64,000 bases of DNA. Origin: Candidatus Thiodiazotropha sp. (ex Monitilora ramsayi). GTDB lineage: Bacteria > Pseudomonadota > Gammaproteobacteria > Chromatiales > Chromatiaceae. The notes under the pieces were generated by a model. The model had not been told where the DNA came from, did no database searches, and was given only the letters and a program-made list of their open reading frames with translations. Positions 1-64,000 of the stretch are shown here, one piece after another; positions within the stretch are counted from its first letter, which is position 1, and each line of letters opens with the position of its first letter. The DNA lies in NCBI GenBank assembly GCA_025655595.1, contig JAHXIO010000011.1:372001-436000 (forward strand), read 5' to 3'. A program made the position numbers and the translations under genes.

Positions 1-153
1 TGCCACGGTCATGAGATGCTCCCGCGGCACCACAAGTGTGACTTCACCGCAAGTCTGCTCCAACGTACAGCCGCTTTCCGAAAAACTGGATGCCAGCGCT
101 TCAGCCAGTTGCTCAAGCCTTGCCTGCATACCCTCATGCGAACCGTTGCTCAT
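1..153 (-). CDS. nuoC: NADH-quinone oxidoreductase subunit C, N-terminal fragment
   Basis: The minus strand from the ATG at 153 reads 51 codons with no stop up to the window edge, beginning MSNGSHEGMQARLEQLAEAL. It starts 12 bases after the nuoB stop and lies third after nuoA and nuoB, which is where nuoC sits in complex I operons. The short N-terminus alone gives weak family evidence, so the call rests largely on position. NuoC is a peripheral-arm subunit of the proton-pumping NADH dehydrogenase. The gene continues outside the window. Confidence 0.75.
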   Translation of the reverse strand, partial: MSNGSHEGMQARLEQLAEALASSFSESGCTLEQTCGEVTLVVPREHLMTVA

Positions 154-165
154 GAACTCTCCAAT

Positions 166-642
166 CTAGCGAGCGATAGTACTGGTGCGGCGTATTTTGT
201 CCTGCAGTTGCAGTACACCATAGAGAAGCGCCTCCGCTGTCGGCGGACAGCCAGGCACATAAATATCGACGGGAACGATTCTGTCGCACCCTCTGACCAC
301 GGAATAGGAGTAGTGATAGTAACCACCGCCATTGGCACAGGAACCCATTGATATCACCCAACGAGGCTCCGCCATCTGGTCGTAAACTTTTCGTAGTGCA
401 GGCGCCATCTTATTGACCAGGGTTCCGGCAACGATCATGACATCGGATTGCCTCGGGCTGGGACGGAAGATAATGCCGAAGCGATCCAGGTCGTAACGTG
501 CTGCCGCTGCGTGCATCATCTCCACTGCACAGCAGGCGAGACCGAAGGACATCGGCCACATGGAGCCGGTACGCGCCCAGTTGATCAGCTTGTCGGCAGA
601 GGTGGTGATAAAACCCTGCTCCATAATGCCTTCAATGCCCAC
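166..642 (-). CDS. nuoB: NADH-quinone oxidoreductase subunit B
   Basis: This is a 158-residue peripheral-arm subunit of complex I that carries the last iron-sulfur cluster (N2) before quinone. The cluster cysteines are visible: the adjacent pair C37-C38 in the [10 protein letters not shown] motif, one in [10 protein letters not shown] near residue 101, and one in VPGCPP near residue 131. Length is normal for the family. Translation most likely starts at GTG 642, preceded by a good GGAGGT ribosome site six bases upstream. It follows nuoA after 93 bases and precedes nuoC, consistent with one nuo operon read on the minus strand. Confidence 0.97.
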
Positions 643-735
643 AGGCTACCTCCTCAGGCACTCTCATGCGGAATTGTTTTTGAGGCTGACGAATAACTGC
701 CAGTAATACAGTGCCTACAGATGTCGCTCTCACGG

Positions 736-1092
736 TCACTCCCACTCCAATGCTCCCTTTTTCCACTCGTAGATAAAGCCGATGACCAGAATACCGAGAA
801 ATACCATCATGGCGATAAAGCCCACCATGCCGATCTCGTCCAGGACGACGGCCCAGGGAAATAGAAAAGCGATTTCCAGATCAAAGATGATGAAGAGAAT
901 GGCAACCAGATAGTAGCGGACATCGAACTTCATACGAGAATTTTCGAAGGCTTCGAAACCGCACTCATAGGGCGAGAGCTTTTCATCGTCAGGCTTGCGG
1001 GTACCGAGTAGAAAGCCGAGACCGATAACAACGCCTCCCAATACAAAGGCTACCGCCAGAAAGATCAGGATGGGCAAATAGTTTTCGAGCAT
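736..1092 (-). CDS. nuoA: NADH-quinone oxidoreductase subunit A
   Basis: A 118-residue membrane subunit of complex I. Three hydrophobic helices are visible (about residues 5-30, 60-80 and 88-110), and the conserved loop after helix 1 contains PYECGFEAF. It is the first gene of the nuo operon, and a promoter is visible 67 bases upstream of its ATG. A purine-rich AAGGGGGC lies just before the start. The acidic residues in helix 2 ([11 protein letters not shown]) match the family. Confidence 0.96.
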
Positions 1093-1158
1093 CAGTGTGC
1101 TGCCCCCTTGCGTCGTCAGTCGTTATGTTTTTAAAGCGAATCTTCAGGGAAGGCACGC

Positions 1159-1188
1159 AGTCTATCCTTTGGCGACTGATTGTGTCAA
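1159..1188 (-). promoter_or_regulatory. Probable sigma-70 promoter of the nuo operon
   Basis: On the minus strand a perfect -35 box TTGACA (1188-1183) is followed after 18 bases by TAGACT (1164-1159). It lies between the tRNA-Leu terminator and the nuoA start and points into nuoA. No other minus-strand promoter is evident in this gap. Confidence 0.6.
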
Positions 1189-1247
1189 GTAGGAGATAAA
1201 GTAATATCTATATAAAATTCAATCGGTTATATAACTTTTACGGACAT

Positions 1248-1286
1248 AAAAAAACGGCATCGCCTCAGAAGGAAGCGATACCGTTT
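1248..1286 (-). terminator. Rho-independent terminator after tRNA-Leu
   Basis: On the minus strand, an 11-base stem (AACGGTATCGC with GCGATGCCGTT, one G-T wobble) is followed by a run of seven T. It sits directly after the tRNA and ends the secG-tRNA-Leu transcription unit before the nuo promoter. Confidence 0.85.
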
Positions 1287-1291
1287 CGTGT

Positions 1292-1376
1292 TGGTGCCGA
1301 TGGCCGGATTTGAACCGGCACGGCTTACGCCACTACCCCCTCAAGATAGCGTGTCTACCAATTCCACCACATCGGC
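1292..1376 (-). tRNA. tRNA-Leu (anticodon GAG)
   Basis: The minus strand begins GCCGATGTGG and ends with the paired acceptor arm and an encoded CCA. The T loop reads GGTTCAAATCC, a long variable arm typical of leucine tRNAs is present, and the anticodon loop contains CTTGAGG, giving anticodon GAG for CUC/CUU codons. It lies 17 bases after the secG stop, a linkage common in gammaproteobacteria. Confidence 0.96.
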
Positions 1377-1393
1377 AATTTATTCTGTTCGTG

Positions 1394-1852
1394 CTACTCC
1401 TTAGCTTCTGCCGGCGCAACGTCATCTGCCTGAGTAGCCTCCTGCGGTACAGCCGGCAGATCAGCAGGTGCGGCTGGTACCTCATTCACAGCCTCCTCGA
1501 CGACCGGCGGCATATCCGTCGTACCCGCCGTTGGTACCGGCGGAATGTCGCTTTGAGGCTGCGCTTCCACCTCGATCGCCGGTGGCTGCTGAAGTCCACC
1601 CAGCACATCGACACCATCATCCCGCTGTGAGGCAAAATAGGCCATCACCATACTCGTAATGAAGAAGAGCGTGGCCAGACCCGCAGTGAGACGGGTTAAG
1701 AATGAGGCGGAACCCTTGGCCCCGAAAACCGTACCGGAGGCACCGCTGCCAAAGGCGGCACCCATATCGGCACCCTTACCGTGCTGTATCAGAATCAAAC
1801 CTACCAGACCAACGGCCAGGAAGATGTGAAATACGATTAAAATAGTCTGCAT
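1394..1852 (-). CDS. secG: Preprotein translocase subunit SecG
   Basis: This small membrane component of the SecYEG channel has two hydrophobic helices (about residues 3-23 and 52-72). Between them is the conserved cytoplasmic loop GKGADMGAAFGSGASGTVFG. After the second helix comes a tail of about 75 residues rich in proline, alanine and glutamate. This makes the protein (152 aa) longer than the usual 75-110 aa; such low-complexity tails vary widely in SecG. It follows tpiA by 20 bases and is probably cotranscribed with it. Confidence 0.95.
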   Translation of the reverse strand: MQTILIVFHIFLAVGLVGLILIQHGKGADMGAAFGSGASGTVFGAKGSASFLTRLTAGLATLFFITSMVMAYFASQRDDGVDVLGGLQQPPAIEVEAQPQSDIPPVPTAGTTDMPPVVEEAVNEVPAAPADLPAVPQEATQADDVAPAEAKE

Positions 1853-1872
1853 AAAGCGTTTGCCTGTCAGAT

Positions 1873-2625
1873 TCAGTTGGCTGCAGTACAGATCCCGAGA
1901 AAATCTTCAGCCTTGAGTGAAGCGCCACCGATCAAGCCGCCATCGATGTCGGGTTTACCGATCAGCTCTCCAGCGTTATCCGGTTTCATGGATCCACCGT
2001 AGAGGATACGTAGGCCTTCGGCCACTTCAGCACTCTTCTGTGCTACACGACCCCGAATGAAGGCGTGTACGTCCTGTGCCTGCTCCGGTGTTGCGGTTTT
2101 ACCGGTACCGATCGCCCAGACCGGTTCGTAGGCGATGACTCCATCCGCCAATGCATCGACCCCTTCGAGATCGATCACTGCATCCAATTGGCGGGCCACC
2201 ACCTGCTCCGTGATACCGGCTTCACGCTCTTCCAGCGTCTCACCGATACAAAGGATCGGTTTGAGTCCTGCAGCCCTGGCCACAGCATATTTCTTAGCCA
2301 CCAGCTCGTCGCTCTCCACGTGATAGGTACGACGTTCAGAATGGCCGACGATCACATACTGACAGCCGAAATCATTCAGCATGGAGGCTGCCACTTCACC
2401 CGTAAAGGCACCAGCACCCTCGGTAGACAGATCCTGCCCACCCCAGCCAATCACGCTGCCTGCCAGCAGCTTTTCCGTCTCTGGGAGGAAGACATAGGTC
2501 GGGCAGACGGCCACTTCAGCCACCCTGACCTCATCGATACCACGCTTGATACCGTCCAAAAGATCGCGGACGCTCTCAAGAGAACCGTTCATTTTCCAGT
2601 TGCCGGCCACCAGTGGTCTGCGCAT
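1873..2625 (-). CDS. tpiA: Triosephosphate isomerase
   Basis: This cytosolic enzyme interconverts dihydroxyacetone phosphate and glyceraldehyde 3-phosphate. The 250-residue sequence shows the substrate lysine in GNWKMNG (K11), the catalytic histidine in IVGHSERR (about residue 95) and the catalytic glutamate in YEPVWAIGTG (about residue 167). The phosphate-binding LYGGSM and GGLIGGASL segments are near the C-terminus. The ATG at 2625 has GGAG eight bases upstream. The gene sits between glmM and secG in the usual order. Confidence 0.98.
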   Translation of the reverse strand: MRRPLVAGNWKMNGSLESVRDLLDGIKRGIDEVRVAEVAVCPTYVFLPETEKLLAGSVIGWGGQDLSTEGAGAFTGEVAASMLNDFGCQYVIVGHSERRTYHVESDELVAKKYAVARAAGLKPILCIGETLEEREAGITEQVVARQLDAVIDLEGVDALADGVIAYEPVWAIGTGKTATPEQAQDVHAFIRGRVAQKSAEVAEGLRILYGGSMKPDNAGELIGKPDIDGGLIGGASLKAEDFLGICTAAN

Positions 2626-2751
2626 GCCATCACTCCTGCAATCGAAGAAAGCGCGGTAGCTTAACGGCCAATGCGTCTGAAATCAATCTTCACGGCAATG
2701 AAATACGGTGTCAGGCACAAGTTAGAAAGTGGTATTTATAGCCAAAACGGC

Positions 2752-4098
2752 CTAGCCTGCCGCCACAATTTCCTTTACGACTGAGGCAATGCCATCCGAG
2801 AAATGCTCCACCTGGGATTGGTCGCTGCCTTCTACCATGACGCGAATCAAGGGCTCGGTACCCGATGGCCGCAGCAGTACCCGCCCTGCACTGCCCATCT
2901 CGACTTCCGCTTCACGAACTGCCTTTCTCACGGATTCATCCTGCATGATGTCGGTAGCCGCCCGGCTGCCCAGATGGACGTTGGTCAACAGCTGGGGATA
3001 CTTGCTCATACCGGCACTCAGCTCTCTCAACGACCGACCGGTGGCATGGACCTCGGCCAGCACCTGGAGCGCCGAGACGATGCCGTCACCAGTCGTTGTC
3101 CGGTCGAGACAGATGATATGCCCTGACTGCTCGCCGCCGAGCACCCAGCCCTTGCTTGCCAGACGCTCCATGATGTAGCGGTCTCCCACATTGGTCCTTT
3201 CAAACACCACACCGTGTTCCCGCAGTGCATTCTCCAGACCGAGATTGCTCATCAATGTGCCCACGACGGCACCCTTCAATTCGCCGACACGCATTCGGGA
3301 GCAGGCGATGATGTAGAGGATCTCATCCCCATCCACCATGTTGCCTTGGTCATCTACCATGATCAGCCGGTCGCCGTCGCCATCGAGGGCAACACCCAGA
3401 TCCGCGCCATGTTCAATGACCGCTGCCTTGAGATGCTCGGGGTAGGTGGAACCGACACCATCGTTAATATTAAAACCGTTTGGGTCGATGCCAATGGCGA
3501 TTACATCAGCCCCCATCTCGTCAAACACGTGGGGTGCGATGTTGTAGGCTGCACCATTGGAGCAGTCCACTACGATCTTCATTCCGTGAAAGCGTGTTTG
3601 AAGTGGAATCGTGCTTTTGCAGAATTCGATATAACGTCCTTCTGCCGCCATCTTCTCCGCACGACCGAGATTGGCCGAATCCACCGTGACCAACGGCTCG
3701 TCCATCTCGGCTTCAATAGCGCTTTCCACATCATCCGGGAGTTTCAGCCCATCCGCCGAGAAAAATTTAATGCCGTTGTCCTGATAGGGATTGTGGGATG
3801 CGCTGATGACGATGCCAGCCTGCGCATGCAGCGTCCTGGTCAAATAGGCGACACTTGGGGTCGGCATGGGGCCCAACAACGTGATATTGACGCCAGCAGC
3901 CGTGAGCCCGGCCTCCAACGCCGACTCCAGAAGATAACCGGAAATCCTGGTGTCTTTGCCGATCAACACCCGGCTTTTCTTTGCCGTTCCCAATACCCTA
4001 CCTGCCGCCCAGCCCAGCTTGAGGACAAATTCCGGTGTAATCGTACCCTCACCAAAACGGCCGCGTATGCCATCTGTTCCAAAATATTTACGACTCAC
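2752..4098 (-). CDS. glmM: Phosphoglucosamine mutase
   Basis: GlmM converts glucosamine 6-phosphate to glucosamine 1-phosphate on the way to UDP-GlcNAc for peptidoglycan and lipopolysaccharide. The phosphoserine loop ISASHNP places the catalytic Ser at residue 101. The metal loop is GDGDR near residue 243, and the phosphate-binding [12 protein letters not shown] motif is near the C-terminus. The 448-residue length is standard. The start is GTG, giving [13 protein letters not shown], which matches the family N-terminus. It follows folP by 18 bases. Confidence 0.98.
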
Positions 4099-4116
4099 TG
4101 AGCTACCCCTTTATCG

Positions 4117-4953
4117 TTATCGTTCAACGGCCTTGATTGCGGACACCACTTTTAGTGCGTCTACCGTCGCCTTCACGTCATGTGTCCTGATGATAGCTGC
4201 ACCGCCGACTACCGCAAGTACCGCTGCAGCGACACTGCCATGAAGTCGCTCATCAACAGGCGCACCACCCAATATCGACCCGACCATCGATTTTCTTGAG
4301 ATACCCACCAACAGGGGTGCTTCCAAGGATTGGAATGCCTGCAGATTCTTCAGCAGTGTCAGGTTATCTTGGAGGGTTTTACCGAAACCAAAACCGGGAT
4401 CCAGCAGGATACGACTACGCGGAATACCGGCTGCGATACAGGTGCCAAGACGTTCGGAGAGGAACTCACCCACCTCCGCCACGACGTCTGAGTAATCGGG
4501 TGCATCCTGCATAGTGCGGGGTTCACCCTGCATATGCATAAGACAGACAGGCACACCGGCCCGTGCAGCGGCATCGACCGCACCGGGTGCACGCAGAGCA
4601 TAGACATCGTTCAGTATGCCGGCACCGGCTGAGACCGCTTCTGTCATAACCTCCGCTTTACTGGTATCGATGGAGATAGGCACGGGAATCTCTCCCGCCA
4701 AAGCCTCGATGACGGGTATTACCCGCGCCAGCTCCTGTTCCACATTGACTGGTTGGGCGCCTGGCCGGGTGGATTCCCCGCCGATATCGATAATGGCAGC
4801 GCCGTCGGCAACCATCTGTCCGGCATGCGCCAACGCCGCATCCCTGGCCAGGAAACGGCCGCCGTCGGAGAATGAGTCAGGGGTCAGATTGAGAATACCC
4901 ATGACCTGGGGCGAACCCAGGTCAACGGTCTTCCCGCCGCAATCGAGAATCAA
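4117..4953 (-). CDS. folP: Dihydropteroate synthase
   Basis: FolP condenses 4-aminobenzoate with the pterin diphosphate in folate synthesis. The signature GILNLTPDSFSDGG and the IDIGGESTRPGA segment are clear, and GISRKS near the C-terminus binds substrate. The open frame extends upstream to an ATG at 5073, but that would overlap the ftsH end by about 100 bases. A TTG at 4953, 17 bases after the ftsH stop, gives 278 residues and puts VMGILN 18 residues in, as in the E. coli enzyme. I prefer that start, although the ribosome site there is weak. Order ftsH-folP-glmM is conserved in gammaproteobacteria. Confidence 0.93.
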   Translation of the reverse strand: MILDCGGKTVDLGSPQVMGILNLTPDSFSDGGRFLARDAALAHAGQMVADGAAIIDIGGESTRPGAQPVNVEQELARVIPVIEALAGEIPVPISIDTSKAEVMTEAVSAGAGILNDVYALRAPGAVDAAARAGVPVCLMHMQGEPRTMQDAPDYSDVVAEVGEFLSERLGTCIAAGIPRSRILLDPGFGFGKTLQDNLTLLKNLQAFQSLEAPLLVGISRKSMVGSILGGAPVDERLHGSVAAAVLAVVGGAAIIRTHDVKATVDALKVVSAIKAVER

Positions 4954-4969
4954 TGTCGACAGGTCAGGA

Positions 4970-6892
4970 TCAGTGTTGGCCTGCAGGCCCGCCGATGCTG
5001 CCAGATACGTCGTCCGAAGCCGGGGATTCACCGGAAGGCTTGGTGCCATCATCCGAGTCGGCGTCTGTGTCAACCCAATCCTTCGGCGCTCTCGGCACCT
5101 TACCCTCCATGATATCGTCGATCTGATCCGAGTCGATCGTCTCGTACTTCATCAGTGCATCCGCCATCACGTGTAGCTTCTCGACATTTTCATTGAGAAT
5201 AGTGTTGGCCCGCTCGTAATTCCGGTCGATGAAGCTGCGAATCTCTTCATCAATGGTATGGGCGGTGTCATCGGATACATTCTTGTGCTGTGTCACCGAG
5301 CGACCCAGAAAGACCTCTTCTTCTTCCTCGCTGTACATCAGCGGGCCAAGACGTTCTGACAATCCCCACTTGGTGACCATATTCCGGGCAAGTTCTGTCG
5401 CCCGCTTGATGTCGTTGGATGCGCCGGTGGTGACCTTGTCGATGCCAAATATCAGCTCCTCGGCGATTCGTCCGCCGAACAGACTCGATATCTGGCTCTC
5501 CAGATGCTCCTTACTGTAGCTGTAGCGATCCGCCTCCGGCAGAAACATGGTCACACCCAGCGCCCTGCCTCGCGGAATGATGCTGACCTTGTAGACAGGA
5601 TCATGGGAAGGCACCAGACGACCGACAATGGCATGACCCGACTCATGGTATGCGGTCAGCTTCTTCTCGTCTTCGCTCATCACCATGGTACGGCGCTCCG
5701 TACCCATCATGATCTTGTCCTTGGCCTTCTCCATCTCCTCCATGCCTACCAGGGCCTTGTTGGCACGGGCGGCAAAGAGCGCTGCTTCATTGACCAGATT
5801 GGCCAGATCGGCACCGGAAAAGCCGGGGGTACCGCGGGCGATGATGGCGGGTTTGACGTCCTCTGAAGCTGCCACTTTACGCAGATGGACTTTGAGTATC
5901 TGCTCGCGTCCGCGCACATCGGGAAGCGGGACAACAACCTGACGGTCAAACCGTCCGGGTCGCAACAGCGCGGGATCGAGCACATCCGGCCGGTTGGTGG
6001 CGGCAATGACGATAACGCCTTCATTACCTTCGAAACCGTCCATCTCGACCAGGAGCTGGTTAAGGGTCTGCTCACGCTCATCGTGTCCGCCACCCAGGCC
6101 GGCGCCACGATGGCGCCCTACGGCATCGATCTCGTCAATAAAAATGATACAAGGCGCGTGTTTCTTCGCCTGCTCGAACATATCCCGTACACGCGAGGCG
6201 CCGACACCGACAAACATCTCGACAAAATCCGAACCGGAAATGGTAAAGAAAGGCACCTTGGCCTCACCAGCGATTGCCTTGGCCAACAGGGTCTTACCGG
6301 TTCCGGGAGAACCGACCATCAGCACACCTTTGGGAATTTTTCCGCCGAGCTTCTGGAACTTGGAGGGATCACGCAGGAAATCGACCATCTCCGAGACCTC
6401 CTCCTTGGCCTCTTCGACACCGGCCACATCGCTGAAAGTAACCTTGACTTGATCTTCACTCAGCATGCGCGCCTTGCTCTTGCCGAACGACATGGCGCCA
6501 CGGCCGGCACCACCGCCCTGCATCTGGCGCATGAAGAATATCCACAATCCGATCAAGACGAACAATGGGAACCAGTTGATGAGTATGTTCATCAGCAGGG
6601 AGGGCTTCTCAGGCGGTGTCGCCACAATATCCACATTGTTTTCGAGCAGATCGTTCACCAACTCGTCATCACCAGGACTGTAAGTGGAGAATCGCTGACC
6701 GTTGCTCAGGGTACCGTCGATGTCGTGCCCATTGCCGCCGATGTTCACCTCTTTTACCTGTCCCGACTTCACATCACTGATGAATTCGGAATAGGGTTTC
6801 ATCTGCGCTTTCGGCTGGGTGGATGAGAAATTATTGAAGACCGTCATCAAAACGATGGCGATCACCACCCAGAGAATCAGATTTTTTGCCAT
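4970..6892 (-). CDS. ftsH: ATP-dependent zinc metalloprotease FtsH
   Basis: A membrane-anchored AAA+ protease that degrades misfolded membrane proteins and regulators. Two N-terminal helices flank a periplasmic segment (about residues 25-100). The Walker A motif is GSPGTGKT, Walker B is [11 protein letters not shown], the second region of homology lies at [18 protein letters not shown], and the zinc site is HESGH near residue 415. The ATG at 6892 gives [10 protein letters not shown], which closely matches the E. coli N-terminus; the frame also offers a TTG three codons earlier. Length is 640 residues. Confidence 0.97.
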
Positions 6893-7077
6893 ATCGTTCA
6901 AAGCCTAAACCTCATAATTTTCCGGCATATAACGGTACCTTGTACCCTATCAGTGTAGCCGCTCTCGTCATTCAGGTGACGATACCGAGTCGCAATGGGT
7001 CAGCCAGAAAAGCCGGACATCTGGTGGTGACATTTCTACAACTTACTGATTTACAGGATTAACTGATTGGTAAAGTA

Positions 7078-7698
7078 CTATATCTTAAAGTTCCCTGCTA
7101 CCAGATAGATCTCGCGGCTTTTCGGTCGCGATGATGCCGGTTTTCGACTCACCACCCTTCCGAAAGACTGCCTGACGGATTTGATATACTCGTCAAATCC
7201 CGCACCCTGAAAGACCTTGATGACAAATCCACCACCCGGTTTCAAGCACTCACGGGCGAAATCCAGCGCCAGTTCACAGAGATACATGGCGCGGGGCTGA
7301 TCCACGCTTGCCATACCGGTTACATTGGGTGCCATATCGGAAATTACAAGGTCTACAGGTTTATCGCCAAGGAGATTACGCAATAAATCCAAGGGCTCAT
7401 CCTCACGAAAGTCACCCTGGATGAATTCCACACCGGCAATAGGATCCATTGGCAGTATGTCCAGGGCAATCACCTGTCCTTTTTCCCCCGCCAGGTCACG
7501 GGCGATCTGGCTCCACCCACCCGGTGCCGCACCCAGATCGACAACCCGCATACCGGGTTTAATTACCTTGTCTTTTTCCTGAATTTCCAGCAACTTAAAT
7601 GCCGCACGCGAGCGAAAGCCAGCCTGCTGGGCCTTTTTCACATATTCATCCTTGAAATGACGATCGAGCCATTGGCGGCTGCTCTTGCTGCGTTTCAC
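7078..7698 (-). CDS. rlmE: 23S rRNA (uridine(2552)-2'-O)-methyltransferase
   Basis: RlmE (also called FtsJ or RrmJ) methylates the A loop of 23S rRNA late in 50S assembly. The 206-residue protein has the SAM-binding motif [13 protein letters not shown], and all catalytic tetrad positions are visible: K in [10 protein letters not shown] in VISDMAPN, K in FVIKVFQG and E in RPKSREIY. The GTG start at 7698 has GAGG six bases upstream. It lies upstream of ftsH as in most gammaproteobacteria, but with a 185-base gap that may hold a separate ftsH promoter. Confidence 0.97.
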
Positions 7699-7885
7699 GA
7701 AAACCTCAGGAATTACTCGAATGGTGAATTGCGGGTTTGAACTGTTTTGTTTGCTATTAAGTAATTTGTTTTTTCATGGTCAAAAGCCCCTCATGTCAGA
7801 GTAAATAACTCATCTCTAAGTAGCTTACAGATCGATGATCAGTTCAAAACTTGAAAAACAACAATTCAAAATAAAACACATACCG

Positions 7886-7914
7886 TTCCATCATAACCGG
7901 AAAAGGGCTAGAAT
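7886..7914 (+). promoter_or_regulatory. Possible promoter of yhbY
   Basis: TTCCAT (7886-7891) and TAGAAT (7909-7914) are separated by 17 bases and lie 30 bases before the yhbY ATG in the divergent rlmE/yhbY gap. The -35 match is poor, so this is tentative. Confidence 0.35.
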
Positions 7915-7944
7915 CCCGCCTCCAATCACAAACCCGCATCAGTC

Positions 7945-8241
7945 ATGTCCCTGACCTCCGCACAAATCCGCGAGCTGAAGAAGCTGGCACATTCGCTCAA
8001 ACCCGTTGTCATCGTTGGTCAGCACGGCCTGAGTGATAACGTTCTTGCCGAAATCGATTCGACCCTCGATATCCATGAGTTGATCAAAGTAAAACTGGCC
8101 GGTGCTGACAAGGCAGACAGGGAAGCGATGAGCGGAGAGATCGTAGCAAAGCTTTCCGCATCGCTAGTGCAGATCATCGGCCGCGTCGCAATATTCTACC
8201 GGCCCAATCCCAAGAAGAAGAAAAACCGAATTGTTGTTTAG
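7945..8241 (+). CDS. yhbY: Ribosome assembly RNA-binding protein (CRM domain)
   Basis: The 98-residue protein is a single CRM domain that binds pre-50S particles. The family motif VIVGQHGLSDNVLAEID, with the GxxG RNA-contact loop, is at about residues 26-42, and ELIKVKLAG follows. The C-terminus is basic (PKKKKNRIVV). It is divergent from rlmE, another 50S maturation factor, which is the common arrangement, and convergent with greA 52 bases away. Confidence 0.95.
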   Translation: MSLTSAQIRELKKLAHSLKPVVIVGQHGLSDNVLAEIDSTLDIHELIKVKLAGADKADREAMSGEIVAKLSASLVQIIGRVAIFYRPNPKKKKNRIVV

Positions 8242-8293
8242 TATTGAATGGTCCTAGGTATCGGCCCAGTTCTAACTCAAATATTTTAAAAAA

Positions 8294-8770
8294 TTATTCG
8301 TAGCGCACTTCCAGGATCTCGAACTCACGGGCACCACCTGGCGTTTGCAGAAATACATCATCTCCCTCCTGCTTGCCGATCAAAACCCTCGCAATGGGTG
8401 AGCTGATGGAGATCAGATTGTTTTTGATATCCGCCTCATCGTCACCCACGATCTGATAGGTGAACTCCGCATCGTTATCCAGCTCCAGAACCACGACAGT
8501 GGCGCCAAATACTACCTTGCCATTGGCTTCCAGCTTAGTCACATCGATAACCTGCGCATGGGAGAGCTTGCCTTCGATATCCTTGATCCGTCCCTCGATA
8601 AAGCTCTGCTGCTCGCGGGCGGCATGATACTCCGCATTCTCTTTCAGATCGCCATGTTCACGCGCCTCGGCAATCGCTTTGATCACCTTGGGACGCTCGA
8701 CACTCTTCAGCTGCTTAAGCTCATCATGCAGCTTCGTCGCGCCTCTGGCCGTCAGCGGTACCTTACTCAT
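8294..8770 (-). CDS. greA: Transcription elongation factor GreA
   Basis: GreA rescues backtracked RNA polymerase by stimulating transcript cleavage. The N-terminal coiled coil contains the acidic tip [16 protein letters not shown], and the FKBP-like C-terminal domain includes [18 protein letters not shown]. Length is 158 residues, as expected. ATG at 8770 is preferred over the adjacent TTG because AGAGG lies eight bases upstream. It follows carB by 24 bases, giving a carA-carB-greA order. Confidence 0.97.
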
Positions 8771-8794
8771 CAATCATTCCTCTCGTACGACTGA

Positions 8795-12004
<3,210 letters not shown>

Positions 12005-12162
12005 TTAAGAACCGTTCTAAATATCAAGTAGCCGCGAATGGAGGCGAAACCCCGTAAATTTTCACTAAGTCTGACGGGCAGGCACTATCAATCACCCTCA
12101 TCCGAAATCCATGCCTTACCATTTATATCCATTTGTGGTGATTGCTGCTTAAGCTCAGCTCG

Positions 12163-13302
12163 TCACTTCTCTTTCATTAAATCAATGAAATGATCAAAGA
12201 CCGGCGCCACATCATGCGGTCCCGGGCTTGCCTCGGGGTGACCCTGAAAGCTGAAAGCGGGTTTGTCGGTACGATGAATACCCTGCAGTGTCCCATCAAA
12301 TAGCGAACGATGGGTCGCTGTCAGTGTATCTGGGAGGCTCTCTTCATCCACCGCGAATCCATGATTCTGGCTGCTGATCATCACAGTACCCTTTTCCAGA
12401 TCCTGTACCGGGTGGTTGGCGCCGTGATGACCGAATTTCATTTTCGCTGTCTTGGCCCCAGAGGCCAGGGCCAGCAGCTGATGACCCAGGCAGATTCCAA
12501 AAACGGGAAGCCCGGTTTCAACCACCTGACCTATCGCCTCGATGGCGTAATCGCACGGCTCTGGATCACCGGGACCGTTGGAAAGAAAGACTCCATCCGG
12601 TTGCATGGCCAGTACATCTTCAGCTGGTGTCTGCGCCGGCACCACGGTGATACGACATCCCCGGTCGGTCAGCATACGCAGGATGTTGCGCTTCACACCA
12701 TAATCGTAGGCCACCACATGGTAGGGCAGCGACTTCTCATCGGCAGGCAGGGATTCCGGCAGCCCTGTTTCGAGAGACCAGGTTCCCTGGGACCATTCAT
12801 AAGCTGTACCGGTGGTCACCACCTTTGCCAGATCCATCCCTTTGAGCCCGGGAAAATTCTTAGCCAGCGTTAAGGCATGCGCCTCGTCAATCTCATCGCC
12901 CACCATGATACAGCCGTTCTGTGCCCCTTTTTCCCGCAGGATCCGGGTCAGGCGACGGGTATCGATACCGGCAATGGCGACGATGCCGTTGCGCTCGAGG
13001 TAGGCATCAAGTGACTCCTCGGATCGCCAGTTGCTGGTAATCAGGGGCAGGTCTTTGATGACTAGCCCTGCCGCATGAATCTGACCCGATTCCTCATCTT
13101 CGGAAGTGATACCGGTGTTGCCGATATGCGGATAGGTCAGGGTGACGATCTGTTGGTTGTAGGAGGGATCGGTCAATATTTCCTGGTAGCCGGTCATGGC
13201 GGTGTTGAACACCACCTCACCGACAGTTTGCCCCTCTGCACCGATGGATTCACCTTTGAATTGGCTGCCATCTTCCAGGACCAGAACTGCGGATTTTCTC
13301 AA
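12163..13302 (-). CDS. carA: Carbamoyl phosphate synthase small subunit (glutaminase)
   Basis: CarA releases ammonia from glutamine and channels it to CarB. The class I amidotransferase domain shows the nucleophile Cys in [12 protein letters not shown] and the catalytic His and Glu in [12 protein letters not shown]. The N-terminal small-subunit domain ends at about residue 150. Length is 379 residues. The start is TTG at 13302, with GGAGAG five bases upstream; E. coli carA also starts with UUG. A leader of about 110 bases with two hairpins precedes it. Confidence 0.97.
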
Positions 13303-13325
13303 GAATCTCTCCGTTACGGGCGTGC

Positions 13326-13404
13326 AAAAAGGGGCAGACCACGAACAGCCTGCCCCGAATAGTTCGTAAGTAGGTCAGTGTCGAATACGAGGCACTCGAC
13401 ACTG
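13326..13404 (-). promoter_or_regulatory. carA leader with candidate transcription attenuator
   Basis: On the minus strand the leader first forms a perfect 9-base stem (CAGTGTCGA with TCGACACTG, 13404-13376). It then forms a terminator: GGGGCAG pairs with CTGCCCC (13356-13331), followed by TTTTT (13330-13326), only 24 bases before the carA start. An alternative pairing, ACGAAC with GTTCGT, encloses the GGGGCAG arm and uses the terminator loop, so the two folds exclude each other. This looks like a terminator/antiterminator switch controlling carAB. Confidence 0.55.
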
Positions 13405-13422
13405 CCGTTGTAACGGGCCCAT

Positions 13423-13451
13423 ATTCTACTGATGGCCGAGCGGCCTGTCTA
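13423..13451 (-). promoter_or_regulatory. Probable carA promoter
   Basis: On the minus strand TAGACA (13451-13446) and TAGAAT (13428-13423) are separated by 17 bases. The spacer contains the palindrome GGCCGCTCGGCC. Initiation would fall near 13416, upstream of both leader hairpins. Confidence 0.5.
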
Positions 13452-13502
13452 TGTCATCTGAGGAGTTTGATGCTGCAAAAACTGGTTCCGACCGATCCGG
13501 GT

Positions 13503-13937
13503 TCAGAGCTGACTCCGAGTCCAGTGAACAATACCGGAAGCATCCATCGCACCGGCCTGCCTGGCGACTTCCCGCCCATCCCTCATTAACATCAGTGTAG
13601 GAATACTACGAATCCCGAATCTTGCGCCCAACTGCTGGGCTTCTTCCGTATTGACCTTGACCAATCGCACCTCGGGTTCCAACTGACCTGCCGCCTGTTC
13701 GAAAGCGGGTGCCATCATACGGCAGGGTCCACACCATGGTGCCCAGAAGTCAATCAGCAATGGCAGGTCACTCTTTTCTGCATGCTTTGAAAAGCGCATT
13801 TCGCTTAATGCAACAGGTTGCGCGGTAAATAACGATTGATGGCACTTACCACATTTTGCCCCGTCCCTCAGGCGCTGAGCCGGTACCCGATTGATACCGT
13901 CGCAGTGAGGACAGACGATATGTATTGCGTTACTCAT
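13503..13937 (-). CDS. trxC: Thioredoxin TrxC (zinc-binding thioredoxin 2)
   Basis: A 144-residue cytosolic thioredoxin that reduces protein disulfides during oxidative stress. The N-terminus carries two CxxC pairs (CPHC near residue 9 and CGKC near residue 29) that bind zinc, as in E. coli Trx2. The thioredoxin domain follows with the active site WCGPC near residue 70 and the cis-proline segment RSIPTLML. It lies upstream of carA in the same direction but probably as a separate unit. It is divergent from cnoX. Confidence 0.93.
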   Translation of the reverse strand: MSNAIHIVCPHCDGINRVPAQRLRDGAKCGKCHQSLFTAQPVALSEMRFSKHAEKSDLPLLIDFWAPWCGPCRMMAPAFEQAAGQLEPEVRLVKVNTEEAQQLGARFGIRSIPTLMLMRDGREVARQAGAMDASGIVHWTRSQL

Positions 13938-14063
13938 GAATCTTTCCCATCTACAACTTCACTTCCAGATGGGGTGTGAAAGACTGGATTTCAAGCCCTC
14001 TCTCAAGCGCAAGTTCCAGTATAATGGCGGCCGGATTCACCAGCATACACAGGAGCATCTACG

Positions 14064-14927
14064 ATGACCGCCTCGCCCTATATCATTGACGTCACAGCAG
14101 AGAATTTTCAGCAGGCGGTACTAGAGACCTCAATGAGCCGACCGGTTCTGGTCGATTTTTGGGCGGAGTGGTGTAACCCCTGTAAAGCGCTGATGCCCGC
14201 ACTGGCCAAATTGGCCGAGGGGTATCAGGGCAAGTTCATCCTCGCCAAGGTCAATACCGAGGAGCAGCAGCCGCTCGCCAACCATTTCGGCATACGCAGC
14301 ATTCCCTGCGTCAAACTCTTTCTCAACGGGCAGATGGTCGATGAATTCCTCGGCGCTCTGCCTGAACCGGAAATCCGCAACTTTATCGACAAACACATTC
14401 CCCGCGAATCCGACGGCCTGCTGGCCCAGGCGGAACAGTTACTGCTTCAAGGCGATACCGAAACGGCGGGCAACCTGATCCAGCAGGCAGCTCAACTCGA
14501 CCCGGGGAGCCCGAGGGTGATGCTTGCCAATGCCCGTTACCTGACCACCACCGGCAAGCTCGAGGAGGCGGAGCAACAGCTGCTGGCCCTGCCCAAGGAG
14601 GAACAGGAATCACCGGAGGCTGCCTCTATGCTGGCCCGCATCCAGTTCGACCGTTCCAATGCCGACAATCCCCCACCGGAGGTGCTGGAGCAACGCCTGC
14701 AGGAAAACCCTGCCGATAGCGAGGCACTGCATCAGCTTGCCTCCTACAAGATCATGGAAAACGATTACGAAACGGCACTGGAGCTGTTGCTGACCTTGAT
14801 GCAGAAAGACCGTGAATATGGTGACGATGCGGCACGCAAAGATATGCTGCGTATCTTTGAGCTACTGGGCGGTCAGGGTGAACTGGTTAAACGCTACCGT
14901 AATCGTATGTTCAATGCACTGCATTGA
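14064..14927 (+). CDS. cnoX: Thioredoxin-fold co-chaperone CnoX/YbbN
   Basis: The 287-residue protein has an N-terminal thioredoxin domain (about 1-110) followed by TPR-like helices to the C-terminus, the architecture of CnoX (YbbN). CnoX protects substrates from oxidation and hands them to GroEL and DnaK. Here the active-site motif is WCNPCK, with both cysteines; E. coli CnoX lacks the first. This version may therefore be redox-active. A TATAAT at 14020-14025 lies 38 bases upstream of the ATG. Confidence 0.88.
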   Translation: MTASPYIIDVTAENFQQAVLETSMSRPVLVDFWAEWCNPCKALMPALAKLAEGYQGKFILAKVNTEEQQPLANHFGIRSIPCVKLFLNGQMVDEFLGALPEPEIRNFIDKHIPRESDGLLAQAEQLLLQGDTETAGNLIQQAAQLDPGSPRVMLANARYLTTTGKLEEAEQQLLALPKEEQESPEAASMLARIQFDRSNADNPPPEVLEQRLQENPADSEALHQLASYKIMENDYETALELLLTLMQKDREYGDDAARKDMLRIFELLGGQGELVKRYRNRMFNALH

Positions 14928-14965
14928 GGTAATAGGGTTAATGGCAGTCGATCAGACAGATCGGG

Positions 14966-15634
14966 TTAATAGCGCAACGGCAGCCTTTTATTGATAACAG
15001 TCTGATTCTGCTGGGACGTGATATAGCCGCCTTTAACCAGATCTTTGAAGATTCGGCAAACCATCTCCCGGGAGGCACCGATTCGATTGGCCAACTCCTG
15101 TTGGGTAAACGACTCCTGGATCACCATGCTGCCGTCCTCCTGCTCGATCGCCATACCTTGCAGTGTCTTGCTCAAACGCCCATAGACATCGTAAAGCGCC
15201 AAGCTCTTGACCTCGTCGGTCAACCGTCTGATCCGATGCACAAGATCCTTGAGAAGATGGATAGCGATATCGGGATTCTCTTTCAACACCCTGTGGAAAG
15301 ACTGTTTCGACATCACGGCCATAACAGACTTCTCCACCGTCATAATCGACGCGGAACGCTCTGAGTCATCGATCAGCGAGAGCTCGCCGAAATATTCGCC
15401 TTCGCCCTGGTAGTTGATAATGGCCTCCTTGCCGTTTTCGTCATTGAGAAAAACCTTCACCTTGCCTTCAAGAATCAAATAGAGGGAGTCGCTGTTGTCC
15501 CCTTCTGAAAGGATGATGGTGTTCCTCGGATAGGTCCTGCGAACCATGAACTGTTCTATCAGCGCAAGGTCTGCGGCATCCATAGCGGTAAAGATGGAAA
15601 TATTCTCAAGCATAAACTTATTATATACAATCAT
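14966..15634 (-). CDS. CRP-like transcriptional regulator (Crp/Fnr family)
   Basis: A 222-residue regulator with an N-terminal cyclic-nucleotide-binding beta roll (about 10-125), a dimerisation helix and a C-terminal winged helix-turn-helix (about 170-210). The binding pocket segment GELSLIDDSERSA keeps the Glu, Arg and Ser positions that hold cAMP in CRP. The recognition helix SREMVCRIF keeps the R-E-x-x-x-R pattern with which CRP reads GTGA. No N-terminal cysteine cluster of the FNR type is present. The start could also be the ATG seven codons in (15613). It is divergent from a nucleotide cyclase, suggesting a matched pair. Confidence 0.88.
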   Translation of the reverse strand: MIVYNKFMLENISIFTAMDAADLALIEQFMVRRTYPRNTIILSEGDNSDSLYLILEGKVKVFLNDENGKEAIINYQGEGEYFGELSLIDDSERSASIMTVEKSVMAVMSKQSFHRVLKENPDIAIHLLKDLVHRIRRLTDEVKSLALYDVYGRLSKTLQGMAIEQEDGSMVIQESFTQQELANRIGASREMVCRIFKDLVKGGYITSQQNQTVINKRLPLRY

Positions 15635-15842
15635 TTAGAAAAAACTGCCTAGCATGGCTGTAAAAAAAACATGGCAGACAAATCCGAATCGATCTGTTAG
15701 TTCAAAATTAAAGATCTTTTCTATCCTTTATTCATCGCAATCAAGCACGAGGAATCAAATTTGTTCAGCCAATCCAGAGTCGACTCATGCCGTGTGCCAC
15801 TGATAGATACCCGATTTGCTTCCCCCCGGTAGGGTCAACAAG

Positions 15843-15860
15843 CTTCGGATCATCCGAAGG
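15843..15860 (+). promoter_or_regulatory. Inverted repeat covering the ribosome site of the cyclase gene
   Basis: CTTCGGAT and ATCCGAAG form an almost uninterrupted inverted repeat ending eight bases before the cyclase ATG, and the Shine-Dalgarno bases AAGG overlap its 3' arm. It could hide the ribosome site in RNA or be a protein-binding palindrome in DNA. Confidence 0.35.
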
Positions 15861-15868
15861 ACAAAACC

Positions 15869-18013
15869 ATGGCGATAAATAGAGGGGTACGTTCCCTCGG
15901 TTTGGGATTGCTGATCGGCATCCTGGGTATCATCGTCAGTTTTATGCCCGGCACCTCGGAGTGGGAGGAAGCGATCGGGTTGGGTCTGCTGTTCAAACTG
16001 AGAGGTCAACACTCACCGCCACAAGAGTTGGTGATCGTCTCTATCAATGGGGAAACCAGCGAACAGCTCGGTCTTGGTGAGGAGATTCCCGACTGGCCCC
16101 GTTCCCTCCATGCTGACCTGATCGACCGACTCACTGAAGCAGGTGCCGATGTGATCGCAATGGATATCTTCTTTAAGAAACCCACCAGGCCGGAGATGGA
16201 TCGGCGACTGGCAGAAGCCATCAAAAACGCCGGCAACGTCATACTGGTCGCCTATCTCCAACAGCGGGCAGTGGACTCCGGGGTAGAGACCTTACATATC
16301 GAAAACCTGCTTCCGCCCTTGGAGATCCTAAAACAGAACGCAGTGGGGATAGCGCCCTTTGTACTCCCCAAAATCCCAGTAAGAGTCAGTCGATTCTGGA
16401 CATTCAACGGCAATGATGAACTGCCTTCGCTTCCCTCGATGGCTCTGCAACAGTGGGTCGACCCGGAGGGAAAGATAATCCGGCAACTGCTTGCACATGA
16501 CGATCATAACGATATCGACGCCCCCACTAATAAGCTGTTCAAACAGCTACGATCTGAAAAAGCATTAAGCGAGCAACTGCTTCAAAGCGTGAAGAAAGAT
16601 CCACCGCCAGATCTTACACCGGCCAAGATCACGGCACTCCAATCCCTCTTAAGGCTCTATCGTGGCGAGCGCTATCCTTACCTGAACTTCTACGGACCTC
16701 CCGGCAGTATTGTCACCATCCCCTATCAGTCTGCACTGTCAGGAGATACCGATATACAGATGCAGTTTCGGGAAAAGGTGGTTTTTATCGGCTATGCGGG
16801 CGACTACCAACCGAAGCAAAAGGACGGTTTCTATACCGTCTTCACCCAGAAAACAGGTCTCGATCTTAGCGGTGTGGAAATCGCCGCAACCGCCTTTGCC
16901 AATCTGTTGCGCAATGAGACGCTGACTCCCCTGTCACCGGTCGGTCTGATGTTGCTTCTCCTCCTCTATGGTGTCGGCATCGTTCTGTTGTTCCGCTATC
17001 TACCCGGTTTCACGGGGCTCCTGCTCGGACTCTGTATCGCGGCATTCTATCTGTTGTTGGTGTTTCGCCTGTTCGAGCAGTACCACCTGTGGTTGCCCTG
17101 GTTTGTCCCGCTGGCCCTGCAGACCCCCCTTGCTCTGATCCTTACCCTCACCTGGCACTATCGCCAGATGCGTATCAGCCGTGAAAGGTTACGGGAATTG
17201 TTCGGTTACTATCTGCCGAACGATGTCATCGACCGCCTTGCGCAGAACCAGGAGAAGGCGATGCAGCAGAGAGACACCGCCTTCGGTGTCTGCCTGGCCT
17301 CCGACGCCCAGCAATATACAAAGCTGGCTGAAACCCTGGAACCCGAACAGCTACAGACCTTTCTCAACCGTTACTACGAGGTCCTTTTCACACCGGTCAG
17401 ATCGCGGGGAGGCGTAGTTTCCGATGTGGTTGGGGATGCCATGCTGGCTATCTGGCCATCCACGACGCCGGATCAGGCCCTGGCGCAAAAAGCTTGTGAG
17501 GCTGCCCTCGACATCAATCTGGCATTGCAGCATGCCGATTTCGAGCCGAAGCTCTTCACCCGGATCGGCCTCCATGCAGGCAAGCTGGTCATGGGCCACG
17601 TGGGCGCTATCGACCACTTCGAATACCGGGCGGTGGGGGATATGGTCAACACAGCATCCCGTATCGAGAATCTGAATAAACTCCTCGGTACAGCCATACT
17701 CGCTTCGAGAGACCTAGTCGTCGGTTTGCGGGGTATTGTCACCCGGGAATTGGGGGAGTTTCCCGTCCCGGGTCGACAGCAGCCGATCACGTTGTTTGAA
17801 GTAGCCGCCAGCGATATCACGGTTACACCAGAAATGAGGGCGCTGCATGTCGCTTTTGCCGAAGCGCTTGCATTGTGGCGCCAGAGCGATAAAACGACCG
17901 CCTGCGAAAAATTCGAGCGTATCCTACAGGATCACCCCGACGATGGCCCCAGCGCTTACTACATCCAGCAGTACCGGGAACGAAGAAGCAGTCGTAAAAA
18001 CCCCATTGGATAA
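15869..18013 (+). CDS. CHASE2-domain class III adenylate/guanylate cyclase
   Basis: The 714-residue membrane protein begins with a helix (about 8-27). A periplasmic CHASE2 sensor domain follows (about 45-350, with VIVSINGETSEQLG and DVIAMDIFF), then three more helices (about 355-435) and a cytoplasmic cyclase domain (about 455-625). Metal-binding Asp positions are visible in ASDAQQYT and VVGDAMLAIW, and the catalytic Asn and Arg in GDMVNTASRIE. The purine-selecting Lys and Asp positions appear to be Asp (SDVVGD) and Glu (FEYRAVGD), so cAMP as product is likely but not certain. It is divergent from a CRP-like gene and followed by a FecR-type gene, a pairing frequent in proteobacteria. Confidence 0.9.
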   Translation: MAINRGVRSLGLGLLIGILGIIVSFMPGTSEWEEAIGLGLLFKLRGQHSPPQELVIVSINGETSEQLGLGEEIPDWPRSLHADLIDRLTEAGADVIAMDIFFKKPTRPEMDRRLAEAIKNAGNVILVAYLQQRAVDSGVETLHIENLLPPLEILKQNAVGIAPFVLPKIPVRVSRFWTFNGNDELPSLPSMALQQWVDPEGKIIRQLLAHDDHNDIDAPTNKLFKQLRSEKALSEQLLQSVKKDPPPDLTPAKITALQSLLRLYRGERYPYLNFYGPPGSIVTIPYQSALSGDTDIQMQFREKVVFIGYAGDYQPKQKDGFYTVFTQKTGLDLSGVEIAATAFANLLRNETLTPLSPVGLMLLLLLYGVGIVLLFRYLPGFTGLLLGLCIAAFYLLLVFRLFEQYHLWLPWFVPLALQTPLALILTLTWHYRQMRISRERLRELFGYYLPNDVIDRLAQNQEKAMQQRDTAFGVCLASDAQQYTKLAETLEPEQLQTFLNRYYEVLFTPVRSRGGVVSDVVGDAMLAIWPSTTPDQALAQKACEAALDINLALQHADFEPKLFTRIGLHAGKLVMGHVGAIDHFEYRAVGDMVNTASRIENLNKLLGTAILASRDLVVGLRGIVTRELGEFPVPGRQQPITLFEVAASDITVTPEMRALHVAFAEALALWRQSDKTTACEKFERILQDHPDDGPSAYYIQQYRERRSSRKNPIG

Positions 18014-18170
18014 TCCGTCGAACAGGCCACGTTAACGTCAGCAACCACTTGTGAGTAAAGAAAAAATATGCTACTCGTTACCCAAAAGGCGAAATAAATG
18101 CCTAAACTCCACTAATAACAACCTAGGGGCATAAATCCGGGTCGGGCTTGTGCCGGGGCTACATAAGGCT

Positions 18171-21100
18171 ATGTTTTTTAGATCGCCCGTTGATACCAAG
18201 TCATCCATCTTGATTATTCTGTTCCTGCTCTTTTGGGGACCTGCCACGGCAACGGCTGATTGCAACGTGGCCCAAGCCGTTTCCGTACAGGGTCGGGTGG
18301 AAGTCCAATCCGACAACACCCAAGCTTGGAAAACTGTCTCCCTGGGGGACCGGTTCTGCCCGGGAGACCGAATCAGACTGGGTGCCAATAGCCGTGCGGG
18401 CCTGACACTCCATAACGAGACCCTGCTCCGTCTTGACGAACACACCAGCGTCACCATCAATGCGCCTGCAGATGATGGTTCCTCCTGGCTCGACCTGCTA
18501 AAAGGCGCTGCTCACTTCATCAGCCGGGTCAGGCAGTCATTCCAGGTCAATACACCTTATGTCAACGCATCGATAGAGGGCACTGAGTTCACCGTTGAGA
18601 CGCAACAACAACGCTCAACAGTCTCAGTCATTGAGGGCAGGGTTCGCGCACATAACAGCCGTGGTGAAATTATTCTGAACGGTGGTCAGGTCGCTGTATC
18701 CCAACAGGATCAGGCACCTGCTATTGAGACCAACATCAACCCACAAGACGCTGTTCAGTGGACGCTCTATTATCCTCCGGTCATCGATATTCGCGGGGTC
18801 AACAACCAACAGGATCTAAGTAGATCTCTCAACGCCTATCATCAGGGTGATCTGGCTGGTGCTTTTAACGCACTACCGGATGAAGCCTCTGTATCCCAGT
18901 CCCCAACCCTGTTGATCTACCGCGCCTCTCTCAGCCTGACAGTTGGACAAGTCGAATCTGCCCGTAAAGATCTCGTCGCAGCCATTGAGTTACAGCCCGA
19001 TAACAGCGATTCCCTGGCCCTTGCCTCAATCATCGAAACTGCGCAAAACAACAAACAGGCAGCAGTGGAACTGGCAAAACAAGCGGTGGAAAACAACCCG
19101 AAGGCAGCGTCAGGTCATCTCGCCCTCTCTTATGCTCATCAGGCAGGTTTCCAGCTTGAAGAAGCCCTGGACACGGCAAAACAAGCTGTCACTGCCGAAG
19201 CGGACAATCCATTGGCTTGGTCACGACTGGCCCAGGTACATTTGATGTTCCGCCAGACACGAGAATCCTCCGAGGCAGCCCAAAGAGCAGTCACACTGTC
19301 TCCCGATCTATCGCTGACCCAGAGCACCTTTGGCTTTGCCCAGCTTCTCCGTCTCGACCTGACTGCCGCCCTACGCGCCTTTGAGCAGGCCATAAGTCTG
19401 GATCAGGCCGCTCCGATGCCTCGACTTGGTCTGGGATTAGTCATGATCCGTCAGGGTGATCTGGAGCAGGGACGACAACAGCTTGAGACAGCCGCCAGCC
19501 TCGATCCGGGCAACGCCCTCATCCGCAGCTATCTTGGCAAGGCCTACTTCGAAGAGAAGCGAGCAGAGGATGCAGCAACCCAATTCCAACTGGCCAAACA
19601 ATTCGACAGCCAGGACCCCACCGCCTGGTTCTACGACGCCATTCTGAAACAGACGGAAAACCGCCCTCTGGAGTCACTCGAAGACCTGCAAACAGCCATC
19701 AACCTGAACGACAACCGTGCCGTCTATCGTTCACGACTGCTGCTTGATGAAGATCAGGCAGCCCGGAATGCCAGTCTGGCACGTATCTATGATGATGTAG
19801 GTTTTCGCCGTCTCGCACTCAAGGAGAGCTGGAAATCCCTGGCAGCAGATCCTGCAAACGCCTCTGCACATAGGTTTTTGTCCGATAGCTATGCAGATGA
19901 GCCACGTCATGAAATTGCCCGTGTCAGTGAACTGCTTCAGTCACAGCTACTACAACCAAAAATTGTCTCCCCAGTCAGCCCCAGCGCCAGTGAAACAGAC
20001 CTACTCGCATTCCAAGGAAGTGGCCCCTCGATTGCGGGTTTCAATGAGTACAACCCTCTTTTCAATCGCCCACGCCTTGCTTTTCTTGCCAGCGGTCTCA
20101 TTGGTAACAACAACACCCGGGGCAGTGAAGTAACTGCCGGGGCTTTTGCCAAGCGTGGCATGATAAGCGCCGGTTACTTCACAGAGAGCAGCGACGGATT
20201 CCGCGAAAACAATGACAGTGACCAGACAATAAAAAACCTCTTCGGACAATATCAAATAAACGCAAGTCTCAGCATACAAGGCGAAATCAAACGCAAAGAG
20301 GGAGAGTTTGGGGATTTGAGGCAACGGTTCGACCCCACTCTTTTTTCTACGATAAGCCGAAGGGATATAGAGTCAGACAGTTCCAGGTTAGGAGTCAACT
20401 ATTCGCCTAATCTTAATAACACTTTTCTAGTCTCAGTGATTAAGCAGGAGTTGATGGACTTTGCTGACCAAGGTACGACATCGGTAGATCTCGAAACAGA
20501 TGAATCACAACATGAGGCGCAATACATTTATCGAGGGAATTCTGTCAGCATACTTACAGGACTAGGAAAAGCAGAATCGGATGAAGCGTCTGTAGTAAAA
20601 GTCACCATCAGCAGCCCCTTTCCCGGGTTTCCAGATATTGAACAGATAATCCCTGGTAGTCAGGAATTTGATCAGAAGTCCGCTTACGGATATGCCAACC
20701 TCTCCTGGTCTAAGGGAACAAGCATTTTGGGACTGGACTATGTGGATTTAGAAGATGGAATGACAATCGATAGGGAACAGTTTAATCCAAAACTGGGCCT
20801 CTTGTGGGACGTAACAAAAACCTCAAGAGTTCGGTTCGCTGCTTTCAGAACCCTGCGAGGTTTAGCAGTCAATAGCAAAACCCTAGCACCGACACAAGTT
20901 GCTGGCTTTAACCAGCTACTCGACGATGTGATAGGAACCAAAGCCTGGCGCTACGGTGCAGCAGTCGACAGTCAATTACTGGAAAACCTGTTCGGCGGTA
21001 TAGAGCTTACCCGGAGAACCGCCACCGCCTTTGTTTCATCCAGTTCTACACCGGAAGAAGATCGCGAGGAACTGCATCACGAAGCCTACCTTAGTTGGTC

Positions 21101-21524
21101 CTACACAAATCATTTTGCACTAACAGGGCGTTACGTCTACGAAGACTTCGAACGTGAATACACGGATGGTGAAGCAAATTTCGATAGGCCTGCAGGACTG
21201 AACACTCGATCCTTCTCGCTACAAGCGAACTATCACCACCCAGCAGGCATATTCGGAAGTCTCGAAACCACTCATGTCTCACAAGAAATATCCAACGTTC
21301 TACCAACGACCGGCACCTCAGTAGAAGACGACGCTTTCTGGATCAGCAATTTGGCTATAGGCATGAGACTTCCGAAAAGAACCGGCATCGTTGAAATTAA
21401 AGTACACAACATCTTCGACAGAGACTTTAAATACCAAAGCATTCACCCAGGAACCGGCACCCCTCAAACATCGCCGTACTATCCTGAAAGGTCTGTATTT
21501 ACAAATTTGCAGCTCTGGTTTTAA
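18171..21524 (+). CDS. FecR-TPR-beta-barrel outer membrane protein
   Basis: About 1117 residues. A signal peptide (hydrophobic ILIILFLLFWG, cleavage after ATATA) is followed by a FecR-like domain (about 30-185, with SVQGRVEV and SIEGTEFTVET). A long run of TPR-like helical repeats comes next (about 225-600, for example GHLALSYAHQAGFQLEEALD). The C-terminus of about 480 residues alternates as beta strands and ends in the aromatic sequence LQLWF typical of outer membrane barrels. The TPR-plus-barrel layout resembles polysaccharide exporters PgaA and BcsC, but no specific family was recognised. The ATG at 18171 gives the cleanest signal peptide; a GTG at 18150 is also open. It follows the cyclase by 157 bases. 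Confidence 0.75.
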   Translation: MFFRSPVDTKSSILIILFLLFWGPATATADCNVAQAVSVQGRVEVQSDNTQAWKTVSLGDRFCPGDRIRLGANSRAGLTLHNETLLRLDEHTSVTINAPADDGSSWLDLLKGAAHFISRVRQSFQVNTPYVNASIEGTEFTVETQQQRSTVSVIEGRVRAHNSRGEIILNGGQVAVSQQDQAPAIETNINPQDAVQWTLYYPPVIDIRGVNNQQDLSRSLNAYHQGDLAGAFNALPDEASVSQSPTLLIYRASLSLTVGQVESARKDLVAAIELQPDNSDSLALASIIETAQNNKQAAVELAKQAVENNPKAASGHLALSYAHQAGFQLEEALDTAKQAVTAEADNPLAWSRLAQVHLMFRQTRESSEAAQRAVTLSPDLSLTQSTFGFAQLLRLDLTAALRAFEQAISLDQAAPMPRLGLGLVMIRQGDLEQGRQQLETAASLDPGNALIRSYLGKAYFEEKRAEDAATQFQLAKQFDSQDPTAWFYDAILKQTENRPLESLEDLQTAINLNDNRAVYRSRLLLDEDQAARNASLARIYDDVGFRRLALKESWKSLAADPANASAHRFLSDSYADEPRHEIARVSELLQSQLLQPKIVSPVSPSASETDLLAFQGSGPSIAGFNEYNPLFNRPRLAFLASGLIGNNNTRGSEVTAGAFAKRGMISAGYFTESSDGFRENNDSDQTIKNLFGQYQINASLSIQGEIKRKEGEFGDLRQRFDPTLFSTISRRDIESDSSRLGVNYSPNLNNTFLVSVIKQELMDFADQGTTSVDLETDESQHEAQYIYRGNSVSILTGLGKAESDEASVVKVTISSPFPGFPDIEQIIPGSQEFDQKSAYGYANLSWSKGTSILGLDYVDLEDGMTIDREQFNPKLGLLWDVTKTSRVRFAAFRTLRGLAVNSKTLAPTQVAGFNQLLDDVIGTKAWRYGAAVDSQLLENLFGGIELTRRTATAFVSSSSTPEEDREELHHEAYLSWSYTNHFALTGRYVYEDFEREYTDGEANFDRPAGLNTRSFSLQANYHHPAGIFGSLETTHVSQEISNVLPTTGTSVEDDAFWISNLAIGMRLPKRTGIVEIKVHNIFDRDFKYQSIHPGTGTPQTSPYYPERSVFTNLQLWF

Positions 21525-21696
21525 TAGTCAGGATTTCTGCAAACAAATGGAAAAATGGGGAATAGGCAATGGAGAATCACATATTGTTGTTTAAGTACCA
21601 ATAGATTCGCCTGAATCAATGACCTGACAACAACTGGTGAAGAATGCTTGGATTATGCCCCCGAAATGGCAATCATAATATCTGAGGATAATTATC

Positions 21697-22074
21697 ATGA
21701 AATCGTGGAAACTACTCTTGATGACCATCGGAATTGCATCGTTACTGCTATCCGGTTGCGCCCAGTACAAGACCTCTCGCATAATCTCGCAAGACCAAGC
21801 TCAGGTCGCCATCACCTTGAACAAGGATTATGCCGCATCAATCATTGCTTTGAATGATGGTAAACGCATCGAGCCTTGTATAGACCCCGATGTAAGAAAG
21901 CAGAAAAATGTTGCATCAGAATCTATAAAAACATGTGTGCCTTTAAAAGACGGCACATTACTCCATGAAGAAACCTATAGAGTTAGGGTAACTGAAGGAT
22001 CAGTCTGCATTAGTATCTGGGTAGGAAATCATCGTTATGATTTCTGCGATCCTCCTTATAAACTGACCTTCTAA
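21697..22074 (+). CDS. Small lipoprotein of unknown function
   Basis: The 125-residue protein starts with a lipoprotein signal: basic MKSWK, a hydrophobic core, and the lipobox LLSGC with Cys at about residue 21. Four further cysteines (CIDP, TCVP, VCIS, DFCDPP) could form two periplasmic disulfides. The ATG has GAGG about nine bases upstream. It lies 172 bases after the FecR-TPR-barrel gene in the same direction, so it may belong to the same surface system. I do not recognise the family. Confidence 0.8.
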   Translation: MKSWKLLLMTIGIASLLLSGCAQYKTSRIISQDQAQVAITLNKDYAASIIALNDGKRIEPCIDPDVRKQKNVASESIKTCVPLKDGTLLHEETYRVRVTEGSVCISIWVGNHRYDFCDPPYKLTF

Positions 22075-22098
22075 TTCAGCCGATCGCTAATTCACCAA

Positions 22099-22130
22099 GG
22101 CGGTGTCAGGCTTAATGCTCTGACACCGCC
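22099..22130. terminator. Hairpin between convergent genes, probable terminator
   Basis: A perfect 11-base stem (GGCGGTGTCAG with CTGACACCGCC) and a 10-base loop lie between the ends of the lipoprotein gene and the convergent sugar transferase. The following T content is modest on both strands. Confidence 0.55.
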
Positions 22131-22140
22131 CTTCCCTCAC

Positions 22141-22908
22141 CTACCTCGCCCCACGCCCCGTCAAAACAACCGGAATCGTCTGCAAGAGTATGGCCAGGTC
22201 GAGTCTTAAACAACCCTTTCTGATGTAGTTCAGGTCATAAAAGAGTTTAATTACCGCATCTTCAAGCGTCTCCCCATAACCACAGCTCACTTGCGCCCAG
22301 CCGGTAATACCTGGTTTGACCGAATGCCTGAGTGTATAACCCTCAATCTGCCGATCATACCGCATGACAAACTCCGGCCTCTCCGGTCGTGGTCCAACCA
22401 GACTCATCTCACCTCGCAGGACATTGAACAACTGAGGCAGTTCGTCGATTCTGCTCTTTCGTATGAATCTGCCAATACGGGTGACTCTTCGGTCATGCAA
22501 GGCAGCCGTCCTTACTCCTCCTGCCTCTGCATCGACCCGCATACTGCGGAATTTGATCATATCGATAGATGCACCATTCAGCCCGACTCGCTGCTGACGG
22601 TAGAAGACTGGCTCTCTTCCAAAGGTACTCAACCAGATTGCCATCATAACCAGTAACATCACAGGGAGCGCAGGAAGGAGGATCAACAGACTCATTATGA
22701 TGTCGAAGCGACGCTTTGCGCCACCTCGTAGAAAATTATTCCAGCCGTGAAGAAGCCCACAGAAAGAACGACCACCTTTCTGTTGGGACTCCGATATGTC
22801 TGAACCGGCATTCAATATCGAGAAAAAATAATTCAGCACACGATTGCCTGAATCATAATCACGTTTTTTTATCAGATGATCTGTAAACATATCTCCCAAT
22901 CCCCGCAT
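22141..22908 (-). CDS. Polyprenyl-phosphate sugar-1-phosphate transferase (bacterial sugar transferase family)
   Basis: The 255-residue protein matches the enzymes that load the first sugar phosphate onto undecaprenyl phosphate in exopolysaccharide or O-antigen synthesis. Visible motifs are KRRFDIIMSLLILLPALPVML (the single membrane helix, about residues 63-95), MIKFRSMR, RIGRFIRKSRIDELPQLFNV, and the signature SLVGPRPERPEF followed by KPGITGWAQVSCGYG. It has the short catalytic core only, without the four-helix N-terminus of WcaJ/WbaP. Family membership is firm; the sugar is unknown. A CRP-like operator lies about 105 bases upstream. Confidence 0.92.
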   Translation of the reverse strand: MRGLGDMFTDHLIKKRDYDSGNRVLNYFFSILNAGSDISESQQKGGRSFCGLLHGWNNFLRGGAKRRFDIIMSLLILLPALPVMLLVMMAIWLSTFGREPVFYRQQRVGLNGASIDMIKFRSMRVDAEAGGVRTAALHDRRVTRIGRFIRKSRIDELPQLFNVLRGEMSLVGPRPERPEFVMRYDRQIEGYTLRHSVKPGITGWAQVSCGYGETLEDAVIKLFYDLNYIRKGCLRLDLAILLQTIPVVLTGRGAR

Positions 22909-23302
22909 CTCTCACCACATTCATGCATCCCTGTGGTCATTGAGACCATTACCTGTCATGGATATATGTTTTCATTCCTGAGAAATTATCGGCATCGAAT
23001 ACGCCACTATGAATCTGTGACTTTTTTCACTTGTCACATTTAAATCAAGGAAGCACTGGATGGGGTGATCCTTGTGGGATCGTGAAGACTTCACACCCAA
23101 CAGCCCTTCCCTGGCAAAGCATCTAATCCCTTCGAGTTGGAGTAGATCCGAACCACGCCATCCTTGGCATGGCTCAGAACCGGTTGACAGGGAGGCTGTG
23201 GCACCTCCCTCTACTATCGAAAGTTTCACTAGAAATGGGTGGCACATCCCTGTGCCGATGGCTGGCCTGAATTTGTTAGACCAAACCAAAATAAAACATT
23301 TA
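22909..23302. other. Intergenic region upstream of the sugar transferase
   Basis: No convincing gene. It contains the CRP-like operator at 23013-23033 and several short inverted repeats: GTGAAG with CTTCAC around 23080-23092, GGGAGG with CCTCCC near 23188-23207, and GGCACA with TGTGCC near 23244-23259. The stem at 23188-23207 could end transcription from the unknown gene at 23303, but no T run follows. Confidence 0.5.
23013..23033 (-). promoter_or_regulatory. CRP-like operator upstream of the sugar transferase gene
   Basis: The half-sites GTGA (23017-23020) and TCAC (23027-23030) are separated by six bases, the exact spacing of a CRP site. The same 21 bases recur at 24071-24091 upstream of the next minus-strand gene. 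The CRP-like regulator at 14966-15634 has the recognition-helix residues for this sequence. Confidence 0.6.
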
Positions 23303-23983
23303 CTAAAATCGTTTTATTTCAGGTAATGAAACCGCTCCAGGAATGTACTTTGCCTGACCAAATCGACTACCTGATGACTCCCCACCATCTCCAACGGCTT
23401 GCCCGAACAACAGTTTCATCTCCTCCTCCGACTTCACACGGATTCGGGACTCCACTACATTTCCGAACAGTGGAGCAAAAGCAGGGTTTATCTCCGGTAC
23501 CTGATTCCACGAAAGCACAACTCGTATTTTCGGCTGTATACCGTCCAGTACACACCCCCAATAGCGGTTCCCGTCGAATCTGACGGATACGGTTTGACGA
23601 ATGGGAATCCCGTCCTCTTCCGCACCGGATGGCGGGTCGCTGACTCTGAAGTGGGTGAGACTCACCGACTGATACCCCTCACCTCTGCCCCAATCGATGA
23701 AAAATCTCACATACTCGATGGAACCGTGACGGCGCAATGCACCGCTGTACCCATCCGGTTGATGAATATCCACTACGGCCATCAGACGGCCAGCATCAGG
23801 ATTGATCACGGCACAGAGCAGCTCCTCCCAGTAGGTAACTTCCGAATGGCCTGCTGAATTTTTCAGGATCTCACCTGGTGTAACCTGCCCAACCAGAAGA
23901 TGATCCAGAAACACGCCGCGAGTCTGTATCAATTTCTCAAGTACCGGAGCCTCTACCGACATTTCTGATGTTTGTGTATCCAT
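23303..23983 (-). CDS. Protein of unknown function, CRP-site controlled
   Basis: About 226 residues from the ATG at 23983; a GTG at 24007 would add eight. I recognise no family. There is no signal peptide or membrane helix. The central part looks like a compact beta-rich domain (YWEELLCAVINPDAGRLMAVVDIHQPDGYSG, FFIDWGRGEGYQSVSLTHFRV), and there are repeated W and Y residues. A Ser/Gly-rich stretch lies near the C-terminus (GDGGESSGSRFGQ). The upstream operator is identical to the one before the sugar transferase gene, linking the two in regulation. Codon use and full open frame support a real gene. Confidence 0.75.
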   Translation of the reverse strand: MDTQTSEMSVEAPVLEKLIQTRGVFLDHLLVGQVTPGEILKNSAGHSEVTYWEELLCAVINPDAGRLMAVVDIHQPDGYSGALRRHGSIEYVRFFIDWGRGEGYQSVSLTHFRVSDPPSGAEEDGIPIRQTVSVRFDGNRYWGCVLDGIQPKIRVVLSWNQVPEINPAFAPLFGNVVESRIRVKSEEEMKLLFGQAVGDGGESSGSRFGQAKYIPGAVSLPEIKRF

Positions 23984-24070
23984 GATTCTGTCCGCCGCTC
24001 TCTTCACTCAATGCATGGACACAGCATGTCACTGCACCTCGCACAGCCGGTATGAAAGGGAGCATTATCG

Positions 24071-24091
24071 ATCTGTGACTTTTTTCACTTG
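24071..24091 (-). promoter_or_regulatory. CRP-like operator upstream of the unknown gene at 23303-23983
   Basis: GTGA (24075-24078), six bases, then TCAC (24085-24088). The 21-base block is identical to 23013-23033. It lies about 90 bases before the preferred ATG and just past the end of tilS. Confidence 0.6.
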
Positions 24092-24143
24092 ACGACATCA
24101 AGCAAATTGGGACAGGCGCACTACCCGATGTTCGAACTGACGA

Positions 24144-25466
24144 TTAAGCGACCCAGCGTATTCTGACGCCGTTTTCTCCGGGCAGCGCGGCAAAAGGTTG
24201 GCAGACCATACGTTCGGGGATTGCCGCCAGCTCACCATCCAGATAGATCAACGGCAGACGGGATCTCTCCCAGGGAGGGATGCCCCACTCTTGGAACAGC
24301 TTCTTCAACTGACGGCGATGGGCTTGGCCTGCTGGCAGACAGCGCTCTCCGCCCACACGGAAGCGGACCTCGACCCGGGCCTCTGCCCAACGACCCGCAC
24401 TTATTCCGTCACTACCCGGTTCGGTATATAGCTTACCCAGTTCTCCGGGAAGTAAGAGCTGCCGCTTGTCTTCCCAGATCATAGTGGAGGGGGGAACGAT
24501 ATCCGCCGGCAAACGGGAAAGCAGCAATCTGTCGCGGTAGCGCCGCACCTGCCATTCACCCCACACGACCTGTGGCTTGGCATCAGGTCGTCCATTGACC
24601 ACTTCCTGCTCGATCCGCGTCAGTTTTTTGGAGTGAGGCATAGATGCCCCCTGCTGATTGAGCCAGTATCTTAGAAGATTACGCAGACGTACGCTGCTCA
24701 GGCACCGCAGAGCCTGAATGGAGAGGCCCGAGCGATCCTGCAGGAGAACGGAGGCCAGATCCGACTGAGCCTCCTCTTTCGCCAGACTCTGCAGCTCACC
24801 ACTGAATCCGGCGGCACGGGAGAGGGTCACGGGCGCCGATGGCCAGCGCGACTTCAACAACGGCATCACTTCGCGGCGGATAAAATTGCGATCGAAACGA
24901 AGATCCCGGTTGGATGGATCCTCCAGCCATTGCAGCTGATGTTCCTCCGCATAGTCCTCCAGCGATCCTCTGGAGTAGTCCAGCAGCGGTCTGGCCAGCC
25001 ATCCCGGATCGAAGCGACTGACTACGGGCATGCCGGCAATGCCCGCAGGCCCGCTACCTCGAAGCAATTGAAGCAGAAGTGTTTCGGCCTGATCATCCTG
25101 GTGCTGGGCAGTCAAAACCAGAGCCCCTGCTCCCATCACACCGGCAATGGCCTTGTAGCGAGCCTCCCTGGCAACCGCCTCCAGGCTCTCTCCCGGCTTT
25201 GGACGCAAGCCCAAACTGACTGTTTGCACAGGTACCTGATACTCGGCACAGAGCGATTCACAGAACTCCTGCCATCTGTCGGCCTCCTCCTGCAGGCCAT
25301 GGTTCACATGGATCGCCTGAAATGACCAGGGTAAGACCTGTCTTATCGAGACCAGCAGATGAATAAGAACGCAGGAGTCGACGCCGCCACTCAAAGCGAC
25401 ATAGGCGAGATCGGCGGAGGGCAACCCCTTGAGTGTCTCAAGCAGCCGGTTGGCAGAGAGATTCAT
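24144..25466 (-). CDS. tilS: tRNA(Ile)-lysidine synthase
   Basis: TilS converts the wobble cytidine of tRNA-Ile(CAU) to lysidine so that it reads AUA. The 440-residue protein has the PP-loop ATPase motif ALSGGVDSCVLIHLL at about residues 24-38 and the second conserved block AQHQDDQAETLLLQLLRGSG. The C-terminal domain, with VRFRVGGERCLPAGQAHRRQLKKLFQEW (about 370-397), is typical of the long TilS form. It follows accA by 27 bases, a common gene order. Confidence 0.97.
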   Translation of the reverse strand: MNLSANRLLETLKGLPSADLAYVALSGGVDSCVLIHLLVSIRQVLPWSFQAIHVNHGLQEEADRWQEFCESLCAEYQVPVQTVSLGLRPKPGESLEAVAREARYKAIAGVMGAGALVLTAQHQDDQAETLLLQLLRGSGPAGIAGMPVVSRFDPGWLARPLLDYSRGSLEDYAEEHQLQWLEDPSNRDLRFDRNFIRREVMPLLKSRWPSAPVTLSRAAGFSGELQSLAKEEAQSDLASVLLQDRSGLSIQALRCLSSVRLRNLLRYWLNQQGASMPHSKKLTRIEQEVVNGRPDAKPQVVWGEWQVRRYRDRLLLSRLPADIVPPSTMIWEDKRQLLLPGELGKLYTEPGSDGISAGRWAEARVEVRFRVGGERCLPAGQAHRRQLKKLFQEWGIPPWERSRLPLIYLDGELAAIPERMVCQPFAALPGENGVRIRWVA

Positions 25467-25493
25467 GGATGTTCCCGGTAAGCAGGAACCGGA

Positions 25494-26453
25494 TCAGTCC
25501 CCTGAGAACTGTCCGTACTGCATGAGACGCTGATACCGGGAATCCAGCAACTTATCGATGGCCATACTGGTGACATTATCCAATCCCTCAAGCAGCGCAT
25601 GCTTGAGATTGGTCGCCATTGCCTCGATATCCCGATGGGCGCCACCCAGGGGTTCGGGTACGACTTCATCGATTAGATTCAGCTCTTTCAGGCGATCCGA
25701 CGTGATCGCCATCGCCTCGGCGGCCAACGGCGCTTTCTCTGCGCTCTTCCAGAGAATCGAGGCACAACCTTCAGGAGAGATCACCGAATAAGTACTGTAT
25801 TCCAGCATCATGACACGGTCACCTACTCCGATCGCCAAGGCGCCCCCGGATCCACCCTCGCCAATGACAGTGCAGATGATCGGGGTACGGAGACCAGACA
25901 TCTCCTTCAGATTGCGCGCGATGGCTTCGCTCTGACCCCGCTCCTCGGCACCCACACCCGGATAGGCGCCCGGGGTATCGATAAAAGTGAGAATGGGTAA
26001 TTTAAAGCGCTCAGCCATCTCCATCAGTCGAAGGGCCTTGCGGTACCCTTCCGGACGGGGCATACCGAAGTTGCGATACAGTTTATCCTTGGTGTCACGC
26101 CCCTTCTGATGGCCGATCACCATCACCGGGCGCCCCTCCAGCCGCGCCATTCCGCCAATGATGGCGTGGTCATCGGCAAAGGCCCGATCCCCATGCAGCT
26201 CATGAAACTCGTCAAATACACGGTTGATGTAGTCGAGCAGATAGGGCCGTTGGGGATGGCGCGAGAGCTGAGAGATATCCCAGGGTTTCAGATTGGAGAA
26301 GATCGACTCAGTCAGCGTCTGGCACTTGTTCTCCAGCCGTGCGATCTCATCCTGAATATTGATTTCATTATCGCTACCGACAAGCCGCAGCTCCTCGATT
26401 TTCGCTTCGAGCTCGGCAATCGGTTGTTCAAATTCTAGAAAGTTCAGATCCAT
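25494..26453 (-). CDS. accA: Acetyl-CoA carboxylase carboxyltransferase subunit alpha
   Basis: AccA forms the carboxyltransferase with AccD and makes malonyl-CoA, the first step of fatty acid synthesis. The 319-residue protein shows the crotonase-like core: [54 protein letters not shown] and [15 protein letters not shown]. The N-terminal helix ([23 protein letters not shown]) is standard. Start ATG at 26453. Confidence 0.98.
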
Positions 26454-26867
26454 GCGCGAAATATACCCGAATCAAAATCGTTAGGACAGTCTGGGGTATG
26501 TTATTGGCCAGGTAAATAACTCTATAGATCCATAGTATAGGCAGTGAATCGCATCCACAGAGTCATCTCGACTTGCTGGATCGGCGGCATACCCTGACCG
26601 GGGACGCCCGCCACCCTGTACTTAGCACTATCCCTGTTCCTGTGTAAGTGCGGGAGTGACTGCGGGGACCGTACACGGGTTCGTTATATCAGGTAAAACG
26701 GCCCCCTGGCTAAAGCACCGCCACTGCCAAAAGGCTCAGTCCAGTTGATATACCCGATCGAAGGGGCTGTTGATGAATATGCTATCCAGGGCGGGAGACG
26801 AAGTTCATTACATTTGGTACCACGCCAGTCGAGTCCGCTACCGGGCCCCTGCCACCGGAAACAAAGG
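26454..26867. other. Intergenic region upstream of accA
   Basis: About 414 bases between accA and the small zinc-motif gene. No gene is supported; the open frame opposite (to 27001) lacks any sequence sense. The accA promoter is expected here but no clear -35/-10 pair was picked out. Confidence 0.4.
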
Positions 26868-27083
26868 TCAAATTTTGTATGTCCTCTGAATCGCTTTACG
26901 CACCGGACAGCCACAAACCAGCGAATCACCGAATGGGATCTGATACCCGCAGTTGCGGCACTGATCAGATGAGACAAACAACACCTCTCCCCCTGCGGCA
27001 ACGTAATCGATCCGGCAAAGCTTAAAGGCGGCGTCCTTTAAACAACGATGACATGACTGACAGCGGTCAGCTTCAGCCACCAC
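26868..27083 (-). CDS. Small cysteine-rich protein, probable zinc ribbon
   Basis: 71 residues if it begins at the GTG at 27083. Cysteines occur as CQSCHRC (residues 8-14), a single C, CRNCG and CGCP, giving two probable zinc knuckles. The remainder is charged and reads like a real protein rather than noise. There is no ATG in frame: an ATG 35 bases upstream is out of frame, and a TGA blocks extension. The start may therefore be GTG, or the 5' end may be frameshifted. Family not recognised. Confidence 0.5.
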   Translation of the reverse strand: MVAEADRCQSCHRCLKDAAFKLCRIDYVAAGGEVLFVSSDQCRNCGYQIPFGDSLVCGCPVRKAIQRTYKI

Positions 27084-27411
27084 TGTGGCTTTAATCTGAT
27101 ATTTGGTTTCTCATCCATGACAATCTCATCACTTACCTACCACAATGCATCCTGCAATTGTTCCTGCAATTATGATCTCTCCACTGAAACAGAACTTCAT
27201 TAACATTTGGCAATTGAAGCCCATTTTTTTCAAGTTTCTTGTGCCAAACATCGACACCCACCCTGTCCCTACAGAGCAGAGCATCTGGTTGAATGGTCTA
27301 CAATCAATGGATTGATGAAGCGAGGTTCAGTGCCAGTAAATAATAATACGTCTCATTAGACTCCCCAAAGGGAGCATTAGAATCAAGCAGCATTATCATG
27401 GGAGGATGATT
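27084..27411. other. Intergenic region between divergent small zinc protein and lipoprotein genes
   Basis: About 328 bases, AT-rich, with no supported gene. A small stem CTCCC-CAAA-GGGAG lies at 27361-27374, about 40 bases before the lipoprotein start. Confidence 0.4.
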
Positions 27412-28620
27412 ATGATCACCTGGACACAGCAGTCCCTATCGGCCTTTGTAACCCTCTTTTCACTATTTCTTCTGGCCGCCTGCGGCGGTGGTGGCGGTGG
27501 TGGCACAGCCGGCACGACTACAGCGACGGGCGTTTTCAAAGATGCCAATGTCTCCGGCGTCACCTATGCATCCGGCGCGCAAAGCGGGACCACAGGCACC
27601 GATGGCGGCTTCACATACGAGGTGGGACAACCGGTCAGCTTCAACCTTGGTGGCGTGACCATAGGCAGTGCGACAGGCAAATCGGTCATCACACCTATCG
27701 ACCTGGTTCCCGGCGGTGCCAGCAACACGCCGGAGGTGGTCAATATCGTCCGCTTTCTGCTGATGCTGGACTCAGACGGCGATCCCAGCAACGGCATCAC
27801 GATCTCATCCGGGGTACAGACCATCGCCGACAGCTGGTCTGCGGTGGATTTTTCATCCGTAACCCTGGCTGCGGACCTGACATCGATAATCTCTGATGCG
27901 GTGTCGGCGGATGGCGGCAGCCACACGTTACCGGACAGCACCACGGCACAAACCCACTTGGAATCGACTCTGCTTTGTGTCCGTGCAGGTGGCTACACAG
28001 GCACTTTTTCCGGGGATGATACCGGACCTTTCGGGGTACTGGTGGATGCCTCCACGGGACTTCTCTCGGGATTTGCCTTTAGCACCTCTGATAATGAATT
28101 ACTCAGTCTTAGCGGCACTGCTGCGGTCAGTCTCGATCAGAATGCCACTTTCATCACCGGTGACGTCTCCTCAGGCGCCACATTCAGTGGACAGTTCACG
28201 GGGTCCGATCAGATCAGTGGCAGCTGGAACCTCTCATCCACGAATGAATCTGGTACCTTCTCCGGCAACCGGGTGGGTGGAGCCGCCGCTGCCACGCATC
28301 GCTTTACCGGCAGCTTCAATACCAATGTAGGCTCTCCCGTGATCTCCTACGGGCTCTTCACCTTCGATGTCGACGCCTCCGACAATGTCACCGGAGTGGC
28401 CTATACGGTCTATGCCACAGATGGCACCTTGGGTGAATCTGCACCGTTCACCGGTACTCTCACCGGTTCCGCACTGTCTGCACAAATCATGGACGGCAGC
28501 GTGGTGGATGCCACCATTACCGGTACGCTGAATAAAGCTGCAGGAACAGTCGTCGGCACCTGGAGCGATATGGACGGGAATACCGGTACCTTCTCAGGCA
28601 CGGGTTGCAGACTGAATTGA
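27412..28620 (+). CDS. Large lipoprotein, Gly/Thr/Ser-rich, unknown function
   Basis: About 402 residues. A lipoprotein signal ends in LLAAC, followed by a run of seven glycines that acts as a flexible tether. The segment after it (about 35-100: VFKDANVSGVTYASGAQSG, then YEVGQPVSFNLGGVTIG) is a beta-rich domain seen in many secreted gammaproteobacterial proteins. The C-terminal half contains repeated short beta motifs such as GTFSGNRVGG, ATITGTLNKAAG and GTFSGTGC, suggesting a beta-sandwich or barrel-like fold. ATG at 27412 has GGGAGG six bases upstream and is preferred over the ATG at 27406. No enzyme motif is seen. Confidence 0.8.
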   Translation: MITWTQQSLSAFVTLFSLFLLAACGGGGGGGTAGTTTATGVFKDANVSGVTYASGAQSGTTGTDGGFTYEVGQPVSFNLGGVTIGSATGKSVITPIDLVPGGASNTPEVVNIVRFLLMLDSDGDPSNGITISSGVQTIADSWSAVDFSSVTLAADLTSIISDAVSADGGSHTLPDSTTAQTHLESTLLCVRAGGYTGTFSGDDTGPFGVLVDASTGLLSGFAFSTSDNELLSLSGTAAVSLDQNATFITGDVSSGATFSGQFTGSDQISGSWNLSSTNESGTFSGNRVGGAAAATHRFTGSFNTNVGSPVISYGLFTFDVDASDNVTGVAYTVYATDGTLGESAPFTGTLTGSALSAQIMDGSVVDATITGTLNKAAGTVVGTWSDMDGNTGTFSGTGCRLN

Positions 28621-28631
28621 TCTCATGACCG

Positions 28632-28655
28632 GGCCGGAGTAATTAAACTCCGGCC
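28632..28655. terminator. Terminator hairpin between convergent genes
   Basis: GGCCGGAGT and ACTCCGGCC form a perfect 9-base stem around AATTAA, 12 bases after the lipoprotein stop. The T run is short (TT), so its strength is uncertain. Confidence 0.6.
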
Positions 28656-28789
28656 TTCACAATTCAGAGAATCGACACGGGAAGTGGAGAACACTTTTGG
28701 CGGCGGTTTGCGCTACGAAAGATGCACAAGAGCCGCCCCACCATCAATTGAATGACTTGTAGAGAGCGGCCACGCTGCACCTTAAGCCA

Positions 28790-30727
28790 TTAACCGTCTG
28801 AAGGTACAGACTTCTGACTCAGCAACGGCAATGGCAATGGCAATGGCACATGTAAAGCGGCCCCAATCGCCCGCAGGAGTTCCAACTCCTGAGTGATAAC
28901 CTGCGCATCGGTGAGAATCGTCTCCACCAGCGCTCTGATGAGCCGCTCCTTCTCCCGTATCCTCAACCTGTCGAGCCGCTCGAGCGCCTTATCCAATGCA
29001 TTCGGCCAGTTGGACGGTATCTGTATTGGAGACGCATCCAGACCGGCGCTTTTGATGCCGACAGCGTAGCTTCGCGACACCATCCCCTGGTCGGCATGTC
29101 CATGACTGGCCAGGATGGCGATCACATTCCGCACCGCCTGTGCCTGATTCATGAGGGTGTCACTGCCCCCGGTACGGCTTTGGGCAGGGTTCATCGCATC
29201 GGTCAGATGCAGTGTGATCACTTTCGCCAGCAGAAATTCAAAGACCTCGATCTTACCGTCCAGATGGACAATTTCGGTGACAGTCTCGAGCATGCGGTGG
29301 ATAAATGCCTCAGGCCTTCTCTTCAAGGCGGGAAACGCAATTTCCAGCAGGGGAAGGCGATGCGAGGGCTGAATCGGCATGGCGGATGCCATTAGATAAC
29401 GCACCTGCGCCTCGCTCTCCGCGCCAAGCTTTTCAGCAATGGTAAAGAGTTGTCGATCACGCAGAGAGGCATCCTGATCGAGCAGAACGCAGAGTAACAA
29501 TTCGGGCGCCCATTCTGTGGAGCGGGCCGCAGAGACCAGGCTGGCAGGCAGAGTTGCAGCCAAAGCCGCCGCAGTGACGATTCGCTCCCAGTCCGGTCGA
29601 CCTATGCCCTCGATGATCGTGCGCGGATCGAACGGCGCACGCTTCGAGGAGGCTTTCGATGCAACCGCTTCTTGATCCGCCTCCTTGCGGGATCGTCGTT
29701 GCAGGCGTTTTGCAATTTCAGCCAGCTCACTCTCCCGAAAGCCGGGGTCGATACGTTGGATACGCTCGATGATAGGCGGATGGGTGGCAAACATGGCGGC
29801 ACTGACACCCTGGCCGAAGAGCATGTGGGCGATCTCCTCGCTGTCCCGTGCCAGCACAGCTCCCTGACTATGTACCGCAATCTTCTTCAATGCCCCGGCG
29901 ATGCCTTGGGGACTACGGGTAAACTGCACCGCAGAGGCATCGGCCAGATACTCCCGCTGGCGGGAGACAGCGGACTTGATCCAGCGGGCGAAGAAGAGGC
30001 CGATGTAGCCGATTGCCATGAGAGCGATGGCAAACAGGATGATGGCATTGCCACCGTTGTTTTTCGACCGTGATGAGACTCGAACACCGGAGAGAATTCG
30101 CCGGCCGGCAATGGCCAGGATCAGAATACCGAACAGTGCCCCCATGAGCCGGATATTGAGACGCATGTCCCCATTGAAGATATGGCTGAACTCATGGGCG
30201 ATGACGCCCTGCAGCTCCTCCCTGTTGAGACTCTCCAGGGTACCGCGGGTGACTGCTACCGCTGCATCGCTGGGGGAGTAACCTGCAGCGAAGGCATTGA
30301 TGCCGGACTCTTGCTCCATGACATAGATCTCGGGCACCGGCACACCCGAGGCGATAGCGATCTCTTCCACTACATTGCGTAATCGCCGGCGAAGCGGGTC
30401 CTTCGAATCAGCCTCTACCGGGACACCCCCCATCTGTCTGGCCACCACAGCACCTCCCTCTTTCAGACTGGCACTTCGGTAGATGCTGGCCAGAGCAATC
30501 GCAGCACCTGTGCCACCCGTGCCGACCAGGAGAATGGGGCTATGAGTAGAGAGAAAGCGACCAAAGGTATTGGGGGCTGTCACCATGGGTTCATTGAGTG
30601 TGCTGCCAAAAAGAAATAACAGCACGATATCGATAGCGATGATGATGACAATAACCGCAAGGATAAACAGCAAGACCAGACGGCGAGTGTTACGTCTAGC
30701 CTCGTCCTGACGTTCGAAGAAATTCAC
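28790..30727 (-). CDS. M48-family membrane metalloprotease with long C-terminal extension
   Basis: A 645-residue protein starting MNFFERQDEARRNTRR. Two N-terminal helices (about 17-40 and 60-82) and two more (about 195-215 and 225-245) surround the zinc motif HEFSHIFNGD near residue 175. This is the HtpX-like M48 layout, but HtpX is only about 290 residues long. The extra 300 residues (about 340-645) are helical and include VHLDGKIEVFEFLLAKVI, reminiscent of TerB-type repeats. It lies immediately downstream of lemA, a frequent pairing. Likely a membrane protein quality-control protease. The C-terminus holds a short Pro-Leu repeat encoded by a hexanucleotide repeat. Confidence 0.88.
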   Translation of the reverse strand: MNFFERQDEARRNTRRLVLLFILAVIVIIIAIDIVLLFLFGSTLNEPMVTAPNTFGRFLSTHSPILLVGTGGTGAAIALASIYRSASLKEGGAVVARQMGGVPVEADSKDPLRRRLRNVVEEIAIASGVPVPEIYVMEQESGINAFAAGYSPSDAAVAVTRGTLESLNREELQGVIAHEFSHIFNGDMRLNIRLMGALFGILILAIAGRRILSGVRVSSRSKNNGGNAIILFAIALMAIGYIGLFFARWIKSAVSRQREYLADASAVQFTRSPQGIAGALKKIAVHSQGAVLARDSEEIAHMLFGQGVSAAMFATHPPIIERIQRIDPGFRESELAEIAKRLQRRSRKEADQEAVASKASSKRAPFDPRTIIEGIGRPDWERIVTAAALAATLPASLVSAARSTEWAPELLLCVLLDQDASLRDRQLFTIAEKLGAESEAQVRYLMASAMPIQPSHRLPLLEIAFPALKRRPEAFIHRMLETVTEIVHLDGKIEVFEFLLAKVITLHLTDAMNPAQSRTGGSDTLMNQAQAVRNVIAILASHGHADQGMVSRSYAVGIKSAGLDASPIQIPSNWPNALDKALERLDRLRIREKERLIRALVETILTDAQVITQELELLRAIGAALHVPLPLPLPLLSQKSVPSDG

Positions 30728-30777
30728 AGTCTATCGTTGCCGTTGAAACAAAGTAGTGCCTATATCGCCGATCAACA

Positions 30778-31368
30778 TCAGCCGAATGAAACCTTAGGCA
30801 CTTCCCGTTTTACCTCATCCTCAATCTCAAGCAATGGTGCGGCCTGGAAACGAAACCAGCCGGAGATCAGATTACTCGGGAACGACTCCCGATCGATGTT
30901 GTATTGCATCACTGAGTCGTTATAGGCCTGACGGGCAAACGCCACCTTGTTTTCTGTGCTGACCAGCTCTTCCGAAAGCTGCATCATATTCTCATTCGCC
31001 TTCAGATCGGGGTAGGCCTCGGCAAGTGCGAAAAGACGACCCAGGGCACCACTTAGCCCCTGTTCCGCTTCACCCAATTGCTTCATCGCATCGGGATCGG
31101 AGGGATCCCTAGCCGCCTGCTGCAAGCCGTTGACTGCCCGGTTTCGTGCCTCGATAACGGCCTCAAGTGTCTCTTTCTCATGCTTCATATAGCCTTTGGC
31201 AGTCTCCACCAGGTTCGGAATCAGGTCGTGGCGGCGAGTCAGTTGCACATCGATCTGGGCAAAGGCATTCTGGTATCTGTTTCGCCCCGTGATAAGCCTG
31301 TTATACATGCCGACGCCAAACACGACGACTCCCAGAACAATGAGCAGTAGTACAATCAGCGTTGTCAT
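30778..31368 (-). CDS. lemA: LemA family membrane-anchored protein
   Basis: LemA proteins have one N-terminal helix and a long helical bundle of unknown biochemical role. Here MTTLIVLLLIVLGVVVFGVG is the anchor, followed by the family blocks YNRLITGRNRYQNAFAQIDVQLTRRHDLIPNLVETAKGYM and YNDSVMQYNIDRESFPSNLI. The ATG at 31368 is preferred, with AGAGGG upstream; an ATG at 31398 is also in frame. It pairs with the downstream M48 protease gene, 50 bases away, as in many bacteria. Confidence 0.93.
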   Translation of the reverse strand: MTTLIVLLLIVLGVVVFGVGMYNRLITGRNRYQNAFAQIDVQLTRRHDLIPNLVETAKGYMKHEKETLEAVIEARNRAVNGLQQAARDPSDPDAMKQLGEAEQGLSGALGRLFALAEAYPDLKANENMMQLSEELVSTENKVAFARQAYNDSVMQYNIDRESFPSNLISGWFRFQAAPLLEIEDEVKREVPKVSFG

Positions 31369-31555
31369 GGCTTGAATCCCTCTTTTAGGTTTATCCATGG
31401 AGCATTGTCACAGGATTTTAATCTTCCAGGTGACAAATTGCAGTAATCGCCTGACGACTAACAAGGAGATGTCACGGATGTTTACAGCAATCGGTAGGGA
31501 AAGCTAATCAAAAATCTCATTCTTGATTAAAAAAACGGGGGCCTGAAAGTGATTT

Positions 31556-32653
31556 TCAACCGGGCTCCTGCTCACGAACACTCAATGTAGCGCGAACACC
31601 CCTGAGTCTCTTAAGCGTACCAACAACCCAATCAATAAGTAGTACAACGGCGCAGCGAGGACTTTTTCGATAGATCTCATAGCTCTTCAACGGACGACTG
31701 GCATTGGACAAGTGTGCATGCCAGGAAAGATCTGTATTGAGATTCACAGTCCCGACCTTCCTTTCGCAAGCGAATTTTACCGTCTCAAGTAACAGCAGCT
31801 CTCCCGGACTGTATTTTGCGTACGCTTCATCGAAAGATGTTTTGCAGACAAATAGAGTATCTTTTGACTGTATAGCTATCTCGCTGGCAACAACAACGGT
31901 ATCGGCCACCAGTAAAAAGACAACAGTCTCATCAAGTTTCGCAATTTCACGGTAAAATCTGGTTTGGCTCTCGGTATTGAGAATGGCATTACCCCGACTT
32001 CCCTTCCATGACTTCTTTTCGAGATTCAAATATTGCTCGAGATAATGACTTCTGCTTTCGGAATCGGAGATCAGTGTTTGAAGCTTGCCCAAACGTTCAA
32101 GACGACGGTATTTTTTTCCAAGCCCCTGACGCCTGTTTTTACTCAGCTTTTGGAAGTAGTCATCAAATCCTTTCGAACAATCAATGATATTTGATTTTTG
32201 CTCGTTGACACGGATAAAAAGTGATCTATTCAGATGCAACAGATTATCTACCTCACCACCATAGACACGCTTAAACTTAAAAAAATCGTATTGGACGCCC
32301 GCCGAATTCAGGACCCGCCGGACATCATTGATCTGAAATTTTGTCGAGATGATTTTTTTGCCAATGATGCCATGCAAAAAAAGGTGGTCTGGTTCGCAAA
32401 AACCAAGATACGTACAGCGAACACCATATCGTTTCTCATCTGATTTAGATAACGGAAGTATGGCGTAAAGCTCACCGCTACGATAAAAACAGATAAAGAT
32501 CAGTTCGCCCGATTTCCTGCAATCCGCTGCGATCCTGTTCCATTCGTAGTCATGAAAGAAGTAGTCGCCATCAAGCTGATCCCAATGCTCCTTGAGAAAA
32601 CGAAAACCTTCGGTTTCCTTTTTGATCACTATCTCTTCAGCAGGTGAATCCAT
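31556..32653 (-). CDS. CelD/BcsL-type GNAT acetyltransferase
   Basis: The 365-residue protein matches the GNAT-fold group often found in cellulose and exopolysaccharide loci. Typical blocks are WDQLDGDYFFHDYEWNRI at the N-terminus, FDDYFQKLSKNRRQGLGKKYRRLERLG in the middle, and FYREIAKLDETVVFLLVADTVVVASEIAI followed by FDEAYAKYSPGELLLLETVKFACE at the acyl-CoA site. The gene and its upstream gap are clearly richer in A+T than neighbours, which suggests acquisition by transfer. It has no polysaccharide genes beside it; the sugar transferase lies 9 kb away. The substrate is unknown. Confidence 0.85.
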   Translation of the reverse strand: MDSPAEEIVIKKETEGFRFLKEHWDQLDGDYFFHDYEWNRIAADCRKSGELIFICFYRSGELYAILPLSKSDEKRYGVRCTYLGFCEPDHLFLHGIIGKKIISTKFQINDVRRVLNSAGVQYDFFKFKRVYGGEVDNLLHLNRSLFIRVNEQKSNIIDCSKGFDDYFQKLSKNRRQGLGKKYRRLERLGKLQTLISDSESRSHYLEQYLNLEKKSWKGSRGNAILNTESQTRFYREIAKLDETVVFLLVADTVVVASEIAIQSKDTLFVCKTSFDEAYAKYSPGELLLLETVKFACERKVGTVNLNTDLSWHAHLSNASRPLKSYEIYRKSPRCAVVLLIDWVVGTLKRLRGVRATLSVREQEPG

Positions 32654-33042
32654 TGCTTATCTCGATGCTTTTAATATTATATTTTATTGCCTGAAACTAT
32701 GGCTCTTCAAACTATGTAAATATAGCTTTTAGATCAAGGACGATTTCGATTCTAGTGTCAACTAATAGGATGCTTTCCTCATAAAAATCTACGTTTTCAT
32801 AATCCCATGTAATTAAGATATTTTTTTATCATCCAGATACTCCGGCCTGGCTTCAAAAAATCAGCTCACGGTAAACAATCAAGCAGAAAAAGGATAACTC
32901 ATGCAGCAGATACCCGCAAAAACAGGACATTTCGGGTTGGGAATTAAAAGCAAGTTAACACATGAAGGTCACTAATACTGCAGTGAATACTCTGCTGTCT
33001 TCATGACTTGTATCTATCCCGGGTTTTATTTAGCATTTCCCC
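32654..33042. other. AT-rich intergenic region with a possible tiny ORF
   Basis: About 389 bases between divergent genes. A 24-codon frame at 32901-32975 (starting MQQIPAKTGHF) is preceded by AAGGA at a good distance. It could be a small protein or leader peptide, but one short frame is weak evidence. Nothing else is evident. Confidence 0.3.
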
Positions 33043-34563
33043 ATGTTGAAAATATGGAAACTTGCATACCGATGGATAGGATTCTGGCTGCTGGCCGGAT
33101 TATTCATTTCTCCCATCACCCAGGCCACCACCTGCGCTGACGGGCCGATCAACTTTCAGAGCGAAAACCCGGCTAAACAACTCTCCCAATCCCTCAGGCA
33201 ATATCAACCTTTGGTAGAGAAGAGCATTGCCTACCGCCAAGCTTCACTGGAATTGGTCGAAGCGCTGAATCGGTCCCTGGAAGCGGGACGCCCGCTCTCC
33301 GGACGACAGCTGGAACTGCTAAAAATCGGTACTCGTGCCCACCTGGATCTAAGACAATCTCTCTACAACATCGCTTATGAGTATGAGTGCTGGCTTGAAG
33401 AAAGTGCGCAAAGCCAGAGTCACATCTCGTCCAGTCAACGACTGCAGGGAGTCATGATATCCCTCTCAGCCGCCCTTGTGCTCTACGATAACTACCTCCT
33501 GGCCGTCTCTATCTTTCAGGACGACAGTAAGTTAAGACGCGCAATCAATGCCAGCGATAGCGGTTATCAGGTCGAAAGATATGAGTTGGAGGCGGTAGGC
33601 AGGGCTTATCACAAGCTAGAAAACTATCTAAGGGTACAGCGGGCGATTAATTTCTATCAACGAGAGATCGGCAATCATCATCGTGCAATTGCAGAGAATG
33701 AGGATTTCGCCTATCTACACCAGCTCATCGAGCAGAGCCCTTCCTACAGCGCGACTTTTAACGGCACTCCACTCCGGCATGTGGATAACAAGGTCAATTT
33801 TCTCGTTGCCTCGATTGGTGATCGGATCAATGGTCTAAGAGATGAGGGGATTAATCTGCTAAGCGGTCTTTTCGGCAATACGGTGGGACTGGTAGAGATG
33901 CGCAAAGGCAAACTCTATGGAAAACCCCATGTAGAGCGTGCGGTGATCTCCCGCTTAACGGCAGGAGATATCCTGTTGGAGAAGACCCCCTTTCGGCTCA
34001 CCGATAAGTTGATTCCCGGTCACTGGGGGCATGTGGCCATATGGGTTGGCAACGAAAGCGAACTTAAGTCCCTCGAAATCTGGGAGCATCCACTGATTCA
34101 GCCCTGGCAGACGAAGATCCGTGAGAATCACGGTGTCATCGAGGCATTGAGAACGGGTGTAACGATCAACCCCCTCTCCCAGTTTCTGAACGTGGATGAC
34201 CTGGCCGTGATACGGGCAGCCGACCTTAGCCGGGAACAGCGTCGTGAGGTATTGCTCCGCGCTTTCCGCCAGATCGGTAAAAAGTACGATTTCAATTTTG
34301 ACCTCGAAACCACTGACCGGATTGTCTGTTCGGAACTGGTCTATACCGTCTTCGTTGACCGGGAATGGCCTGTAAAGAAGATGTTGGGACGCTATACCAT
34401 CAGCCCGGACCATGTCGCTGATATGGCCATCACCAGCAAATCCATGCAGCTGGTTGCGCTCTACCACAACGGTGAAATAATCAGCACCGATCCGGAAGCG
34501 AAGATGCAACAGTTAATGGCCTCCACACAACCGGCCAACATCCCGGCTTATCTACAACCATGA
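33043..34563 (+). CDS. YiiX-like permuted NlpC/P60 cysteine hydrolase, secreted
   Basis: The 506-residue protein has a signal peptide (MLKIWKLAYRWIGFWLLAGLF, cleavage near ITQA). A helical region of about 250 residues is followed by a papain-like domain of the YiiX/YebB type (about 300-475). The catalytic histidine lies in IPGHWGHVAIWVGN and the cysteine in DRIVCSELVYTVF, the permuted His-before-Cys order of this family. A hydrophobic DILLEKTPFRL precedes the His motif. The role is probably cleavage of an amide in the envelope; the substrate is unknown. Confidence 0.82.
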   Translation: MLKIWKLAYRWIGFWLLAGLFISPITQATTCADGPINFQSENPAKQLSQSLRQYQPLVEKSIAYRQASLELVEALNRSLEAGRPLSGRQLELLKIGTRAHLDLRQSLYNIAYEYECWLEESAQSQSHISSSQRLQGVMISLSAALVLYDNYLLAVSIFQDDSKLRRAINASDSGYQVERYELEAVGRAYHKLENYLRVQRAINFYQREIGNHHRAIAENEDFAYLHQLIEQSPSYSATFNGTPLRHVDNKVNFLVASIGDRINGLRDEGINLLSGLFGNTVGLVEMRKGKLYGKPHVERAVISRLTAGDILLEKTPFRLTDKLIPGHWGHVAIWVGNESELKSLEIWEHPLIQPWQTKIRENHGVIEALRTGVTINPLSQFLNVDDLAVIRAADLSREQRREVLLRAFRQIGKKYDFNFDLETTDRIVCSELVYTVFVDREWPVKKMLGRYTISPDHVADMAITSKSMQLVALYHNGEIISTDPEAKMQQLMASTQPANIPAYLQP

Positions 34564-34725
34564 TTGATGCCGTTACCGTTTTCCCATACCCATTAATAAA
34601 AAAACATCCCTACTGAAACCCATCAAACCATATAATCGATCTGGGTTTTATCACTGGGATTATTGAAGTTACGGCAATAGATATTGTCAAAAAAGTGGAC
34701 ACCTACAGACTATAGGGTTCACTGT

Positions 34726-35244
34726 ATGGGTACTCGATGCACGAGAAGATTTTTACTGCTACCACTGCTACTGTACCTATCGGCTCAGACCTTAGCAGAC
34801 ACCAGGTCTGAACTGAACCAGCTGAAAACTACAGGTGTATGTAACGGCTGTAACCTGGAGCATGCGGATTTAAGCGGTGCCGATCTCAGTGGAAACCAGC
34901 TGCGTTGGGCAAGACTCAGCCATTCCAATCTGGCAGGAGCAAATCTAAAAGGTGCAGACCTGACAGGCGCAGATCTGAGTCATGCCCAGCTGACAAACAC
35001 CCAGCTCGAGGGGGCGGTTCTACAGGGATCGCGCTTGAGCGGTGTCGATCTCAGCGAGACAAGACTCATGGGGGCGGACCTCCGTTGGGCAGACATGACC
35101 CATCTGGATGTGGACCTGGCGCTTGAACACATCGACCTGATCGGTGTTTTGCTTGAAGGCGCCAGATTCAAACACGGTGTGCGTTGTGGGGCCTTTCCCG
35201 CCAAGGGTGGCTTCGGTTGTACTGCCGTCCAGACAAGCCGCTGA
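34726..35244 (+). CDS. Secreted pentapeptide-repeat protein
   Basis: About 172 residues from the ATG at 34726, which has AGGG eight bases upstream; a TTG at 34684 is also in frame. A signal peptide (RRFLLLPLLLYLSAQTLA) precedes about 17 A(D/N)LxX repeats (residues 45-135, for example GADLSGNQLRWARL), predicted to form a right-handed quadrilateral beta helix. CNGCNL before the repeats and GVRCGAF with FGCTAV after them provide paired cysteines for disulfides. Periplasmic location is inferred; function unknown. Confidence 0.85.
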   Translation: MGTRCTRRFLLLPLLLYLSAQTLADTRSELNQLKTTGVCNGCNLEHADLSGADLSGNQLRWARLSHSNLAGANLKGADLTGADLSHAQLTNTQLEGAVLQGSRLSGVDLSETRLMGADLRWADMTHLDVDLALEHIDLIGVLLEGARFKHGVRCGAFPAKGGFGCTAVQTSR

Positions 35245-35258
35245 TAATATCCCGATGC

Positions 35259-36815
35259 TCAAGCAATCCGGTCATCCGCCACACGATAGGTGGGATCCTC
35301 CATCATATTGACCTCCACCAAATTTCCCGCCTTGACCAGGAGATTCTGGCAGTCCTGACTGAGGTGCCGAATATGCAGCGCCCTCTGTGCGCGCATATAC
35401 CGATCCGCCAAGGCATCGATAGCCTCCAGGCCGGAATGGTCGTAGACCCGGGCATCGGCGAAGTCGACAATGACCTCATGGGGATCATTCTTCGGATCGA
35501 ATAGATCGGCGAAATTTTTGGCAGAACCGAAAAAGAGTGGTCCTCTGAGCTTGTAGTACTTGATGCCGTATTTGTCGATATGGGTTTCCGCATAGATCTG
35601 CTTGGCGTGTTCCCAGGCGAAAACCAGGGCAGAGACGATCACGCCGACGATAACGGCGATCGCCAGGTCGGTCAGCACCGTCACCACCGCTACAAGTATA
35701 CCGACGAAGGTATCCGCCAGGGGGATACGACCGATGAGCCGGAAGCTGGCCCACTCAAATGTACCCAGCACCACGATGAACATCACACCCACCAGCGCAG
35801 CCACCGGGATCATCTCGATGAGCCCGGCTGCAAACAGAATGAAAATCAGCAGGAACAGGGCTGCAGATATGCCGGATAGGCGGCCCCTACCGCCGGAATT
35901 GATATTGATCATGCTCTGGCCGATCATCGCACAGCCTCCCATACCACCGAACAGACCATTCACCGTATTCCCCACACCCTGACCGATGCACTCCTTATTT
36001 CCGCGTCCGCGGGTCTCGGTCAGTTCATCGATCAGACTCATGGTCAACAGTGATTCGATCAGCCCCACCCCCGCAAGGATAATGGCGTAGGGCAGAATAA
36101 TCTGCAGGGTCTCCATGTTGAACGGCACCATCGGCAGGTGAAACTCCGGCAGGCCACCCGCGATGGTAGCTGTAGGATTACCAGAAAGATCCCGCAGTAC
36201 ATCCTGTACCAGACGGGTATCCAGATCGAGAATAATCACTGCCAGCGTGACTGAGACGATAGCTACCAGGGATGCTGGTACAGCAGTGGTGAGCCTCGGA
36301 AAATAGTGGATGATCGCCATCGTGGCAGCAACCAGTCCGAGCATAATCCAGAGCTGCGCCCCACCGAGCCAGACAAGCTCACCCGCTTCACCCGGCACCT
36401 GAAACTGTTTTAGCTGCGCCAGGAATATCACGATCGCCAGTCCGTTGACGAAACCGAGCATCACCGGATGAGGTACCAGGCGGATAAATTTCCCTAAACG
36501 TAACAAGCCGGCACCGATCTGTATCAACCCCGCCAGCAGAACCGCTGCAAAGAGATACTCCACCCCATGCTCCGCAACCAAAGCAACCATGACCACTGCC
36601 ATCGCGCCTGTGGCACCGGAAATCATGCCGGGACGGCCGCCGATAACCGAGGTGATCAGGCCCATCATAAACGCTGCATAGAGCCCCACCAGCGGTTCCA
36701 CTCCCGCAACAAATGCGAAAGCAACCGCTTCGGGTACCAGGGCCAGGGCAACCGTCAGGCCTGACAGAACGTCGTTTTTGATGCACTGTCTTCCCGGACA
36801 GGTCAGTTGGAACAT
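35259..36815 (-). CDS. SulP family anion transporter with STAS domain
   Basis: About 518 residues. Ten or more hydrophobic helices cover residues 15-400, with the family motifs [28 protein letters not shown] and [17 protein letters not shown]. The C-terminal cytoplasmic STAS domain (about 425-510) contains [23 protein letters not shown], with the conserved Ser. SulP proteins carry sulfate, bicarbonate or other anions; the substrate cannot be read from sequence. The ATG at 36815 follows a good GAGGTGG site; the ATG at 36827 overlaps that site. It is convergent with the pentapeptide gene, 14 bases away. Confidence 0.92.
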
Positions 36816-37047
36816 GGACCACCTCATTGGCGTGATGCAAAAAAGCGGCGGAGTATATCAGAGGTTATTAATATAATTAAGCGTCACGATGTAAATTGCT
36901 CCAGCCCCTGATCGATGCGGTTGAAAGCGGTCGTTTCATCAATCTTGGGTTAAATGTGAAGTAAACGTGAATTTCACAAATCTTTTCAAGTAAAGGGTGT
37001 ACTGTCTGAAAGGCAGGCCATAGACTCTACGCCATCGCCAGGAAGGC

Positions 37048-37245
37048 ATGAAACAAGATGTAAAAAAGATGGCAACGAAAAAACGTTCTTCGAAAAGCGC
37101 CACCGTGAGATCACAGCTCTATTTGGACGCAATTACCAACTTCATTCATGCGGAAACGCCGGATCCCAAGACACAAGCCGAGGACCGACGCATCCTACAA
37201 CGCCTGAGAGACCGCGCCGAACGCTGGCAAAAGTCAGCTGACTGA
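37048..37245 (+). CDS. Small basic protein of unknown function
   Basis: 65 residues with a Lys/Arg/Ser-rich N-terminus (KKMATKKRSSKSATVRSQ) followed by a helical stretch ending RDRAERWQKSAD. AGGAAGG lies directly before the ATG. The basic, hydrophilic composition suggests a nucleic-acid or ribosome-associated protein, but no family was recognised. It lies 126 bases before a membrane protein gene. Confidence 0.55.
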   Translation: MKQDVKKMATKKRSSKSATVRSQLYLDAITNFIHAETPDPKTQAEDRRILQRLRDRAERWQKSAD

Positions 37246-37370
37246 GTCCATTGTGGCAATCCATCCCATTTATTCCTGCAATTGAGAAGAATAATCAGAA
37301 TCTACTGACCTGTAGCACTTTTCTCCGCTACGATTGTTACCTATCATCTGCGTTTATTCGAGCGGTAGCA

Positions 37371-38159
37371 ATGCATCAGCCATCTTCATCTCTCTCAATT
37401 TCTTATCGCATAAGGGAAGCGTTGATCCGGGGGGCCATCTGGGCCTTTATCGGTTTATTGTACGCCATGCTCTTCATCTTCTTCGTTGCACTGGCAGATT
37501 ACTGGCAACTGCCAGCCAATCCTGTCTTTCTCGCCGGCATTCTGGCCGGCACCTTTGGCGCCTTAATCTACAGTAGCATGCGGTTGGCAGTCCTGATGAC
37601 TGCCATCATCTCGCCCGTCTCCATTTTCTATTTCATCCTCGCGAGCTGGCCGATCAACCTCTTGTTTCTCTTATTGACGGTTTCGGTCGTCGGCGCCGTC
37701 ATTGGTGCCTTGTACGGAGTCTTCTCCTTAGGCTCTCGGGTTCACAGAGCCGACGCCAAGACCTTGGCAGGATTCAGCGCCGGCTGGCTGGCTTCACTCG
37801 GGTATCTTCTGATCTCCACCCTGATCGAGGATGTCTCCTTGAGCACCATAGTGGCATTTATGTGCCCGATGACCGGGATACTCTATGTCTGGATGGTTCC
37901 CAGTTTCGTAAAACACTATGACGACCTGCTGCCACCGATAGGGGATGGCCTGATGGTCGGTGTGGGAGTTGCCGGTTTCGTAGCCCTCACCTTTTTTGTC
38001 ATGATCAGTAGTGTTGACAGCCAAGTGGCAGGACCCTTGATCAGCGTCCTCGAACAGGTACAGCAGACACTGCCGAAGGCAGTTATCGGTGGTATTTTGG
38101 GTGGTGGTCTCGCCGGTGTCGCATCGGGTCTTCTGCTGACTGGCTGGCAGGATCTTTAG
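37371..38159 (+). CDS. Multi-helix membrane protein of unknown function
   Basis: About 262 residues from the ATG at 37371. The open frame extends 40 codons upstream, but that part lacks sense. Six to seven hydrophobic helices are visible, including LLYAMLFIFFVALAD, LFLLLTVSVVGAVIGALYG, VGVAGFVALTFFVMI and a Gly-rich last helix (VIGGILGGGLAGVASGLLLTG). No transporter signature was recognised. It is convergent with the small secreted-protein gene. Confidence 0.72.
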   Translation: MHQPSSSLSISYRIREALIRGAIWAFIGLLYAMLFIFFVALADYWQLPANPVFLAGILAGTFGALIYSSMRLAVLMTAIISPVSIFYFILASWPINLLFLLLTVSVVGAVIGALYGVFSLGSRVHRADAKTLAGFSAGWLASLGYLLISTLIEDVSLSTIVAFMCPMTGILYVWMVPSFVKHYDDLLPPIGDGLMVGVGVAGFVALTFFVMISSVDSQVAGPLISVLEQVQQTLPKAVIGGILGGGLAGVASGLLLTGWQDL

Positions 38160-38181
38160 GACCCCGCGAAGCGGGGTCGTT
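38160..38181. terminator. Hairpin between convergent genes
   Basis: GACCCCGC and GCGGGGTC form an 8-base GC-rich stem with a GAA loop, starting right at the membrane-protein stop. It is followed by GTTGTTG rather than a T run, so it is a moderate terminator at best. Confidence 0.5.
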
Positions 38182-38194
38182 GTTGACCGTGGCA

Positions 38195-38587
38195 TCAAAG
38201 TCCGTGTGAATGGTCTCTCTGTCCGTATCGCTCATGCATGCGGACATAGCGATTAAGGTCATTGTGTTTCATGCGTTTAATCAGCTGACTGCTTCTGTCC
38301 AGGCGTCTATTGAGATAACGCCGCTCCACTTTCGAAAGCCTGCCGTCATCGCGGAAAAGACGTACCAATTGTCTGATATCCCTTTGGTCCCGCTTCAGCA
38401 GCTTAGCCTCCTTTCGTGTCAACTCATCACTCTTGATACCTTTGGCGATTCGTCGCTGTTGCCGATCAAGCCGCTCCATGATTCTGTCCGACTTGCTGTA
38501 TCCCCCATCTCCGTGGTGTGCAAAAGCGGGAACCACGGCAAATAGAGAGAGCGAAGCGATCAACAGTGTCTGTGTGAGGGTTTTCAT
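38195..38587 (-). CDS. Small secreted basic protein, unknown function
   Basis: 130 residues: a clear signal peptide (MKTLTQTLLIASLSLFAVVPAFA) and then a charged, Arg/Lys/Asp-rich helical domain. Two similar blocks, KSDRIMERLDRQQRRIAKGI and YLNRRLDRSSQLIKRMKHND, suggest an internal repeat of a helical hairpin. Histidines occur near both ends of the mature protein (HHGDGG, RDHSHGL), which could bind metal. No catalytic motif. Confidence 0.75.
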   Translation of the reverse strand: MKTLTQTLLIASLSLFAVVPAFAHHGDGGYSKSDRIMERLDRQQRRIAKGIKSDELTRKEAKLLKRDQRDIRQLVRLFRDDGRLSKVERRYLNRRLDRSSQLIKRMKHNDLNRYVRMHERYGQRDHSHGL

Positions 38588-38799
38588 TCGAGTCCTCCTT
38601 TCGAGTCAATTCGTTAGCCTCGAACACAGAATATGCCACCGAAACTGAACAGCGACTGAACCTCCCCAGGACCGGCTAAAGCGTATGAGATCAATACTTC
38701 CGGTCGGAAATGTGTTGAATCGCATAGTATCATTGACATCTATTGGATATGCTCCGTTTATCGTCAAATTCAACAATAATCTCGTTCCACGCACGGACC

Positions 38800-39444
38800 A
38801 TGACAATCTCAAACTTACGGCCTGAAAAGACCTTATGCTCGATTTTCACCTTACTCCTCTGCAGTCACAGCGCCACACTGTTTGCTGAAACCCGTTATGT
38901 GACGGATGAGCTACAACTCTCCATGTATGAAGAGATCAACTCCCAGGGGAAATTGTTGCAACGACTCAATAGCGGCACCGAACTCGAACTCCTGGAGTCT
39001 AAAGGCCTATATGCCAAGGTCCGCACACAAGAGGGTGTGGAAGGCTGGACCAAGGCCGGCTTCCTGATCTCGGAAAAACCGGCACGAGCGCAACTGATCG
39101 ATGCCCAGGAGAGAATCGAGGACCTGGAGGGGAAGCTCGATCAAAGTCAGCAACAGCTGACGGCAACGCAGACAGACCTGAAGAAGATACAAAACAATCA
39201 GGGTGAGGCCTACGCGGAATTGACCCAAAGATTGGAATCTGCAGAAAAGATTGCCGCCACCGTCGATCATGTGAAACAGGAGAACGAAACCTATCGTGCA
39301 CGATTGAATAGCGACGAGGGACGGATTCCCTTGAAATGGGGATTGATAGGGGCCGCCATCTCACTCTTGATGGGTATCGCTGGAGGAATCGCTCTGTTCG
39401 ATTACCGCAGCCGCAGACGCCATGGCGGCTACCGCATCTACTAA
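38800..39444 (+). CDS. SH3-domain membrane protein (TIGR04211-like)
   Basis: About 214 residues from the ATG at 38800. A signal sequence ending in LFAETRYV is followed by a bacterial SH3 domain (about 28-90, LQLSMYEEINSQGKLLQRLNSG and GVEGWTKAGFL). A coiled coil (about 95-175) and a C-terminal membrane helix (GAAISLLMGIAGGIALF) with a basic tail come next. This is the layout of the YgiM/TIGR04211 family, thought to face the periplasm and contact the cell wall. It is convergent with the sigma-54 activator gene. Confidence 0.85.
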   Translation: MTISNLRPEKTLCSIFTLLLCSHSATLFAETRYVTDELQLSMYEEINSQGKLLQRLNSGTELELLESKGLYAKVRTQEGVEGWTKAGFLISEKPARAQLIDAQERIEDLEGKLDQSQQQLTATQTDLKKIQNNQGEAYAELTQRLESAEKIAATVDHVKQENETYRARLNSDEGRIPLKWGLIGAAISLLMGIAGGIALFDYRSRRRHGGYRIY

Positions 39445-39488
39445 CAAACAATCTGTTTTTCTCATGGGCACTCTGCCCATGAGTAGAA

Positions 39489-40430
39489 CTAGGCGATAGC
39501 GTACTTCTTCATGCGATAGAGCAGCGTGTCCCTGGACAGTCCCAGGAGGCGTGCGGCACGACTCCGATTACCGGCAGTTTTGTAGAGTGCCTGCTCGATC
39601 AGGTTGGCTTCAAGTTCATCCATCCGGATGCCCTGTTCAGGCAACTCAAAACCACCGTCACCGACAGCCGCCTTGGGCGCCACAGCGCGCTGAAACTCGG
39701 ATGGAAGGTTGGTCGGTTCAATGGTCCGCCCGGAAAACAGGATCAACATACGCTCACAGAAGTTCTTCAGCTCACGCACATTCCCCGGCCAACCATAGCT
39801 ATTGAGAATTTTAACGCTTCCTTTACTGTAATTCGGTGGCACCAGATTATATTGATCTGCCAACAACCCTGTCAGGCCCTTCATGAGCAGAGGAATATCC
39901 CCGGGCCGATCACGCAGTGGCGGTAGTTCCAGCGGTACCACATAGAGCCGATAGTAAAGGTCAGCGCGAAAAGTACCCTGTTCGACTGCCTCAGAGAGAT
40001 CACGGTTGGTTGCCGCAATCACGCGTACATCCACCCGCTGACTTCGTGCCTGCCCCACCGGCTGGCATTCACCGGTCTCCAGAAAACGCAGCAGCTTGGC
40101 CTGAACCGACATCGGCAGCTCTCCGATCTCGTCAAGAAACAGCGTACCGCCATGGGCTGCCTGCATCTTACCGATACCGTCGGATGTGGCGCCTGTGTAT
40201 GCCCCTTTGCGATGACCGAAGAGTTCGCTTTCCGCCAGCTGAACCGGAAGTGCGGCGCAGTTGACGGTAATGTACGGTTTTTCCCGGCGACGGCTGCTCT
40301 CAACCAGCGCCTTAGCCAGAAGTTCCTTACCGGTTCCGCTCTCACCCGTTACCAGAACGGTAGCATCAGTGGCTGAGACGATTCGCATGGCGCGAAGTAC
40401 ACTCTGAAATTCCGGGGCTTGGCCTAACAT
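39489..40430 (-). CDS. Sigma-54-dependent transcriptional activator lacking a receiver domain
   Basis: About 313 residues from the ATG at 40430, which has GGAG seven bases upstream. The AAA+ domain begins almost at the N-terminus, with Walker A GESGTGKE, the sigma-54 contact loop as GAYTGA (a Phe-to-Tyr variant of GAFTGA), Walker B TLFLDEIGELP and the WPGNVRELKN motif. A Fis-type helix-turn-helix ends the protein (NRSRAARLLGLSRDTLLYRMKK). With no sensory domain, it must be controlled by a partner or by its abundance. Target genes are unknown. Confidence 0.92.
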   Translation of the reverse strand: MLGQAPEFQSVLRAMRIVSATDATVLVTGESGTGKELLAKALVESSRRREKPYITVNCAALPVQLAESELFGHRKGAYTGATSDGIGKMQAAHGGTLFLDEIGELPMSVQAKLLRFLETGECQPVGQARSQRVDVRVIAATNRDLSEAVEQGTFRADLYYRLYVVPLELPPLRDRPGDIPLLMKGLTGLLADQYNLVPPNYSKGSVKILNSYGWPGNVRELKNFCERMLILFSGRTIEPTNLPSEFQRAVAPKAAVGDGGFELPEQGIRMDELEANLIEQALYKTAGNRSRAARLLGLSRDTLLYRMKKYAIA

Positions 40431-40691
40431 AATCAATCTCCGTTTACGCTGCGAGTGTATTCTAAAACACTTTTTCTTTGAGGTTAAATGGGGTGTTTAC
40501 CCGATATTACAGCGCGTTTGGGAAGTAATCGACTCTACGAGATGCCGAATTTCATCCACACGCCCAAAATCAATCACGGTTGGTGTATCGGTGACATAAG
40601 ACTTTTATACATCAGGCGAAAACATGCCCATCACTGACACTCAGCTTATTAGTATCAGCGACTAGCAGAGATGATAATGATTTACCTCAAG

Positions 40692-41603
40692 TCAGCTGAA
40701 GACTTCCTGCATCACCTGCAAAAAGCGCTTCGCCTGGGGGGAGAGGAATTTTCCACGCCTTTGCACGATGCCGTAACTTCGCTTGGGAAAAAATTCATCC
40801 AGCGGGATGGTTTCCACCTCCTCCTCGCCAGTCAGACAAACATCGGTAACGATAGAGATGCCCAATCCGATCTCTACATATTTCTTGATGACCTCCCAAC
40901 CACCGGCCTCCAGCGTAACGTTATAACTGGCATTGTGTTGCTTGAACACCAGATCAACCATACGCCAGGTACTCAAATGGTGAGGTGGCAGGATCAAACC
41001 ATAGGGGCTGATATCGTGCAGGCGAATATGCTCTTTCTTGGATAGTGGATGGTTCAGTGGTGTAATCAGCATAGGCGCATAATTCACCACCGGTTTGTAG
41101 GTGACATCATCGGGGATATCGATCATGGAACCGACCGCCAGATCGGTCTCATCAGCTCTCAACATCGCCATCCCGTCACGACCGGTCACATTATGCAGCT
41201 TGACGCGGATACCCGGATAACGTTCGGCAAAAATTCGAACCGGCTCAGGCAGAATATAGAGCAGTGTCGATTCGCCGGCGGCAATATTCAGCTCACCGCT
41301 CTCCAACTTGCCACAGGTGGCAGCGAAGGTCTCTTGCAGTTTGTCCATACCTTCGACCAGGGGCTGTGACAGCTTATAGAGGGTCTCCCCTTCCGGCGTC
41401 AACTTGATCTTGGGGCCCCGCCTTTCGAATAGAACGGTTTCCAGTTCGCGTTCAAGGGCCTGGATCTGCAACGAGACTGTCGGCTGGCTCAGATAGAGCC
41501 GTTCAGCTGCCTCGCTGATCGAACCCGTTTGAGCGGCATGACAGAAGGCGCGCAGCTGTTTGAGACGGTTCTGCTTGTAGTGTATCTGTGGTGTATTGGC
41601 CAT
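40692..41603 (-). CDS. LysR-family transcriptional regulator
   Basis: About 303 residues from the ATG at 41603. The N-terminal helix-turn-helix (RLKQLRAFCHAAQTGSISEAAERLYLSQPTVSLQIQALERELE) is classical. A type 2 periplasmic-binding-like effector domain spans about residues 95-300. The gene is not next to an obvious target operon. The downstream pentapeptide gene is divergent and 101 bases away, so it could be its target. Confidence 0.92.
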   Translation of the reverse strand: MANTPQIHYKQNRLKQLRAFCHAAQTGSISEAAERLYLSQPTVSLQIQALERELETVLFERRGPKIKLTPEGETLYKLSQPLVEGMDKLQETFAATCGKLESGELNIAAGESTLLYILPEPVRIFAERYPGIRVKLHNVTGRDGMAMLRADETDLAVGSMIDIPDDVTYKPVVNYAPMLITPLNHPLSKKEHIRLHDISPYGLILPPHHLSTWRMVDLVFKQHNASYNVTLEAGGWEVIKKYVEIGLGISIVTDVCLTGEEEVETIPLDEFFPKRSYGIVQRRGKFLSPQAKRFLQVMQEVFS

Positions 41604-41704
41604 GACTGGCATCCTCTATCATTGGTGTTTTCAATGCTAGATGCGTTTATCGATAAATTCAATAATAAATAGGGTCACCTATAGATTTTCCATTGAAAGT
41701 CTCG

Positions 41705-42247
41705 ATGAAGAGGGACGAAACAACAAACTTACACGCCACTATCCCTCTATCTCTTAAGCAGTGGCATCAAAAACAGAGTTTAGACATGCTTCAGAGGGAA
41801 ATTGAGTCAGGTCAGACTGTCGATATGAAGCATCGAACAATCAGTCGGGATTTAGCTATTCTTCTATCAGGAGAAAGTATCAACCCGCACTGTTTGGACA
41901 CAATTACAATGCTGAAACCAGAAGTAAAGACCGACCCGATGTATCAATTGCTCAAAGATGGGAACACCGATGAGTTCAATCGCCGTCGTGAGGAGGGGGA
42001 ATCGTTCGATCTGCACGGCGCCGACCTCAGGGGTGCGGATCTGAGAGGTTTGAATGCCGGAGACCTGGATCTGGCCAATGCCTACCTTCGTCATGCGGAT
42101 CTGCGCGGTGTCGACCTGAGCCATACCAATCTGGAGGGGGCCAGTATCAACAGTGCCAAGATATCCGGCACCTACTTCCCCGCTGCCTTGTCGGCGGAGG
42201 AGATCACACTATCTCTGGTTCACGGTACCCGCTTGCGCTATCGCTGA
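41705..42247 (+). CDS. Pentapeptide-repeat protein
   Basis: About 180 residues from the ATG at 41705; TTG at 41693 is also in frame. The first 100 residues are helical and charged, with no signal peptide, so it is probably cytosolic. Then come about nine pentapeptide units (FDLHGADLRGADLRGLNAGD to LEGASINSAKISG), followed by a short tail. Unlike the pentapeptide protein at 34726 it has no cysteine framework. It is divergent from the LysR gene. Function unknown. Confidence 0.82.
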   Translation: MKRDETTNLHATIPLSLKQWHQKQSLDMLQREIESGQTVDMKHRTISRDLAILLSGESINPHCLDTITMLKPEVKTDPMYQLLKDGNTDEFNRRREEGESFDLHGADLRGADLRGLNAGDLDLANAYLRHADLRGVDLSHTNLEGASINSAKISGTYFPAALSAEEITLSLVHGTRLRYR

Positions 42248-42257
42248 TTTGGGCCTG

Positions 42258-43424
42258 TTAATCGTCTGAATCGAGCTGGCTGAGAATATTCCTGGCCACG
42301 TTACGCTGATCCGCGTTACCCGACTCCAGGACCTCATAGAGAAGATCCCGCGCTTCGCTGACCTTGCCTGCCTTCCTCAATAGCTGAACAGCTTCGAGTT
42401 TGGCCTGAATCACATCAGTTTCCGAATCATCGTCCGCATCTTCCTCCGCGAACTCTTCGTCATCGTCATCCTCAGCCTCGATGGCGTCCAGCTCCGCTTC
42501 CATCTCGTCATCAGTGAGAGGAACGAACCGATCCGGATCCACATAGTCCTTGGCTGGATCGATGTCACTGCCGACCATCTCTCCTAAGTCCTCAGGTGTG
42601 GTGGCAGTGGCGCTCGAAGCGGCTGCCGCAGGGGCCGGTGTCGGTTCATCGACCGATTCGGAATCGGCCTCCTGCCGCTCTTCCCGGCTTCTGACAAAAC
42701 CCTTGGAGAAGATGATCCCCAGCTCAAACAAAACCCACATGGGCAGGGCCAGCAGGGTCTGAGAGATAATATCCGGTGGGGTCAGAAACATCCCCACGAC
42801 AAAGGCGCCGACGATCACATAAGGTCGCTTCTGGCGCAGTTTTTCCGGTGTGGTAATACCCATCCAGACCAGAATAATCGTGGCGATCGGCACCTCGAAA
42901 GCCACGCCGAAAGCGAAAAAGAGCGTCATCACAAAATCGAGGTAGCTGCCCATATCGGTAGCTACTTCGACCCCTTCCGGTGCGGTACTGGCGAGAAAGG
43001 TGAAGACCAATGGAAAAACCACGAAATAGGCGAAGGCCATGCCCAGATAGAAGAGCAAGGTACTGGAGATGAGAAGCGGTATCACCAGCTTCTTTTCGTG
43101 CTTGTAGAGACCCGGCGCCACAAAGGCCCAGAATTGATAGAGAATGAACGGTACTGCGATAAAAATCGCCAGCTGCAGACTCAGCTTGAACGGAATCAGA
43201 AACGGATCGATCGGCTTGGTGGAGATCATGGTGCTGCCAACAGGCAGCGCTTCACGCATGGGGCCGGCTATCGCCGTGTAGAGATCATTGGCAAACGGAA
43301 ACAGAACCAAAAAGATCGCCAACACCACCAGGACCATGCGTAATACACGATCACGCAGCTCGATCAGGTGTGAAACCAGGGGCTGTTCCTGAGTCGTATT
43401 TTCGGGAGAGGCGTTAACCGACAT
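42258..43424 (-). CDS. tatC: Twin-arginine translocase TatC with FimV-like C-terminal extension
   Basis: TatC is the signal-binding core of the pathway that exports folded proteins. Residues 1-245 are a normal six-helix TatC, with [12 protein letters not shown] at the N-terminus and [17 protein letters not shown] later. The gene then continues for about 140 residues not found in ordinary TatC: an Ala/Glu/Ser-rich linker, a strongly acidic run (near 320-345), and a C-terminal motif ([20 protein letters not shown], then NILSQLDSD). That motif resembles the FimV C-terminal TPR-like domain. tatB follows after 19 bases in the reverse order tatA-tatB-tatC. Confidence 0.94.
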
Positions 43425-43443
43425 CGGTCAATAAGGTTACCGG

Positions 43444-43785
43444 TTATGGTTGTTTGTTCTCTACGGTATCTTTGCTGTCGAGCGCTTCTTTGCCCGCCTG
43501 CAGATGTTGTTCCGCATCCTGTTTGATCTGATTCAGATCCTGTCGGGTATCTTCCAGAACCTCATGCACCGGATTGGCCTGTTTGACCTGTTTCTCCAGA
43601 ATCTCCTTGAGCTCCTCCGCCTTGATCTCCTTATCGATATCGGCCTTGACGCTGGCCACGAACCGACGTCCCCGGCCCAGCCAGAGACCTGCGGTTCTCG
43701 CCACCTTTGGCAGGCGTTCCGGTCCGATCACGACCAGCGCCACCAAGGCGATGATTCCCAGCTCCCAGAAACCGACATCAAACAT
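43444..43785 (-). CDS. tatB: Sec-independent protein translocase TatB
   Basis: The 113-residue protein has the TatB N-terminus MFDVGFWELGIIALVALVVIGPERLPKVAR (short helix, hinge, amphipathic helix), with Glu in the membrane part and GPERLP at the hinge. A charged tail follows. TatB works with TatC to bind twin-arginine signals. It sits between tatA and tatC. Confidence 0.95.
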   Translation of the reverse strand: MFDVGFWELGIIALVALVVIGPERLPKVARTAGLWLGRGRRFVASVKADIDKEIKAEELKEILEKQVKQANPVHEVLEDTRQDLNQIKQDAEQHLQAGKEALDSKDTVENKQP

Positions 43786-43824
43786 AGAATGCTCTCGGCA
43801 TGAAGTTGGTTGGCAGATACCCTA

Positions 43825-44070
43825 TCAGGTCTTGTCCTTCTCTTTAGAGGTCACTTCACCATCCACCACGGTGCCCGATTCCGATTTCTCAATCTGTTCC
43901 TGGGTCTGATTCTCCTCTGTCTTTTCGCCATCCTTCATGGCGCCCTTGAAGCCTTTGATGGCACCACCCAGATCGGAACCGATGTTTTTCAGCCGTTTGG
44001 TGCCGAACAACAGCAGCACGATGGCCAAAACAATCAACAACTGCCAGATACTGATTCCGCCAAAACCCAT
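43825..44070 (-). CDS. tatA: Sec-independent protein translocase TatA
   Basis: 81 residues from the ATG at 44070, with GGAG six bases upstream. The frame extends further upstream without sense. [42 protein letters not shown] is the classical TatA helix, FGTKRL hinge and amphipathic helix. An acidic tail follows. TatA oligomers form the translocation pore. It follows hisE by about 150 bases. Confidence 0.96.
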
Positions 44071-44223
44071 AATCTTCTCCACACTCCGGCCAGTGGCCGG
44101 TTTATCGTTTGAATCGTGTTCAACCCTGTTGTACCAGGGCATTAAGCTCCAATGATTGGAGGCGTAGTCGGGGGATGATAACCCAGTTGACGCCTCACCG
44201 TAAGTTCGGTCTGTCGGCCACTC

Positions 44224-44544
44224 CTATGATTGGCCCCGCTGCGCCTTCTCTTCCAGGCCGGAAAGCCCAAAACGGCGTTGCAGCTCCTGCAGCACATCTG
44301 CCGGCCCCAGGCCCTGATGGGCGAGCAACACCAGCGTGTGAAACCAGAGATCGGCAGTCTCATATACGATCTTGTCCGCCTCACCGTCCTTTGCCGCCAT
44401 CACGGTCTCGGTAGCCTCCTCGCCGATCTTCTTTAGGATACCGTCAAGCCCCTTCGCGTAGAGCTTGGCCACGTAGGAGCTGTCAGGATCCGACTGTTTA
44501 CGATCTTCCAACACTTGAGCCAGTTGTTGCAGGACATCACTCAT
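44224..44544 (-). CDS. hisE: Phosphoribosyl-ATP pyrophosphatase
   Basis: HisE hydrolyses phosphoribosyl-ATP in the second step of histidine synthesis. The 106-residue all-helical protein shows the MazG-like metal-binding pattern [17 protein letters not shown] and [14 protein letters not shown]. It is separate from hisI here, whereas enterobacteria fuse the two. It lies at the end of the his cluster, before tatA. Confidence 0.96.
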
Positions 44545-44623
44545 ATTGAATCCTTAGACCAGAAAAATAGAGGTTCGACATTTCATTCCCGGACGTATGC
44601 CCATGCAGAACCGGAAATGCCGG

Positions 44624-45004
44624 TTATTTGTAGATATCATCAGGATCCTTGAGAACGGGCAGGATCTCCACCCAGTGATCCCCTTCGAGTTCCCGAAAAA
44701 AGCAGTTATGGCGTCCGGTATGACAGGCGATACCGCCCTTCTGCTCCACCTCGAGCAGCACCACATCCCCGTCGCAATCGAGGCGAATGGATCTTACAAC
44801 TTGCTGATGGCCCGACTCTTCACCTTTGTGCCACAGTTTGCTTCTCGAGCGGGACCAATAGACCGCATGGCCGCTCTCCGCGGTCAATTGCAACGCCTCC
44901 CGGTTCATCCAGGCCATCATCAGAATCTTGCCGCTACCTGACTCCTGGGCGATCGCGGGCACCAGCCCCTGTTCATCCCACTTGATACTCTCCAGCCAGC
45001 TCAC
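44624..45004 (-). CDS. hisI: Phosphoribosyl-AMP cyclohydrolase
   Basis: HisI opens the purine ring of phosphoribosyl-AMP, the third step of histidine synthesis. Visible are [31 protein letters not shown] and the zinc ligands in [28 protein letters not shown]. Length is 126 residues. It starts at a GTG that overlaps the hisF stop by four bases, indicating translational coupling. Confidence 0.96.
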
Positions 45005-45771
45005 AGGCGTACCTCGACACCCTTATCCTGCATGAAGGTCTTAGCCTCGCCGATGGAGTATTCGGCGAAGTGGAAGATACTCGCGGCCAGTACCGCATCG
45101 GCACCGCCCTGTTTCACTCCGTCCACCATATGATCGAGATTGCCGACACCGCCGGATGCGATCACGGGAATCGGCACCGCCTCAACGATGGCGCGGGTCA
45201 GTTTGTTGTCGAAGCCGATCTTGGTGCCGTCCCGGTCCATACTGGTGAGCAGGATCTCTCCGGCGCCGTAGTCGCTCATGCGCTTGGCCCATTCGATGGC
45301 ATCCAGTCCCGTCGGCTTGCGTCCGCCGTGGGTAAAGATCTCCCATTTCAGGGGCTCACCCTCGGCGCTGACCTGCTTGGCGTCGATCGCCACCACAATA
45401 CATTGAGAGCCAAACCTTTCGGTGGCTTCCTTGACGAACTCCGGATTGAAGACTGCAGCGGTATTGATCGCCACTTTGTCCGCACCGGCATTCAACATGC
45501 GTCTGATATCGTCCGCCGTGCGGATACCACCGCCTACGGTGAGCGGGATGAACACCTCACTGGCCACCTGCTCTACCACGTGCACGATGGTCTCCCGGTC
45601 GTCGGAACTGGCAGTGATATCGAGGAAGGTGATCTCGTCGGCCCCCTCCTCGTTATAACGTCGCGCCACTTCCACCGGGTCACCGGCATCGCGGATATCG
45701 ACGAATTTGACGCCCTTGACCACACGGCCGGCGTCAACGTCGAGACAGGGAATGATGCGTTTGGCTAACAT
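45001..45771 (-). CDS. hisF: Imidazole glycerol phosphate synthase subunit HisF
   Basis: HisF is the cyclase half of the HisH-HisF enzyme that builds the imidazole ring and releases AICAR. The 256-residue TIM barrel begins [20 protein letters not shown]. The catalytic Asp residues are in PCLDVD and [13 protein letters not shown]. Repeated phosphate-binding VGGGIRT and ASGGVGN loops are typical. Its start is separated from the hisA stop by 115 bases that hold an inverted-repeat element. Confidence 0.98.
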
Positions 45772-45780
45772 GGCTTCTCT

Positions 45781-45890
45781 TTAATTTTGAATGTTGAATT
45801 ATGAATTTCGGTGCTCGCTGTCGCTCGTGGCCTGTTTCTGAAATGGATTGTGCGCAAAGCGTACGCTTCCATTTCATCATTCAAAATTAA
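45781..45890. repeat. Inverted-repeat element between hisA and hisF
   Basis: A perfect 13-base inverted repeat (TTAATTTTGAATG at 45781-45793 and its complement at 45878-45890) bounds 110 bases. A nested pair, GAAATGGA with TCCATTTC, lies near 45840-45876. The element fills almost the whole hisA-hisF gap, and its right arm contains the hisA stop codon. It may be a small non-autonomous element or a large RNA hairpin. Confidence 0.5.
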
Positions 45891-46624
45891 TTTGACAGTT
45901 CATCCGCCAGCTTTTGACCGGCAGCAAGGTCCAGAGTGCCCTCATAGATGGCACGGCCGGTAATCGCACCGGAAATGTTCCTTGTCTCGGCCCGGCACAA
46001 TGCCTCGATATCGCCTATATCGGTAATGCCCCCGGAGGCGATCACCGGTATGGAGATCGCATTGGCCAGAGCGGCCGTAGCCTCCACATTGGGTCCGCTG
46101 AGCATGCCATCCCGTCCGATGTCGGTATAGACGATGGCGGAAACCCCGTCATCCTCAAACCTTTTGGCCAGCTCCGTCACCTCCTGGTCGGTCACCTCGG
46201 CCCAGCCGTTGATGGCGACCATCCCCTCTTTGGCGTCGAGCCCGACGATCACATGCCCGGGAAAGGTCTTGCAGGCACGGCTCACGAATTCAGGCTCCTT
46301 CACCGCCTGGGTGCCGATGATGCAGTAGCTGACACCGGCCTTCAGATAGGCCTCGATGGTGGCCTCATCCCGAATTCCGCCGCCCACCTGGATCGGCACT
46401 GCCGGATAGGCGCTGGCAATGGCGCGTATCACTTCACCGTTGACCGGCTCGCCGGCAAATGCGCCATTGAGATCCACCAGATGCAGACGCCGACCGCCGG
46501 CCTCGACCCAACGGGTCGCCATCTCCACTGGGTTGTTCGAAAAGACCGTGTCGTCTTCCATGCGGCCCTGACGCAGACGGACACACTGACCGTCCTTGAG
46601 ATCGATAGCGGGTATCAGTAGCAC
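45887..46624 (-). CDS. hisA: ProFAR isomerase (HisA)
   Basis: HisA performs the Amadori rearrangement of ProFAR to PRFAR, the substrate of HisHF. The 245-residue half-barrel repeat protein starts from GTG as [17 protein letters not shown], with the catalytic Asp in AIDLKDG and its partner in [12 protein letters not shown]. The phosphate loops VGGGIRD and ASGGITD are present. It follows hisH by six bases. Confidence 0.98.
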
Positions 46625-46630
46625 GGGTAT

Positions 46631-47272
46631 TTATACCTTCCAGTTGACGAAATTTTGTAATAACTGCAGTCCTGCATCGGCACTCTTCTCCGGATGGAAC
46701 TGCACCGCAAAGAGATTCTCCTCCGCGATGGCGCTGGCGAAATTGACGCCGTAGTCTGTGCTCGCCGCCGCCAGATCGTCCCGCTCCGGATCGATATAGT
46801 AGCTGTGGACGAAATAGAAACGGCTGTCCTGCGGAATCCCGTACCACAGGGGATGATCGGACAACTGATGCACCCGGTTCCAGCCCATGTGCGGAATTTT
46901 CATCGCCTCACCGTCAGGCGCGGTGCCGCCGGGAAAGTGGCGCACCCGCCCTTTATAGAGACCCAGCAGCGGTGTGCCGCCGTTCTCCTCGCTAAAGTCG
47001 AGCAACACCTGCTGTCCCATGCAAATGCCCAGAAAGGGTTTGCTGTGTGCCGCATCCAGCACCGCCTGGTTGAGATGGTGATCGGAGATGGCGGCCATAC
47101 AATCCCGTGCCGCACCCTGACCGGGAAACACCACGCGGTCGGAGGAGAGGATCAACTCAGGATCGTCCGAGACGTGGACCTTATCGCCTTTACCCGCCAC
47201 ATGCTCAACCGCCTTGGCGACAGACCGCAAATTCCCCATACCGTAATCGATCACGGTGATACGTTGTGTCAT
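46631..47272 (-). CDS. hisH: Imidazole glycerol phosphate synthase subunit HisH (glutaminase)
   Basis: HisH supplies ammonia to HisF. The 213-residue class I amidotransferase has the nucleophile Cys in FLGICMGQQVLLDFSEE, the oxyanion region in FPGQGAARDCM and the His-Glu pair in AVQFHPEKS. The 319-base gap to upstream hisB is filled almost entirely by a MITE, so hisH expression depends on readthrough or on a promoter within that element. Confidence 0.97.
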   Translation of the reverse strand: MTQRITVIDYGMGNLRSVAKAVEHVAGKGDKVHVSDDPELILSSDRVVFPGQGAARDCMAAISDHHLNQAVLDAAHSKPFLGICMGQQVLLDFSEENGGTPLLGLYKGRVRHFPGGTAPDGEAMKIPHMGWNRVHQLSDHPLWYGIPQDSRFYFVHSYYIDPERDDLAAASTDYGVNFASAIAEENLFAVQFHPEKSADAGLQLLQNFVNWKV

Positions 47273-47299
47273 CGTGCTACTACCCGTGAAACTATCAAT

Positions 47300-47594
47300 T
47301 AGGGCCTGTTAACACTCATCCAATCTGCTCTGCTGGGGCTTTTTTTTGCCCAGCAAGGCAGAATGAGCGTAGTGTAGCCCGGCTACATGAGCGAATGATA
47401 ACGCCGCTGGGCGGGAAAACAGCCCCAGCCCTTCGGGTTGCGCCCCGAAGGAAGTGCCTTTGGGGTGCGCCCGAAAACGCACCACTCGGCGTTGCTTGTC
47501 GTTCGTTTGGAATCACCAAACTTCTCTCCTCGCGCCTTGATTGGCGCGTTTTCAGGCTCAACAGAGCCGATTGGATGAGTGCTAACAGGCCCTA
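47300..47594. mobile_element. MITE with 24-bp terminal inverted repeats, TA target duplication
   Basis: The element spans 47302-47592 (291 bp). Its ends are GGGCCTGTTAACACTCATCC... at 47302-47325 and the inverse at 47569-47592, with one mismatch in 24. A TA dinucleotide flanks both ends (47300-47301 and 47593-47594), the target duplication left by IS630/Tc1-mariner transposases. The interior is GC-rich with several hairpins and no credible transposase, so it must be moved in trans. It lies between hisB and hisH. Confidence 0.8.
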
Positions 47595-48182
47595 CAGAGA
47601 GCCCTTGGTCGAGGGCACCTGATCCGACATGCGCGGATCCGGCTCCAGCGCCATGCGCAAGGCGCGACCCAAGGCCTTGAAGACGGTCTCCGCCTGATGG
47701 TGGGCATTGGTACCCCGCAGGTTATCGATGTGCAGGGTGATACCGGCATGGTTGACCAGGCCTTGAAAGAACTCCTGAAACAGGTCGACATCGAAATCCC
47801 CGATCCGGGCTCGGGTGAAATCGACACCGTATGCCAGACCGGGACGACCGGAAAAATCGACCACTACCCGGGACAGGGCCTCATCCAGGGGCACATAGGC
47901 ATGTCCGTAGCGACGGATACCTTTTTTGTCACCGACCGCCTGCGCCAGCGCCTGACCCAGGGTGATACCGATATCCTCCACCGTGTGGTGCGCATCGATG
48001 TGCAGGTCGCCGTCTGCGGTCACCTCAATATCGATCAGCCCGTGGCGGGCGATCTGATCCATCATGTGATCGAGAAAAGACACCCCCGTCTTGAATCCGC
48101 TTTTCCCGGTGCCGTCCAGATTCAAACGGACCGATATCTGGGTCTCAAGGGTATTACGCTCGACCGCCGCGGTACGCTGCAT
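47592..48182 (-). CDS. hisB: Imidazoleglycerol-phosphate dehydratase
   Basis: HisB dehydrates imidazole glycerol phosphate to imidazole acetol phosphate. The 196-residue monofunctional form shows the metal-binding histidine motifs [43 protein letters not shown] and [14 protein letters not shown]. The C-terminus VPSTKGSL is complete. Its TAG stop uses the target TA of the MITE plus the first G of that element, so the insertion fell exactly in the stop codon without changing the protein. Confidence 0.97.
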
Positions 48183-48277
48183 GGTGGTGGCTCCAATCTA
48201 ATTCATCTCAGGGGGGCCGTGGCCCGAAAGGAGCCATTCTAATAGAAATCGGTAGAAATGGCAGCTTGTCGGGGATC

Positions 48278-48787
48278 TTATTCCACTGGTGGGGATAGCA
48301 CTGTAGCTCCCATATTGAGCACCGGGCTTGAAGCACCCTTTGGGGCTGGTGGCAACGTAATGAAAGCATGATCGTTCTGCACGTGACAGTGCATACAGGC
48401 AATTGAAAGTTGCCCAAACCCAAATTTGAAGCTATTCCACTGCCGACTCTCAACTGCGCGCTTGATAGGTGGAATGGCACTATCGAGAAATTCCTGGGCA
48501 GTCGCGGCTCTTTTCGGACGGGTCAATTGTACCAGTTGAACCAGCTTTTCGATCTCCTCCACCTGATATTCAGCAAACTCCCACTTGCCCTGTTTCGCAG
48601 CCCAGTAGAGGTTGTTATAGCGTTCACCGACTTCGAACATCCAATGGGAAGTACCGGGTAGTGCATCGATAAGATTCTGCAGCTTTTGATCCGCTGAATC
48701 ACTGTGACGCCAATCCGAAGCCATCGTGTACGACCCTATCATCAAACCGAGCAGCACAATAAAGTATCTTTGGGCCTGCATATTCAT
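48278..48787 (-). CDS. Secreted monohaem cytochrome, c'-like
   Basis: About 169 residues from the ATG at 48787, which has GGAGAG upstream. A signal peptide (FIVLLGLMIGSYTMA) precedes a helical domain with a single haem-attachment motif CMHCH near the C-terminus (about residue 137). A four-helix bundle with CxxCH in the last helix is the cytochrome c' layout, although no close family was recognised. It lies 47 bases downstream of the metallo-beta-lactamase-fold gene on the same strand, so the two may work together in the periplasm. Confidence 0.78.
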   Translation of the reverse strand: MNMQAQRYFIVLLGLMIGSYTMASDWRHSDSADQKLQNLIDALPGTSHWMFEVGERYNNLYWAAKQGKWEFAEYQVEEIEKLVQLVQLTRPKRAATAQEFLDSAIPPIKRAVESRQWNSFKFGFGQLSIACMHCHVQNDHAFITLPPAPKGASSPVLNMGATVLSPPVE

Positions 48788-48834
48788 GATCTCTCCACTG
48801 ACATAAAACAAACAACTAAAGGGATCACGGATGT

Positions 48835-49800
48835 TCAGAACATTGCCGCCTCGACTTCCAGATATGCAAGATTGATATGTCTGCCGATGTTTTGTTCAAA
48901 GTCGACCCATTGCTGAAACTGAGCCAGAGACTCGACGATTTTCGGCTTCATTTCAAAATCGCTGAGCCCCTCATCGAAGTACTTCTCCACTTCCGATCGG
49001 ATGGTAGACAGGTATTTCCGATAGGCCTCAGGCACTTCCCGACCACCGGTGTGACCGTGTCCGGGTACGAAGATCTCCGCATCGGTCGCAAGCGCCATGT
49101 CGATGGCCGCGATATTACCGCTGAAGGTACCGCTGTCCATCCGGCCGAAACGATCACGCATGACGTTGTCTCCCAGGAAAACAACTTTGTGTTTCGGGAG
49201 TTCGATCATGATATCGCTGTGACTGTGGGCCTTGGGTTCGTAGAGAATGCGAAAGGCGATACCACCCAGCTTCAGCTCGTCACCGTGGGCAGCCGTCTCT
49301 GCCGGCGGTACCTCGACCGTACCCTTGACGGCGCCGTCGGTCATACGCATCAGGGTTTCCAGAAAGGCCTCACCCTCTCCCTGCTTGACCATTTTCATCA
49401 TCTCTTCATGACCGAAAATGGGCACATTGGCATAAAGTTCTTTGAAGGCCTGGTTGGCGAACCAGTGATCACCATGGATGTGAGTATTGAAGACTGCGAC
49501 CACCGGCAGGTCGCTGACCTGGCGAATCTGGCGTAACACCATCTCGCCGATCTGAATGCTGGAACCGGGATCGATGACGACAATGCCGGTCTCCCCCACG
49601 ACAAAGGCCGGATTATTGATAAAGCCCAGGTTCTCTACCGAAGGAACGCCCAGCGGACCATGAATCACATAGACCCCCGGAGCCACCTCCTCAGCAGGGT
49701 AGTCAGGGACATCGGGACCGCGCTCTCCCATAGCTGGCGTTATCGAACACAGCAGGAGGAGCGACATCAGCAAGCGTACCCGCAGGTTGCGCAGTTTCAT
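48835..49800 (-). CDS. Periplasmic metallo-beta-lactamase-fold hydrolase
   Basis: 321 residues with a signal peptide (LLMSLLLLCSITPAMG). The zinc motif HIHGDHW is at about residue 107, a further His at PKAHSHSD and the conserved GHG in FVPGHGHTGG. VYVIHGPLGVPSVENLGFINNPAFVV is the usual start of the domain. Related enzymes occur in sulfur-oxidation and PQQ-linked gene sets (SoxH-like), but the substrate cannot be told here. The downstream haem protein supports a redox-related role. Confidence 0.87.
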   Translation of the reverse strand: MKLRNLRVRLLMSLLLLCSITPAMGERGPDVPDYPAEEVAPGVYVIHGPLGVPSVENLGFINNPAFVVGETGIVVIDPGSSIQIGEMVLRQIRQVSDLPVVAVFNTHIHGDHWFANQAFKELYANVPIFGHEEMMKMVKQGEGEAFLETLMRMTDGAVKGTVEVPPAETAAHGDELKLGGIAFRILYEPKAHSHSDIMIELPKHKVVFLGDNVMRDRFGRMDSGTFSGNIAAIDMALATDAEIFVPGHGHTGGREVPEAYRKYLSTIRSEVEKYFDEGLSDFEMKPKIVESLAQFQQWVDFEQNIGRHINLAYLEVEAAMF

Positions 49801-49972
49801 CGTGAGAATTCCTCATTGTTTTTTTACAGACGAGATTCTAAGACTATTCTGCCGAGACACCTTGGCCAATAAAACCTTAAAATATATATGGCATGTCAAA
49901 AAGCGATCAATAGACTAATGGTTAGCGCCTTTTCGCAGTTGTGATTTAACTGGCTCTGGCCGCCAACAAGCC

Positions 49973-50410
49973 TCAACTCTCAAGCCAGAATGTCACCGGC
50001 CCATCGTTCACCAGCGCGACTTGCATGTCAGCACCGAACTCGCCACATGCAACATCCTGATAGGTCTTTTTGGCATGCGTCACCAGATGGCCGAACAGTC
50101 GCTCACCCAAGCCGGGATCGGCGGCAGTGGAGAAGCCCGCCCTTGTCCCCTTACGGGTATCTGCAGCCAGGGTGAATTGAGGTACCAGGAGGAGACCGCC
50201 ACCGACAGTCTGCAGACTGAGATTCATGCGGCCTGTCTCGTCGGGAAAGACGCGATATCCCAACAGCCGATCCAACAGGCGCTCGGCTGTGGCTTCATTA
50301 TCCGTCTTCTGCACACCGACCAGCACCACCAATCCCCGCCCGATCCCACCGACGGACCGGCCGTCGATCGTCACGCATCCTTCAGTGACCCGCTGCAGCA
50401 ACCCAATCAT
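49973..50410 (-). CDS. dtd: D-aminoacyl-tRNA deacylase
   Basis: Dtd removes D-amino acids mischarged on tRNA. The 145-residue protein from the ATG at 50410 shows MIGLLQRVTEGCVTIDG, the SQxxL-equivalent region LLLVPQFTLAADTRKGTRAGFS, and the C-terminal NDGPVTFWLES motif with cross-subunit Gly-Pro. The frame extends upstream, but only into pip. Its ATG overlaps the pip stop by four bases (ATGA), indicating translational coupling. Confidence 0.95.
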   Translation of the reverse strand: MIGLLQRVTEGCVTIDGRSVGGIGRGLVVLVGVQKTDNEATAERLLDRLLGYRVFPDETGRMNLSLQTVGGGLLLVPQFTLAADTRKGTRAGFSTAADPGLGERLFGHLVTHAKKTYQDVACGEFGADMQVALVNDGPVTFWLES

Positions 50411-51357
50411 CCCAGCTCCCGTGCGAACCTGTCGGTAGTCTCGATCAGTGCCTTTCGGATGCCGGGCTCCGTAGCCGAATGTCCGGCATCGGGAATCACC
50501 ATCAGTTCGCTCCCCGGCCATGCCTGATGCAGTTGCCAGGCGGAATCCATGGGACAGATCAGGTCATAGCGTCCCTGCACAAGTACACCGGGGATCCCAT
50601 TGAGTTTATGCGCATCCTCCAGCAACTGGTTGGGACGCAGAAAAGCGTGATTGACGAAGTAGTGGCTCTCGATGCGGGCCAGGCTCATCGCGGTTCGAGG
50701 CTGGGAAAAGAAGTCAACGACGGAGCTGTTGGTGTGAAGGCTGGAGGTTCTCCCCTCCCAGATCGACCAGGCTTTGGCCGCGGCCATTCGCTTCAACTCA
50801 TTATCTCCAGTCAGTCGACGGTGGTAGGCTTCAAGCAGATTGCCCCTCTCACTCGCTGGAATTGGTGCAAGGTACGCATCCCAATAGTCGGGAAAGACCC
50901 TGCTGGCGCCAGACTGATAGAACCAGTCAATTTCGGTATCTCGGCAGAGAAAGATCCCGCGCAGTACCATCCCGATCACCCGATCGGGGTGTCGTTGGGC
51001 ATAGGCCAGCGCCAATGTGGATCCCCAGGAACCGCCAAACAGCAACCAGCGATCGATGCCGAGTGTCTGACGAATCGCCTCGATATCGTTGACCAGATCC
51101 CAGGTGGTGTTGTTCTCAAGACTGGCATGAGGTGTTGAGCGACCACAGCCTCGCTGATCGAACAACACCACACGGTAGGCGTCAGGATCGAAAAACCGGC
51201 GATGATAGGGCTCACAACCGGCACCCGGGCCCCCGTGCAAAAAAAGGATTGGGATTCCTTCCGGGTTTCCCACCTGCTCGATATAGAGCTGATGCCCACC
51301 ATCCACACTCAGTTTCTGGGTGGTGTATGCCTCGATTGGAGGGTATAAATCTTTCAT
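50407..51357 (-). CDS. pip: Proline iminopeptidase
   Basis: Pip removes N-terminal proline from peptides. The 316-residue alpha/beta hydrolase shows LFLHGGPGAGCEPYHRRFFDP, the nucleophile elbow GGSWGSTLALAYAQRHP (Ser about 107), the catalytic Asp near VQGRYDLICP and the His in DAGHSATEPG. It is read together with dtd. No strong ribosome site is seen before the ATG. The divergent small RNA candidate begins about 90 bases upstream. Confidence 0.94.
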   Translation of the reverse strand: MKDLYPPIEAYTTQKLSVDGGHQLYIEQVGNPEGIPILFLHGGPGAGCEPYHRRFFDPDAYRVVLFDQRGCGRSTPHASLENNTTWDLVNDIEAIRQTLGIDRWLLFGGSWGSTLALAYAQRHPDRVIGMVLRGIFLCRDTEIDWFYQSGASRVFPDYWDAYLAPIPASERGNLLEAYHRRLTGDNELKRMAAAKAWSIWEGRTSSLHTNSSVVDFFSQPRTAMSLARIESHYFVNHAFLRPNQLLEDAHKLNGIPGVLVQGRYDLICPMDSAWQLHQAWPGSELMVIPDAGHSATEPGIRKALIETTDRFARELG

Positions 51358-51375
51358 TTTCAGTCACATATACCG

Positions 51376-51393
51376 TGTAGGAAAATTCCTACA
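51376..51393 (+). promoter_or_regulatory. GacA-box-like palindrome
   Basis: TGTAGG-AAAATT-CCTACA is an 18-base palindrome with a six-base spacer. The known GacA site upstream of Rsm small RNAs is TGTAAG-N6-CTTACA, so it differs by one symmetric base per half. It lies about 60 bases before the proposed start of the small RNA. A second dyad, GTGA-AAATTC-TCAC, follows at 51401-51414. Confidence 0.6.
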
Positions 51394-51446
51394 TTGATAG
51401 GTGAAAATTCTCACACCCGAGTTGTGAATTTTTGTGTAATCATTAA

Positions 51447-51577
51447 ATCGTCGTCATCAAGGACGTACCCCCAGGATCACATACGCACAGGAGGGCATCA
51501 GGGAAGATAAGCTTTGCCAACCAAGCCGACGACCATAAGCCCGACTGCATGGAATGCCGTCGGGCTTTTTCTTTTTG
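51447..51577 (+). ncRNA. Candidate RsmY/RsmZ-type CsrA-binding small RNA
   Basis: The 241-base pip-typA gap has no plus-strand gene but ends in a strong plus-strand terminator. The stretch from about 51447 holds GGA motifs as CAAGGACG (51458-51465), CAGGAT (51472-51477), CAGGAG (51488-51493) and CAGGGA (51499-51504), plus ATGGA in the terminator loop. The block ATCAAGGACG resembles RsmZ of pseudomonads. A near-consensus GacA box lies about 60 bases upstream, and TGTAAT (51435-51440) could be the -10 box. I infer an RNA that sequesters the translation regulator CsrA/RsmA. The 5' end is approximate. Confidence 0.6.
51538..51576 (+). terminator. Rho-independent terminator of the candidate small RNA
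   Basis: AGCCCGAC pairs with GTCGGGCT, then GCAT with ATGC, around a GGA triloop, followed by TTTTTCTTTTT. The T run is only on the plus strand, so it does not serve the minus-strand typA gene. Confidence 0.88.
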
Positions 51578-51598
51578 TATCTAAATTTGTCGGCTGTA

Positions 51599-53410
51599 TC
51601 AGCTTCGTGCGGCACGCTTGCGTTCGTGCTCCTTCAAGTACTTCTTTCGGATTCGGATCGCGCTCGGGGTCACCTCCACCAGTTCATCATCCTCGATAAA
51701 CTCCAATGCCTGCTCCAGACTATAGCGCAGGGGCGGCGTCAACATGATGGCGTCATCCTTACCTGCTGCGCGGATATTGGTCAGCTGTTTTCCTTTCAGC
51801 GGGTTGACCACCAGATCATTTTCACGTGCATGGATACCGACAATCTGTCCCTCGTAGACCTCGTCGCCCGGTTGCGAGAAGAGTCTGCCACGCTCCTGCA
51901 GATTGAACAGGGCGAAACCCAGCACCTTGCCCTGACCGTTGGAGATCAGCACGCCATTCTTTCGCGGCGCAATACCACCATGGGAGGCCGGTCCATAGTG
52001 GTCGAAAACATGATAGATCAGACCCGTACCCGAAGTGCTGGTCATGAATTCGGTCTGAAAACCGATCAGACCCCTGGACGGAATGATGTAATCGAGCCTT
52101 ACTCGCCCCTTACCGTCGGGCACCATATCCTTCAGATCCCCTTTTCTCTCACCCAGCGCCTCCATAATGGATCCCTGATGATTCTCCTCCACATCCACGG
52201 TCAACTGCTCGTAGGGCTCGCAGACCTCTCCATCGATCTCACGAAAGATCACCTCCGGCCGGGAAACCGCCAGCTCGAATCCCTCGCGACGCATCGACTC
52301 GATCAGCACCGAGAGATGCAGTTCACCGCGGCCGGAAACCTTGAACTTCTCCGGATCGGTGCCCTCCTCCACCCGTAGGGCCACATTGTGGATGAGCTCC
52401 CGCTCCAGGCGCTCCTTGAGCTGGCGGGAGGTGAGATACTTCCCCTCACGCCCGGCAAAGGGCGAGGTGTTGACTTGAAAGGTCATGGAGACGGTGGGCT
52501 CGTCCACACTCAGTGGCGGCATCGCCTCCACGTGTTCCGGATCACAAAGGGTATCCGACACATTAGGGGCCTCCAGGCCGGTAACGGCGATGATATCCCC
52601 TGCAGAGGCCTCCTCGACCTCAAAGCGCTCCAGTCCGAGATAGCCGTAGACCAGACCCACCTTCGCCCGCTGCTGTTCACCGTCATATTTGACGACAGTG
52701 ATTTGTTGGTTGGGGCGGATCTTGCCACGGGTTACGCGACCGACTGCGATGGCACCCACATAGCTGTTGTAGTCCAGATTCGACACCTGCATCTGAAATG
52801 GTGCCCCGGGATCCACCTCGGGCGCCGGACAGTGTTCAACGATGGTTTCGAACAGAGGCGTCATGTCACCAGCGCTGACATCGCTGTCGAGTCCGGCAAA
52901 GCCATTGATTGCCGATGCATATACGATAGGAAAATCGAGCTGCTCATCGGTGGCGCCCAACTGATCAAACAGCTCGAACACCTGGTCCACCACCCAATCG
53001 GGACGGGCCCCCGGCTTGTCGATCTTATTCACAACCACAATGGGACGCAGCCCGTGTTTGAAGGCCTTCTGGGTCACAAAGCGGGTTTGCGGCATCGGTC
53101 CCTCCTGGGCGTCTACCAGCAACAGTACCGAGTCGACCATGGACAGCACTCGCTCCACCTCTCCACCGAAATCGGCATGACCGGGAGTATCCACCACGTT
53201 GATGCGGTAATCCTTCCACCGGATAGCTGTGTTCTTTGACAGGATGGTGATGCCGCGCTCTTTCTCCTGATCGTTGGAGTCCATCACCCGCTCCACCACA
53301 CCAAAACGCTCACCCAGGGTGCCGGATTGCTTTAACAACTCATCCACCAATGTGGTCTTACCATGGTCGACGTGAGCAATGATTGCGATATTTCTGAGAG
53401 ACTGGATCAC
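51599..53410 (-). CDS. typA: Ribosome-associated GTPase TypA/BipA
   Basis: TypA is a translational GTPase that helps 50S assembly and growth under stress. The 603-residue protein shows G1 [16 protein letters not shown]3 [16 protein letters not shown] and G4 [18 protein letters not shown]-like domains and the TypA-specific C-terminal region ([32 protein letters not shown]) follow. The GTG at 53410 gives the family N-terminus [17 protein letters not shown]; a TTG five codons earlier is also open. Confidence 0.97.
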
Positions 53411-53531
53411 GGGGATATCCTGCAAATTAAGGAGCGCGGATTATACCTAGTTGGGGATAATTGTCCGTTATATTTTAAAATCATAGTTTCAACATAGAGT
53501 TAGCAAGGTTTCGTAGAATCATTAAGACAAA

Positions 53532-53591
53532 TTATCGACAAGCCCTTTTCATTAAAAATAATTATTGCTTACCCACAATTACTGTGGATAA
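53532..53591. promoter_or_regulatory. Cluster of DnaA-box-like sequences
   Basis: TTATCGACA (53532-53540) and TTACCCACA (53569-53577) each differ from the DnaA consensus TTATCCACA by one base. TGTGGATAA (53583-53591) is the exact complement of the consensus. The flanks are AT-rich. Confidence 0.4.
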
Positions 53592-53832
53592 CTCTGTTGA
53601 AAACCCTGTGAAACCGGTGCCTGGACCGCATGTTCCTTGTATTTTCATTAAATTGTAAAAAAAATGGCCAATTTGTATTTTTTCTAAAAAAACATAATGT
53701 TAGGTACCATACAAAGGAATAGCAGAGGGGAGATTATTGAACCAATGGCGGTTTCCATTGAGGCAAAAACCGGCTGTGCATAGGATCATCTGAAATCACA
53801 CTCACTTAAGCCATACCGGTAACCGATGTCAG

Positions 53833-53866
53833 AGGGAAAAGCCCCATAAGTTTATAGCTTTTCCCT
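53833..53866. repeat. Perfect inverted repeat in the leader of the Bat operon
   Basis: AGGGAAAAGC and GCTTTTCCCT are separated by 14 bases. No T run follows on either strand, so it is more likely a regulatory hairpin or operator than a terminator. Confidence 0.45.
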
Positions 53867-54035
53867 AATAGTCAAATACACCGGTCTACTTCTACTGCTT
53901 GCACTCACCAGCAATTAGCGACAGGATAGATGGTTATTGGCGGTATATGCACCCGATAAAGCCGGGGCTCTCCCTACGGGGGAACACCCGAGTACCGCAA
54001 CAATCAACAGTCACCTTGAAGAAGTGAAGCAGTAT

Positions 54036-54992
54036 ATGAATCCCTCCGTTCTCGATTCCCTGCGCGCGCACCTGGCATCCCGGGTTATCGGTCAGACCAG
54101 CTTTATCGACAGCATGCTGATCTGCTTGCTGAGTGATGGCCACCTCCTCATCGAGGGTCTGCCCGGTCTGGCGAAAACCACAGCGGTCAAGGCCCTGGCG
54201 GAGGCCATAGAAGGCGATTTCCACCGCATTCAGTTCACACCGGACCTGCTGCCCTCTGACCTCATCGGCACAGACATCTATCGCCACGAAAAAGGCGATT
54301 TTGAATTTCGTGCCGGCCCCCTCTTCCATAACATCCTGCTGGCGGACGAAGTCAACCGCGCCCCCGCCAAGGTCCAGTCGGCCCTGCTGGAGTCGATGGG
54401 TGAGCAACAGATCACCGTGGGCCAGACCACCTATCCACTGCCTGCGTTTTTCATGGTACTGGCGACCCAAAACCCGGTAGAGCAGGAGGGTACCTACCAT
54501 CTCCCGGAGGCCCAGCTTGACCGTTTTCTAATGCAGGCCAATGTGGACTACCCGAATCGCAGTGAGGAGTTGCAGATACTGGAGCTGGACAGCGCTCTAC
54601 AGAAAGAGAAGCCTACGCCACCGAAGAAACCGCTGACACAGAAGCAGCTCTTCTCCATCCGCAAGGACGTGGCGGAACTCTATCTGGACCCCAAACTCAA
54701 CAGCTATATCGTTGACCTGGTGCAGGCGAGCCGAAATCCTCAGGCCTATGACAAGGATCTGGCCCGCTGGTGTCGCTTCGGGGCCTCACCCCGGGCCAGT
54801 ATCGCATTGGCCCGATGCGCCCGCGCCCGCGCCTGGCTTGATGGTGAAGAGTTTGTCGCCCCACACCATATCCAGGCAGTCGCACCCGCAATCCTGCGAC
54901 ATCGCATCCTGTTGACTTTCGAGGCAGAGGCTGAGGGCATCACCACCGACAACTTTCTTTCTCGCCTTTTGGATCTGGTCGCAATTCCATAG
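54036..54992 (+). CDS. MoxR-family AAA+ ATPase
   Basis: 318 residues from the ATG at 54036, giving the usual MoxR start MNPSVLDSLRAHLASRVIGQ. Walker A is GLPGLAKTT, Walker B ILLADEVNRAPAKVQSALLE, and sensor 1 LATQNPVEQEGTYHLPEAQLDRF. MoxR ATPases act as chaperones that remodel or activate partner VWA proteins, and two VWA genes follow in this operon. The stop TAG is followed by GCCCGTTAACGC, resembling the end of the MITE in the his cluster. Confidence 0.95.
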   Translation: MNPSVLDSLRAHLASRVIGQTSFIDSMLICLLSDGHLLIEGLPGLAKTTAVKALAEAIEGDFHRIQFTPDLLPSDLIGTDIYRHEKGDFEFRAGPLFHNILLADEVNRAPAKVQSALLESMGEQQITVGQTTYPLPAFFMVLATQNPVEQEGTYHLPEAQLDRFLMQANVDYPNRSEELQILELDSALQKEKPTPPKKPLTQKQLFSIRKDVAELYLDPKLNSYIVDLVQASRNPQAYDKDLARWCRFGASPRASIALARCARARAWLDGEEFVAPHHIQAVAPAILRHRILLTFEAEAEGITTDNFLSRLLDLVAIP

Positions 54993-55101
54993 GCCCGTTA
55001 ACGCTATGCGGAAACCCATCGGCGAAGAAGATTTATTGTGCGGTACAACGTACGGTGAACATCATGCACTTAATCGTGCAGGATGAATGTGATACAGAGT
55101 C

Positions 55102-56013
55102 ATGAGCCTCTTTCCCCACATTGATGATCTACTGGAGCTACGGCATCAGGCCCATACCCTGGGCCTCGCTTCCCACCATCTGGTCAACTCCAGTTTCAGC
55201 GGCCTCTATGCCTCCGTATTCCGCGGCACCGGCCTCGATTTCGAAGAGGTCCGCGAATACCGTGAAGGGGACGATATCCGCAATATGGAGTGGAACGTCA
55301 CTGCACGCACCAATGTCCCTCACCTGAAGATCTTTCGCGAGGAGCGGGAGCGCAGTGTCGTGCTCTGCGTGGACCGGGGCCCCCACATGAGTTTTGGCAC
55401 CCAGGGTACATTTAAATCCGTGCAGGCGGCTAAGGCGGCGGCACTACTGGGTTGGGCCGCTTCACGTCTACATGACCGGGTTGGCGGCATGCTGTTTGGG
55501 GATACCGAACAGGGGATGCAGTATTTCCGCCCTACCAAAGACCGTCGCGCACTCTGGCGATTGCTCCACGCCTTGACCCAGGAAGGAAATACACGACAAC
55601 CCTCTGTCGACTGCCTCTCTGAGGCACTGCAGCGGGCCGACCGGGGTACCGCCACCGGCGCATTGATTTTCGTCATCGCAGATATGAACAGGGAGATATT
55701 GGGGCTCGAACAGACCCTGGGCCGCCTCTGCCAACACCACACCCTGGTCCTGGTGCCGGTGGATGACCCCGCTGATCAGACACTGCCGGAGATGGGCCGG
55801 GTTACCTTTGTCGGTCCCGATGGCGAGGCTATGGAGATCGATACTGATAACCGGCAGGCGAGGGAAAGCTACACACTGGCATGGAGAGAGCGCCGAAAGC
55901 TCCTGACAGGCCTCTCCAGCCGTTTGGGTATTCCACTGATGCCGGTATCGACCAATGAAGAGATCCATATGGCGCTGACCCACGGTCTGGCCCGACATTT
56001 CGGCAGGCGTTAA
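55102..56013 (+). CDS. DUF58 domain protein (Bat operon)
   Basis: 303 residues with the DUF58 motif FEEVREYREGDDIRNMEWNVTART near residue 45 and a VWA-like core after it (VVLCVDRGPHMSFGTQG). No membrane helix is present, so it is cytosolic or membrane-associated. DUF58 proteins nearly always sit beside moxR and VWA genes. The exact biochemical role is not established. It starts 109 bases after moxR. Confidence 0.93.
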   Translation: MSLFPHIDDLLELRHQAHTLGLASHHLVNSSFSGLYASVFRGTGLDFEEVREYREGDDIRNMEWNVTARTNVPHLKIFREERERSVVLCVDRGPHMSFGTQGTFKSVQAAKAAALLGWAASRLHDRVGGMLFGDTEQGMQYFRPTKDRRALWRLLHALTQEGNTRQPSVDCLSEALQRADRGTATGALIFVIADMNREILGLEQTLGRLCQHHTLVLVPVDDPADQTLPEMGRVTFVGPDGEAMEIDTDNRQARESYTLAWRERRKLLTGLSSRLGIPLMPVSTNEEIHMALTHGLARHFGRR

Positions 56014-56018
56014 CGGTT

Positions 56019-56498
56019 ATGGATGGGATACGAGATATCCGTGGTATCGATCCTGCCCCTTGGTGGCCGCCAGCTCCCGGCTGGTGGCTGATTCTCGTCG
56101 CCCTGCTGTTGATGGCGTTAATGATTTGGTGGTTGATCAGGCGGCGGCGCCTCTATCCCCTGGGGCGATGGCAACGTGACGCAAGGCAACAATTACTGAA
56201 ACTGCGCAAAAGGGTCAGTCAGGAGCCAGCCAAACGGATCGCAGGCGAACTCTCCGAACTGCTCAGACGAATCGCTATCGCTCGATGCGGGCGTGAACAG
56301 ACAGCAGCCCTGACCGGTGAAATGTGGCTTGACTGGCTGCAGACGAATGACTCCACCGGCTTTCCGTGGCGCAACAAGGGGCAACTGTTACTGGAACTCC
56401 CCTACGCGCCCCCCGGGCATGACACCGATTCGACCCTACTGGCTGAATTAATCGATGCCGCCGTGCATTGGGTCAGTGAAGAGGCCTGTCATGTTTGA
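56019..56498 (+). CDS. DUF4381 domain membrane protein (Bat operon)
   Basis: 159 residues. The N-terminus IRDIRGIDPAPWWPPAPGWW with one membrane helix (LILVALLLMALMIWWLI) and the segment ELSELLRRIAIARCGREQTAALTGEMWLDWL are typical of DUF4381. It begins five bases after the DUF58 gene and overlaps the next gene by eight bases, so the three are coupled. It probably anchors the Bat complex to the inner membrane. Confidence 0.9.
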   Translation: MDGIRDIRGIDPAPWWPPAPGWWLILVALLLMALMIWWLIRRRRLYPLGRWQRDARQQLLKLRKRVSQEPAKRIAGELSELLRRIAIARCGREQTAALTGEMWLDWLQTNDSTGFPWRNKGQLLLELPYAPPGHDTDSTLLAELIDAAVHWVSEEACHV

Positions 56499-57537
56499 GT
56501 TTCACTGGCCGTGGATGGCACTACTACTGGTTCTGCCCCTCCTGATCAGGCTTTTCTGGTCACGGCCTGCCGGTGAGCAACACAGGTCTGTCGAGGGTAT
56601 GCAGACCACCCTCCTGCATCCGTCGCTTTCTCATCTCAGCGAAGCATTCGAGACCCGCAGTCCCAAAAAACCTTTCAGCAGGCGTCTGCATACCTGGCTG
56701 CTCTATCTCCTTTGGGCTCTGCTGGTAACGGGATTGATGCGTCCCCAGTGGCTCGAACCTCATACCGAGAACCGTACAGCGGGTTATGACCTGATGTTGG
56801 CGGTCGACACATCACGCTCCATGACAGCACTCGACTTCACCTTAGACGACAAGCAGGTGAGCCGTATGCAGGTCGTTAAAGGTGTCGTAAGCAAGTTCAT
56901 TCAGGCACGCCGCGGCGACCGTGTGGGACTGGTCATCTTCGGCAGCAAGGCCTTCGTTCTCTCACCGCTCACCTTCGATATCAATGCAGTCGACAAACTG
57001 CTGAATGAGCTGGTCCCAGCCATTGCCGGACCGGCTACCGCCATGGGTGATGCCATGGGTCTCGGAGTGAAAAAACTCAGAGAACGTCCTGAAGGTTCCC
57101 GCGTACTCATCCTGGTGACCGACGGTAAAAATGAAGGTGGCGTCATCCCCCCGCTCAAGGCGGCGGAACTTGCCGATCGTGAAGGAATCAGGATCTATAC
57201 GATCGGTGTTGGCAGTAACGAAAAGCGGGTCAAAATACTCGATCCCGAGATGCGGCACTACATCTGGGCAGAGGGCCTGGGATTTGACGAAGAGACCTTG
57301 AAGGAAATTGCACAAACCACTGGAGGTGCCTACTTCCGCGCCACTGACACCGAGGCCTTGGAAAAAATCTACCAGCGTATCGATGAACTGGAAAAGACTG
57401 AAGCGGAGGCACGCACCGTATTCATCCCCCGCCCGCTCTACCAGTGGCCCCTCTCGCTCGCTCTACTCTGCCTGCTGGTGCTCGGCCTCTACCCGGAGGG
57501 CCGTCAACGCAGCCTAAGGGGGGGCGGCTATGCCTGA
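56491..57537 (+). CDS. VWA-domain membrane protein (BatA-like)
   Basis: 348 residues from the ATG at 56491. Two N-terminal helices (WPWMALLLVLPLLIRLFW and WLLYLLWALLVTGLM) lead into a VWA domain (about 90-300) and a C-terminal helix (LYQWPLSLALLCLLVLGLY). The metal-ion-dependent adhesion site is complete: DTSRSM, then Thr in GPATAMGDAM and Asp in VTDGKNEGG. It overlaps both neighbours by eight bases. Likely a client of the MoxR ATPase. Confidence 0.94.
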   Translation: MFEFHWPWMALLLVLPLLIRLFWSRPAGEQHRSVEGMQTTLLHPSLSHLSEAFETRSPKKPFSRRLHTWLLYLLWALLVTGLMRPQWLEPHTENRTAGYDLMLAVDTSRSMTALDFTLDDKQVSRMQVVKGVVSKFIQARRGDRVGLVIFGSKAFVLSPLTFDINAVDKLLNELVPAIAGPATAMGDAMGLGVKKLRERPEGSRVLILVTDGKNEGGVIPPLKAAELADREGIRIYTIGVGSNEKRVKILDPEMRHYIWAEGLGFDEETLKEIAQTTGGAYFRATDTEALEKIYQRIDELEKTEAEARTVFIPRPLYQWPLSLALLCLLVLGLYPEGRQRSLRGGGYA

Positions 57538-58555
57538 TACCGGCTTTCACTTTGCCCGCCCTGAATGGCTTTTGGCATTGCTGGGACTGATTCCTGTCCT
57601 GGCCTGGTTGATTTTCAGTGTGGTGAGGCCGCGCAAGGGACCCATTCACCGCTATGCCGATGAGCATCTGTTGCCCCATCTTACCGGGGTCAGAGAGTTG
57701 GACGTCAACGAACGCTGGAACCGCTACTCCCGCTGGTCGTTTTTATGGATCCTGTTGGTTCTGGCCATTGCCGGGCCACGCTGGGATTTCACCGACATCG
57801 AAGCCTTTGCACCGGCTAACGACCTGGTGATCCTGATGGATATCTCACGATCCATGAATGTGTCCGATGTAGCGCCTTCGCGATTGGCCCGCGCCAGACA
57901 GGAGGTACAGGACCTGGTGCAACTCAACCGGGAATTACGCATCGGGATGATCGCCTTTGCCTCCGTTCCCCTGGTGATATCACCGATCACAGAGGACAGC
58001 CAAAGCCTGCTCAATGCCCTGCCGGCGGTAACAACCGATCTGGCCAATCTCAAAGGCAGTCGATTAAAGGCCGCACTGGAGAGGGCAGGCCAACTGCTCG
58101 GAAGCGGGGATGACGAAACCGGGCGAACGATCCTCCTGATCAGCGATGGGGACTTCGATGAACCCGGACTGACCGGTGTCATCAGGCAGTTGGCTGAACA
58201 GGGTATCAAATTACACACACTCGGCATCGGCACGACGGGAGGGGGACCTGTCCCTGCGCAAGCGGGCCAGAGTGGCCTGATGCGCGAACCCAATGGCAAA
58301 ATCATAGAGTCGCGGCTCAACGAGACCATTCTGAAGCAGTTGGCGGAGGCAGGTGGTGGACGTTATCTGCTGGCCGATTTTCGTGACCAGGACAGCCGCG
58401 CCATCCTTAAACTGGCTGCGGGAGACATTGGCAGACCCACAGCCACCCAGGAGAAAACACGGGTCTGGAATGAGCGTTTCTATTGGTTACTGCTACCGCT
58501 TCTGCTCCTTCTCCTGCCTCGCTTCCGACAGTACCGAGGGGCATCACAAGGATGA
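57530..58555 (+). CDS. VWA-domain membrane protein (BatB-like)
   Basis: 341 residues with an N-terminal helix (WLLALLGLIPVLAWLIFSVV), a second helix (RWSFLWILLVLAIAGPRW), a VWA domain with MDISRSMN and ISDGDFDEPG, and a short C-terminal helix. It is related to the preceding protein but clearly diverged, so the pair arose by an old duplication. It overlaps the next gene by ATGA. Confidence 0.93.
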   Translation: MPDTGFHFARPEWLLALLGLIPVLAWLIFSVVRPRKGPIHRYADEHLLPHLTGVRELDVNERWNRYSRWSFLWILLVLAIAGPRWDFTDIEAFAPANDLVILMDISRSMNVSDVAPSRLARARQEVQDLVQLNRELRIGMIAFASVPLVISPITEDSQSLLNALPAVTTDLANLKGSRLKAALERAGQLLGSGDDETGRTILLISDGDFDEPGLTGVIRQLAEQGIKLHTLGIGTTGGGPVPAQAGQSGLMREPNGKIIESRLNETILKQLAEAGGGRYLLADFRDQDSRAILKLAAGDIGRPTATQEKTRVWNERFYWLLLPLLLLLLPRFRQYRGASQG

Positions 58556-60033
58556 GAAACCTTTTACTCACCCTTCCCGCTCTGCTCACATCCTTCTCGG
58601 CTCAGGCGGACTGGTTCCTGAACCAGGAACAGCAGGCGGCCGATGCTTATGTGCAGGGACACTACGAGGAGGCCGCCGAAGGATTCAATGATCCCTATCG
58701 CAGAGGTGTGGCCCGCTACCGTACCGGCGATTATCAAGCAGCGATAGAGGACTTCAGCCAAGTGGAGCGTGAAGCCGTCAAACTTGATGCTCTATACAAC
58801 CTGGGTAACAGCCGTTACAGACTGGATGACTACGAGGGCGCCATTGAGGCCTATGAGTCCGTCCTGAACAGCGATCCTGACCATGAGGATGCCCGCTACA
58901 ATCTGGCGCTTGCAAAGGAAAAGCTTGCCCAACAACAAGCCGCTACTGAAGAGCAGGAAGAGGCGGAGGAAGAGGAGCAATCAGAACAGGAGGAAGATAA
59001 AAAAGATAAGGAGAGCCAGGAGGAACAACAGGAGCAGTCTGAATCGGGGGATCAAGAGCAGGAAGAGGAACAACAATCCGGCGATTCAGACTCCGAGCAA
59101 CAACAAAGCTCGGGGGAACAGGAGCAGCAGGAGCAATCTCAATCGGGGGATCAAGAGCAGGAAGAGGAACAACAATCCGGCGATTCAGACTCCGAGCAGC
59201 AACAGAGCTCGGGGGAACAGGAGCAGCAGGAGCAATCTCAATCGGGGGACCAACAACAAGAGCAACAGAGCGATTCGGGAGAGCAGCAACAAGACCAGGA
59301 AAGCGAATCCGGAGATCAACAGCAAGACCAGGAACAGCAAGGCGACGGTGACGGCACGGACGACTCGCAACAGGGACAGGAGGCGCAGGAGGAGAACCAA
59401 CAAGGCGATACCAGCGACCCATCCCAAGCGGACCAAACAAGCAGCGATCCGTCTACGGGAGAGACACAGGAAGATGGCAAAGAGCAACAGGACCAGGAAC
59501 AGACATCCGATGCCGGGAATGAAAAAGAGACCCCTCAGGATGAGCAGTTGGGCGACGATGAAAACCAGCAGGCTCTGAGCGGAGACAAGCAGTCGCCTGA
59601 GCAGCAGGAATCCGGCGCATCAGACAAGAAGGAAATTCCCAAACAGGGAGATGAAGAACAAGAAGACGAGATGTCTGCTAACCTCGAAAGACCCGAAAAA
59701 CAAAAAGAGGATGCCCAAACGGCCATGCAAGGCAGGGAGAAACCGGGTCGCGAAGACGGCGAAAGCAAGTTGCCGCCGCCTGAAGAGTCCCGCTCCGAAG
59801 CGGTTGAGCAGGTCGACCAGAGCGGTGAATCCCCATCTCCCGAGAGCGACACGGCTAAGGCCGGCGGTGACGAAGAGAGGTTGCCTCTCAGCGGCGGACA
59901 CGCTCTGATGGAACAGTGGCTGGAGCAGATAGAGGGAGATCCGGCACAGCTGATGCAGCAGCAATTCAGGCTGGAAGAGTATCGGTATTTACGCAGCCAG
60001 GGCGGCAGCGACAGGGAGACAAGACCCTGGTAA
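58552..60033 (+). CDS. TPR protein with long acidic Gln/Glu/Ser repeat region (BatC-like)
   Basis: 493 residues from the ATG at 58552. A signal peptide (LLLTLPALLTSFSAQA) is followed by a TPR region (about 35-125, with ALYNLGNSRYRLDDYEGAIEAYESVL). A very long low-complexity part (about 130-430) consists almost only of Q, E, S, G and D. It includes a 33-residue unit repeated about two times perfectly plus variants. The C-terminal 50 residues (LPLSGGHALMEQWLEQIEGD) are ordered again. The low-complexity part is strongly acidic and probably disordered, so it may span the periplasm. Confidence 0.9.
   Translation: MRNLLLTLPALLTSFSAQADWFLNQEQQAADAYVQGHYEEAAEGFNDPYRRGVARYRTGDYQAAIEDFSQVEREAVKLDALYNLGNSRYRLDDYEGAIEAYESVLNSDPDHEDARYNLALAKEKLAQQQAATEEQEEAEEEEQSEQEEDKKDKESQEEQQEQSESGDQEQEEEQQSGDSDSEQQQSSGEQEQQEQSQSGDQEQEEEQQSGDSDSEQQQSSGEQEQQEQSQSGDQQQEQQSDSGEQQQDQESESGDQQQDQEQQGDGDGTDDSQQGQEAQEENQQGDTSDPSQADQTSSDPSTGETQEDGKEQQDQEQTSDAGNEKETPQDEQLGDDENQQALSGDKQSPEQQESGASDKKEIPKQGDEEQEDEMSANLERPEKQKEDAQTAMQGREKPGREDGESKLPPPEESRSEAVEQVDQSGESPSPESDTAKAGGDEERLPLSGGHALMEQWLEQIEGDPAQLMQQQFRLEEYRYLRSQGGSDRETRPW
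59038..59253 (+). repeat. 99-bp in-frame tandem repeat in the batC-like gene
   Basis: Copies begin at 59038 and 59137, with a third, partial one at 59236. The first two copies are nearly identical over 99 bases (33 codons), which suggests recent duplication by slippage or unequal recombination. All copies keep the reading frame. Confidence 0.9.
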
Positions 60034-60064
60034 CTCCCATTGATGGGAATTAAATAATAAAAAC

Positions 60065-60096
60065 CGGTTGCCTGGCTCAGTTAGCATTCAGGCAAC
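60065..60096 (+). other. Hairpin between batC-like and batD-like genes
   Basis: GGTTGCCTG and CAGGCAACC form a perfect 9-base stem with a 14-base loop. No T run follows; it may slow transcription or protect the upstream mRNA rather than end it. Confidence 0.5.
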
Positions 60097-60123
60097 CTAA
60101 TGACACATAGTCCTGGAGGCGGA

Positions 60124-61809
60124 ATGGAGATTGGCAGGCGTTCTGTATGGCTCAGCCTGATTGGGTTCTACCTACTGGCGCTCGCACTGCCGGCAGCGGC
60201 AAACCCATATGCCGGTCGCGACCTCTGGCAGACCCTGCCTCCCGGCCAATGGAGCTATGCTCCGCCCACGCAGCGAAATCCCACTCAACCAGCGCAGCAA
60301 CAGACAGTTCCCGCCTATAACGGCTGGCCGGGAATGCAACGGCCCGGCTACGGCCAACAAGCCTATCGACCTGCTCAATATGAGGCGCCGTATATCGAAT
60401 CTGAGCTCTCATTGCACGACCCTTATGTGCAGCAAGGCGTGGTACTGACACTGAGTGTGGTGAGTCATCATAATCTGCTGACGGCAACCCCCCGCATCCC
60501 AGACAACGATCACTACATGGTGCAGCTCCTGGAGGGACCGGACACCTACTCGAGAACCCGAAAAGGCAAACGGGAGATCGTCAACGATTTCTTCTACCAG
60601 CTGACACCCTTGAGACCCGGCGTGCTGGAGCTTTCGGACATACGTGTCACCGGCGAATCTGAACAGGTATCGGGATACAACCGCATTAAGATCCCTTTCG
60701 ATATCACCAGCAAGCAACCCCTTAAACTACAGATTCGCGAGCCCAACCCAAACTCCGCCCCATGGTTGCCACTGGAACACCTGAATCTCGTGGTGACGCT
60801 ACCGACCTCTTATCAGGCCGCAGCGGGCAAACCCCTGCCGGTCAGGGTCGAACTCACAGCACTGGGACAGGGAGGAAACCAGCTGCCCAGTCTCGAGCAG
60901 CAACTCAAGAGTGACGCCTTCCGTGTCTATCGTGAGCAGAGCGAAATCACCACGACCATCAATAAGGCCAATCAAAAAATTACGGGACAGCGCAATGAGA
61001 CTTTCATCCTGGTGCCTCAATATGGCGGCGACCTGAATCTGCCGGAACTGCAGATCAATTGGTGGAGTACTCGCAGTGATATGCCACAACGCACATCCTT
61101 TCCCCTGCAGCCGATTGCGGTCAGCGGCACACGACAACCCAGCGGTTTTTTTGCAATCGACGAGGAGAGATCCCTCTTTCCCGCCGGCACCTCTTCGGCC
61201 TTCTGGATCCCCCTCGGCATCGTTTTCGGGGTTATCTTCGGCTACTGGATGGCCGTCTGGGTCTCGCACCGGCGGAAAGGTGGTGCACAGGCCTCACCAC
61301 TCGAGCCGCTGGTCGCTTTTCTCCAACGCCCCATGCATCAGATGGCGCCTGCCTTCTCTCCCCTGAAACAGAAACTGGCCTCTGTTGGACGAACTATTAA
61401 CCCAATTGACCGCTGGCACCGCTGGCGCCGGTACCTGGTCGGCATGTTGCCGCTGTCGGTCCGGTTCTGGTTCTGCGTAAGGTTCGTCGATGATGAACGT
61501 GATCCCGAAGTCTGGGGCTTTACATTGAGATTCCTCGCCAACAAACATATGGGGCTGCCGGTCAATGCACCGTTCAGTGTCATCGGCAAACATATATTGG
61601 CGTTTCACCCCAAGGCGAAGCCTGAAGTGATTCATGAATTGATCCATCAGTTGGAAGAGTCTGTATACGGCCATCACGACCTTGACTTCGAACAATGGAA
61701 AGCGGCCTTCAAACACGAAATCAGACCCAGTCTGAGATTCTGGCCTCACAAGACGTCGAAAGAGAAGACCCATCACCAAACCACTATCCTTCCCGGGCTC
61801 AACCCCTAA
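60124..61809 (+). CDS. BatD-like membrane protein with periplasmic beta domains
   Basis: About 561 residues from the ATG at 60124, which has GGAGG upstream. A signal peptide (VWLSLIGFYLLALALPAAA) is followed by a Pro/Gln-rich stretch, then beta-rich periplasmic domains typical of BatD (ESELSLHDPYVQQGVVLTLSVV to about residue 330). One helix follows (SAFWIPLGIVFGVIFGYWMAVWV, near 360). A cytoplasmic helical tail of about 170 residues ends the protein. It is the last gene of the Bat operon, which is often linked to oxidative stress tolerance and envelope stability. Confidence 0.88.
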   Translation: MEIGRRSVWLSLIGFYLLALALPAAANPYAGRDLWQTLPPGQWSYAPPTQRNPTQPAQQQTVPAYNGWPGMQRPGYGQQAYRPAQYEAPYIESELSLHDPYVQQGVVLTLSVVSHHNLLTATPRIPDNDHYMVQLLEGPDTYSRTRKGKREIVNDFFYQLTPLRPGVLELSDIRVTGESEQVSGYNRIKIPFDITSKQPLKLQIREPNPNSAPWLPLEHLNLVVTLPTSYQAAAGKPLPVRVELTALGQGGNQLPSLEQQLKSDAFRVYREQSEITTTINKANQKITGQRNETFILVPQYGGDLNLPELQINWWSTRSDMPQRTSFPLQPIAVSGTRQPSGFFAIDEERSLFPAGTSSAFWIPLGIVFGVIFGYWMAVWVSHRRKGGAQASPLEPLVAFLQRPMHQMAPAFSPLKQKLASVGRTINPIDRWHRWRRYLVGMLPLSVRFWFCVRFVDDERDPEVWGFTLRFLANKHMGLPVNAPFSVIGKHILAFHPKAKPEVIHELIHQLEESVYGHHDLDFEQWKAAFKHEIRPSLRFWPHKTSKEKTHHQTTILPGLNP

Positions 61810-62240
61810 AATTCAGTAGGCATCTTAATCAGAAGCAAGGAATGCAAGCTTCAGACAGCCATTAACCAGTGAACGACATCAGCCTCCCGGAAGTGACGAT
61901 GCGCAGCAATTTTCACACTGCATAAGGAACACCTGCCAGTTCAGAGTATACGGACTCTGAATCAGGATATGTCATGAGTCACGAAATGATACAAAGATAG
62001 TTGTATCTACTGCGTTACGTTATTAGGATTCCATCTTGTGTGCACTAAGATGTGTAGTCACTATATAAAAGCGCAAAAGGAATGCGAAATTCGAAACAGG
62101 GATGCCTCCGTGAATATTACTTGCTCAAAATCTCGTTTGTATAAGAGTGACAAGCGTTGTGACACTCTGTTTGTTCATCTATCACCCACCCCACAACCAT
62201 CTTTTCCATCCTTAAGGCTATGCATTCAAGAGAGGGCAGC
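61810..62240. other. Intergenic region downstream of the Bat operon
   Basis: About 431 bases, no supported gene. A stem TTCAGAGT-ATACGG-ACTCTGAA lies at 61940-61961, and a weaker AGAGTG/CACTCT pair near 62147-62168. Neither is followed by a T run. Confidence 0.4.
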
Positions 62241-62870
62241 ATGAAAACCTGCTTTACTTATGCCATCTTGCTGATCTCTCTGTTATGGGTCGGCAATATC
62301 TTCGGTGTCAGCGATAAAGCCCAAGCGATTTTGACTTGCGATAGCCCATCCTGTGAGCGCGTTGCCGAAAAGATCGAATACCAATATAAAGAATCGACAA
62401 ATTCGATCACATTGAAAACCGATAATTTTTCAATTGAAGTACCAGACAAACCAATCAGGAAGATCATCTCCTCCAATAAGGATCTCATGATTCTTTATAC
62501 GGACGATCAACTGCTGTATGTCAGCGAAAGCTCGGGACCCGGGATAGAAGACATATCGTCCGAAAAACCATATCGGTTCCCGGAAATCCTCTTCACGAAA
62601 ACAATAAAAGATACTCCTGCGGAAACGGGTAATGAAAAACTATTCTGGAATATCGCCCTGGCGTCGAAACCGTTCTATTTTCAGGGGGCCACCGAAGTTA
62701 CGTATACAAAAAACAACGATCTCACGTACTACCTCTCCAATACCCACGAATTGGGATTCTCCGCCAGGAGTATGGTGGCCAACTCGCAATTCAAACAGCT
62801 ATTTCTAGTTATCGAAGCCAAGCAGATGGACCTCAGTACTTTCAAACAGGTCGTTTATTCAGTGAAATAG
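62241..62870 (+). CDS. Secreted protein of unknown function
   Basis: About 209 residues from the ATG at 62241, with AGAGGG upstream. A signal peptide (CFTYAILLISLLWVGNIFGV, cleavage near AQA) is followed by ILTCDSPSCERVAEK, with two cysteines that could pair. The rest is mixed alpha/beta without known motifs (NSITLKTDNFSIEVPDKP, TYYLSNTHELGFSARSM). It is A+T-richer than the Bat genes. It stands alone between two long intergenic regions. Confidence 0.72.
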   Translation: MKTCFTYAILLISLLWVGNIFGVSDKAQAILTCDSPSCERVAEKIEYQYKESTNSITLKTDNFSIEVPDKPIRKIISSNKDLMILYTDDQLLYVSESSGPGIEDISSEKPYRFPEILFTKTIKDTPAETGNEKLFWNIALASKPFYFQGATEVTYTKNNDLTYYLSNTHELGFSARSMVANSQFKQLFLVIEAKQMDLSTFKQVVYSVK

Positions 62871-63261
62871 GGGTTAATAGTTCATGGAAATCACGGATCG
62901 TGACGTCATGGATGCACGACAGGTCCTGGTCTTTTTCTAGGGCAGGGAAGCGGACAGGTAGCAAGTGAAACTGGACTGTGACTAAAATACAGGCGGGGTA
63001 ACCTTAATGGATCACTATTAAGCGTACTCGTCGGCGTCCTAATAAGTCAGGCAGTGTATAAATAGGCAGATCCGTATCGGGTCATCAATGACACGTCATC
63101 CCGGCGCGGACCAGTTAACGATATAGGTCACAGATAGAGCTCAGAACACTGACACTCCCGGTGCAATTTACACTTCATAGCCCTCATTGCGTTTAAACAA
63201 CCACTTTTCGCAATGCTTCCTCCCAGCGAACGCACTCCAAATCAGGGTATAATCACCTCCC
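62871..63261. other. Intergenic region upstream of the radical SAM gene
   Basis: About 391 bases, no supported gene. Near the right end, TATAAT (63248-63253) lies just eight bases before the ygiQ-like ATG. Confidence 0.4.
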
Positions 63262-64000
63262 ATGTCCCAATCCGTCCCCCTCTTCTCCCATCGTCCCTAC
63301 TGGGCCGCCCGATTCGGCGTTGCCCCGGTACTTCCCATGAGCCGGGAAGAGATGGACCAACTTGGCTGGGACAGTTGCGACATCATTATCGTTACCGGCG
63401 ACGCCTACGTTGACCACCCCAGTTTCGGCATGGCGCTAATCGGACGGCTGCTGGAGGCACAGGGTTTCCGGGTGGGGATCATCGCCCAACCCGACTGGCA
63501 GGACCCGGAATCCTTCCGTCAGTTGGGTCAACCCAACCTGTTCTTCGGTATCACTGCTGGAAATATGGACTCCATGGTCAACCGCTACACCGCCGACCGG
63601 CGCATCCGTAGTGACGACGCCTATACCCCGGACGGCGCGGCCGGCAAGCGGCCCGACCGGTCGGTGATCGTCTATGCGCAACGGGCGCGTGAAGCCTATA
63701 AGGGCGTCCCTATTATTATCGGTGGCATTGAGGCCAGCCTGCGTCGCATCGCCCACTTCGACTACTGGTCCGACAAAGTGAGACGCTCCGTTCTGCCCGA
63801 CGCCAAGGCGGATCTGCTGATCTACGGCAACGCGGAGCGAGCGGTGGTAGAGGTGGCCCATCGGCTTGCCGCCGGAGAAAAAATCTCCAATATCCGGGAT
63901 ATCAGAGGGACGGCATTCATGCGCCAGGAGATGCCGGAGGGATGGAGTGAGCTCGACTCCACTCATCTGGATCAGCCCGGTCCCCGGACAGCCCATCCCA
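63262..64000 (+). CDS. YgiQ-family radical SAM protein, N-terminal part
   Basis: The frame runs open for 246 codons to the window edge. It begins [19 protein letters not shown] and contains [58 protein letters not shown] and [18 protein letters not shown]. These are the cobalamin-binding-like N-terminal region of YgiQ proteins. The radical SAM CxxxCxxC site would lie beyond the edge. The reaction catalysed by this family is not known to me. No Shine-Dalgarno is visible, and the -10-like box is very close to the ATG. Confidence 0.93.

Follow-up and report, generated by a model that had tools for sequence, protein, structure and literature searches.

Does the gap between pip and typA in the genome of Candidatus Thiodiazotropha sp. 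(ex Monitilora ramsayi) encode a regulatory RNA, and if so, does that RNA act only as a decoy for the CsrA protein? The original prediction, made on the 64,000-nucleotide stretch analysed here (the window), had read a GacA-type palindrome, a possible -10 box, GGA motifs and a terminator in this gap as an RsmY/RsmZ-like RNA that titrates CsrA/RsmA. Csr sponges are known as protein decoys, and a csrA-pairing site within a sponge would, if true, add a second tier of regulation; the CsrA protein and its synthesis may both be under the control of one RNA. Such an sRNA would also offer a handle on the symbionts of lucinid clams, whose csrA ranks first among shared top transcripts (PMC13137333).

A small RNA gene in the pip-typA gap

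The gap had been placed correctly: matches to TIGR models put pip and typA on the minus strand on either side of it, and between them lies an unannotated plus-strand sRNA gene of about 127 nt (approximately 51450-51576), with a putative 5' end. The features of the locus, and the second copy of the gene in the same genome, are as follows.

50407..51357, minus strand: pip, prolyl aminopeptidase, divergent neighbour (TIGR01249, 428.9 bits)
51376..51393, plus strand: GacA/UvrY box TGTAGGAAAATTCCTACA, starting 74 nt before the GUCG of the RNA
51401..51415, plus strand: second half-box GTGAAAATTCTCACA, degenerate, conserved in the genus and lying about 22 bp past the first
51441..51446, plus strand: candidate -10 CATTAA (TATTAA in relatives), suggested by promoter alignment
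51450..51576, plus strand: sRNA (126.8 bits, E = 4.1e-24 with covariance model R1, itself built from this copy and related sequences)
51450..51455, plus strand: closing helix, 5' strand GUCGUC (5 of 6 pairs changed on both sides; 98.1% of cells paired)
51461..51463, plus strand: GGA 1 (AAGGACG)
51474..51476, plus strand: GGA 2
51490..51492, plus strand: GGA 3, invariant in alignment A1 (32 sequences)
51502..51504, plus strand: GGA 4
51512..51527, plus strand: csrA-pairing element CTTTGCCAACCAAGCC, a perfect 16-nt complement of the same genome's csrA leader
51528..51533, plus strand: closing helix, 3' strand GACGAC, pairing with 51450..51455 (covariation and hexamer complement)
51537..51567, plus strand: intrinsic terminator hairpin whose loop contains GGA 5 at 51551-51553 (12 of 12 pairs changed on both sides, 81 sequences)
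51599..53425, minus strand: typA/bipA, convergent neighbour, conserved synteny (TIGR01394, 955 bits)
G000:C2:607896-608022: second sRNA copy, with its own GacA box, between folK-like and DUF1015-like genes (by eye)

The palindrome TGTAGG-N6-CCTACA is present at 51376-51393 as claimed, with AAAATT as its spacer, and it is the single site of the form TGTARG-N6-CYTACA in the window, none arising in 100 dinucleotide shuffles. Across the whole genome seven sites fit the box pattern versus two for the reversed pattern, a count that misleads because the other six comprise the second sRNA copy (one), sites in what by eye resembles a dispersed repeat (four) and one remaining site. A GacA regulon read from such boxes was dropped, four of these six sites sharing a flank that by eye is a dispersed repeat. 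In this box-mimicking repeat, likewise judged by eye (G000:C1:364629, C4:15593, C12:81369 and C26:8628; L103, L105, L107 and L108), TGTAGG-N6-CCTACA is succeeded by GACAAC and then, at some distance, by CATCTTT; similar copies are found in the close relatives G005, G014 and G018.

Among relatives, the box of the sRNA is in some cases the literal TGTAAG-N6-CTTACA, and an asymmetric form, TTTCAG-N6-CCTACA, is used in many genomes. Within 160 nt upstream, 48 of 79 model hits have a box of at least 10/12; on the downstream side the figure is 4 of 79, including in one case the box of the next tandem copy. Model R1 includes no upstream DNA. The box starts 72-75 nt before the RNA in 38 of those 48 hits, while the other ten start 51 (two), 88 (one), 95-96 (three), 115 (two), 150 and 152 nt before it; the offsets of 51, 95-96 and 115 are near whole helical turns from 73, but 88 is not. 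Alignment of 46 family promoters places a CCYACA-like half-site of low information 22 bp past the first right half, and position 27 is G in 91% of them. The predicted -10 box stands less firmly, for promoter alignment yields CATTAA as a candidate but a simple promoter scan found none.

The GGA motifs had likewise been read correctly, with four in the body (at 51461, 51474, 51490 and 51502) and one in the terminator loop (51551), three of the five being ANGGA. Taken singly, this RNA is unremarkable: 181 of 2000 dinucleotide shuffles reach five GGAs and its fold energy is within chance (z = -1.31), so comparison with relatives had to decide. Counted over the 58 RNAs whose box scores 9/12 or better, the window's among them, GGAs number 331 versus 205 in dinucleotide shuffles, and 253 of the 331 are ANGGA. 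An exact complement of the RNA's own first six bases recurs in 44 of the 58, where 11% would be expected from RNAs with another hexamer, a result that depends on no alignment. The closing helix and terminator show matched changes in 24 of 28 pairs (covariation score 0.432 versus 0.153 when shuffled) in an alignment of 81 sequences whose fitting to the model favours this outcome. Folding recovers the predicted terminator, a stem at 51537-51545/51559-51567 with a T-rich tail, though a simple terminator scan of the window missed it. One relative (G030, L027) carries an enlarged version of the RNA of about 198 nt, in which there are nine GGAs and the CCAACC element recurs internally as a near-copy.

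Comparison across genomes thus confirms that the window holds an sRNA gene that has a GacA box upstream, GGA motifs at five sites and a terminator. All the features listed by the original prediction were found, although it had missed the second sRNA copy and the csrA-complementary element.

Family membership and distribution

The Rfam check proposed for RsmY, RsmZ and CsrB gave no match. At gathering score the window yields tRNA only; the covariance models for RsmY, RsmZ, CsrB and CsrC find nothing at E <= 10 in 51300-51650, and RF00195 has no match in the genome at E <= 0.001. SdsR was rejected as an identity, since this best Rfam match reached 20.8 bits against a cut-off of 38 and rested largely on the terminator. 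The sRNA is a separate sequence family that, judging from its sequence features, works like RsmY/RsmZ; because of the lack of an Rfam match we say that it 'works like', and not that it is a 'member of', RsmY/RsmZ/CsrB.

A DNA search located the sRNA in all 22 Candidatus Thiodiazotropha genomes, the present one included, and agrees with a search using model R1 (built from 32 sequences). R1 matches 51 of 96 genomes of the family, representing 33 of its 61 genera, and 12 of 369 genomes of the class, the weakest of which resemble chance. We set aside as chance-like the class hits in G237, G058, G338, G157, G193 and G225 (0-2 GGAs, no box of at least 10/12) and regard the family hits G452c, G452d, G406c and G024b (1-2 GGAs) as doubtful. 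The core pattern matched 50 GTDB records, of which 20 were examined; 15 look real, and those from Primorskyibacter, Bradyrhizobium, Ideonella, a Spirochaetales MAG and Silicimonas were rejected as chance-like, likewise having 0-2 GGAs and lacking a box of 10/12 or better. In relatives the GacA box, the GGA motifs and the terminator are all conserved, as the proposed comparison of related genomes had looked for.

Gene order is also maintained. All 22 genus genomes have typA convergent and downstream of their first sRNA locus, and the same holds for 34 of 67 model hits tested, at a distance of 3 to 1385 bp, a count that omits one unrelated GTPase and for which many loci offered only 600-700 bp to inspect; the arrangement extends to G048 and G378, which belong to other families. 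A second sRNA locus is present in 21 of the 22 genus genomes (the exception being G006). The typA locus holds four copies in tandem in five genomes (G002, G008, G011, G013 and G016), including that of Ca. T. endoloripes, and a single copy in most others, a count omitting G009, whose contig begins at the RNA; this difference constitutes a natural dosage experiment.

Two further records deserve mention. L195 (JAKISI010000029.1), titled Candidatus Polarisedimenticolaceae, carries a typical sRNA copy with a box, identical in its letters to the copy in G469, and the record is possibly mislabelled or mis-binned. In G027, which belongs to the family but lacks the R1 RNA, two adjoining stretches led by GacA boxes (L028:894 and L028:2023) are CsrB-like, with 12 and 13 GGAs in 330 nt, although RF00018 gives only 17 bits for one of them.

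Csr and Gac components and csrA expression

A UvrY/GacA orthologue is encoded in the same genome, one gene from uvrC and with 52% identity to E. coli UvrY; its best match is the UvrY/GacA model NF007018, at 271.7 bits just under the cut-off of 280. A canonical csrA lies behind a lysC-like gene (by eye) and retains L4 and R44, which we take to be RNA-binding residues. FliW was not found in any of the 22 genus genomes. The 90 csrA leaders that were parsed have 1-6 GGAs in their last 60 nt, and autorepression by CsrA through its own leader is known in E. coli (PMC7652899). Given such autorepression and these leader GGAs, translation of csrA would tend to rise if the RNA acted purely as a sponge.

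In Ca. T. endolucinida, csrA stands first in the table of top transcripts shared by three hosts, with median TPM of 85,248.5, 78,449.9 and 83,987.0, rbcS being higher in one host (PMC13137333); csrA is among the shared top transcripts in a second paper (PMC12172469).

An element complementary to the csrA leader

The strongest conserved block of the sRNA is not a GGA motif but the 16-nt element at 51512-51527. This genome's csrA leader contains the reverse complement of the element, GGCTTGGTTGGCAAAG, at 81 to 66 nt ahead of the ATG, and 0 of 1000 shuffles of the element are as stable against that leader. The 12-mer GCTTGGTTGGCA has two occurrences in the draft genome, one within that leader and the other opposite the sRNA. 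All 18 genus leaders read, the present one among them (G017, unparsed, and G006, G011 and G013, in which canonical csrA was not found, are omitted) carry the block as GGCTTGGTTGGC, a near-invariant island in a variable leader behind a conserved -10. That -10 (TAGAAT/TAAAAT) lies upstream of the block at L226:1941-1946, minus strand, and in relatives; judged from it, the block and the 5' end of the mRNA would be about 20 nt apart in the present genome. Both partners are predicted to be partly paired within their own RNAs, the mean unpaired probability being 0.37 for CCAACC in the sRNA and 0.41 for the leader block. A toggle in the csrA leader (CCAGTC with GACTGG at the ribosome site) is not claimed, being seen in the genus but not across the family.

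Across 59 genomes with both genes, perfect complementarity of at least 9 nt is found to the leader in 54, to upstream DNA in 3 and to the coding region in 10; with one genome per genus the figures are 27, 2 and 1 of 29. The longest perfect run averages 11.5 nt against the leader versus 6.5 upstream, 7.1 in coding sequence and 6.1 when shuffled. This test was devised after seeing the data, though on one target. Five of the 59 genomes fall below 9 nt (G032, G428, G468, G415 and G420). G032 has one csrA copy without the pairing block and another with it, G428, G468 and G415 form 11-15 pairs at the same leader place once G-U is allowed, and G420 and G428 reach a maximum of 8 nt in the one-per-genus comparison. 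The leader motif is present in 52 of 59 genomes with the sRNA versus 1 of 29 family leaders without an sRNA hit, an absence that may reflect clade and not function. The leader of G401 (L299) has the block about 116 nt before the start codon in a genome without an sRNA hit, which predicts a diverged sRNA there.

Element and leader also change together. In G423 the sRNA has AATACCAACCAG and the csrA leader CTGGTTGGTATT, in G416 they have AAGCCAACCAAA and TTTGGTTGGCTT, respectively, G467/G427 carry matched changes on both sides, and G466 has a 17-pair run extending past the usual element. Five bases upstream of CCAACC, C stands opposite G in 11 genera and G opposite C in three. When leaders were swapped among 29 genera, the summed runs were 353 for own leaders versus 322 +/- 6 (0 of 20000 permutations), and own runs reach 10 pairs in 25 of the 29 (not in G428, G028, G461 and G420). 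At flanking positions in 24 genera, 170 of 336 pairs form versus 154 +/- 5 (63 of 20000 permutations); all these swapped-leader permutations ignore phylogeny. Earlier swap tests with some genera counted twice gave the same picture. In one of them positions were chosen by best match and 5 of 33 genomes were dropped for lacking the core on one side; single flank positions in the best-match-position test were mostly non-significant. For whole-length duplexes the summed energy beats all 20000 permutations, yet own and swapped leaders separate weakly (mean rank of own leader 14.1 of 36 where 18.5 is expected; top three in 6 of 36); these energies are noisy and so local runs were used.

Beyond the family, a 10-nt run is retained in G378 (equalled in length by 1 of 200 shuffles), 13 pairs including one G-U form in G049 (1 of 60 shuffles), and 9 nt are present in G048, where the core differs (10 of 200 shuffles). 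The CsrB-like RNAs of G027 (L028) have no complementarity to the csrA leader beyond chance. From the sequences of both partners, a conserved and covarying complementarity of the sRNA to csrA mRNA is shown.

Discussion

The titration reading gains support from the conserved box, GGAs and terminator, and from a genome with gacA and csrA in which FliW was not found; it appears incomplete, however, as the most conserved element is a complement of csrA mRNA. Very probably, then, the RNA is activated by GacA and serves both as a CsrA sponge and as a base-pairing partner of csrA mRNA. Phosphorylated GacA (UvrY) would bind the box and turn the sRNA on, as the box and the orthologue suggest; the sRNA would bind CsrA through several GGA sites, to which the conserved ANGGA motifs point, and so draw CsrA off mRNAs; and the 16-nt element before the closing helix would pair in cells with the csrA 5' leader near the predicted mRNA 5' end. 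We favour a negative sign, in which pairing would repress or destabilise csrA mRNA and produce a decisive switch, since lower csrA would cancel the rise in translation that comes from titrating an autorepressor.

Were there no gene here but a chance palindrome and GGAs in an intergenic gap, the GGA count and fold would look as they do when taken alone. Such a gap would not be conserved with covariation, give hits in 33 of 61 family genera, or show second copies, tandem arrays and a preferred box spacing; conservation has refuted this reading, which we consider exceedingly improbable. A plain RsmY/RsmZ-like sponge, in which CCAACC is a structural or stability site and the match to the csrA leader goes unused, would account for the sponge features, and in the consensus fold the CC pairs of the element can indeed fold onto the GG of two GGA motifs. 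Those internal CCAACC-GGA pairs (helices 2 and 4) show almost no double changes, however, whereas the element and the csrA leader vary in concert, and no more than chance complementarity is seen for E. coli CsrB and CsrC against the E. coli csrA leader and for RsmY of G195 against its own (7 nt). We judge the plain sponge improbable.

The main alternative reverses the roles, with the csrA leader regulating the sponge: the sRNA would be captured through its element and removed by abundant csrA mRNA, closing a feedback loop. The position of csrA at the head of the endolucinida table (PMC13137333) and that of the block near the predicted 5' end of a conserved leader are consistent with this, but TPM favours a gene of about 200 nt, and the text of that lucinid-symbiont metatranscriptome paper mentions no sRNA or small RNA. 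We regard it as rather unlikely, although it is compatible with a sponge that also pairs with csrA mRNA. A reciprocal circuit, in which the GacA-driven sponge is an antisense regulator of csrA and the abundant csrA leader titrates the sponge, is offered tentatively, at somewhat less than even odds; it would be conserved across the Sedimenticola/Thiodiazotropha family and may reach into other families (G378, G049 and G048).

Comparison with known Csr systems

Presumed titration of CsrA under UvrY control is shared with CsrB and CsrC of E. coli (PMC4682653). Those RNAs differ from the present one in length (369 and 246 nt) and in their number of GGAs (22 and 14), and the UvrY inverted repeat of csrB is centred near -183, unlike the box described here (PMC4682653). 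Pf1-Pf3 of Pseudoalteromonas are likewise recent new Csr sRNAs from a marine gammaproteobacterium, but their pairing with a few mRNAs is imperfect and predicted only, and it is a separate antisense RNA, sRNA0654, that is predicted against csrA mRNA there (PMC11882849). Among the matches listed by literature searches, with most subscription journals outside their reach, there was no report of a Csr sRNA pairing with csrA mRNA, and no such RNA among those listed for Thiodiazotropha csrA/gacA, Sedimenticola sRNA, Allochromatium CsrB or typA-CsrA-sRNA.

In size, in its several GGAs and terminator and in having more than one copy per genome, the sRNA resembles RsmX/RsmY/RsmZ of Pseudomonas, and its GacA box lies at a distance similar to that of RsmY (in G195 the box precedes the RsmY hit by about 77 nt). 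Unlike these RNAs, it has no Rfam match, a closing helix round the whole body and synteny with typA; unlike the RsmY of G195, it has a csrA-complementary element. McaS of E. coli is, to our knowledge, not a dedicated GacA-driven sponge. The targets named for McaS are csgD and flhD, not csrA, yet it offers a likeness in kind, combining CsrA sponging and base-pairing to mRNAs in a single RNA (PMC10729762).
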